The position numbers and the translations under genes were made by a program. Below are positions 1-36,809 of a stretch of 36,809 nt of DNA, in pieces. The notes beneath the pieces are model-generated. The model was not told the DNA's origin, did no database searches, and saw nothing but the letters and a program-made list of their open reading frames with translations. The first letter of the stretch is position 1. Each line of letters begins with the position of its first letter. The stretch is from contig JAGWMU010000007.1 in the NCBI GenBank assembly GCA_028873095.1, positions 1-36,809 of the forward strand, read 5' to 3'. The stretch is from Pseudomonadota bacterium (GTDB taxonomy: Bacteria; Pseudomonadota; Gammaproteobacteria; Xanthomonadales; Rhodanobacteraceae).

Positions 1-528
1 GGCATCTACTTCCCGAAGTTCGTGGGCACCATCTACGAGGTGCATTCGGCGCCGCTGTCGTATATCGAGATCGTGATGGGCTACGTCGGCGCGGCGGCGT
101 CCAAGTCGGTGCTGGTCGGGCTGATCATCCTGGCGACCGCGCGGCTGTTCGTCGACTATCGCATCGCCCATCCGCTGTGGATGCTGGCGTTCCTGCTGAT
201 GACCTCGGTCACCTTCAGCCTGTTCGGTTTCATCATCGGGATATGGGCGGACAATTTCGAGAAACTGCAGGTGATCCCGCTGCTGGTGATCACGCCGCTG
301 ACCTTCCTCGGCGGCAGCTTCTATTCGATCCACATGCTGCCGCCGCTGTGGCAGAAGGTGACGCTGTTCAATCCGGTGGTGTACCTGATCAGCGGTTTTC
401 GCTGGAGTTTCTACGGCCTGGCGGACGTGGGCGTGGGCATCAGCCTGGCCGCGACGCTCGGCTTCCTGGCGGCCTGCCTGGCGGTGGTGTGGTGGATCTT
501 CCGCACCGGCTGGCGGCTGAAGGCATAA
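1..528 (+). CDS. ABC-2 type transporter permease, 3' part
   Basis: The reading frame is open from base 1 and ends at TAA 526-528, so the N-terminal part lies outside the window. The visible 175 residues are mostly hydrophobic, with about four membrane segments. They carry the pattern of NodJ/YadH-like ABC-2 permeases: a [19 protein letters not shown] stretch, then [12 protein letters not shown], then a [12 protein letters not shown] motif near the C-terminus. Such permeases form the membrane channel of an exporter and pair with an ATPase normally encoded just upstream, which would be outside this window. The substrate cannot be read from the sequence. A MITE-like element begins 27 bases after the stop. 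The family call is confident; the exported compound is unknown. Confidence 0.88.
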
Positions 529-555
529 GGCGGCGCACGAGGGCCGAAACAGGGG

Positions 556-699
556 CAATGCTCTCAACTTGGCGAAAATGGCGATGTCGTCATCCCGGCG
601 AAAGCCGGGATCCAGCGTCTTTCATCACGTTTCGAAGGCACTGGATTCCGGCTTTCGCCGGAATGACGAGCTTTGAGATCCGTTAAGTCGAGAGCATTG
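556..699 (+). mobile_element. MITE-like element, copy 1
   Basis: A 144-bp element with 15-bp imperfect terminal inverted repeats: CAATGCTCTCAACTT at 556-570 and AAGTCGAGAGCATTG at 685-699. Inside are two inverted palindromic arms of the CATCCCGGCGAAAGCCGGGA type (about 590-612 and 642-666), joined by a spacer. A second copy lies in opposite orientation at 2545-2688 with only about four differences, so they descend recently from one another. There is no coding capacity, so a transposase elsewhere would be needed. It lies in the apparent 3' hairpin region of the upstream permease gene (CACGA 536-540 pairs with TCGTG 706-710 across it). GGGG flanks both ends, but no 10-bp duplication is visible here, unlike copy 2. 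Confidence 0.8.
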
Positions 700-859
700 G
701 GGGCTTCGTGTCGGGGTTTTCTTAAATCCATGTCAACGCATAATGAAAAAATAATGGTATCGGACAGCGATGCATGAAAATGCAGCGCGTAAACCATTTA
801 ACATTATTCATGTGACGAACGATAGATTAAACGTGATGATTTGTTATTGCATTCATTCC

Positions 860-889
860 TTGGAAATCCGTCTTTATCGTTGATAAAAT
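860..889 (+). promoter_or_regulatory. Candidate sigma70 promoter for the 90-residue small protein
   Basis: TTGGAA at 860-865 and TAAAAT at 884-889 are separated by 18 bases, within an AT-rich stretch (about 711-890) that contrasts with the GC-rich surroundings. Transcription would begin near 896 and give a leader of about 107 nt before the start at 1003. This is pattern matching only. Confidence 0.45.
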
Positions 890-918
890 GTGCGGCGGTC
901 ACGGCCGGATTCCCCATC

Positions 919-950
919 TCTCGCGCCTCCCGAGTCTCGCACCTCCCGAG
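919..950 (+). repeat. Two tandem 16-bp repeats in a 5' leader
   Basis: TCTCGCGCCTCCCGAG (919-934) is followed directly by TCTCGCACCTCCCGAG (935-950), with one base different. Each unit has CTCG/CGAG ends and could fold into a short hairpin. They lie in the predicted untranslated leader of the gene starting at 1003, so they could affect its expression. No known riboswitch was recognised. Confidence 0.55.
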
Positions 951-1002
951 CTTGAGCTTTGCCGGCCGCCAGGCCGCAACCGTTCAGTCGGAGGAAATGT
1001 CC

Positions 1003-1275
1003 ATGGCACAGCAAACACAAAATACACACGCAAAGACCAGCAAGTTCACCGAGGTGTCCTGGGAATCCATCCAGGAACCCGGGTGCTACGTGGATGCCTC
1101 GGTAGGCGATCTGTACCGGATCCCGCAGGAAGCCCTGTTGTCCGGCTCGTCGCCGATCATCCACAAGGTGAGCGCCAATCAGAGCCGCTTCGTGCAGTTG
1201 AGCAACGATCCGACGCTGACGACCTTCCAGGCCAGGATGCTGGCCGCGGATCTCGACATCAGGCCGAACTTCTGA
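1003..1275 (+). CDS. Small protein of unknown function (90 aa)
   Basis: The start ATG at 1003 is chosen because GGAGG at 990-994 sits 8 bases upstream; the ATG at 997 would be too close to it. The predicted product is a soluble 90-residue protein without signal peptide or membrane segment. After a polar N-terminus it has a GCYVDASVGDLYRIP stretch, an ALLSGSSPII segment, and ends AADLDIRPNF. I do not recognise a named family, although this kind of C-terminal pattern gives the impression of a conserved small family. It is followed by a strong intrinsic terminator at 1369-1404 and preceded by a plausible promoter at 860-889, so it probably forms its own transcription unit. It lies in the patch bounded by the inverted MITE copies. 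Function is unknown. Confidence 0.72.
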   Translation: MAQQTQNTHAKTSKFTEVSWESIQEPGCYVDASVGDLYRIPQEALLSGSSPIIHKVSANQSRFVQLSNDPTLTTFQARMLAADLDIRPNF

Positions 1276-1368
1276 CGTCGCCAGCCGCGCTGCGCGAGGA
1301 TCCTCGATCGGTTGTCCCGTCTTCCGCCGAGGCCCCATCGAGGGCGTGATACCACATCAAGCAGGTTG

Positions 1369-1404
1369 AAAAAGAGGGTGGTCCTGTCGGCTCGCCCTCT
1401 TTTT
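1369..1404 (+). terminator. Intrinsic terminator (bidirectional form)
   Basis: AAAAAGAGGG at 1369-1378 pairs with CCCTCTTTTT at 1395-1404 around a 16-base loop. A runs and T runs on both sides allow use on either strand. It lies between the convergent small genes ending at 1275 (plus) and 1497 (minus). Confidence 0.75.
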
Positions 1405-1496
1405 CGTGCCGCGCCGTCCGCTCATGCGCGCCGGTTCCGGGGGCATTCGACGAAGGCCGGCGGAAGCCGCGGCCGCTGGACGCATCGGCGCCCGGA

Positions 1497-1946
1497 TCAG
1501 CGGGACGATGCCGCGCTCCTGGCCACCGCCGCGGCCTCCATCTGCGCCTCCAGCCATGCCACGGACGTCGTGTCCGCGGCGACTTCGGGCGCGGGCGCCT
1601 CCTTGCCGACCCGCACCGCCTGCCGTGCGCGCTCTTCCACCAGCTGCGCGCTGGCGTAATCGAGCATGCGGCGAACCACGAAAGACAGCTTCGTCGCCGA
1701 GGAGTCGCAGCCCAGGCGCCGGGCCATGGCGGCGATGGCCTGCTTCTGCTGCGGACTGTGCGGCTGCCCGGCAGAACATGCCGCCAGGATGGCGGGATCG
1801 TCCAGCGGCACCGCCATGCCATCGTTAAGGCCGACGGCCAGGGTCGCCGGCGTGGCCGGCTGGCTGATGTCGCCGAGGTAGATGATGGATCGGACGCCGA
1901 CTGCGACTTCCATCACTTCATCGGGCGCTTCGATGATCTTGATCAT
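1497..1946 (-). CDS. Hypothetical protein (149 aa)
   Basis: An open frame from ATG at 1946 to a stop at 1497 encodes 149 residues. The N-terminus (MIKIIEAPDEVMEV...) is followed by a mixed region with a SAGQPHSPQQKQAIAAMARR segment, then an alpha-helical, Ala/Glu-rich C-terminal half that looks like a short coiled coil (about residues 85-145). There is no signal peptide or membrane segment. No clear ribosome-binding site precedes the ATG, so the start is uncertain. I recognise no family. Its amino-acid composition is more natural than that of the overlapping plus-strand frames, which is the main reason for calling it. It faces the small gene at 1003-1275 across a shared terminator. Confidence 0.5.
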   Translation of the reverse strand: MIKIIEAPDEVMEVAVGVRSIIYLGDISQPATPATLAVGLNDGMAVPLDDPAILAACSAGQPHSPQQKQAIAAMARRLGCDSSATKLSFVVRRMLDYASAQLVEERARQAVRVGKEAPAPEVAADTTSVAWLEAQMEAAAVARSAASSR

Positions 1947-2195
1947 GAGGGCTTGCCTGCAAGGTCTTCGACGGTGGGCGGTGCCGGCCCTGCGCGACTA
2001 CGGACAGGGTCCTCAGCACCCTTATCGGCGGGGCCGCGGACAACTTGAAGCCGCGGGTGGCGATCGCCGCTGGCGGGGCCGGTGGATGCGTTGCCCGCGC
2101 TGCGCTTTGCGGTGCGCCGCGCACAGCGAATCCCGTGTCGGCGATGCCATCGCTCCAGTCTTCGCGGGCATGTGGCGATGCGGCATTACGTCATG

Positions 2196-2223
2196 TTGTG
2201 CAATGCAATACGGAGCGTAATCT
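2196..2223 (+). promoter_or_regulatory. Weak candidate promoter in the 1947-2298 gap
   Basis: TTGTGC at 2196-2201 and TAATCT at 2218-2223 lie 16 bases apart. An inverted repeat ATTACG (2185-2190) / CGTAAT (2216-2221) overlaps the -10 region. Start of transcription would be near 2230, about 69 bases before the small gene at 2299. Nothing else is evident in the 352-base gap. Confidence 0.3.
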
Positions 2224-2298
2224 TCGCCCCGGCGGGGCCGGCATGACAGCGCATCGGGCCACCGGGAAGATTTCATCAATGGAAAGGCGAAGGACGAT

Positions 2299-2508
2299 AT
2301 GCAGAACCAAGAAGGCACCTCACGCTACGTTTTCCGTGACGGCGACTGCTACTGGGTGAAACCGCAGGACATCAAGCCGACGGACGTCGACTGCACGGAC
2401 ATGGACAGCGCCGAGTTCATGGCGTTTTTCTTCAGCCAGCGCAAGGCCGGGAACCCCGGCCAGCGCAACGCTGCCCCGGCCCGGCCCGAGCCGCAGGCGG
2501 CGGCGTAG
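2299..2508 (+). CDS. Small protein of unknown function (69 aa)
   Basis: The start ATG at 2299 follows GAAGGA at 2289-2294. The 69-residue product has an aromatic and acidic core (YVFRDGDCYWVKPQDI, then DVDCTDMDSAEFMAFFF) and a Pro/Ala-rich C-terminal tail. It has two cysteines and no signal peptide or clear membrane helix. I recognise no family. A GC-rich hairpin that originally followed the gene has been split by MITE copy 2. Its neighbours on the left are the other two unknown small genes, but they do not form an operon with it (one is on the opposite strand). Confidence 0.62.
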   Translation: MQNQEGTSRYVFRDGDCYWVKPQDIKPTDVDCTDMDSAEFMAFFFSQRKAGNPGQRNAAPARPEPQAAA

Positions 2509-2534
2509 CGGTTTCCGTCACGGACCGGCAGGGC

Positions 2535-2544
2535 GGTCGTCCGC
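2535..2544 (+). repeat. Left target-site duplication of MITE copy 2
   Basis: GGTCGTCCGC at 2535-2544 is repeated exactly, in the same orientation, at 2689-2698 on the other side of the element. Confidence 0.8.
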
Positions 2545-2688
2545 CAATGCTCTCAACTTAACGGATCTCAAAGCTCGTCATTCCGGCGAAAGCCGGAATC
2601 CAGTGCCTTCGAGACGTGATGAAAGACGCTGGATCCCGGCTTTCGCCGGGATGACGACATCGCTATTTTCGCTAAGTTGAGAGCATTG
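2545..2688 (-). mobile_element. MITE-like element, copy 2, inserted in a hairpin
   Basis: Inverted copy of the 144-bp element at 556-699, with perfect 15-bp terminal inverted repeats (CAATGCTCTCAACTT / AAGTTGAGAGCATTG). It is flanked by an exact 10-bp direct repeat, GGTCGTCCGC. Removing the element and one repeat restores an 11-bp perfect stem, GGCAGGGCGG / CCGCCCTGCC plus one outer pair, with a TCGT loop, directly downstream of the gene ending at 2508. The element therefore entered a palindromic hairpin in the 3' region of that gene. It has no coding capacity, so movement would need a transposase from elsewhere. Confidence 0.85.
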
Positions 2689-2698
2689 GGTCGTCCGC
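2689..2698 (+). repeat. Right target-site duplication of MITE copy 2
   Basis: Second exact copy of GGTCGTCCGC. Together with 2535-2544 it brackets the 144-bp element. Confidence 0.8.
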
Positions 2699-2713
2699 CC
2701 TGCCGCGGCGCAC

Positions 2714-2738
2714 AAAAAAACCCGACTTGCGCGTCGGG
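2714..2738 (-). terminator. Intrinsic terminator on the minus strand
   Basis: Read on the minus strand, CCCGAC (2738-2733), loop GCGCAA and GTCGGG (2726-2721) are followed by seven T residues (2720-2714). It could end either the candidate small RNA just upstream or the transcript of the S9 peptidase that stops at 3041. Confidence 0.75.
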
Positions 2739-2825
2739 CTCGCGGCGGAATCACGGTCGGAGAGGTACCGCTTCCACTGCCGGTGTGTTGCTGTCGGGTA
2801 CGAACCGGCGAACCCCGTGTTGCCT
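2714..2825 (-). ncRNA. Candidate small RNA of about 110 nt
   Basis: A promoter-like pair (TTCTGT at 2860-2855, 17-base spacer, TACAAT at 2837-2832) points towards an intrinsic terminator at 2738-2714, with no credible reading frame between. The predicted transcript would start near 2825. Its first half contains a CTGTCGG...CCCGACAG pairing possibility with the template upstream and GC-rich hairpins. I compared the sequence by eye with 4.5S, 6S and tmRNA motifs and saw no match. It could also simply be the 3' untranslated region of the S9 peptidase mRNA. Confidence 0.35.
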
Positions 2826-2860
2826 GGCAACATTGTAAGCGAGGTTGCCAGCCGACAGAA
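2818..2860 (-). promoter_or_regulatory. Promoter with palindromic operator-like sites
   Basis: The candidate -35 (2855-2860) and -10 (2832-2837) are interlaced with three GTTGCC half-sites: a perfect 15-bp palindrome TGTTGCCTGGCAACA at 2818-2832 and a further GTTGCCA at 2844-2850 that forms an inverted repeat with 2825-2831 around the -10 box. Such placement is typical of a repressor operator. The regulator is unknown. Confidence 0.4.
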
Positions 2861-3040
2861 CGGCGAAAAGTGCGGCATAACGCCCATTTGCAGCGTTCCA
2901 GGCGGGATGCGCAGGGGCATTTCGCCGCAGTTGCCGGCGGCGCGGCCGACCCCCACTATGGGCCGTCGCGGTGGCGGTCCCCGCGATCCGCGCCCGCACG
3001 GCGCCGGATCTCGCCGGCCGCCATCCGCCCCGGCCGGCGC

Positions 3041-5482
3041 TCAACCGCCCGCGCCCGCCTTCACCGGCTTCACGTACGTGTTGAACAGCTCGTCGATGCG
3101 GCGGTACTCGTCGTACCAGGAGTCGGCATGGACGAAGTCGTGGCGTTCCAGCGGGTACAGCGAGATCCAGAAGTTCTTCTTGTGCAGCTCGATGAAGCGC
3201 TGGTACAGGCGGATCGAGTCGCCGGTCATCACGTTGTCGTCGATCAGGCCGTGTTCGATCAGCAGCGGGTCGCGCAGGTTGGCCGCGTACTCGATCGGCG
3301 AGCTGGTCTGGTACGCCTCGGGGTCGAGCTGCGGGTCGTTGAGGATGTTGGAGGTGTATTCGTCGTTGTAGCTGGTCCAGTCCGACGGCGCGCGCAGCGC
3401 GGCGCCGGCGGCGAATTGGCCCGGCGCGCGCAGCAGCGCCATCTCGGTCATGAAGCCGCCGTAGCTGCCGCCGTAGATGCCCACGCGCTTCGGGTCGACG
3501 CCGTGGTTCTTCACCAGCCACGCCTTGCCGTCGAGCAGGTCCTCCAGCTCGGGGTGGCCCATCTGCCGGTAGATCGCGGTGCGCCAGGCGCGGCCGTAGC
3601 CTTCGGAGGCGCGGTAGTCCATGTCCAGCACCACGTAGCCCTGCTGCACCAGCAGGTTGTCGAACATCTGCTCGCGGAAGTAGAACGTCGACGACAGCGT
3701 GACGTCCTGCAGGTAGCCGGCGCCGTGCACGAACAGCACGCCCGGACGCTTCACCGCATCGTTCTCGTCGGCCGGGCCGTAGTACTTCGCGTAGATCACC
3801 CCGGCGCCGTGCGACGACGGCACCTGCACGATCTTCGGTTCGATCCAGTGGCGCGCGGTGTAGGCCGGCTTCATGGTGTCGGTCAGCTCCTTCGCGCTGC
3901 CGCCGGCCGCCGGCTGCACCGCGAGCTGCGGGAGCGTGTACGGCCCGGAATGCAGCACCGCGAGCTGGTTGCCGTCGGGCGACAGCTTGAAGTCGTCCAT
4001 CCCCTGGTAGTGCGTGATGCGGGTCAGCGCGCCGCCACCGACCGGCAGCCGGTAGACATCGTAGCTGTACGGCGCGAGCAGGTTGGTGCGCACGTAGAAC
4101 CACCGGCCGTCTGCGCTGAGCAGCGGGTGGCTGACCTCGAAGCGTCCGCTGGTGAGCGCCCGAGCCTTGCCGCCGAGCGGCTTGGTATACAGCTGCGACC
4201 AGCCGCTCTGTTCGCTGAGGTACCACAGCGTGCGGTTGTCCCTGAGCCAGCCGAAATCGTTGAAGTTCCAGTTGATCCAGGCCGGGTCGGTGAGCCGCTG
4301 CTGCTCGACCAGCACGTGGCGGCGGAAGTCGACGCTGGCGATCCAGCGGTCCTTGTTGTCGATTGCGCGCAGCTGGATCGCCAGCTCGCTGCCGTCGTCG
4401 CTCCACGCGATGCCGCCGCCGCCGTCCTCGGCGCCGGCGACGATCCGCACCGGGCGCACCCTGGGCGCCTTCAGCGCCTTGGCCTCGTCGCCCTTGCCGG
4501 CCTTCTCCAGCTTGGCGATGGCCTCGGCGCGCAGGGCCTTGAGCGGATCGTCCTTGATCCCCGGCAGCACGTCGGTGCGCAAGGGGTAGGCCCGGTGGCT
4601 GGCCAGGTCCAGCAGCAGCAGCGACTGCGGCGCCGGGTCCGCGCGGCCGACGTAGGTGCGCGCGTTCTGCGGCTCGGTGTAGCCGCTGTCGGTGACGTAG
4701 TGATTGACCAGCGGCGCCTTGCCGGCCGGGTAGTCCTTCGGCTCGGTGACCAGCAGCATCCAGCGGCCGTCCGGCGACAGTTCGGTGTCCACCGGCTTGA
4801 TCTTGTCGCCGAGCCAGAACGGCGCCGGCGCACGGCCGGGGTCGGCCGCCTGCAGCGCCTTGTGCTCGTCGCGCAGGGCCTGCTGGCCGGCCTTGATCTC
4901 GCGCAGCGTCTTGAACAGCTTCAGCTGCAGTTCGCCCAGTTGATCGGGCTGTTTCGATTGCGGGTCGTCGGCGAACTTCAGCACCGCCGCCGGCGCGGTG
5001 ACGCCGCTGGCGAGGTCGTAGCTGTACCAGTCGTTGCCGTCGCGGAACTGCAGCGCACGCCCGTCGGCGGAGAACTGCGGCGCCGATTCGGCCTGCGGCG
5101 TGCGCGTCACCTGCACGCGCCGGCCGCTGGCCAGATCCACCAGAAACACATCGCCGTGCAGGATGAAGGCCGCATGCCGGTGCGCGCGGTCGAACACCGC
5201 CGGGCCCTCGGCCTGCGCCATCGCGGCCGGGTCGAGCTTCACGCTGCGGCCGCTGGCCGGATCGACTTTGTACAGGTCGCGCACCGGGCTGCCGTCGCGC
5301 TTCAGCGAGTAATAGAGACTGCGCCCGTCCACGCTCCAGTACGGCGATTCCACCGCCTGCCCGATCCAGTCGGGGTTGGCCATGATGGTTTCCAGGTCGA
5401 GCGGACGGGTGGCCGGCGGCGTGGCCGCCATCGTCGGCAGGACCAGGCAGGCAGCGAGAGCGGCAAGCGGAAGTCGGCGCAT
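3041..5482 (-). CDS. Exported S9-family prolyl oligopeptidase-like peptidase
   Basis: An 813-residue serine peptidase of the S9 (DPP-IV/prolyl oligopeptidase) type. The start at 5482 gives a clear Sec signal peptide (MRRLPLAALAACLVLPTMAA, cleavage after an A-x-A-like site); the frame is open further upstream but runs across the divergent esterase gene. Residues about 40-560 contain repeated WSVDGRSLYY / LSPDGRWMLL / WSDDGSELAI motifs of a DPP-IV-like beta-propeller. The C-terminal alpha/beta-hydrolase domain shows the nucleophile motif GGSYGG (Ser673), HGLIDDNV (Asp748) and ERHDF (His781), a complete catalytic triad. It probably cleaves peptides, often after proline in this family, in the periplasm. 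It is divergent from the esterase at 5639, with a 156-base shared promoter region. Substrate specificity cannot be read. Confidence 0.92.
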   Translation of the reverse strand: MRRLPLAALAACLVLPTMAATPPATRPLDLETIMANPDWIGQAVESPYWSVDGRSLYYSLKRDGSPVRDLYKVDPASGRSVKLDPAAMAQAEGPAVFDRAHRHAAFILHGDVFLVDLASGRRVQVTRTPQAESAPQFSADGRALQFRDGNDWYSYDLASGVTAPAAVLKFADDPQSKQPDQLGELQLKLFKTLREIKAGQQALRDEHKALQAADPGRAPAPFWLGDKIKPVDTELSPDGRWMLLVTEPKDYPAGKAPLVNHYVTDSGYTEPQNARTYVGRADPAPQSLLLLDLASHRAYPLRTDVLPGIKDDPLKALRAEAIAKLEKAGKGDEAKALKAPRVRPVRIVAGAEDGGGGIAWSDDGSELAIQLRAIDNKDRWIASVDFRRHVLVEQQRLTDPAWINWNFNDFGWLRDNRTLWYLSEQSGWSQLYTKPLGGKARALTSGRFEVSHPLLSADGRWFYVRTNLLAPYSYDVYRLPVGGGALTRITHYQGMDDFKLSPDGNQLAVLHSGPYTLPQLAVQPAAGGSAKELTDTMKPAYTARHWIEPKIVQVPSSHGAGVIYAKYYGPADENDAVKRPGVLFVHGAGYLQDVTLSSTFYFREQMFDNLLVQQGYVVLDMDYRASEGYGRAWRTAIYRQMGHPELEDLLDGKAWLVKNHGVDPKRVGIYGGSYGGFMTEMALLRAPGQFAAGAALRAPSDWTSYNDEYTSNILNDPQLDPEAYQTSSPIEYAANLRDPLLIEHGLIDDNVMTGDSIRLYQRFIELHKKNFWISLYPLERHDFVHADSWYDEYRRIDELFNTYVKPVKAGAGG

Positions 5483-5638
5483 GGGTCGGATCCCCGGACA
5501 AAAAAACAGCATAACCGAGCAGGGCGGCAGCGCACGGCGACCCGTGCCGAAAGTCAGGGGCGGCGGCGCCCCGCAAGATCGCGGGCACGCCCGGCGACGC
5601 GCTAAGCTGTCGGGACTTCCCATCGTTCCGAGTGCTGC

Positions 5639-6304
5639 ATGACGCTGCCCACTGTCGAACACGAAACCGCCGCCCACCCCACCCACAGCGTGATCTGGCT
5701 GCACGGCCTGGGTGCCGACGGCAACGACTTCGCGCCGATCGTGCCCGAACTGGTGGCGCCGGGCTGGCCGGCATTGCGCTTCGTGTTCCCGCATGCGCCG
5801 GTGCGGCCGGTGACGATCAACAACGGCATGTCGATGCGCGCCTGGTACGACATCGCCGGATTCGATCCGCATGCTCGCCAGGATGAGGCCGGCATCCGCG
5901 CCTCGATGCGCGAGGTGGAAACCCTGATCGCCCGCGAGCATGCCCGCGGCGTGCCCGGCGAACGGATCGTGCTGGCCGGCTTCTCGCAGGGCGGCGCGAT
6001 CGCCCTGGCGGCGGGCCTGTGCCACGGCGGGAAGCTCGCCGGCATCATCGCGCTGTCGACCTATCTGCCGATGTCCGCCACGCTGGTCGCCGAACGCGGC
6101 ACGGCCAACGCCGCCACGCCGATTTTCTGGGGGCACGGCACGGCCGATCCGGTGGTGGTGCTGCAGCGCGGCGTCGATTCGCGCGACCGGCTGCGGTCGC
6201 TGGGCTACCCGCTGGACTGGCATACCTACCCGATGGCGCACGCGGTCTGCGTCGAGGAAATCGCCGACCTGCGCGCGTGGCTGGGCCAGCGCCTGCTCCC
6301 GTAG
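5639..6304 (+). CDS. Carboxylesterase/phospholipase family alpha/beta hydrolase
   Basis: A 221-residue single-domain alpha/beta hydrolase of the bacterial carboxylesterase II (acyl-protein thioesterase-like) family. Motifs in order: WLHGLGADGNDF with the oxyanion HG (about 20-31), AWYD (68-71), nucleophile elbow GFSQGG (Ser116), HGTADPVV (Asp170) and PMAHAVC (His201). There is no signal peptide, so it should act in the cytosol on short-chain acyl esters or lysophospholipids. Length is typical for the family. Its stop codon TAG (6302-6304) is part of the REPIN-like repeat that starts at 6301, so the last residues may have been altered when the repeat arrived. It is divergent from the S9 peptidase. 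Confidence 0.93.
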   Translation: MTLPTVEHETAAHPTHSVIWLHGLGADGNDFAPIVPELVAPGWPALRFVFPHAPVRPVTINNGMSMRAWYDIAGFDPHARQDEAGIRASMREVETLIAREHARGVPGERIVLAGFSQGGAIALAAGLCHGGKLAGIIALSTYLPMSATLVAERGTANAATPIFWGHGTADPVVVLQRGVDSRDRLRSLGYPLDWHTYPMAHAVCVEEIADLRAWLGQRLLP

Positions 6305-6375
6305 GAGCCCACTCTGCGGGCGAATGTTTTTTGCCGCATTCGAGAAGAGCATTCGCGCACAAGGTGCGCTCCTAC
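6301..6375. repeat. REPIN-like inverted REP pair, copy A
   Basis: Starts GTAGGAGC and ends GCTCCTAC, the GTAG-plus-palindrome design of bacterial REP sequences in inverted pairs. This copy is the most diverged of four in the window (others at 10639, 20953 and 22686). It supplies the TAG stop of the esterase gene. A possible further diverged half-unit, CGATCCTAC, lies at about 6398-6406. Confidence 0.78.
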
Positions 6376-6440
6376 CCACACAAGCCTGCCTCGGAGCGCG
6401 ATCCTACGGCGCTCCCCGCGCATGCGGCATACTTGCCGGC

Positions 6441-7511
6441 ATGCCCGAATCCATCCCCGCCAGCCGCGGCCCGCGCGACCGCATCGACTACAGCCCGCTG
6501 CCGGATTTCTGCCAGCTGCCGGCGCTGTTCGCGCTGTTCGTGGTGGGCGCGCTGACGGTGACGGTGATGTGGCTGGCGCGGGACAACCAGCGCGACTGGC
6601 CCGCCTACAGCGTCAGCATGCTGTTCGTCACGTGGCTGACCCTGGTGATCGCGGTGACCGTGTGCAAGCTGCGGGCGTCGCTGCAGCGGCTGCCCGGCCA
6701 CACCCCGTACTTCGGCGTGTGGCTGCTGATCGTGCTGATCGTGGCCGTCGCCAGCGCGCTGGCGCACTGGTTCGACGGCGCGCTGCAGATGCAGATGATC
6801 GGCAGCGGCGCGTTGGTCTTCGTGCGCGACAACGTGCTGATCGCGGCCCTGCTCGGCGCCGCGATGCTGCGCTACTTCTACGTGCTGACGCAGTGGCAGA
6901 CGCGGCTGGCCGCGGCCACCCGGGCGCAGGTCGAGGCGTTGCAGGCGCGCATCCGGCCGCACTTCCTGTTCAACAGCATGAACACGGTGGCCGCCCTGAT
7001 CCGGGTCGATCCGGTGGCCGCCGAGCGCACGGTGGAGGATCTGTCCGAACTGTTCCGCGCCGCCCTGGGCCAGCACGACACCGACGACGGCACGCTGGGC
7101 GAGGAGCTGGCGCTGATCGAGCGTTACCTGGCGATCGAGCAGCTGCGGCTGGGCGAGCGCCTGCGCGTGCGCCGCGAGCTGGACGGGCTGCCGGCGGATT
7201 TCCCGCTGCCGCGCCTGCTGCTGCAGCCGCTGGTGGAGAACGCGGTGCGCCACGGCATCCAGCCGCTGCGCGACGGCGGCGAGGTGGTGCTTCGCGGCCG
7301 GCGCGACGGCGCCGGCATCCGCATCGAGATCGTCAACCCGCTGCCGGCCACGCCCGCCGAACCGGGCAGCGGCCACGGGCTGGACAGCGTGCGCCAGCGC
7401 GTCGCCTTTCGCTACGGGCCGCGCTCCAGGATGACCGCCGCCGCGCAGGGCGACCGCTTCGTGGTGCTGCTGCAGTTGCCGGGATCGTCCGCGGCGGGGC
7501 CGTCCGCATGA
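6441..7511 (+). CDS. algZ: AlgZ/FimS-type sensor histidine kinase
   Basis: A 356-residue LytS/YehU-type histidine kinase. The start ATG at 6441 (MPESIPASRG) is the first in a plausible position; the frame is open upstream only through repeat and esterase sequence. Residues about 25-150 hold four membrane segments. A linker helix leads to the H-box RPHFLFNSMN (phospho-acceptor His174) of the His_kinase family, then an unorthodox HATPase domain with LLQPLVENAVRHGI (N-box) and GSGHGLDSVRQR (G-box). It should phosphorylate the regulator encoded by the next gene, whose start overlaps this stop (ATGA). In Pseudomonas the homologous pair controls twitching and minor pilin genes; the same role here is supported by the pilin operon 6.5 kb downstream. 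Confidence 0.9.
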   Translation: MPESIPASRGPRDRIDYSPLPDFCQLPALFALFVVGALTVTVMWLARDNQRDWPAYSVSMLFVTWLTLVIAVTVCKLRASLQRLPGHTPYFGVWLLIVLIVAVASALAHWFDGALQMQMIGSGALVFVRDNVLIAALLGAAMLRYFYVLTQWQTRLAAATRAQVEALQARIRPHFLFNSMNTVAALIRVDPVAAERTVEDLSELFRAALGQHDTDDGTLGEELALIERYLAIEQLRLGERLRVRRELDGLPADFPLPRLLLQPLVENAVRHGIQPLRDGGEVVLRGRRDGAGIRIEIVNPLPATPAEPGSGHGLDSVRQRVAFRYGPRSRMTAAAQGDRFVVLLQLPGSSAAGPSA

Positions 7512-8215
7512 TGCGCGTGCTGATCGTCGACGACGAACCGCTGGCGCGGGCGCGGCTGGCCGCGCTGCTCGGCGAGTGCGATGCGGTGGAGGTCGTCGGC
7601 AGCGTCGGCGACGGCGAAAGCGCGCTCGCCGCGATCAACCGGCTGCAACCGGATCTGCTGCTGCTGGACGTCAACATGCCCGGCCTCGACGGCACCGCGC
7701 TGGCGCAGCGGCTGGGCGACCGCGCACGGCCGCAGGTGGTTTTCTGCACCGCCTACGAAGCGCACGCGCTCAAGGCGTTCGAGCTGGGCGCGGTCGACTA
7801 CCTGCTCAAGCCGGTGCGCCTGGAGCGGCTGCGGGAGGCCTTGCAGCGCGCCCGCCAGCGGCTCGCCGAGGTGCCGCGCGAAGCGGTCGCCTGGCTGCAC
7901 GGCCGGCTGCGCGGCGAGGAGATCCGCATCGCGCTGGACGAGGTGATCTGCCTGCTCGCCGAGGAAAAATACGTGGTCGTGCAGCATCGCCGCGGCGAAC
8001 TGCTGATCGAGGAATCGCTGCGCCAGCTGGAAGAGGCCTACCCCGACCAGCTGATCCGCCTGCACCGCAACTGCCTGGTGCCGCCGGCGCGCCTGCTCGG
8101 CATCAGGACTCTCGCCGACGGCCGCGTGCTGGCGCGCCTGGACGGCACCGAACTCGGCCCGGAAATCAGCCGGCGCAACCTGCCGGCGGTGCGCAAGCTG
8201 TTGCGGCTGGGCTGA
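7508..8215 (+). CDS. algR: AlgR-type LytTR response regulator
   Basis: A 235-residue response regulator. An N-terminal receiver domain (about 1-120) has the acidic pair in LIVDDE, the phospho-acceptor in LLLDVNMPG (Asp54), and the conserved Lys in LLKPVR. The C-terminal LytTR DNA-binding domain (about 130-235) includes EEKYVVVQHRRGELLIEESL and IRLHRNCLVPP. The start is the first or second codon of ATGATG (7508 or 7511), and it overlaps the stop of algZ, so the two are translationally coupled. It probably binds a CCGTTCGTC-like box; a near match precedes fimT at 13955. It ends 13 bases before the convergent folD. Confidence 0.92.
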   Translation: MMRVLIVDDEPLARARLAALLGECDAVEVVGSVGDGESALAAINRLQPDLLLLDVNMPGLDGTALAQRLGDRARPQVVFCTAYEAHALKAFELGAVDYLLKPVRLERLREALQRARQRLAEVPREAVAWLHGRLRGEEIRIALDEVICLLAEEKYVVVQHRRGELLIEESLRQLEEAYPDQLIRLHRNCLVPPARLLGIRTLADGRVLARLDGTELGPEISRRNLPAVRKLLRLG

Positions 8216-8228
8216 GCGGCGCTGCCGG

Positions 8229-9092
8229 TCAAGCCGGCGTCGCGGGGTTCGCCTCGGCGGCTTCCAGCGTGTTTTCCATCAGCGTGGCCACGGTCATCGG
8301 GCCGACGCCGCCGGGCACCGGGGTGATCCAGCTGGCGTGCACGGCCGCCGCGTCGAAATCCACGTCGCCGACCAGCCGGCCGTCGTCGAGCCGGTTGATG
8401 CCGACGTCGATCACCACCGCGCCCGGCTTGATCCATTCGCCGCTGACCAGGCCCGGCTTGCCGACCGCCACGATCAGGATGTCGGCCTGCCGCACGTAGT
8501 GCTCCAGGTCTTGCGTGAAGCGATGGCAGCAGGTGGTGGTGCAGCCGGCGATCATCAGCTCCAGCACCAGCGGGCGCCCCACGTGGTTGGACACTCCCAC
8601 CACCACCGCATGCTGGCCGCGCACCGGCCGGTCGGTGTGGCCGAGCAGGGTCATCACGCCCCGGGGCGTGCACGGGCGCAGGCCGAAGCGGCGCAGCGCG
8701 AGGCGGCCCACGTTCACCGCCTGGAAGCCGTCCACGTCCTTGTCCGGATCGATGCGGTCGACCAGCGCATCCTCGTCGATGTGGGCGGGCAGCGGCGACT
8801 GCACCAGGATGCCATGCACCTGCGGGTCGGCATTGAGCCGGTCGATCAGCGCGAACAGTTCGTCCTGGCGGGCGTCGGACGGGAAGTCGTAATCGAACGA
8901 GCGGAAGCCGACCTGGTGGCAGGCCTTGCGCTTGTTGCGCACGTATACCGACGAGGCGGCATCGTCGCCCACCAGGATCACCGCCAGCCCGGGCGCCGCC
9001 AGCCCCTGCGCCCGCCGGTCGGCGACGCGCCGGCCGACACGCTCCAGCACCTCCTGCGCGATGCGTTTGCCGTCGAGGATGCGTGCGCTCAT
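8229..9092 (-). CDS. folD: Bifunctional methylene-THF dehydrogenase/cyclohydrolase
   Basis: A 287-residue FolD of normal length. It oxidises 5,10-methylene-THF to methenyl-THF with NADP and hydrolyses this to 10-formyl-THF for purine and formyl-Met synthesis. Visible hallmarks are [16 protein letters not shown] with the catalytic Tyr50 and Lys54, the [10 protein letters not shown] segment, the Rossmann part with [13 protein letters not shown], and the C-terminal signature [19 protein letters not shown]. Usual FolD proteins have VGRSxxVGxP in the nucleotide site; here it reads [10 protein letters not shown], so the Arg is replaced by Val, which may affect NADP binding. Start [12 protein letters not shown] is standard for the family. 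It is transcribed towards algR and divergently from the permease gene at 9239. Confidence 0.95.
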
Positions 9093-9238
9093 GCCGGTGC
9101 CTGATCGTAAAGACCCGCATTATCGCGGCTCCGCCGGATGCATACAAACGGCGCGCCGCCCGCCACGGTCGGGCAGGGGGCTGCAGGCGGGCGCGGTTCT
9201 CTGTATGTTGGCGCATCCCATTCGGCGAAGGTGTGCGC

Positions 9239-10615
9239 ATGACTGACCTCCAGGAGCATCCGGACCACCTCCGGCGCAGCCTGTCCAACCGGCACCTGCA
9301 GCTGATCGCCATCGGCGGCGCGATCGGCACCGGCCTGTTCATGGGTTCGGGCAAGACGATCAGCCTGGCCGGGCCGTCGATCGTGCTGGTCTACCTGATC
9401 ATCGGCGTGATGCTGTTCTTCGTGATGCGGGCGATGGGCGAGCTGCTGCTGTCCAACCTCTCGTACAAGTCGTTCATCGATTTCTCCACCGACCTGCTCG
9501 GGCCGTGGGCGGGTTTCTTCTGCGGCTGGACCTACTGGTTCTGCTGGATCATCACCGCGATCGCCGACGTGATCGCGATCGCCTCCTACGCGCAGTTCTG
9601 GTTTCCGGGACTGGCGCCGTGGATACCGGCGCTGCTGTGCGTGCTGTTGCTGCTCAGCCTCAACCTGGTCACGGTGAAGCTGTTCGGCGAGATGGAGTTC
9701 TGGTTCGCGCTGATCAAGATCGTCGCCATCTGCGCGCTGGTCGTGACCGGCTTCGCCCTGGTCGCCTGGGGTTTTCGTTCGCCCGCGGGGCATGCGGCCT
9801 CGTTCGCCAACCTGTGGAACGACGGCGGTTTCTTCCCCAAGGGCCTGGGCGGCTTCTTCGCCGGCTTCCAGATCGCGGTGTTCGCCTTCGTCGGCATCGA
9901 GCTGGTCGGCACCACCGCCGCCGAGACGGCCGACCCGGAGCGCAACCTGCCGAAGGCGGTCAATTCGATTCCGGTGCGCATCATCATCTTCTACGTGCTG
10001 GCGCTGGTCGCGATCATGGTCGTGACGCCGTGGCGCATGGTGGCGCCGGGCAAGAGCCCGTTCGTGCAGCTGTTCGTGCTGGCCGGCATCCCGGCCGCCG
10101 CCAGCCTGATCAATTTCGTGGTGCTGACCTCGGCCACCTCCTCGGCGAACAGCGGCATCTTCTCCACCAGCCGCATGCTCTACGGCCTGGCCGACGAGGG
10201 CCACGCGCCGAAGACGTTCGCGCGGTTGTCGCGCGCCGCGGTGCCGTCGCTGGGGCTGCTGTTCTCCTGCTTCTGCCTGCTGCTGGGGGCGGCGCTGATC
10301 TACCTGATCCCCAACCTGGTCACCGCCTTCACCCTGGTCACCACGCTGGCCGCGGTGCTTTTCATGTTCGTGTGGTCGCTGATCCTGTGCGCCTACATCG
10401 CCTACCGCCGCCAGCGCCCGCAGCTGCACCTGGCGTCGAAGTACAGGATGCCCGGCGGCGTCTTCATGTGCTGGGTGTGCCTGGCCTTCTTCGTGTTCGT
10501 GCTTGGCCTGCTGGCGCTGCAGCCCGATACCCGCGAGGCGCTGCTGGCCAGCCCCGCGTGGTTCGTGCTGCTGGCGCTGGGCTATGCCTGGAAGGGGCGC
10601 CGGGGCCGGCGCTGA
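9239..10615 (+). CDS. cycA: D-alanine/D-serine/glycine permease of the APC superfamily
   Basis: A 458-residue, 12-helix inner-membrane amino-acid:proton symporter. Recall-based comparison with E. coli CycA shows near-identity along the chain: RHLQLIAIGGAIGTGLFMGS, LLSN-L-YKSF, GPWAGFFCGWTYWFCW, NLVTVKLFGEMEFWFALIKI, FVGIELVGTTAAET and SSANSGIFSTSRML. It should import D-alanine, D-serine, glycine and possibly D-cycloserine. Start at 9239 follows a GAAGG site and matches the family N-terminus; the frame is open further upstream, but that part runs into the folD promoter. It has its own promoter region shared with folD. A REPIN-like repeat follows 23 bases after the stop. Confidence 0.93.
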   Translation: MTDLQEHPDHLRRSLSNRHLQLIAIGGAIGTGLFMGSGKTISLAGPSIVLVYLIIGVMLFFVMRAMGELLLSNLSYKSFIDFSTDLLGPWAGFFCGWTYWFCWIITAIADVIAIASYAQFWFPGLAPWIPALLCVLLLLSLNLVTVKLFGEMEFWFALIKIVAICALVVTGFALVAWGFRSPAGHAASFANLWNDGGFFPKGLGGFFAGFQIAVFAFVGIELVGTTAAETADPERNLPKAVNSIPVRIIIFYVLALVAIMVVTPWRMVAPGKSPFVQLFVLAGIPAAASLINFVVLTSATSSANSGIFSTSRMLYGLADEGHAPKTFARLSRAAVPSLGLLFSCFCLLLGAALIYLIPNLVTAFTLVTTLAAVLFMFVWSLILCAYIAYRRQRPQLHLASKYRMPGGVFMCWVCLAFFVFVLGLLALQPDTREALLASPAWFVLLALGYAWKGRRGRR

Positions 10616-10638
10616 CCGAACGACACGCGCCTGCCCGC

Positions 10639-10715
10639 GCAGGAGCGCACCCTGTGCGCGCAAGCATTTGTCACGGTTGCCGGAAAGAGCTTTCGCGCAC
10701 AGGGTGCGCTCCTAC
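10639..10715. repeat. REPIN-like inverted REP pair, copy B
   Basis: GCAGGAGCGCACCCTGTGCG at the left and TTCGCGCACAGGGTGCGCTC at the right are near-perfect inverted copies around a variable centre of about 27 bases. It sits downstream of the permease gene, where it could act as a transcript-end hairpin. Confidence 0.85.
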
Positions 10716-10878
10716 AGAGCCGGGTCGTTCGGGCGCACGGCATCGGGCGCGGGCAATCCGCCGCCCGGGCAACGGGCCGGCCGCGCCGGGGAGGCGTGAG
10801 GGCGCGAGGTCGCCGCGGGTTCAGCGCGGCGGCGTTATGCTTGCGGGCAACTTCCGATCGGCACGTGCGGAGACTTCC

Positions 10879-11145
10879 ATGGCAACCGGTTGGGCCGGCG
10901 ACGGCGCGGTGCAGGACCAGATCGACGCCACCGTCAGCGATGCGGTCACCCGGGCCCGGCGGCAACTGCGGCAGGGGCCGGGCCTGACCCGTTGCGAGGA
11001 ATGCGATGCGGCGATCCCCGCGGCGCGGCGCAAGGCGGTGCCGGGCGTGCGCCTGTGCGTGACCTGCCAGCAGGCGCACGACGAGCGCCAGCGCGGCGCC
11101 GGCATCTACAACCGGCGCGGCAGCAAGGACAGCCAACTGCGCTGA
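10879..11145 (+). CDS. DksA/TraR C4-type zinc-finger protein, YbiI-like
   Basis: An 88-residue protein with a DksA/TraR-type zinc finger: CEEC (about residues 39-42) and CVTC (about 60-63), with PAARRKAVPGVRLC between. The N-terminus MATGWAGDGAVQDQI and the C-terminus YNRRGSKDSQLR are those of the E. coli YbiI family, which has the same length. Unlike DksA it lacks the long coiled coil that enters the RNA polymerase secondary channel, so a full DksA role is unlikely; the biochemical function of the family is not settled. It is preceded by copy B of the REPIN-like repeat and followed by a 450-base gap. Confidence 0.9.
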   Translation: MATGWAGDGAVQDQIDATVSDAVTRARRQLRQGPGLTRCEECDAAIPAARRKAVPGVRLCVTCQQAHDERQRGAGIYNRRGSKDSQLR

Positions 11146-11595
11146 GCGGCGACGCGGATCTCGCGCGCCGGTCGAGCGCGCGACCGGCGGCTGTTTCGCC
11201 GGCTCGGCCGCTAGGCCGGGCAGGCAAACTTTCCCGTTCTCCATGACGGGCCGGCCCGGCGGCTGCCGCGTCTCCCGCCGCGGCCGATCGCGCCGGCCGG
11301 GGGATCCGCCGGCCACCGCGCGGGGTTCGCTGCGGCTTGCGGCCGGGCATTTCGGCAAAAAAAGGCCCTTCAGAAATCCCGCCGGCGGCCGAAGTAATGA
11401 GCAGATCCCCCAGAACCGGAGAGTCCCAACGGCATCCAGCGCACCCACTTTCCCCTCCGCGGCCGTATGCCAGCCGGTTTTGAGGGATCTGCCCAAGCGC
11501 ATTCCGGTGCGCGCGAGCATCGGCGGCGTCGACCCCGGGGGTCGGCCCGAGGTTCGCGCGACGCCGGATCGCACTGGCTCCAAGGAAACACGCAT
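11146..11595. other. 450-base intergenic region, no gene seen
   Basis: A perfect 9-bp stem, CGCCGGTCG / CGACCGGCG (11166-11174 and 11181-11189), lies just after the zinc-finger gene and may end its transcript, though only a weak T tract follows. The rest is GC-rich with short low-complexity parts. All frames crossing it look like shadow frames. Confidence 0.4.
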
Positions 11596-11973
11596 ATGAA
11601 ACCTGACCAGCATCAGCAGTGGAGGGTACCGACCAACCAGGTCGACTGGGACGATCCGCACCTGGGGTCGCTGCTGCAGAAGACCGAAGGCTGGCAGCTC
11701 GACAATCGCGGCTGCTACCCGCCGCAGCGCGTCCAGATTCACCTCGGCTGGGGGGCCGGCATCTGCCGGTCGGCCGTGCTGGTGTGGGAGCACGAGGACG
11801 TGATGGTCTTCAAGACCGATTTCCCGATCAGTCCCGGCGAGCATGTGCGTGTGGACAAGCCTTGCGGCAACGGTTTCCGCACCCTGTGGGGCGTGGTCGC
11901 CGAGAGCCGGGCCGGCCATCGCGCCGGCGATGTGGAAAACAGCGTCCACCTGCATTGGCTGAGCATGGTCTGA
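11596..11973 (+). CDS. Hypothetical protein (125 aa), PilZ-like fold possible
   Basis: Start ATG at 11596 follows AAGGAAA at about 11582-11588. The 125-residue product is soluble and has no signal peptide. Its second half (about 60-125) alternates hydrophobic strands with a pattern such as SAVLVWEHEDVMVFKTDFPI, then PGEHVRVDKP, then GVVAESRAGHRAGD and SVHLHWLSMV. That resembles the six-stranded barrel of PilZ proteins, but the RxxxR and D/NxSxxG c-di-GMP motifs are missing, so I do not claim binding. The N-terminal half has several Trp residues. It stands alone between long gaps. I do not recognise a family with certainty. Confidence 0.6.
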   Translation: MKPDQHQQWRVPTNQVDWDDPHLGSLLQKTEGWQLDNRGCYPPQRVQIHLGWGAGICRSAVLVWEHEDVMVFKTDFPISPGEHVRVDKPCGNGFRTLWGVVAESRAGHRAGDVENSVHLHWLSMV

Positions 11974-12194
11974 TTCCGCCTGCCTATGCGCGCCGATGTC
12001 CGGCGGGTTCCCGGAACGTTCACTCCGACTCGCTCCCGGCGGGAGGGGGCTTCAAGCATGTCGCGCGGGAACGCAGGGTCCGCGTTTGCGCTGCCGGCGC
12101 CCCTCTTTTGGCCGGCGCCGGTTTGGCGTAACGTGTGCGGCATCGGGTGGGGCTGCCTGATCCATCGTCAGGCAGACCAGGGAAGGGGGCGTCC

Positions 12195-12794
12195 ATGGGG
12201 TCGTACATCGGTTCAATGCCATCGACCGGAAACGGGCTTGCCGGCGGTAGCGCCTTCTTTTTCGCGGTATTGCCGGACGAACCGGCAAGAGCCGCGATCG
12301 TGCATGCCGGCGAGCGCTTTCGCGAGTTGCTGCGGCTGTCCCGGTCCCCGCTCGAGACCGATCGGCTGCACCTGATGCTCAGCCCGCCGGGCCAGCCGCA
12401 AAAGCTGTGGCAATCGCTGGAAAGCACCTTGGTGGAGGCCGCCGACAGCGTCCGCGCACCGTGTTTCGAGTTCGCACTGGATTCGGTGATGCGGCTCAGC
12501 GCCAGGGAAGGTCAGCACCCGCTGGTGCTGTGCGCCGACGATCCCAGCGCCGCAGCGGCATTGAAGCTGCGCAAGGCGATCGCGGAAGCCCAGCGGCGCG
12601 TCGGCCTGGTCGTTCCGGCGGTTTCCCTCTACCTGCCGCACATCGTGCTGCTGCACGGCCAGTCGATCGACGCGATCCACGAATCCATCCCGCCGATCAG
12701 CTGGACGGTGCGCGAGTTCGCCCTGATCCGCTGCTTCTTCGGCCGGTCCCGCTACGAGGTTGCCCGGCGCTGGGCGCTCGACATGCCGTGCTGA
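12195..12794 (+). CDS. 2'-5' RNA ligase (LigT/ThpR)-superfamily protein with altered HXTX motifs
   Basis: A 199-residue protein from ATG 12195, preceded by GGGAAGGGGG at about 12180-12189; an in-frame ATG at 12135 exists but lacks such a site. FFFAVLPDEPARAAI (about 21-35) is the usual first strand of LigT-like proteins, and the two expected catalytic repeats are present as DRLHLML (His59) and LPHIVLL (His149). In the family each reads HxT or HxS; here the hydroxyl residues are Met61 and Val151. Members act as RNA 2',3'-cyclic phosphodiesterases. Loss of both hydroxyl residues suggests reduced or different activity. It is encoded just upstream of a PanE-family gene but with a 140-base gap, so no operon is evident. 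Confidence 0.75.
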   Translation: MGSYIGSMPSTGNGLAGGSAFFFAVLPDEPARAAIVHAGERFRELLRLSRSPLETDRLHLMLSPPGQPQKLWQSLESTLVEAADSVRAPCFEFALDSVMRLSAREGQHPLVLCADDPSAAAALKLRKAIAEAQRRVGLVVPAVSLYLPHIVLLHGQSIDAIHESIPPISWTVREFALIRCFFGRSRYEVARRWALDMPC

Positions 12795-12934
12795 TCGCCG
12801 GCGCCGCGCACGGGCGGCAAGGGGTCGACGCAGTGGCGCGAATGTCCGATCCTTGGCTGGCGCCCGCCGGTCGCGGCAACGGCGCGGCCGGCCATCCGGC
12901 GGGCGCATGGCGGTTCAAGCGAGGAACGTGACGG

Positions 12935-13870
12935 ATGCGGATTCTGGTACTGGGTGCCGGCGGCACCGGCGGTTATTTCGGTGGCCGGCTGGCACAGGCG
13001 GCGGTCGACGTGACGTTTCTGGTGCGGCCGGCGCGGGCTGCGCAACTGGCGGCCGAAGGCCTGGTGCTCCGCAGCCCGCTGGGCGATGCGCGGCTGCCGG
13101 TGCGCCATCTGGTCGCCGCCCAACTGGCCGCGGCGGCGGCCGCCGAACCGTTCGATCTGGTGCTGCTGAGCTGCAAGGCCTACGACCTGGACAGCTCGAT
13201 CGAGGCGATCGCGCCGGCGGTGGGCGGGCACACCGCGGTGTTGCCGATCCTCAACGGGCTGCGCCATTTCGAGGCGCTCGACCGGCGCTTCGGCGCGGAG
13301 CGGGTGCTCGGCGGGCTGTGTTTCATCAGCGCCGCCAAGAGCGCCGGGGGCGAGGTGCTGCACATGGGCCGGCCGGCCTCGATCACGTTCGGCGAGCGCG
13401 ACGGCGAAGTGCACAGCGCGCGGTGCCGGGCGATCGCCGCCGACTTCGCCCGGGCCGGCGTGGAGCACAAACATTCCGCGCGGATCCTCGAGGATCTGTG
13501 GATCAAGTACAGCTACCTCACCGTGCTGGCCGCGGCCACCTGCCTGATGCGCGCCAGCGTGGGCACGATCGTGGCCGCCGACGGGCGCGACTTCATCGGG
13601 CGGCTGTATGCCGAATGCGTGGCCGTGGCGGCCGCCGCCGGCTGGCCGGTTCCCGCGCCGGCGCAGGACGATGCGCTGGGCATGCTGACCCGGGAGGGTT
13701 CGCCGGTGACCGCATCGATGCTGCGCGACCTCGAGTCGGGCCAGCGCATCGAAGGCCAGCACATCGTGGGCGACATGCTGCGGCGCGCGCGCGCCGCCGG
13801 CCAGGATGCCCCGCTGCTGTCGATCGCCCTGTGCCATCTGCAGGCGTACGAGCTGCGGCGCCTGGGCTGA
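12935..13870 (+). CDS. Ketopantoate reductase (PanE/ApbA)-family oxidoreductase
   Basis: A 311-residue enzyme with an N-terminal Rossmann domain starting VLGAGGTGGYFGGRLA (GxGxxG nucleotide loop) and a helical C-terminal ApbA domain. LSCKAYDLDSSI (about 84-95) and ILNGL match the family. The catalytic Lys is in LWIKYSYL (Lys191). In E. coli PanE an Asn lies four residues later; here that position is Leu195, followed by TVLAAATCLMRASVG. That variant is common in a PanE-like subfamily, so it may reduce 2-oxoacids other than ketopantoate. If a true PanE, it would make pantoate for coenzyme A. Assignment to the family is firm; the pathway is not. Confidence 0.85.
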   Translation: MRILVLGAGGTGGYFGGRLAQAAVDVTFLVRPARAAQLAAEGLVLRSPLGDARLPVRHLVAAQLAAAAAAEPFDLVLLSCKAYDLDSSIEAIAPAVGGHTAVLPILNGLRHFEALDRRFGAERVLGGLCFISAAKSAGGEVLHMGRPASITFGERDGEVHSARCRAIAADFARAGVEHKHSARILEDLWIKYSYLTVLAAATCLMRASVGTIVAADGRDFIGRLYAECVAVAAAAGWPVPAPAQDDALGMLTREGSPVTASMLRDLESGQRIEGQHIVGDMLRRARAAGQDAPLLSIALCHLQAYELRRLG

Positions 13871-13954
13871 GCGCGGGCGCCTCGCGTTCGGAGGCGGCAT
13901 GTGACCGCGGTCAACTTCGCCGCGCGCGAATCGGCCGCTGATCGGGGAAATCCT

Positions 13955-13964
13955 ACCGTTTGTC
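13955..13964 (+). promoter_or_regulatory. Candidate AlgR-binding box upstream of fimT
   Basis: ACCGTTTGTC differs by one base from the ACCGTTCGTC sequence bound by AlgR in Pseudomonas. It lies about 50 bases upstream of a -10-like TACAGT (13997-14002), which has no good -35, as expected for an activated promoter. The minor pilin operon begins at 14030. Confidence 0.5.
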
Positions 13965-13996
13965 GGCCGGGTGCTGGCGGGCGGGGGGCGAATGGG

Positions 13997-14002
13997 TACA
14001 GT
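13997..14002 (+). promoter_or_regulatory. Candidate -10 element of the minor pilin operon
   Basis: TACAGT at 13997-14002, with no recognisable -35 seventeen bases upstream (CTGGCG). Transcription would start near 14009, giving a leader of about 20 nt with a GGGAG ribosome-binding site before the ATG at 14030. Confidence 0.35.
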
Positions 14003-14029
14003 GCGCACAGGGGTATCAGGGAGAATTCC

Positions 14030-14704
14030 ATGCAGGTCATGTCGTGTCGGCGGGGCGCTCCGCTGATGGAAGCGCCGAACTCCGCGGAGCTGAGCGATCG
14101 ATCGCCTGGCCGCGGTGCCCGCCTGCCACGGTCCGGGGCGGCGACCGCAAGGCGTCGCGGGCGAGGCTTCACCCTGGTCGAGCTGATGATCACCATGGCG
14201 GTGGCGCTGGTGCTGATCATGATCGCCGTGCCCAGCTTCAAGACCATGACCCTTTCCAACAAGCTCACCACCACCGCCAACGACCTGGTCGGCGCGATCA
14301 ACGTCGCGCGGATGGAGGCGATCAAGACCAACTCCAATACCCAGCTGTGCAGCGATTCGTCCGCCAGCAACACCACCGGCACGAGCGACACGCTGGGCAA
14401 CGCATGCAATGCCAGCACGCAGGTCGGGGCGGTGTATGCGCTGATCGGCGGCACCACGCCCACAGCCCAGCTGGTGCGGGCTCCCGTCGTCGGCATCGTG
14501 ACGCCGCTGCAGCTCAGCGGCAGCATCACGGCGCTGCGCTACAACGGGCAGGGGCTGGCAGAGGCTGTCGGCACGACGACCCCCTATACCGGTCTGGTTG
14601 CCGACATCTATACCAGTTCGATCAGCACCGACAATCATCGCTGCATCCGCATGACCGCCGGCTCGATCATCGTCACCAGCACCAGCACGGGAACGTGCCC
14701 ATGA
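14030..14704 (+). CDS. fimT: Minor pseudopilin FimT/FimU (GspH family)
   Basis: A 224-residue type IV minor pilin. The prepilin peptidase site is GRG^FTLVELMITM, with Gly46 at -1 and Glu51 as the conserved +5 residue, followed by a hydrophobic helix (about 47-68). The C-terminal part (80-224) fits the GspH/FimT fold, with Cys pairs that may form disulphides. The start ATG at 14030 has GGGAG at 14019-14023 (about six bases upstream). The leader before the cleavage site is 46 residues, far longer than the usual 6-15, and is rich in Arg, Ser and Pro. Its stop overlaps the pilV start (ATGA at 14701-14704). First gene of the operon; in Pseudomonas FimU primes pilus assembly with PilVWXE and PilY1. 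Confidence 0.88.
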   Translation: MQVMSCRRGAPLMEAPNSAELSDRSPGRGARLPRSGAATARRRGRGFTLVELMITMAVALVLIMIAVPSFKTMTLSNKLTTTANDLVGAINVARMEAIKTNSNTQLCSDSSASNTTGTSDTLGNACNASTQVGAVYALIGGTTPTAQLVRAPVVGIVTPLQLSGSITALRYNGQGLAEAVGTTTPYTGLVADIYTSSISTDNHRCIRMTAGSIIVTSTSTGTCP

Positions 14705-15294
14705 TGAACACTCTCTTCTCCGCCATCACCGCCGTTCCGGCAGGCACGGTCAGAACCTCGCCGAAGTCGGCCGAACAGACGCATGCGGCGTCGGCAATGC
14801 ATGTGTCGATAGTGCCCGGTCCATCGTCACGGCCCATGCGCAACCGGCGCAAGGCGCAGTCCGGCGTCGGCCTGATCGAGGTGCTGGTGGCGGTGCTGGT
14901 GCTGTCGATCGGCTTTCTGGGCGTCGCCGCGCTGCAGGCCATGTCGCTGTCCACCAACAACGGCGCGATGGAGCGCAGCATGGCCACGATTGCCAGTTAT
15001 TCGATCATGGACGCGATGCGGGCCGACATCGCCAATGCCGGGACCACAGCCTACAACACCACGGTCAAGGGCAACGCGTGCCCGACGACGACGACGACCC
15101 TGGCCGAGACCCAGCTCAACCTGTGGTGCAACCAGCTGGCCAAGACCCTTGGTGCGTCGGCGACCACCCAGGGCACGATTGACTGCCAGGGTGCGAACCC
15201 CGTCAACTGCAAAGTCACCATCGCCTTCGACGACAGCCGGTCCGGCATGGGCGGCAGCAGCAACCAGAAGATCGTCACCCAGGGCATGCTATGA
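14701..15294 (+). CDS. pilV: Type IV pilus modification protein PilV
   Basis: A 197-residue minor pilin if read from the coupled ATG at 14701. The processing site is AQSG^VGLIEVLVAVLVLSIG, with Gly55 at -1 and Glu60 at +5. The first hydrophobic helix and the downstream LQAMSLSTNNGAMERS segment match PilV. An internal ATG at 14836 (MRNRRKAQSG) would give a conventional 10-residue leader, but no good ribosome-binding site precedes it, and the overlap with fimT favours 14701. The mature part has four Cys. Its stop overlaps the pilW start (ATGA at 15291). It is part of the minor pilin complex at the pilus tip. Confidence 0.86.
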   Translation: MMNTLFSAITAVPAGTVRTSPKSAEQTHAASAMHVSIVPGPSSRPMRNRRKAQSGVGLIEVLVAVLVLSIGFLGVAALQAMSLSTNNGAMERSMATIASYSIMDAMRADIANAGTTAYNTTVKGNACPTTTTTLAETQLNLWCNQLAKTLGASATTQGTIDCQGANPVNCKVTIAFDDSRSGMGGSSNQKIVTQGML

Positions 15295-16346
15295 GCGACC
15301 ATCCCGTGAATCGCAGCGGTTCGGCCCGGCGCCGGTGTCGGCGCGCGCATGGCTTCACCCTGATCGAGCTGATGGTGGCCATGCTGCTGGGCCTGATCGT
15401 GATTGCCGGCGTGGTCAGCGTATTCCTGGCCGGCCAGCAGTCCTACCGCACCAACCAGGCGCTGGGCGACGTGCAGGACGGTTCGCGCATCGCCTTCGAG
15501 ATGATGGCGCGCGACATCCGCAATGCCGGGCTCACCGGTTGCAACAACAACGGGCGCATCGCCAATGTGCTCAACCCGGTGGCGGGCAGCGGCTGGTGGA
15601 CCAACCTGGGCGTGGCCGTGCAGGGCTACGATAATACGCAGATCGATCCGGCGATCGCCTTCGGCACCACGTCGTCGCCGGTGACGCGGGTGACCAATAC
15701 CGACTCGCTACAGCTCATCGGCGCGGCCGATTCGGGTTTGAGCGTGGCCCCTTCTCCTGCCGTGACCGCCGCCAATTTCAAGCTCAACGATCCGACGACG
15801 GACCTGGTGAAGGGCGACATCATCATCATATGCGATCCCGACCACGCCGCCATCGCCCAGATCACCGATTACAAGAGTACCAACGTCACGGTCGTGCACA
15901 ATACGGGGTCCCTTACGCCGGGCAACTGCTCCAAGGGTCTGGGCTACCCCACCGACTGCACCAGCACCAACGGCAACACTTATCAGTTCGGGGCCAACTC
16001 GCAGGTTTTCAAACTGGCCGCAACCGACTGGTTCATCGGCAACAGCGCCAATGCCGCCAGCGGCAGATCGCTGTATCGCATGTATCTGGTCAACAATGCC
16101 GGCACGCCCACGGCCACCGTGCAGGAAATGGTGCCCGACGTGACCGACATGCAGATCCTGTACCACCAGAGTGGAGGTACAGGATTCGTGACCGCGACGA
16201 CGATCGGCGCTGCGAACTGGACCAAGGTCGATGCCGCACAGGTCACCTTGACCGTGCAGAGCGACTTCCAGCGCGCCGGCACCGACACCAAGCCGCTGTC
16301 GCGCACGTTTACCGCCACCACCACGATTCGCAACCGGGTGAACTGA
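15291..16346 (+). CDS. pilW: Minor pilin PilW
   Basis: A 351-residue minor pilin, the largest pseudopilin of the set. The leader is 21 residues, with the processing site RAHG^FTLIELMVAMLLGLIV (Gly21, Glu26). After the helix come SVFLAGQQSYRTNQALGDVQ and FEMMARDIRNAGLTGC, typical of PilW. The C-terminal part carries FTATTTIRNRVN, as in other PilW proteins. It acts in the PilVWX subcomplex that links the tip protein PilY1 to the pilus. Translation is coupled to pilV by ATGA, and pilX starts 2 bases after its stop. Confidence 0.9.
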   Translation: MSDHPVNRSGSARRRCRRAHGFTLIELMVAMLLGLIVIAGVVSVFLAGQQSYRTNQALGDVQDGSRIAFEMMARDIRNAGLTGCNNNGRIANVLNPVAGSGWWTNLGVAVQGYDNTQIDPAIAFGTTSSPVTRVTNTDSLQLIGAADSGLSVAPSPAVTAANFKLNDPTTDLVKGDIIIICDPDHAAIAQITDYKSTNVTVVHNTGSLTPGNCSKGLGYPTDCTSTNGNTYQFGANSQVFKLAATDWFIGNSANAASGRSLYRMYLVNNAGTPTATVQEMVPDVTDMQILYHQSGGTGFVTATTIGAANWTKVDAAQVTLTVQSDFQRAGTDTKPLSRTFTATTTIRNRVN

Positions 16347-16347
16347 G

Positions 16348-16989
16348 ATGAGCCACGAACCCGTACTCCAATGGCCGCACGCTGCAGGCCGGGACATCAC
16401 TGCCGCCGCGGCATCCGGCATCCCGCGCGCAGCGCTGCATTCCGCCCGTGCGCACCGCCAGCGTGGCGTGGCGCTGGTAGTGGCGCTGATCCTGCTGGTG
16501 GTGATCACCCTGGTCGGCCTGGCCGCCGTGCGCGGCACCATCATGCAGCAGAAGATGGCCTCCAACCTGTTCGACCAGCAGATCGCTTTCCAGAGCGCCG
16601 AGGCCGCGATGCGCGTGGCGGCGGCGCAGGTCGCCACCAACCCCGGCATCGTGGCGCGCAATTGCGCGGCCGGCGGCGTGATCTGCCTGGTCAATCCGTT
16701 CACCGATTCGAAGCTGCCGGCCGGCAGCATTCAAACGGTTACGTCAGGCCAGTTCACGACCAGCACGGTCGCCGCCAGCTCACCGCAATTCGTGGTGGAG
16801 AACATGGGCAATTTTGCCGACCCCAGTTCCAGCACGGGCTTCAACCAGAGCGCCAACGCCAAGCAGTACCAGGCCCCGGGCGCCTCGACCACGGCGATTT
16901 TTTACCGGATCACGGCCCGCAGCGGCGATCCCGCCGTGGTGGGCGACCGCGCGGTGGTCACGCTGCAGGCGATGATCAAGCAGGGTTGA
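16348..16989 (+). CDS. pilX: Minor pilin PilX
   Basis: A 213-residue minor pilin. The 40-residue leader ends HRQRG^VALVVALILLVVITLVGLAAV; the residue at +5 is hydrophobic instead of Glu, as is usual for PilX and GspK. QQKMASNLFDQQIAFQSAEA after the helix is a PilX hallmark. A mature part with Cys residues about 110-118 follows. It starts 2 bases after the pilW stop, so it is cotranslated with it. Its start codon lacks a strong ribosome-binding site of its own, which fits coupling. It completes the PilV-PilW-PilX complex. Confidence 0.86.
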   Translation: MSHEPVLQWPHAAGRDITAAAASGIPRAALHSARAHRQRGVALVVALILLVVITLVGLAAVRGTIMQQKMASNLFDQQIAFQSAEAAMRVAAAQVATNPGIVARNCAAGGVICLVNPFTDSKLPAGSIQTVTSGQFTTSTVAASSPQFVVENMGNFADPSSSTGFNQSANAKQYQAPGASTTAIFYRITARSGDPAVVGDRAVVTLQAMIKQG

Positions 16990-17058
16990 GCAGCAGGCTT
17001 CGACAGTCTCGGGTGCATGGGCCTTCCCATGCCGCAGCATCTCAAGAGCGGAACCGTC

Positions 17059-20000
17059 ATGAACATCATCTTCCGTCCACGCAGCAAGGCCGCCCGCTTC
17101 CTCGGCAGGCTGCTGTACTGCAGCCTGTCCGTGTGGATGCTGGGCGCCGTCGGCGCACCGGCCCGGGCAGTCACGGTCGACCAGCAGCCGCTGACCGTCC
17201 AGAAGCCGCTGCCGCCGAACATCACCCTGATGCTGGACGACTCCGGCTCGATGGCATGGGATTTCATGCCGGATGCGGGTTATCTGGCCGGCAACATCAC
17301 GGCCACCGACGAATATGGGTATGGCGATACCTATCTGAGCGCGGATGCGTTGCGCAACGCGGCCGTCAACGGCACCTACTACAACCCGTCAGTCACCTAC
17401 ACGCCGGCGGTGCAGGCGAACGGGACGATTTACAATGCGACTGCACAGCCCAGCTTGACCAGCGCCTATACCGACGGGATTCAAAGTACCGGTAGCACGG
17501 ATGTGACGCAATTCACATCGGCCAGCCTGTGCGATTATAACGGCTGGAGTATGAGTCCGAGTGGTTGCCCCAGCTCCCTCTATTACTCTTTTCCGTACTA
17601 CACGGCATTTCCGTCCAGCGGCACGACCTATGCGCCGACGCTTTCTTGCAATTGGGGCGACAAGTCGACATTGATCAACGGCCTGCAGATGTGCCTGGTC
17701 AAATCGTCTTCGCCCGCGCAGTATTATGTGCCGACATACAACTGCACCAAGAGCAATGGTGACAAGTACAACTACGCCACCGGTTATTGCGAGTCGGGCA
17801 ACCCACGTTACAACTACCTTTTCACGTATACCAAAGGTCCGGCTGGCGGCACGTATACCCGCTATTATGTGGGTTCCTCCAGTTGCGCGGGGCAGACCAA
17901 TTGCGTGCTGGCCACCGATACATCGGGTGCCGCCGCGCCGAAAGGCGTGGCAGCGGGGCAGAACATCGCCAACTGGTTCTCGTATTACCACACCCGCATC
18001 CTGATGGCCAAGACCGGTCTGATGACCGCGTTTTCGGGCATCAATCCCACCTTCCGGATCGGTTTCGGTTCGATCGACGGCAACAACAAGAGCGGACTGC
18101 CATCTTCCAAATATTCTTATTCCGATACGTACAACGGGGGCACGAATTACATTGCGAATGTCCAGCCTTTCGGCGATGGTTCTTCCGGTACGCAGAAAAG
18201 CAATTTCTGGTCCTGGCTGGCCGGCGAGTCCGCCGGCAACGGTACGCCTTTGCGTCAGGCGCTGAACGCCGTCGGCCAGTATTATGAGACATCGCAACCC
18301 TGGCAGACTTCGGAAGACGATACGACCGAGCTGGCCTGCCGCCAGTCGTATACCATCCTGACCACCGACGGGTTCTGGAATGGCAATAACCTCGGCAATC
18401 CCAATATCGACGGCACCGCCGGCCCGACGAATACCAGTCCCAATGGCCAGAGTTACACCTACAACAACGTTGCGCCCTATGCGGACAGCTACAGCGATAC
18501 GCTGGCCGATGTCGCGATGAAGTACTGGAAAACGGATCTGCGCAGCACGGTGGCCAACGAGGTTCCGCCCAGCACGGACGATCCCGCCTTCTGGCAGCAC
18601 ATGACGACCTTCACCATGGGCCTTGGATTTGCGCCCCTGTACGCCGACCAGGCAACACCGATACCGATGGACCAGGTTTTCAGCTGGGCCAACGGCGGCA
18701 CGCCGATCAGCGGCTTCAGCTGGCCCCAGCCGGCTCCCAACTCGATCAACAATATCGCCGATCTGGCGCATGCCGCCGTCAACGGGCATGGCGGGTTTTT
18801 CTCCGCCACCAGCCCACAGTCGTTTCTCAGCGGCATTCAGGATGCGCTGAAGCGCGCCACCGCGCGCGTGGGCGCCGGCGCCAGCCTGGCGGCCAACTCC
18901 ACCCAGCTGAAGACCGGCACGGTCGCGTACCAGGCCAACTATATAACCTCGAAGTGGAAGGGCGACCTGGAGGCGTTCGCGGTGGACCCCAATACCGGCG
19001 CGATCGCCACCACTACCACCTGGACCGCGGTGACTGCGCTGCCGGCGGCCGCCAGCCGGAATATCTGGTCCTACAACCCGGCAGCGTCGACCAGCAAGCA
19101 GTTCGTGGCATTCCAGAATTCGACCTCCGGGTCCGGTTCCCCGCCCGCGCTTTCTTCCGCCGAGTTGTCCGCGCTCGGCAGCGGCGCCACCGCACAGGAG
19201 AACATGGTCAATTACCTGCGCGGCGACTCATCGCTGGAGCAGAAGAATATCGGCGGCATCTACCGCAACCGCGATACGCCGTTCGGCGACGTGGTCGATT
19301 CGCAGCCGATTTTTGTCGGTGCGCCCGATCCGAACGAGTTTTCCAATGAAACGTTCACCGGAGCCAGCAGTTACCTCGCGTTCGCAAGCAACACCGCCTT
19401 GCGCGCGCCGCTGATCTTCGTGGCGGCGAACGACGGCATGCTGCATGCACTGGATGCGACGACCGGGGCGGAAACCTTCGCCTACATTCCTGCCGCGGTC
19501 ATCACCAGCGGGCTGAGCCAGCTGTCGGATCCCAACTACGGCGGCACGGTGCCGCACCAGTACTTCAACGACGGCGAGCTGACGGTGGCCGACGCCTATT
19601 TCTCCAGCGCCTGGCACACCGTGGCCGTGGGCACCACCGGCCGCGGCACCGCCGAGGCGGTCTATGCCTTCGACGTCACCGATCCGACCAATATCCAGTT
19701 TCTGTGGGAACGCTCCGCCGGCGACGGCCTGACCAACAGCGCCTATATCGGCCAGATGACCGGCAAGCCGATCATTGCCCAGACCGCGGACAGCAGCTGG
19801 TCGGTGCTGATCGGCAACGGCTACAACAGCGCGAAAGGGGTGGCGGCCTTGTTGCAGTTCAATCTTGCCACCGGCGCGCTCACCGTGCATACCACGACCG
19901 ACACCAGCACCAGCAACGGCCTGGCCGCCCCGGCCGTGTGGCTGGACAATCCCACCAATGGCGTCAGCACCGAGGCCTATGCCGGCGACCTGGACGGCCA

Positions 20001-20823
20001 CGTGTGGTCGTTCATCCTCAACAACGGCACCACCGGCACGCCCAGCAGCACGGGCAGCCTGTTGTTCACCGCCACAGATGCCAGCGGCAACGTGCAGCCG
20101 ATCACCGCGGGCATGCTGGCAGGCAAGGACCCCGCGACCGGCAACGTCTGGGTGTTCTTCGGTACCGGCGAATACCTGAGCTCCGCCGATCTCACCAACC
20201 TGGCGACCCAGAGCTGGTACGGATTGATCGTGCAGTCGAGCGACAGCACCCTGGTCAGCAATCTCTCCACGGGCCGTGCCGCGCTGGTGCAGCGCGCGAT
20301 CGTGGCGGAAACCGCCGGTAACACCACCACCAATCCGCCGGTGCTGCCGGCACGGGCCGTGACGCCACCCTCGACCCCTTCGGACATGACCGGCAAATCC
20401 GGCTGGTACATGGACCTCACCTCGCCGGTCAACGGCGCCGAAGGCGAACGGATCGTCACCCCCAACCAGTTCCAGGGCAATCTGCTGCTGGGTACCACGC
20501 GGATTCCCCAGGCCGTCGATCTGTGCAACCCCTCCGGGCGCGGCTGGATCATGGCGATCGACCCGTTCACCGGCACCAATCCTGTTTCGAACTTCTTCGA
20601 CCTCAATGGCGACGGCCTGATCAACAGTTCGGACACGATCACGGTGAACGGAAAGCAGGTCGCTGCCGCGGGCATGGGCTTCGACTCGCTGCCCAACAAC
20701 CCGATCTTCGTGGGCAGCAGCATGCTGGTGAGCTTCGACAACGACACCAGACGCACTGTGAACACGTCCGGTTCGAGCGGCAGCATCCAACGGGTATCCT
20801 GGCGCGAGTTGATCAACCAGTGA
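17059..20823 (+). CDS. pilY1: Type IV pilus tip adhesin PilY1
   Basis: A 1254-residue PilY1 from ATG 17059. An in-frame ATG at 17017 exists, but the 17059 start has AAGAGCGGA upstream and gives a good signal peptide ending PARA. The N-terminal part has a von Willebrand factor A-like region with the MIDAS motif DDSGS (60-64). The C-terminal half is the PilY1/PQQ-like beta-propeller (about 740-1250), with FVAANDGMLHALDATTGAE and FDLNGDGLINSSD, an EF-hand-like Ca loop (Asp1181, Asn1183, Asp1185, Asn1189, Asp1192). An RGD tripeptide is present at 721-723. The protein is exported, sits at the pilus tip and controls extension, adhesion and surface sensing in related bacteria. Middle regions are Tyr/Ser/Thr/Asn-rich and less GC-rich than neighbours, typical of variable adhesin parts. 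Confidence 0.93.
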   Translation: MNIIFRPRSKAARFLGRLLYCSLSVWMLGAVGAPARAVTVDQQPLTVQKPLPPNITLMLDDSGSMAWDFMPDAGYLAGNITATDEYGYGDTYLSADALRNAAVNGTYYNPSVTYTPAVQANGTIYNATAQPSLTSAYTDGIQSTGSTDVTQFTSASLCDYNGWSMSPSGCPSSLYYSFPYYTAFPSSGTTYAPTLSCNWGDKSTLINGLQMCLVKSSSPAQYYVPTYNCTKSNGDKYNYATGYCESGNPRYNYLFTYTKGPAGGTYTRYYVGSSSCAGQTNCVLATDTSGAAAPKGVAAGQNIANWFSYYHTRILMAKTGLMTAFSGINPTFRIGFGSIDGNNKSGLPSSKYSYSDTYNGGTNYIANVQPFGDGSSGTQKSNFWSWLAGESAGNGTPLRQALNAVGQYYETSQPWQTSEDDTTELACRQSYTILTTDGFWNGNNLGNPNIDGTAGPTNTSPNGQSYTYNNVAPYADSYSDTLADVAMKYWKTDLRSTVANEVPPSTDDPAFWQHMTTFTMGLGFAPLYADQATPIPMDQVFSWANGGTPISGFSWPQPAPNSINNIADLAHAAVNGHGGFFSATSPQSFLSGIQDALKRATARVGAGASLAANSTQLKTGTVAYQANYITSKWKGDLEAFAVDPNTGAIATTTTWTAVTALPAAASRNIWSYNPAASTSKQFVAFQNSTSGSGSPPALSSAELSALGSGATAQENMVNYLRGDSSLEQKNIGGIYRNRDTPFGDVVDSQPIFVGAPDPNEFSNETFTGASSYLAFASNTALRAPLIFVAANDGMLHALDATTGAETFAYIPAAVITSGLSQLSDPNYGGTVPHQYFNDGELTVADAYFSSAWHTVAVGTTGRGTAEAVYAFDVTDPTNIQFLWERSAGDGLTNSAYIGQMTGKPIIAQTADSSWSVLIGNGYNSAKGVAALLQFNLATGALTVHTTTDTSTSNGLAAPAVWLDNPTNGVSTEAYAGDLDGHVWSFILNNGTTGTPSSTGSLLFTATDASGNVQPITAGMLAGKDPATGNVWVFFGTGEYLSSADLTNLATQSWYGLIVQSSDSTLVSNLSTGRAALVQRAIVAETAGNTTTNPPVLPARAVTPPSTPSDMTGKSGWYMDLTSPVNGAEGERIVTPNQFQGNLLLGTTRIPQAVDLCNPSGRGWIMAIDPFTGTNPVSNFFDLNGDGLINSSDTITVNGKQVAAAGMGFDSLPNNPIFVGSSMLVSFDNDTRRTVNTSGSSGSIQRVSWRELINQ

Positions 20824-20834
20824 AGGAATCGGCG

Positions 20835-21509
20835 ATGGAATGGCTCATGTCAATCGGCAGCAGGTCGGTGTCCGGCTTCGGCGAGTGCGAGGCGCCGACC
20901 TCGGCAGGGTTCGATCAGGATCGTCTTCGGGCATCCCGGACAACCCCGGTACGTAGGAGCGCACCCTGTGCGCGAAAGGACATTGCAATGCGAGACCGGA
21001 AGGTTCGCGCACAGGGTGCGCTCCAACGACGGGTGCCGGGAACACGGGGGTCCGGGATTTCCCGGCGCGGCAGCGCGGGCTTCACCCTGATCGAACTGAT
21101 GATCGTGGTGGCGATCATCGCCGTGCTGACCGCGATCGCGTATCCGGCGTACACCAGCTATCTCCTCAAGACCCGCCGCGCGGCGGCCGAGGGTTGCCTG
21201 TCGGAATACGCCAATTACATGGAGCGGTACTACACCACCAATCTGCGCTACGACAAGGACGGTTCCCCGACACCGGTGACCAACCCGTTGGGGGTAACGC
21301 TGACCCTGGACTGCGCCTCGCCCCAGCAGACCGGGGACAACTACGGCTACACCGTGCCGACAGAGAGCGCTACTGCCTACACCGTTCAGGCCGCGCCCGT
21401 GGCGGGCTCGCCGCAGGCCAAGGACACCTTGTGCGGCACGCTTACGCTGGACCAGAAGGGCACGCGCAACATAGTGGGCGGCACGGGCACCGTGGACCAG
21501 TGCTGGTAG
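20835..21509 (+). CDS. pilE: PilE-like minor pilin with REPIN-encoded leader
   Basis: The ATG at 20835 has GAAGGA (20822-20827) well placed and follows pilY1 by 11 bases; from it the product is 224 residues. The processing site is GSAG^FTLIELMIVVAIIAVLTAI (Gly82, Glu87), followed by AYPAYTSYLLKTRRAAAEGC, typical of PilE. The C-terminal part ends with a Cys-containing segment DQCW. The leader would be 82 residues; about 25 of these (roughly 40-64) are encoded by a REPIN-like repeat at 20953-21027. Alternative starts within or after the repeat are ATG 20989 (31-residue leader) and GTG 21033 (16-residue leader). Which is used cannot be decided by eye. It is the last gene of the operon, convergent with recD 34 bases away. 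Confidence 0.85.
   Translation: MEWLMSIGSRSVSGFGECEAPTSAGFDQDRLRASRTTPVRRSAPCARKDIAMRDRKVRAQGALQRRVPGTRGSGISRRGSAGFTLIELMIVVAIIAVLTAIAYPAYTSYLLKTRRAAAEGCLSEYANYMERYYTTNLRYDKDGSPTPVTNPLGVTLTLDCASPQQTGDNYGYTVPTESATAYTVQAAPVAGSPQAKDTLCGTLTLDQKGTRNIVGGTGTVDQCW
20953..21027. repeat. REPIN-like inverted REP pair, copy C, within pilE leader
   Basis: GTAGGAGCGCACCCTGTGCG at 20953-20972 and its near-perfect inverse ending GGTGCGCTCCAAC at 21027, with a centre of about 27 bases. It lies wholly inside the pilE open frame and contributes no stop codon in that frame. Confidence 0.88.
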
Positions 21510-21543
21510 CGCGGCGCGAACAGCCGCTCCACAGGAAAGCTGC

Positions 21544-23427
21544 TCACACACCCAGGCGTTCGCGCAGGCCGCCCTGGCGCTGCACCGGGCGGCTCAGCGC
21601 CGACCGCAGCGCGGCGTCGGTACACCAGATTTCGGCGTGGCTTTGGGCGCGCGAGACCGCGGTGTAGACCAGTTCGCGGTTGAGCACGCGGTTGTCCGCA
21701 TCCGGCGGCAGCAGCACCGCCACGTCGCGGTATTCCGAGCCCTGGCTGCGGTGGACGGTGATCGCCCAGGCGCTGTCGTGGGCGGGCAGCGCGCGCGGCG
21801 AAAAGCTGCGCAGGCCGGCGCTGCCGTCGCGGTCGCTCAGCTCGAACCACACGCGCAGCCCCTCGCTGCCTTCCAGCGCGATGCCGACGTCGCCGTTGAA
21901 CAGGCCGCGCGCGTAGTCGTTGCGGGTGACGATCACCGGCCGGCCGTGATACCAGGCGCGGCCGGCGTCGATGCCGCAACGGGCGCCGAGCCGCCGCGCG
22001 ACCAGCGCATTGACCCCGTGCGCGCCGAACGGCCCGTCGCGCAGCGCGCACAGGATCTGCAGCTGGCGCAGGTTCCGCAATGACGCGCCGGCGTCGCCGG
22101 GCGCGGTCAGCAGCGACTGCAGCAGCGCGCCATGGCGTTCGATCCAGCCGTCGACGCAGGCGCGCAGGCCGTCGGGATCGGCGCAGCGGCGCAGTTCCAG
22201 GTCGCCGTCGGCCCGCGTGCTCAGCAGCCGGTCCAGCCAGGCCGGGTCGGGGGCCTGGCGCAGCGCCTCGATGCCGCGCTGCAGGCCGCTGCCGGCGCGC
22301 CAGGAATGGGTCAGCGTGAGCACCTGGCCGGCCAGCGCGGCGTGCTCCGTCACCCTGGCCGGCGCGTGCTGCAGCAGCGGCGCGAGCAGACCGGCCAGCG
22401 CCGGCGGCAGCTGCTCCGGCGGCGCGCTGGCGACGATGTCGGCAAGCACCGAGCCGGCCTCGACCGAGGCGAGCTGGCCCGGGTCGCCGAGCAGGATCAG
22501 CAGCGCCTCGGGACGCATCGCCTCCAGCAGCTGGCGCATCATCGCCAGATCGACCATCGATGCCTCGTCGACCACCACGATGTCCTCGGCCAGCGGATCG
22601 TGCGGCCCGCGGCTGCAGGCGTTGTCCATCGGCCGGTAGCCGAGCAGGCGGTGCAGCGTGCGCGCGTCGGCATGCGGTATCTGCTGTAGGAGCGCACCCT
22701 GTGCGCGAAAGAAGTCGCCATGCGGCAACGTGTTTTCGCGCACAGGGTACGCTCCTGCGGGGTCGAGTGCGGCTTGCAGCTCGGCCTTGCCCCTGGCGAT
22801 GGCCTGCACCAGGCGCTGGGCGGCCTTGCCGGTGGGCGCGGCCAGCGCGATCGACGGCCGTGCCGGCAGGCCGCAGGCCCTGGCGTGGCGCAGCAGCATC
22901 AGCAGCATGCGCACGACGGTGGTGGTCTTGCCGGTGCCGGGGCCGCCGGTGAGCACGAACAGGCGCGCGCCGGGCACCGCGGCCACGGCGGCGCGCTGCC
23001 CATCGGTGCTGCCGCGCGGCATGCCGGCGAACAGCGCCTCCAGGTCGGCGGCCAGCGCGTCGGCGGGAATCGGCAGCGAGCGCTGCGCGCAGCGCCGCAG
23101 GATCGCCGCGGCGAGCTGCGCCTCGTGCCGCCAGTTGCGCCAGAGGAAGAAGCGGTTCTGCGCGTCGAGCACGAACGGCGTGAACGCCGATCCGTCGCCG
23201 ACCCAGGCGTGCGCGCGCAGCGCGTCCAGCGCAGCGGCATCGAAGCCGGCATCGGTGTGCGGGTCGGCGAGCCACGCGCAGGAATGGCCTTGGCCCTCGG
23301 CGCGGCCGGCGGCCCGCACGGCCGCGGCCAGCGGCGCCGAGCCGGTGCGCCGGAACACCCATTGCGCCAGGGTCTGGTCGATCGCGCGTTCGTCGGCGGC
23401 GTCGGCGTCGATCATGGGGCGATTCAT
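21544..23427 (-). CDS. recD: Exodeoxyribonuclease V subunit RecD
   Basis: A 627-residue SF1B helicase, the 5'-3' motor of RecBCD. Motifs in order: TGGPGTGKTTTV (Walker A, 160-171), APTGKAAQR (198-205), VVVDEASMVDL (Walker B), ILLGDPGQLASVEAGSVL (motif III), then the C-terminal YARGLFNGDVGIAL and ITVHRSQGSEY (motif V) and ELVYTAVSRAQ (motif VI). The start ATG overlaps the recB stop (ATGA at 23424-23427). Residues about 224-248 are encoded by a REPIN-like repeat, between the motif Ia region and ARTLHRLLGY. In E. coli RecD this is a short linker, so the repeat lengthens it. The frame stays open and all helicase motifs are intact, so the protein is probably functional. Confidence 0.93.
   Translation of the reverse strand: MNRPMIDADAADERAIDQTLAQWVFRRTGSAPLAAAVRAAGRAEGQGHSCAWLADPHTDAGFDAAALDALRAHAWVGDGSAFTPFVLDAQNRFFLWRNWRHEAQLAAAILRRCAQRSLPIPADALAADLEALFAGMPRGSTDGQRAAVAAVPGARLFVLTGGPGTGKTTTVVRMLLMLLRHARACGLPARPSIALAAPTGKAAQRLVQAIARGKAELQAALDPAGAYPVRENTLPHGDFFRAQGALLQQIPHADARTLHRLLGYRPMDNACSRGPHDPLAEDIVVVDEASMVDLAMMRQLLEAMRPEALLILLGDPGQLASVEAGSVLADIVASAPPEQLPPALAGLLAPLLQHAPARVTEHAALAGQVLTLTHSWRAGSGLQRGIEALRQAPDPAWLDRLLSTRADGDLELRRCADPDGLRACVDGWIERHGALLQSLLTAPGDAGASLRNLRQLQILCALRDGPFGAHGVNALVARRLGARCGIDAGRAWYHGRPVIVTRNDYARGLFNGDVGIALEGSEGLRVWFELSDRDGSAGLRSFSPRALPAHDSAWAITVHRSQGSEYRDVAVLLPPDADNRVLNRELVYTAVSRAQSHAEIWCTDAALRSALSRPVQRQGGLRERLGV
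22686..22758. repeat. REPIN-like inverted REP pair, copy D, inside recD
   Basis: GTAGGAGCGCACCCTGTGCG begins at 22686, and the inverse arm ends GGTACGCTCCTGC at 22758. It is fully inside the recD coding region and is read in frame on the minus strand. Translation of one arm gives RAQGALL, the same as that of copy C in pilE. Confidence 0.88.
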
Positions 23428-26400
23428 GCGGCAGCCTCCTGCGCGCCGGCGAAGGCGTCGTCCAGCGCCTCGATCAGCGCGGCCGGCCAGCGCCGGCGCC
23501 ACACGCCGGCCCCTGGCGCCAGGCCCAGCGCGCGGACGAACAGGTACCAGCTTTCGCCAAGTTGGCGTTCGGCCGTATAGCCGTCCAGTCGCTGGCGCAG
23601 GTAGCGGTGCAGCGCCACGGTGTAGAGCAGGGCCTGCAGCGGGTAGTGGTGTCCGGCCATCGCCGCGTCGAGCGCTTCGCCGCGGTAGTCGCGCAGGTGC
23701 GCGCCCAGCCAGTTGGTCTTGTAGTCGAGTACGTGGAAGCGGCCGTCCCATTCCAGGATCAGGTCGGCGAAGCCGGTCAGCATGCCGTTGAGCGTGGTCG
23801 CGTCGAGGCTGGCCGGTACCGCGTCGGCCTGGCCGTGCGCGATGCACAGCGCCCGCAGCCGCGCCAGCGGCATCTGCCGCACCGGGAACTGGAATTCGAA
23901 TTCCACGATGCGCCGTTCGGCGGGGACGTCGATCAGCCGGAGGCCGTCGCCGAGGTCGGCCTGGCGCACGCGGTCGATCAGCCGGCCGACCCGTTCCAGC
24001 GCCTCGTCCGGCGGCAGGTTGCCGGCCTTGACCGCCTGCGCGGTGAGCTGGACCTGCAGCAGCGGGCGCTGTCCGGGCCAGACCGGACCGGGCCGGGCCA
24101 GTTCCAGCACGCGATGCACGGCATCACCGAAGCGCGGGCCGCGCAGCGGATACAGGGCCAGCAGGCGGCTGTCTTCGGCGGCGCTTTCGGTTTTCTCCGC
24201 CGCGAGCGCCGGCTCCGCCGTGCCGGTTTCGTCGGTGGTGTCGTCGTCGATCACTGCCAGCGCCGCCGCGTAGCGGGTCAGGCCGCTGAAGCTGTGCAGC
24301 CACTGGAACGGGCGCAAATCCGGCAGGGGGGCCTGCGTGGCGCGTGGCGAAGCGCTGTCGGCCGGCACCCGGCAACGCGTGAAGGCGTCGCCAGTGGGTG
24401 CCGACACGCGCATGCCGCCGAGCGCCTTGGTCATCGCGGCGAGCGAGGCCTCGCCCCGGACCAGGCCGAGTTCGCGCTGCGCCTGCGCGATCAGCTGATC
24501 GATCGCCGCCCACTCCCACGCATGGTCGTCCCCGCTCGGGCGGACGCCGCGATCGACCCAGTACACGTGCACCGCGTGCACCGCACGGGTCAGCGCGACG
24601 TAGAGCAGGCGCAGGCGCTCTTCGAGTTCTTCGCGGAAATGCCGGCCGCGGCGGCCGACGAAATCCGCCGAACCCAGGTCCACGCAGCGCCGGCCCGCAT
24701 CGTCGTGATAGCGCAGCAGCTTCGGCGAATGCGGGCCGGCGCGGTCGCTGATGCGCCACGCCAGCGGCAGGAACACGATCGGAAATTCCAGCCCCTTGCT
24801 GGCGTGGATGGTCAACAGCTGCACGCGGCGGGCATCGCTTTCGATGCGCAGCTGGCGCTCGTCGGCGGCGTCGCTGTCGCCGTCGCCGCCGTCGCGGCGC
24901 ATCTGCTGCAGCCAGGCGTGCAGTCCGTCCAGCCCCTGCCGCGCGCTTTCCTGCGCCGCCAGCAGCTCGCCCAGGTGACGCAGGTCGGTGAGCACGCGCT
25001 CGCCGTCGGGCAGCGCCAGCAGGGCGGTGGCGCGTGCGGCCAGCAGGTCGTCGACCAGCGCCAGCACGCCGCGGCCGCGCACCAGCGCGCGCCATGCCTC
25101 GAAGCGTTCCAGTTCGAGCTCGAACGCCGCGGGCCGGGCCTGCCAGGCGCTGAATTGATCCAGCGTCGCGCCGAGCAGGCGGGTGGCCAGCGCGCCGCGC
25201 ACGGCCTGGTCGTCGTCGGGGTGCAGCACGGCGCCGAGGATCAGTTCCAGCTCGCGCGCGACCTCGCCGGCAAACACGCTGCCGCGCCCGCTGCCGACGC
25301 AGGGCACGCCGCGCGCGATCAGCCGCGTGCGCAGCGCCACGATCTGCCGGTTGGTCGTCAGCAGCACCGCGACGTCGCCCGGCGTCACGCGCTTGCCGCC
25401 GATCCGCCGGCGCGGATCGTCGAGCAGTTCGGCGATGCGGTTGGCGCAGTCGTCCAGCGCCAGCGACTCCAGTTCGCGCAGTGCCTGCAGCGGCTTGCCG
25501 TCCGGCGCATCGCCGCGGAACGGATGGATCACCAGCGGCTGCGCGACGACCGCGCCATCGACGGTGTAGGGCTTCCGGTCCGCCTTGGCGGCGGGTTCCA
25601 CCGGCCGGTAGCGGATCTGCGGATGGCCGAAGCCGCCCTCGGTATGGCCGTACCAGGCGTTCAGCGCCTCGACCAGCGCGCGGCTGGAGCGGTGGTTGCT
25701 GCCCAGCGAGTAGCGCCGGTCGGCCTGCTCGGCGGCGCGCAGATAGGCGGCGATGTCGCCGCCGCGGAAGCTGTAGATCGCCTGCTTGGGGTCGCCGATC
25801 ATCACCAGCGTGCCGCGCTCGCGGTAGATCCGGTCGAAGATCGCGAACTGGCGCTGGTCGGTGTCCTGGAATTCGTCGATCAGGGCGACCGGAAAGGCTT
25901 CGAACAGCCGTCCGGCCAGCGTCTCGTCGCCCTGCTCGCCGCACAGGCGCCGGTGGACCGTGTCGATCAGCATGCCGTAGGTGAACACGCGGCGCTGGCG
26001 CGCGCGGCGCGGCATTTCCTCGCGGCAGGTCTGCGCGGCCTCGGCCAGCACGGCGCCGCGGGTGAACAGGGTGCGCAGCCCGATCAGCGGGCGCAGCGCC
26101 TGCAGCGACTGGATCAGCGGATGCCCGGCCAGCGAGCCGGCGCGGGCGGCCGCCTCCTGGGCGGGCAATTTTTCCGGCTCGAAGACATCGCTGAGCGATC
26201 TGGCCAGCTGCGCCTCGTCGTTGTCGCGCAACGCCGGCACGATTTCGCGCAACCGGCTGCGCAATGCGGCGTTGGCCCGCTTGTAGAGCGTTGCGTCGTC
26301 GGCCAGCCGCTGCAGTTCGGCGATGTTTTCGTCGGTGCGCAGCATCGCGATCCGGCGTTCGAGCTCGGCCAGGCCGCCGGCCTCGATCCGCGCATCGCTG

Positions 26401-27017
26401 TTGTTGGCCAGGGCGCCCAGGTCGCGCAGCAGGCCTTCGGGGCCGTCGTCGAGCAGCAACGCGGCCTCGCGCGGGTCGACGTGGCCGCCCAGGTAGCGTC
26501 GCCGCCAGAAGTCCTCCACGCATTCGCGCTGCAGTTGCTGTTCGTCGAGGAGCTTGTCGCCGGCGAACGCGGCGCCGCTTTCCAGCGGGTAGTCGCGCTG
26601 GATGCGCTGGCACAGCGCGTGGATGGTCGAGACCGGCGCGCGATCCAGGTCGGTGCGCGCCAGCTGGATCTTGCGCAGCGCGTGGCGGGCACCGTCCGCG
26701 TCGGGGCACAGCGCGGCCAGGTAGTCTTGCAGCGAGTTCTCCGCGTCGGCCGGCGCGCAGGCGGCCGGCGCGAGCAGCCAGCGTTCGGCCTCGAGCAGGC
26801 GCCGGCGCAGGCGTTCGCGCAGTTCCTGGGCGGCGGCATCGGTGAAGGTGGTCACCAGGATCTGCTCCACCCGCAGCCCGCGCTCCAGCAGCAGGCGCAG
26901 GTAGATCAGGCCGATGTTCCAGGTCTTGCCGGTGCCGGCGCTGGCCTCGATCAGGATGCGGCCGTCCAGCGGCATGCGGCGCCAGTCGAGCGGCGGCAGG
27001 GCGGACGGGGTGTTCAT
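23424..27017 (-). CDS. recB: Exodeoxyribonuclease V subunit RecB
   Basis: A 1197-residue UvrD-like helicase-nuclease, the 3'-5' motor and nuclease of RecBCD. The start at 27017 (MNTPSALPPLDW) overlaps the recC stop (ATGA at 27014-27017). Motifs: EASAGTGKTW (Walker A, Lys31), TFTDAAAQELRERLRRRLL (Ia), IDEFQDTDQRQFAIFDRIY (II), MIGDPKQAIYSFRGGDIAAY (III), LTIHASKGLEFPIVF (V), RLLYVALTRAVHAVHVYWV (VI). The C-terminal nuclease domain has LILEWDGRFHVLDYKTNWLG, with Asp1098 and Lys1100 in the catalytic DYK motif. Length is typical. It degrades duplex ends and loads RecA at Chi-type sites in relatives. It needs RecC and RecD, encoded either side. Confidence 0.95.
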   Translation of the reverse strand: MNTPSALPPLDWRRMPLDGRILIEASAGTGKTWNIGLIYLRLLLERGLRVEQILVTTFTDAAAQELRERLRRRLLEAERWLLAPAACAPADAENSLQDYLAALCPDADGARHALRKIQLARTDLDRAPVSTIHALCQRIQRDYPLESGAAFAGDKLLDEQQLQRECVEDFWRRRYLGGHVDPREAALLLDDGPEGLLRDLGALANNSDARIEAGGLAELERRIAMLRTDENIAELQRLADDATLYKRANAALRSRLREIVPALRDNDEAQLARSLSDVFEPEKLPAQEAAARAGSLAGHPLIQSLQALRPLIGLRTLFTRGAVLAEAAQTCREEMPRRARQRRVFTYGMLIDTVHRRLCGEQGDETLAGRLFEAFPVALIDEFQDTDQRQFAIFDRIYRERGTLVMIGDPKQAIYSFRGGDIAAYLRAAEQADRRYSLGSNHRSSRALVEALNAWYGHTEGGFGHPQIRYRPVEPAAKADRKPYTVDGAVVAQPLVIHPFRGDAPDGKPLQALRELESLALDDCANRIAELLDDPRRRIGGKRVTPGDVAVLLTTNRQIVALRTRLIARGVPCVGSGRGSVFAGEVARELELILGAVLHPDDDQAVRGALATRLLGATLDQFSAWQARPAAFELELERFEAWRALVRGRGVLALVDDLLAARATALLALPDGERVLTDLRHLGELLAAQESARQGLDGLHAWLQQMRRDGGDGDSDAADERQLRIESDARRVQLLTIHASKGLEFPIVFLPLAWRISDRAGPHSPKLLRYHDDAGRRCVDLGSADFVGRRGRHFREELEERLRLLYVALTRAVHAVHVYWVDRGVRPSGDDHAWEWAAIDQLIAQAQRELGLVRGEASLAAMTKALGGMRVSAPTGDAFTRCRVPADSASPRATQAPLPDLRPFQWLHSFSGLTRYAAALAVIDDDTTDETGTAEPALAAEKTESAAEDSRLLALYPLRGPRFGDAVHRVLELARPGPVWPGQRPLLQVQLTAQAVKAGNLPPDEALERVGRLIDRVRQADLGDGLRLIDVPAERRIVEFEFQFPVRQMPLARLRALCIAHGQADAVPASLDATTLNGMLTGFADLILEWDGRFHVLDYKTNWLGAHLRDYRGEALDAAMAGHHYPLQALLYTVALHRYLRQRLDGYTAERQLGESWYLFVRALGLAPGAGVWRRRWPAALIEALDDAFAGAQEAAA

Positions 27018-30000
27018 GGGCGGAATTCCTCGGGCAGCTTCAGCAGCATCGTGCGCTGCGGGTCGAGCACGTCGCAGACCAGTCCGGTGGCGGCCACGAA
27101 GGCGTGGTGCGCGGGGCTGGCGAGGTCGAACAGGTCCAGCCCGCGGCTGAGCAGCGCCGCATAGCCGGGGGCGTAATCGCGCTCGCCGACGTGGCTGGCG
27201 CCGTCGCCATTCCATGCGGCGGCGGCCCTCGCAAGGCGCTGGTCCGGAGCGGCCGTGGCATAGGCCTGCGCGGTGCGCGCAAAGAACAGCAGCGGCTGCT
27301 GCACGGCGGCCTGGTACGCCGCGATCAGGCGGCGCAGCCCGCGGCGCAGTTGCGCGGCGTCCTGCGCCCGCACGGGATCGAGCAGGCCGGCGCCGCGGGC
27401 CGGGCCGGCGTTGGGCGCCGGCTCCAGACAGGCGACGTGCACGGCGTCGTCCCGGGTCAAGCGCAAGGCGGCCCAGTCGATGTAGAGCGCCAGGATTTCC
27501 TTGAGCCCGGCGGCGCGCGCGGGCTGGGCGTCGAACAGCAGCAGGCCGCCGTCGGCGGCGCGGAACACCCGGTCGACCACGCCGCCCAGGCGCAGGCCGT
27601 CGCCGAGATCCAGCTCGATCGCCTGCGCCAGCGGTTGCGCGATGCCGTCGGCGAACAGCGGTCGCGCGCCGGCGAGCAGGCCTTGCAGCGAGTCGCGCAG
27701 CTGCGCATAGGCCTCGGCGCCGATCGCGCCGCCGGCCAGCATGCCCGAGCGCGCCAGCCACGCCGGCGGTTCGGCGGGCAGCTCGTCGATGCCGGCGGCG
27801 AGCGCGTCGCCGAGCAGCCGGCGATCGATGCGATCGATCCGTTCGAGCCGGGCCTCCAGCGGTTCGCGATCGGGCGGGATGGCCTGGTCCAGCGCCTGCA
27901 GGCTGATGCCATGGCCGTGCAGCAAGGCAGCCCTGGCCGGGTCGCGCCAGTAGCGCCTGAGTGCGCCGAGCGGGATTTCGCCGCTCGCCACGGGCATGGC
28001 TTTCGGCGTGCCGGCCGAGCCGAGGAAACAGGGAGCGTCGACGCCGGACGGCGCGGCGAGGAACGCCGGGTCGTACGAGAACAGGCGCGGATCGTGCCGC
28101 GGCTGGCCGTGCGCGTCGCGCTCGTAATAGCGCGCGTCGAAGGGTTGCAGCGGATGGCGGACGCACCACGGCCGGTCGATTTTGTCGTCGTCGGCCCGGT
28201 CGTCGTCGGCGATGCCGTGCTGCTCGTCGAGGAACTGCAGCAGCTCGGCCAGCGGCGCGGCCGGGTTGCGCCGCTGGCCGTCGCGCACGCCTTCGCCGAC
28301 GTAGCTGATGTGCAGCGTGTCGCGCGCCGACATCATCGCCTCCAGGAACAGGTAGCGGTCCTCGCTGCGGGTGTCGCGGTCGCCGTGGCGCGGCTGGCCG
28401 AGGATGCGGTTGAGGCCGGCGTCGTTGCCGGGGCGCGGAAACTCGCCCTCGTTCATGCCGAGCAGGGCGACCACGCGGAACGGGATCGAGCGCTGCGGCA
28501 CCAGTCCGCAGAAGGTCACCCCGCCGAGCAGGAACGGTTGCCGCTCCGGCACCGCGTCGAGCGCGCCGCGCACCGCTTCGCGCACCACGCTCCACGGCAG
28601 CGGCATCGCGATGCCGGCCTCGGCGGCCTGGCCGCCGAGGCCGGCGGCGAGCCGGCGCAGCGCGTCGAGCGCCTGGTTCTCGGCATCGTCGCGCGGGTCG
28701 GCGAGGAACAGCGCGTCGATCAGCGCCAGCAGCCATTCGCTCCATGCGGCGAGCGGTCGCGCGGTGGCGAATTCGCCGCGCGCCCGGCGCAGTTCGCCGA
28801 GCAGGCGGTCGAGCTGGCCCAGCGCCTCGACCGCGCCGCCGGAAACCCCGTCCAGCGGCAGGATGCCGTCGAGCAAGGGATCGCCGCTCTCGCCGCCGGC
28901 GATCAGCCCGGCGTAGATGCGGTCGAAACCGAATTGCCAGGAATTCGCGTCGATCGCCGCCGCGCCGACCGCGGCCTTCATGTCGGCATCCAGCCCCCAG
29001 GCCACGCGGGCGCGGCGCAGCCAGCGTTCCAGCGCGTCGCGGCCGTCGGGGTCGATCGCGAAGCGGCGCGCCACCGCGGGCACGTCGAGGAAATCCAGCA
29101 CCTCGCTGACGGTGAAGCGGCTTTCGGCCAGATCCGGCACCTGCGCGAACGCGCTGATCAGCGGATGCGCGCGCGACAGCCCGACGTCGGCCAGATGCCA
29201 GGGGATGTGCCGCGGGTCGGCGCGGTAGTGCGCCGGTTCGCCGAACACGGCCGCCAGGTACGGCGCATAGGCGCCGATGTCCGGCGCCATCACCACGATG
29301 TCGCGATGCTGCAGCGCGGGGTCGTCGGCGAGGCAGCGCAGCAGGCTGTTCTTCAACACCTCCAGTTCGCGCAGGCGGGTGTGGCAGGCGTGCACGCGCA
29401 GGCTGGCGTCGCCGCGCAGGGCGGGCAGCAGGTCTTCGATGCGCGCGCCTTTTTCGCATCGTTCGCGGGTCGCCGCGCCGACCAGCGCCGGTTGCAGGCA
29501 GCGGATGCTCGATTGCAGCCGGGCCAGCAGCGAGGCGGCGTCCGTCGACGGTTCGGCTTCGTCGAGCGGATCGCGCTCGTCGGTGGTGTCGCATTCGTCG
29601 AGGGTGATGCAGAAGTCCTGCGCGATGCGCCCCAGCGCCACCAGCAGCGGGTGGCCGATCTCGTAGTACAGCGCCTGCGGGTCGTCGGTCTGCGCCAGCT
29701 GGGCGCGCCGGCTGCGCAGGTCCGACCAGTATTCGCGGCAGGGATCGGGAAAATACAGATGCACCGGCGTGTGCCGCACGGTGGCCTGCAGTGCTAGCAG
29801 CACGTCGGGCGGCAGGTGGCTGACGCCGAACACATGCAGCGGCGCCCCGGCGGGCTCGCCCTGCGCGACCAGCGCGTCGAGCATCGCGGCGCTGCGCTGC
29901 GCGCGGTGCGGACGATCGACGGCGGCCTGCACCCGCTGCCACAGCGTGGCCTGCCAGTCGTGCCGGTGGCGGCCGGGGTGCTGTTCCCAGTCGAGGATCC

Positions 30001-30460
30001 AGTCCGGCCGATAGATCAGGTACTGGGTATACACGGCGGCCAGGTGCCCGGCCAGCTGAAAGCTGCGCCGCGGCGCGTCGTCGCCGGCCAGGTAGCGGCC
30101 GATCTGCGGCGCGTCCAGCGTGGGCAGCGCCTGCAGCAGGCGCCAGCGCAGCACTTCTTGCCGCCAGACGCCGCCGACCAGCGCCTGGTCGCCGAGCACG
30201 CAGCGGGCGGTGCGCTCGAACCACTGCCACGGCAGGATCATCTCGACGTTGGCGGCGATGCCGTGGCCGCCGCGCGGGCCGCTGCGCTGCGCGAGACGGC
30301 CGAGCAGCCAGCGCTGCAGGCCCGGATGCGCCACCACCACGGTTTGCGCCGCCAGCGGGTTGGCCGGCCGCCGTGTCTGCAGTTGCAGCGCCAGCGCATC
30401 GGCCAGCCACTCGGTGCGGCTGGCGCGATGGACGATCAGTCCGCCTGGGGTTTCCTTCAT
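27014..30460 (-). CDS. recC: Exodeoxyribonuclease V subunit RecC
   Basis: A 1148-residue RecC, the Chi-recognition and scaffold subunit. The N-terminal HRASRTEWLADALA (about 10-24) and VVAHPGLQRWLLGRLAQR are family signatures, as are the later AANVEMILPWQW and FGVSHLPPDVLLAL. The conserved GETFCGLVPQRSIPFRVV-like block appears as GGVTFCGLVPQRSIPFRVV, and MSARDTLHISYVG follows. The start at 30460 (MKETPGGLIVHRAS) matches RecC N-termini; the frame is open further upstream but has no RBS-supported start there. It is the first gene of recC-recB-recD, each joined by ATGA overlaps, so expression of all three should be coupled. Confidence 0.94.
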   Translation of the reverse strand: MKETPGGLIVHRASRTEWLADALALQLQTRRPANPLAAQTVVVAHPGLQRWLLGRLAQRSGPRGGHGIAANVEMILPWQWFERTARCVLGDQALVGGVWRQEVLRWRLLQALPTLDAPQIGRYLAGDDAPRRSFQLAGHLAAVYTQYLIYRPDWILDWEQHPGRHRHDWQATLWQRVQAAVDRPHRAQRSAAMLDALVAQGEPAGAPLHVFGVSHLPPDVLLALQATVRHTPVHLYFPDPCREYWSDLRSRRAQLAQTDDPQALYYEIGHPLLVALGRIAQDFCITLDECDTTDERDPLDEAEPSTDAASLLARLQSSIRCLQPALVGAATRERCEKGARIEDLLPALRGDASLRVHACHTRLRELEVLKNSLLRCLADDPALQHRDIVVMAPDIGAYAPYLAAVFGEPAHYRADPRHIPWHLADVGLSRAHPLISAFAQVPDLAESRFTVSEVLDFLDVPAVARRFAIDPDGRDALERWLRRARVAWGLDADMKAAVGAAAIDANSWQFGFDRIYAGLIAGGESGDPLLDGILPLDGVSGGAVEALGQLDRLLGELRRARGEFATARPLAAWSEWLLALIDALFLADPRDDAENQALDALRRLAAGLGGQAAEAGIAMPLPWSVVREAVRGALDAVPERQPFLLGGVTFCGLVPQRSIPFRVVALLGMNEGEFPRPGNDAGLNRILGQPRHGDRDTRSEDRYLFLEAMMSARDTLHISYVGEGVRDGQRRNPAAPLAELLQFLDEQHGIADDDRADDDKIDRPWCVRHPLQPFDARYYERDAHGQPRHDPRLFSYDPAFLAAPSGVDAPCFLGSAGTPKAMPVASGEIPLGALRRYWRDPARAALLHGHGISLQALDQAIPPDREPLEARLERIDRIDRRLLGDALAAGIDELPAEPPAWLARSGMLAGGAIGAEAYAQLRDSLQGLLAGARPLFADGIAQPLAQAIELDLGDGLRLGGVVDRVFRAADGGLLLFDAQPARAAGLKEILALYIDWAALRLTRDDAVHVACLEPAPNAGPARGAGLLDPVRAQDAAQLRRGLRRLIAAYQAAVQQPLLFFARTAQAYATAAPDQRLARAAAAWNGDGASHVGERDYAPGYAALLSRGLDLFDLASPAHHAFVAATGLVCDVLDPQRTMLLKLPEEFRP

Positions 30461-30849
30461 TCGTTGCCGCCCTGGATAGCTCGATGCCACATGCCGTACA
30501 GCATACCGAGGCACCGTCGCGCGGCCTGAGATTATCGGCGGAAGGCATGCCGGACGGTGCTGCGGCGATGGTCCGGACTGGCAAAAAAAGCGCAGGTTTC
30601 GACGGTGGCGGCCGATAACCGGGACGAGACGGCGGCGGCAAGGACCCGCCGCGGCAGGACCGGCCCCGGGCGTGCCTGCTGGCTCGTTTCTTGCTGTCTT
30701 GATCAGTGTCAGGGGACTTGCCAAAAGCAGGGCTTCGTGCGCTGATTGCAGCCGCCTGCTTGTCGCGGCCGCGCGTGCGGGCTGCGCAACTCGAATCACG
30801 GCCGCGCTTGGCGGGGCCGGTCCATCTGGGGAGCAAACCTGGAGTAGGG
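30461..30849. other. 389-base divergent intergenic region
   Basis: Lies between recC (minus) and the GGDEF/EAL gene (plus) and should hold both promoters. On the minus strand TATGCT (about 30504-30499) is a possible -10 for recC, without a clear -35. The plus-strand part has no obvious promoter. I see no hidden gene, RNA or repeat. Confidence 0.4.
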
Positions 30850-33800
30850 ATGGAAAGTCGGGAACAGGCACGAGGTGAGTTCCGCGAACGCTTCTACCAG
30901 AGCGTGGCGGAGACCTTGACGCTGCTTCACGCGGAGCCCGGCCACGACTGTCGACAGGCGCTGCACCGGGTCGCCCGGATTCTTGCCGTCACCATGGATC
31001 TGCCGCTGGTCTGGGTCGGGCGGCGCGAGTCGGGCCGTTCGGCGCTGGAGATCATGGCGGCTGGCCCCGCCGCCGAATACATGGCGTCGTTGCAGCTCAG
31101 CAACGATGAGCGCGAGGAAGGCGGGTGCGGTCCGGCGGGAATCGTGCTGCGCCAGGGAACCGCCCGGTTGACGCCGGTCGACGCGCCGGAGTTCGCGCCA
31201 TGGCGGGAGGCCGCCCGGCGTTACGGCTTCGGCGCCATCATCGTGGCGGCGTCGAACACCGCCGATGGCGGCCAGCTGGAGCTGGCCGCCTATTCGCGCG
31301 ATGGCGGTCCGGCCCTGGGCGACGAGTTGCTCGACTGGGCGCAGCGGCTGGTCGACGAACTTGCCCGGTTCTGGGACGACCAGGCGCTGCTCGATCGCGA
31401 TCTGCGGCTGAGCCGTTATCGCGACGCACAGCGGGCGATCCAGCGGGCGCTGCTGGAGCAGCCCGACCCGGAGGCGGTTTGCCGCACGCTGGCCCATGCG
31501 CTGGTGGGCGTGGCCGGCGCGGCTGCGGTCGATGTGTTCGTCGTCGATGGCGAGCGGCTGCGCCGCGTCGCCCTGGTCGGCACCATGGCCGAGGCGATGG
31601 GCGTGCTGCCCGATCCCCCGCTGCACTGCGACGGGCCGTCGATCCCGGCGCCCACGCTGTGCTTCATGCAGGGAACGCCGATCATCCGCAGCCACCCGGC
31701 GGCGCATCCGGAGGTGGTCAGTGCCTGGCGCACGGCGCCCCTGGCGCAGATGGGCGCCATCGGCTGCTGGCCGGTCTTTTCGTCGTTGCCCGGCGCGATC
31801 GCGTCGACGCGCGTGCCGGCCGCGGTGTTCGTGGTCGTCACCGCCGAAGCGGATGCCTTCGACGCGGAAATGTGCCGGCTGCTGGACGAGATCGCGGACG
31901 CCGCCGGCCTCGCCCTGAGACAGCACAGCGACCGTCGCGCCCTGCTCGAGGAACAGGCGCGCCAGACCCATCTCGCGTTGCATGATGCGCTGACCAACCT
32001 GCCCAATCGCCGGGCGCTGGACAAGCACCTCGAAGGCGCCCTCGCCAGGGCGCAGCGGCACCAGCGCATGGTCGCCGTCGGCATGCTGTATCTGGATGAC
32101 CTCAAGCCGATCAACGATCGCTATGGCCATGCCGGGGGCGATCGCATCCTGGTGCAGGTGGCGGCACGTTTGCGCGACGCGCTGCGCTCGGACGACTACG
32201 TGGCCCGGCTGGGCGGCGACGAGTTCGTGCTGGTGCTGGAGGATCTCGAGTCCACGGAAGACCTGGACGTCCTGCTGGCGCGCGTCTGGCAGGGCTTGCG
32301 GCAGCCGCTGCTGGTCGACGAAGCGAAGCTGCAGATATCGGCAAGCCTGGGCGTGGCCCTGTTCCCGATCCATGCCCAGGCGAACGGCGAGCAGTTGCTC
32401 CGGCGCGCCGACCAGGCGATGTACCTGGTCAAGGCGCAAAAGCGGCATCGCGCCCGGTGGTGGTCGCTGCCGTCGTCGCCGGGCGACGCGGCGGGGACCG
32501 CGGATGCGCATGGCGGGTACGAACATCCGCCGTATGGCGAGGCGGCCGCGGAGCTGCTCCGGCCCTGGAGCAGGGCGCTGGAAAGCCAGCTGCCGAGCCT
32601 GGTGGAAGGCTACTACGTCGATCTGCTGACCCACGAAGGCGCCGCGAATCTTCTCCGCGCGCTGACCGTCGACGACGTGGCCGCGGTCAAGCGCCGCCTG
32701 TCGTGGCACCTGCGGTTGCTGCTGAGTCCCGATCTCGATGCGGACACCCATCATGCCCGCGCCCTCCAGTCCGGTTTTTTCTACGCGGCGTGCGGCCTGG
32801 AAGAGGTGTGGCTGCTGGAGGGGGTCGAGCGGCTGCGCGACCTGTTCAGCGTGGTGCTGGCTTCCGATGCGCACCGCGACCTGCGGCCGTTGAACATCGT
32901 GCTGCAGCGCATTGCGCTGGAGCGGCAATGGCAGCTCGAGAGCATGCGCAAATTGCAGCGCCAGCGTGTCGCGCTGCTGGCCCGGCTCAACGCGCTGGCC
33001 TGGTCGGCGGAAGGCTATCTGGAGCTGATCCAGGGCGTGGTCGACATCCTGGCCTCGCACGACGAGATCATGGCCTGCGCGGTGGGGCGTCCCGAAACGT
33101 CGGGCCGCTTCACCTACGAGGCGGTCGCCGGCAAGCCCTTCACGGATTACCTGCGGGCGATGGAACTCGGCGAGACGGCGCCGGTCGGCGTCAAGGCGGA
33201 GGACCCGGAGGGCGGCGGTCCCAGCGGCCGCGCCTGGCGCACCGCGACGATCCAGCGGTGCGCCCACTTCGGCAGCGATCCGGCGATGCTGGGTTGGCGC
33301 GAGCTGGCCTTGCGGCTGGGGGTCGTTTCCGCCACCGCCATCCCGCTGTGCCCGTTGCCGCGCACGCCGGCCGTGGTGCTCAGCCTCTACAGCCGTTATG
33401 CGGGAGGATTCCAAAGCGAGGATCAGCAGGCGTTCGTCGAGCAGATCAAGGCGGTGCTGGATCTGGCGCTGGCGCGCATTGCGCCGCCCCGGCCGGGCAC
33501 CGAGCTGCTGCCGTTCTTCGTGCGCGAGCGCTGGCGCGCGATGGTCGCCACCGCCGCGGTCGAGATGCACTATCAGCCGGTGGTCAGGCTCGCCGACGGC
33601 CGCGTTGCCGAGCTGGAGGCGCTGGCGCGCCTGCGCGACCTGGACGGCAGCCTGCTGCCGCCGGGCCGGTTCCTGCCGGCGTTGAGCGAGGACGACCTGA
33701 TCGTGCTGTTCCGCGAAGGGCTCCTGCAGGCCGCGGCATGCCGCCAGACGCTGGAACAGGCGGGCTGCAAGCTGGACGTGTCGGTCAATGCGTCCGCCGG

Positions 33801-34608
33801 GGCCTTGACCGACCCCCGCTATGCCGGGGTCGTGGCAGCCGTGCTGGCGACCAGCGATTGCCCGCCGGGCGCCCTGCTGCTGGAGATCCTGGAGTCGCCG
33901 ATCGGCACAGAGCATTCCACGCCCGCCGGCGAGAGCGGCATGCAGGCGCTCAAGGCGCTGGGCGTGCGGCTGGTCGAGGACGATCTGGGTGCCGGCTACA
34001 GCTCGCTGATCCGGCTTCGGCAGTGGCCGTTCGACCGGGTCAAGATCGATCAGACGATCGTCCTGCAGGTCGCCGACGAGGCGCTGCGCACCCTGCGCTT
34101 CATCCGCCAGCTGGTCCGCCTGGGGCACGACCTGGGGCTGGAGGTCGTGGTGGAAGGGCTGGAGACGCCCGGCCTGATCGAGGCTGCGCAGATCCTCGGC
34201 GCGGACCTGGGGCAGGGCTATGCGCTCGCGCGTCCGATGCCGGCAACGGCGCTGCGTGGCTGGCTGGCCGGTTTCGATTCGAAGTGGGACGTGGCGCAGC
34301 CGTTGACCGCGCTGGGGACCCTGGCGGCCACCCTGCTGTGGGAGGAGCGCTTCGACGCGCTGCCCGGCGATCCGGTTTTCTGGCGGCGGCATGCCGAGAC
34401 CAGCGACGCTCCCAGTGCCTACCTGCATCACGGCAACTTCGCGTCCGCGGTACTGATCGAAAGCCACGCCCGGATGCATGCGGCGTCCATCGGCGGGCCG
34501 CGGGACCCGGTTTACCGCCAGGCGCGCGAGGCCTACATCGCGCAACTGATCGAATGCGTGAAGGCCGAAGAACGTCGCGACGGGCGGATCCTTCCCGACG
34601 CTGCCTGA
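30850..34608 (+). CDS. Cytoplasmic GAF-GAF-GGDEF-globin-like-GAF-EAL c-di-GMP protein
   Basis: A 1252-residue soluble protein without membrane segments; ATG 30850 follows GGAG (30841-30844). Order: GAF1 (about 20-190), GAF2 (190-365), GGDEF (375-540), a helical globin-like sensor domain (about 570-715), GAF3 (712-880), EAL (898-1145), then a His-rich C-terminal tail (about 1170-1252). GGDEF is intact (GGDEF 455-459; DDLKPINDRYGH for metal and substrate). The EAL domain keeps EAL (923-925), SVNAS, LLLEILES, VEDDLGAGYSS, VKIDQ, VVVEGLE (Glu1102) and GADLGQGYALARPM, so both synthesis and hydrolysis of c-di-GMP look possible. The globin-like part has SGFFYAACGLEEVWLL, with Tyr645 where globin-coupled sensors carry the haem-ligating His (GxxHxxxG). 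The gene is divergent from recC and monocistronic. Confidence 0.9.
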   Translation: MESREQARGEFRERFYQSVAETLTLLHAEPGHDCRQALHRVARILAVTMDLPLVWVGRRESGRSALEIMAAGPAAEYMASLQLSNDEREEGGCGPAGIVLRQGTARLTPVDAPEFAPWREAARRYGFGAIIVAASNTADGGQLELAAYSRDGGPALGDELLDWAQRLVDELARFWDDQALLDRDLRLSRYRDAQRAIQRALLEQPDPEAVCRTLAHALVGVAGAAAVDVFVVDGERLRRVALVGTMAEAMGVLPDPPLHCDGPSIPAPTLCFMQGTPIIRSHPAAHPEVVSAWRTAPLAQMGAIGCWPVFSSLPGAIASTRVPAAVFVVVTAEADAFDAEMCRLLDEIADAAGLALRQHSDRRALLEEQARQTHLALHDALTNLPNRRALDKHLEGALARAQRHQRMVAVGMLYLDDLKPINDRYGHAGGDRILVQVAARLRDALRSDDYVARLGGDEFVLVLEDLESTEDLDVLLARVWQGLRQPLLVDEAKLQISASLGVALFPIHAQANGEQLLRRADQAMYLVKAQKRHRARWWSLPSSPGDAAGTADAHGGYEHPPYGEAAAELLRPWSRALESQLPSLVEGYYVDLLTHEGAANLLRALTVDDVAAVKRRLSWHLRLLLSPDLDADTHHARALQSGFFYAACGLEEVWLLEGVERLRDLFSVVLASDAHRDLRPLNIVLQRIALERQWQLESMRKLQRQRVALLARLNALAWSAEGYLELIQGVVDILASHDEIMACAVGRPETSGRFTYEAVAGKPFTDYLRAMELGETAPVGVKAEDPEGGGPSGRAWRTATIQRCAHFGSDPAMLGWRELALRLGVVSATAIPLCPLPRTPAVVLSLYSRYAGGFQSEDQQAFVEQIKAVLDLALARIAPPRPGTELLPFFVRERWRAMVATAAVEMHYQPVVRLADGRVAELEALARLRDLDGSLLPPGRFLPALSEDDLIVLFREGLLQAAACRQTLEQAGCKLDVSVNASAGALTDPRYAGVVAAVLATSDCPPGALLLEILESPIGTEHSTPAGESGMQALKALGVRLVEDDLGAGYSSLIRLRQWPFDRVKIDQTIVLQVADEALRTLRFIRQLVRLGHDLGLEVVVEGLETPGLIEAAQILGADLGQGYALARPMPATALRGWLAGFDSKWDVAQPLTALGTLAATLLWEERFDALPGDPVFWRRHAETSDAPSAYLHHGNFASAVLIESHARMHAASIGGPRDPVYRQAREAYIAQLIECVKAEERRDGRILPDAA

Positions 34609-34625
34609 AAACGGCGTCGCTGCAC

Positions 34626-34664
34626 GGTGGGCGGTGCAGGGATGAACCTGCGACGCCTGCCGTG
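34626..34664 (-). repeat. Displaced 3' half of tRNA-Val
   Basis: Plus-strand GGTGGGCGGTGCAGGGAT followed by GAACCTGCGAC and CCTGCCGTG repeats the CCA-to-anticodon half of the tRNA-Val gene at 34987-35061 in the same orientation, with one base deleted and one changed over 39 bases. It has no 5' half. It looks like a tRNA-derived attachment-site remnant of an integrated element, about 320 bases from the intact gene. Confidence 0.65.
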
Positions 34665-34818
34665 CGGAGCCGGTGGGGCCGACCTTGAGCGTGGGGGATA
34701 TTCCGCAGACCCTTGCGCCGGTGGAGCCGGCGCAGCTGAGCGCCGACATCCTGCCGTCGAGCGATGTGCCAGGCAGTGCTGTGCCGGCTACGGATGCCTT
34801 GATCGGCCCGAACAGCCT

Positions 34819-34914
34819 GTCGAAACACAGCACTATGACGCATTCGGGCGGCGCTTGGCGGTGGCGCAGGATTGGACAGGGGGGGGGACGCGGAACGCCT
34901 ACGGAACACTCGAT
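34819..34914 (+). pseudogene. Possible YD/Rhs-repeat fragment
   Basis: In one frame the stretch reads VETQHYDAFGRRLAVAQDW and then GTRNAYGTL, resembling the YDAxGRL pattern of YD (Rhs) repeats. It is only about 32 residues, has no start or full domain, and is bounded by the tRNA fragment and a terminator. This may be a scrap of a larger integrated gene, or chance. Confidence 0.25.
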
Positions 34915-34923
34915 GCGCAAAAA

Positions 34924-34962
34924 GCGAAAAAGCCCGATTCGGCGGGAATCGGGCTTTTTCGC
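34924..34962 (-). terminator. Strong bidirectional intrinsic terminator
   Basis: A perfect 17-bp stem, GCGAAAAAGCCCGATTC (34924-34940) and GAATCGGGCTTTTTCGC (34946-34962), with a 5-base loop and T runs in the stem on either strand. On the minus strand it lies 25 bases after the tRNA-Val gene and should end that transcript; on the plus strand it may also stop read-through from the GGDEF/EAL gene. Confidence 0.85.
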
Positions 34963-34986
34963 AACTGCTTGTTTTTCTGGAACTGT

Positions 34987-35061
34987 TGGTGGGCGGTGCA
35001 GGGATCGAACCTGCGACACCTGCCGTGTGAAGGCAGTGCTCTACCGCTGAGCTAACCGCCC
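34987..35061 (-). tRNA. tRNA-Val (anticodon CAC)
   Basis: The minus strand folds as a full cloverleaf: acceptor GGGCGGT pairs with ACCGCCC, D-arm TAGCTCAGCGGTAGAGCA, anticodon arm CTGCC-TTCACAC-GGCAG with anticodon CAC (reads GUG, valine), T-arm GCAGG-TTCGATC-CCTGC, and encoded ACCA end at 34990-34987. Total 75 nt including CCA. A strong promoter (35104-35076) and terminator (34962-34924) complete the unit. Confidence 0.96.
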
Positions 35062-35075
35062 GCCGGAAGCGCGCA

Positions 35076-35104
35076 AATATACGGGTTGTCGGCATCCGGG
35101 TCAA
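35076..35104 (-). promoter_or_regulatory. Promoter of tRNA-Val
   Basis: Read on the minus strand: -35 TTGACC (35104-35099), 17-base spacer, -10 TATATT (35081-35076). Transcription should begin near 35069, a few bases before the mature tRNA 5' end at 35061. The match to sigma70 consensus is close. Confidence 0.75.
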
Positions 35105-35191
35105 TCTCGCCGGGTCGGGCTGGGCGGCATCGATGGGGTTGGCGCATGCGGGTTGCTAAACTTTCCCGCTTGATGGCCCGAGGTTACCGCG

Positions 35192-35536
35192 ATGGATTTT
35201 CTGCAGCACGAGTTCAGCCACATTCTTGCCGCCCTGCACGGATTCGAGCTGACGCCGTGGAAGGCGATCGGCTTGACGGGCTCGCTGATGTTCACCAGCC
35301 GCTGGTTCGTGCAGATCTACTACACCCGCAAGCTCAAGCGGGTGGTGATGCCGCTGGCGTTCTGGTGGCTGTCGGTGTGCGGCAGCGCGCTGTTGCTGGC
35401 GTATTTCATCATCGGCAAGAACGATTCGGTCGGCATCCTCTCGAACTTCTTCCCGGCCTTCGTCTCGATCTACAACCTGATCGTGCACATGCGCGACGTG
35501 AAGCGCCGCCGCGTGGTGGTCGAGAGCGAGGTCTGA
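35192..35536 (+). CDS. Lipid-A-disaccharide synthase N-terminal-domain (LAB_N) membrane protein
   Basis: A 114-residue protein with three membrane segments (about 24-40, 52-72, 82-98). The motif LTGSLMFTSRWFVQIYYTRK, then MPLAFWWLSVCGSALLLAYF and GILSNFFPAFVSIYNLIVH, match the LAB_N domain found as a stand-alone protein in Lysobacterales and fused to sugar-lipid enzymes elsewhere. The role of the isolated domain is not settled; envelope glycolipid handling is a possibility only. The start ATG at 35192 has GAGG about 11 bases upstream. It is monocistronic and convergent with metH, with a gap of 37 bases. Confidence 0.82.
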   Translation: MDFLQHEFSHILAALHGFELTPWKAIGLTGSLMFTSRWFVQIYYTRKLKRVVMPLAFWWLSVCGSALLLAYFIIGKNDSVGILSNFFPAFVSIYNLIVHMRDVKRRRVVVESEV

Positions 35537-35573
35537 CCGCGCCGCCCGCGCCCGCCACGCGCGCCGCGTGCGT

Positions 35574-36809
35574 TCAGTCGGGGTCGTAGTCGAGGTTGGG
35601 CGCCAGCCACCGCTCGGCTTCCGCGCGGGTCCAGCCCTTGCGTGCGGCGTAGTCCTCGACCTGCTCCCTGCCGATCCGGCCGACCACGAAGTACTGGCTG
35701 TCGGGGTGCGAGTAGTACCAGCCGGAGACGGCGGCGGTGGGATACATCGCGAAGCCTTCGGTCAGCTCGATGCCGGCGTTCCCGGTGGCGTCGAGCAGGG
35801 CGAACAGGGTGGTCTTCTCGGTATGGTCGGGGCAGGCCGGGTAGCCGGGCGCGGGGCGGATGCCGCGGTATTGCTCGGCGACGAGCTGCTCGTTGTCGAG
35901 CGATTCGTCCGCTGCGAAGCCCCAGAATTCGCGCCGCACGCGTTCGTGCATGTGCTCGGCGAAGGCTTCGGCGAGGCGGTCGGCCAGCGCCTTGAGGGTG
36001 ATCGCGGCGTAGTCGTCGTGGTCGGCCTCGAAGCGCGCCAGGTGCGGCTCGATGCCGATGCCGGCGGTGACCGCGAAGCCGCCGATCCAGTCGCGCTTGC
36101 CGAATTCCTTCGGCGCGATGAAATCGGCCAGGCAGAAGTCGGGGCGCTCGGCCGGCTTGTCGGCCTGCTGGCGCAGGTGGTGCAGCACGACTTTCCCCGC
36201 TCCCCCCGGGAGAGGGTGTCCCGAGGGGGTGGGTGAGGGTCCGGGCGGAGCGAGGTGGCCCGCCGCGGCCGCACCCGCGCCTCCGGCCCCTTGCCCGGCG
36301 GGAGACGGGTGCAGTTCGATGTCGTCGCCGATGCTCGCGGCGGGCCACAGGCCGATCACGGCGCGGGCGGTCAGCCATTTTTCGGCGACGATCCTGTCCA
36401 GCATCGCCTGCGCGTCGCGGAACAGCTCGCTGGCCTGCTTGCCGACCACGGCGTCGGTGAGGATGGCCGGGTAGTGGCCGGCCAGTTCCCACGCCTGGAA
36501 GAACGGCGTCCAGTCGATGTAGCGGCGGAGGGTGGCGAGGTCGTAATCGTCGAACACGGTGATGCCGGGCTGCTTCGGCTGCGGCGGCTGGTACGCGGCC
36601 CAGTCGCAGCGGAAGCGCTGCGCGCGGGCTTTCTCCAGCGGCACCAGCTGCTTGCCGGGGCCGCGGTTGCGGTGGCGTTCGCGCACGTCGGCGTAGTCGG
36701 CGCGCACTTTCGCCAGGAAGTCGTCGACCAGCTCCTTGCTGACCAGCGACTGCGCCACGCCGACCGCGCGCGAGGCGTCCTTCACCCACACCGTGCCGGC
36801 CTTGTAGTG
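35574..36809 (-). CDS. metH: Cobalamin-dependent methionine synthase, C-terminal activation domain (partial)
   Basis: The window holds only the last ~411 residues of MetH; the frame continues past 36809. The part seen includes VKDASRAVGVAQSL (end of the B12 domain) and the S-adenosylmethionine-binding activation domain: DDYDLATLRRYIDWTPFFQAW, DFCLADFIAPKEFGKRDWIG, DHDDYAAITLKALADRLAEAF, RGIRPAPGYPACPDHTEKT and LTEGFAMYPTAAVSGWYY, then the terminal ERWLAPNLDYDPD. The enzyme makes methionine from homocysteine and methyl-THF; this domain reductively re-methylates oxidised cobalamin. About 30 extra residues, rich in Gly, Pro and Ala, interrupt the domain between IGDDIEL and HHLRQQ. The insertion keeps the frame. 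Confidence 0.94.
   Translation of the reverse strand, partial: HYKAGTVWVKDASRAVGVAQSLVSKELVDDFLAKVRADYADVRERHRNRGPGKQLVPLEKARAQRFRCDWAAYQPPQPKQPGITVFDDYDLATLRRYIDWTPFFQAWELAGHYPAILTDAVVGKQASELFRDAQAMLDRIVAEKWLTARAVIGLWPAASIGDDIELHPSPAGQGAGGAGAAAAGHLAPPGPSPTPSGHPLPGGAGKVVLHHLRQQADKPAERPDFCLADFIAPKEFGKRDWIGGFAVTAGIGIEPHLARFEADHDDYAAITLKALADRLAEAFAEHMHERVRREFWGFAADESLDNEQLVAEQYRGIRPAPGYPACPDHTEKTTLFALLDATGNAGIELTEGFAMYPTAAVSGWYYSHPDSQYFVVGRIGREQVEDYAARKGWTRAEAERWLAPNLDYDPD
36192..36315 (-). repeat. Low-complexity in-frame insertion in metH
   Basis: A GC-rich stretch with palindromic parts (CTCCCCCCGGGAG at 36199-36211; CCCGAGGGGG near 36221) is translated as a Gly/Pro/Ala-rich segment in the activation domain. 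The sequence has the CCCTCACCCACCCCCTCGGG look of intergenic repeats common in this bacterial group, but only one copy is visible here. Confidence 0.55.

Follow-up and report, generated by a model that had tools for sequence, protein, structure and literature searches.

The window, the whole stretch of 36,809 nucleotides analysed here, carries on its plus strand a minor-pilin operon and a two-component regulatory pair. The operon opens with fimU (14030–14704), which encodes a GspH-family minor prepilin (Pfam GspH and N_methyl), and continues with pilV (14704–15294; TIGR02523 above cut-off), pilW (15291–16346; Pfam N_methyl, with PilW just below cut-off), pilX (16348–16989; Pfam PilX_N), pilY1 (17059–20823, with a start at 17017 or 17059; Pfam T4P_PilY1) and a pilE-like minor pilin gene (20988–21509; Pfam N_methyl and ComP_DUS). 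The genome's algZ–algR orthologues are an algZ/fimS-like kinase gene (6441–7511; Pfam His_kinase and a weak HATPase_c) and algR (7508–8215), whose product combines a receiver and a LytTR domain (Pfam Response_reg and LytTR) and contains Asp54 when numbered from the MM start. A dispersed REP-like repeat, roughly TTCGCGCACAAGGTGCGCTCCTAC, recurs in the window, for example at about 6300–6400, near 20950 and near 22700; such repeats precede algZ and also stand directly before the pilE-like gene.

A preliminary description had singled out one AlgR-like box upstream of fimU, ACCGTTTGTC at 13955–13964 on the plus strand, as matching nine of the ten bases of an AlgR site, and it does agree with ACCGTTCGTC at 9/10 positions. 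The box contains the 9-mer CCGTTTGTC and forms the second, downstream member of a direct repeat, CCGCTGATC-N12-CCGTTTGTC, which spans 13935–13964 with a 21-bp period. Judged by this layout, the predicted operator is the tandem repeat, of which the box is only half. The upstream half-site CCGCTGATC (13935–13943) aligns with CCGCTTGTC of the relatives and is weaker than the genus consensus. The 12-bp spacer ggggaaatccta (13944–13955) is moderately conserved in sequence and invariant in length in the relatives, where the period is exactly 21 bp, so that the arrangement is that of a LytTR tandem operator, with two direct repeats separated by about 12 bp. The downstream half-site CCGTTTGTC (13956–13964), conserved in sequence and position, is identical to algD-RB3, a published lower-affinity AlgR site of P. 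aeruginosa (PMC4064291). On the far side of the repeat from fimU lies a CRP/Vfr/Clp-like palindrome, TGTGACCGCGGTCAAC (13900–13915), which matches TGTGA-N6-TCACA at 8/10 positions and is situated 35 bp upstream of the repeat and at −130 to −115 from the fimU ATG. A −10-like hexamer, TACAGT (13997–14002), begins 32 bp past the end of the repeat; the distance from the box to this hexamer had been put at about 50 bases and has to be corrected to these 32 bp, measured from the box end, while the reported lack of a −35 hexamer upstream of TACAGT holds. The ribosome-binding site AGGGAG (14018–14023), assigned from its sequence, is conserved as tatcagggagaattccATG.

Statistics on the single box are uninformative in both the window and the genome. 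The window holds 3 matches at ≤1 mismatch versus 3.45 expected, and the proposed genome search for enrichment of the box returned 4 exact occurrences of ACCGTTYGTC, where the reversed control gave 18; a box on its own occurs no more often than by chance. With a weight matrix that includes the window sequence and its genus relatives, the dimer at the 21-bp period scores 26.1, the next best in the window 12.3 and the maximum of 60 shuffled windows 16.2. In the 2.88-Mb assembly, the pattern CCGYTNRTC-N12-CCGYTNGTC has a single occurrence, the site at the fimU promoter.

The preliminary description had named a lack of conservation in related strains as grounds for giving up the box, and the box proved to be conserved in the genus, in the family and in other families. 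In 26 Rhodanobacter genomes, the box before fimU is the second copy of the repeat, typically CCGCTTGTC-N12-CCGCTTGTC. When 46 fimU loci from the family's other genera were scored with a weight matrix from the genus half-sites, a strong pair at period 21 turned up in 40 of them and 0–1 at each of periods 15–20 and 22–28, and in a class-wide sample of 89 FimU/FimT-like loci a strong period-21 pair was present in 29, with ≤3 at any other period and 1 in shuffled sequences; the loci are related, so these counts are not independent events, but the comparison of spacings shares the same relatedness. Many further families of Gammaproteobacteria also have the repeat before FimU/FimT-like pilins. The palindrome and the −10 hexamer are features that were not used in finding the repeat in the family loci. 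A TGTGA-N6-TCACA-like palindrome (≥8/10) starts 34–35 bp before the repeat in 20/41 family loci, against an expectation of ~0.0004 per locus, and four of the five remaining family palindromes lie at 24, 45 or 46 bp, about one helical turn (10–11 bp) off. The same offset of 34–35 bp is found in most genus loci, and the class-wide loci are mostly without a palindrome. The best −10-like hexamer begins 32 bp beyond the repeat in 17/26 genus FimU loci and 16/41 family loci. A putative CRP/Vfr site with a conserved offset is present upstream of the candidate AlgR sites, and the aligned loci themselves show the two sites, how they are conserved and that their spacing is fixed.

The closest known counterpart is the P. 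aeruginosa fimU-pilVWXY1Y2E promoter, which shares with the window the operon, the AlgZR pair and two AlgR sites (PMC8787478, PMC4064291). There, phosphorylated AlgR and Vfr bind PfimU together, and the Vfr site has its centre at −130 and −115 relative to the ATG (PMC8787478), which are the coordinates of the window palindrome. The AlgR sites published for P. aeruginosa fimU are CCGTTTGGC and CCCTCGGGC, and direct repeats with a 12-bp spacing are described as not the general rule for AlgR sites; in the window, set against this published description, both half-sites are recognisable and the spacing is exact. The tandem operators of the LytTR regulators AgrA, VirR and PlnC/PlnD consist, as in the window, of a pair of imperfect direct repeats with some 12 bp between them (PMC4064291), but the window half-site is AlgR-like (CCGYTNRTC) and unlike theirs. 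Among the P. aeruginosa algD sites RB1, RB2 and RB3, the last shares its 9-mer with the window, whereas tens to hundreds of bases separate the algD sites, which do not form a tandem. In P. aeruginosa, minor pilins and PilY1 also feed back on FimS–AlgR (PMC5979040).

Because of the conserved position, the 21-bp spacing, the fixed distance to the −10 and the genomes that have no LytTR protein besides AlgR, we consider the presence of an AlgR-type operator before fimU well supported by the sequence comparisons. These properties of the operator sustain the earlier proposal of AlgR control of fimU, whereas the single box by itself and the proximity of algZR do not. The kinase, regulator and operon do lie within 8 kb, with 7.6 kb from the algZ start to the fimU start, but we reject this proximity as evidence of direct control: only three close relatives, G000, G021 and G037, have algR and fimU within ~10 kb of each other, and the majority of Rhodanobacter genomes carry the operator at a great distance from algR. 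Since the two genes are more than 1 Mb apart in the complete or near-complete genomes G001 and G007, their closeness is a feature of one lineage and not the basis of regulation.

The repeat layout is common to LytTR proteins, and another such regulator might read the repeat with AlgR as a bystander. The window genome has two LytTR proteins, the second being a response regulator encoded next to a LytS-like kinase on contig C17 (G000:C17:5418-5714, L147), and the Rhodanobacter genomes checked have 3–6. We nevertheless regard this explanation as improbable, given that exactly one LytTR protein, AlgR, is present in 21/23 distant operator-bearing genomes from outside the order (for most of the 21, the coordinates of the sole LytTR protein coincide with the AlgR match), that the half-site is a published AlgR site, and that fimU is under AlgR control in P. 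aeruginosa. Within the genus, 44/45 genomes have AlgR as a single-copy orthologue. A class-wide comparison of AlgR with operator presence lends modest support (47/81 versus 1/8, Fisher p ~0.02, after re-scoring one genome in which a contig end truncates the LytTR gene, taken as AlgR). The genome G527 carries the operator and no LytTR gene was seen in it, and a PDB search with the LytTR domain gave no match.

The palindrome at its fixed place could instead mean that a CRP-family protein is the main driver of the operon and that the repeat is minor or repressive, which we think less probable still: the repeat is the more widely conserved of the two, being found at class-wide loci that mostly have no palindrome, and it is the element nearest the −10. 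An orthologue of Clp/Vfr, of the CRP family, was found in 6/6 genus genomes checked, including the two nearest relatives of the window genome, and its best PDB match is 3iwz, annotated as a catabolite activation-like protein, with E. coli CRP and Vfr ranking next; a Clp gene was not found in the window's assembly, which is 82% complete. We give hardly any credence to a functionless chance match in GC-rich sequence. A single box is indeed no commoner than expected, but its exact spacing and position across genera and families, together with the independent CRP-like and −10 elements, refute such a match.

With considerable confidence we interpret the element as a predicted activator-dependent promoter of the fimU-pilVWXY1E operon of a Rhodanobacter, composed of an AlgR tandem operator and a CRP-family site. 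Two LytTR domains of AlgR would lie side by side on 13935–13943 and 13956–13964, at about −74 to −45 relative to a start that we place near 14009, and the pair would bring RNA polymerase to the −10 hexamer at 13997, which has no −35. A CRP-family protein, the Clp/Vfr orthologue, would occupy 13900–13915 at a fixed helical phase and provide a second input. From the sites we infer which proteins bind, that they activate the operon and that AlgR is phosphorylated, presumably by AlgZ/FimS.

To our knowledge, nearly all work on AlgR concerns P. aeruginosa. The AlgR sites of that species are unlike those of other LytTR regulators, and it was unclear there whether one or two of the fimU sites are occupied (PMC4064291, PMC8787478). 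The conserved tandem operator with its fixed spacing suggests that a cooperative AlgR pair is the original mode, with the CRP protein at a fixed helical phase. The operon encodes the tip proteins of the twitching pilus, genes that AlgR most likely switches on. The tandem pattern also offers a simple means to find AlgR targets where pilus regulation is unstudied. Under the strict genus regulon pattern CCGYTNRTC-N12-CCGYTNGTC, 26/32 matches adjoin minor-pilin operons; genome-wide dimer counts in the genus are below the reversed-pattern control, so that the counts alone give no enrichment and it is the location that is informative. AlgR may accordingly be dedicated to minor pilins in Rhodanobacter, unlike its global role in P. 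aeruginosa. Some 150 bp before a second minor-pilin operon, which is PilE-first, the repeat was also seen in reverse orientation (L211:4672-4701 in G026 and L212:5800-5829 in G013), possibly as a second target or by chance.

The same promoter and first codons precede three kinds of operon: FimU-first, as in the window, PilV-first (e.g. G002, G004, G014 and G022) and PilE-first (G017, with an altered start codon). Non-orthologous minor-pilin operons behind a window-type promoter were observed at L200-L203, L206 and L210 (G004, G022, G002, G017, G014 and G015). Downstream of both FimU- and PilV-type operons, recD is found at several loci and is itself of two divergent kinds, with 36–43% or 64–77% identity. 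FimU-type genes start with ATG CAA GTC TTG TCG CGT CAG CGA GGC GTC TCG CTG ATC GAA, which is also the start of the PilV-type gene, and only then continue with their own leader and GFTLVEL. In the window, the first 15 fimU codons (14030–14074) form a degraded version of the PilV-type leader MQVLSRQRGVSLIEV, matched at codon level between FimU- and PilV-type operons of the genus. The window FimU leader is unusual in running for about 45 residues up to the cleavage site G^FTLVEL (14030–14165), and the PilV-leader start on FimU would explain this length, the leader apparently being a fused relic of a PilV leader. We give roughly even chances to a broader scenario, in which the tandem CCGYTNRTC-N12-CCGYTNRTC is an ancestral and widespread AlgR operator of gammaproteobacterial minor-pilin operons, and the Rhodanobacter promoter with its 15 codons is a fixed docking stub for exchanged non-orthologous operons that has left the PilV leader as an in-frame fossil on FimU. 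If this is true, any incoming operon falls under the control of AlgR and the CRP protein. MQVLSRQR-like leaders are also present on FimU of other genera of the family (L153, L157, L173 and L174), and the PilV-leader relic may predate Rhodanobacter.
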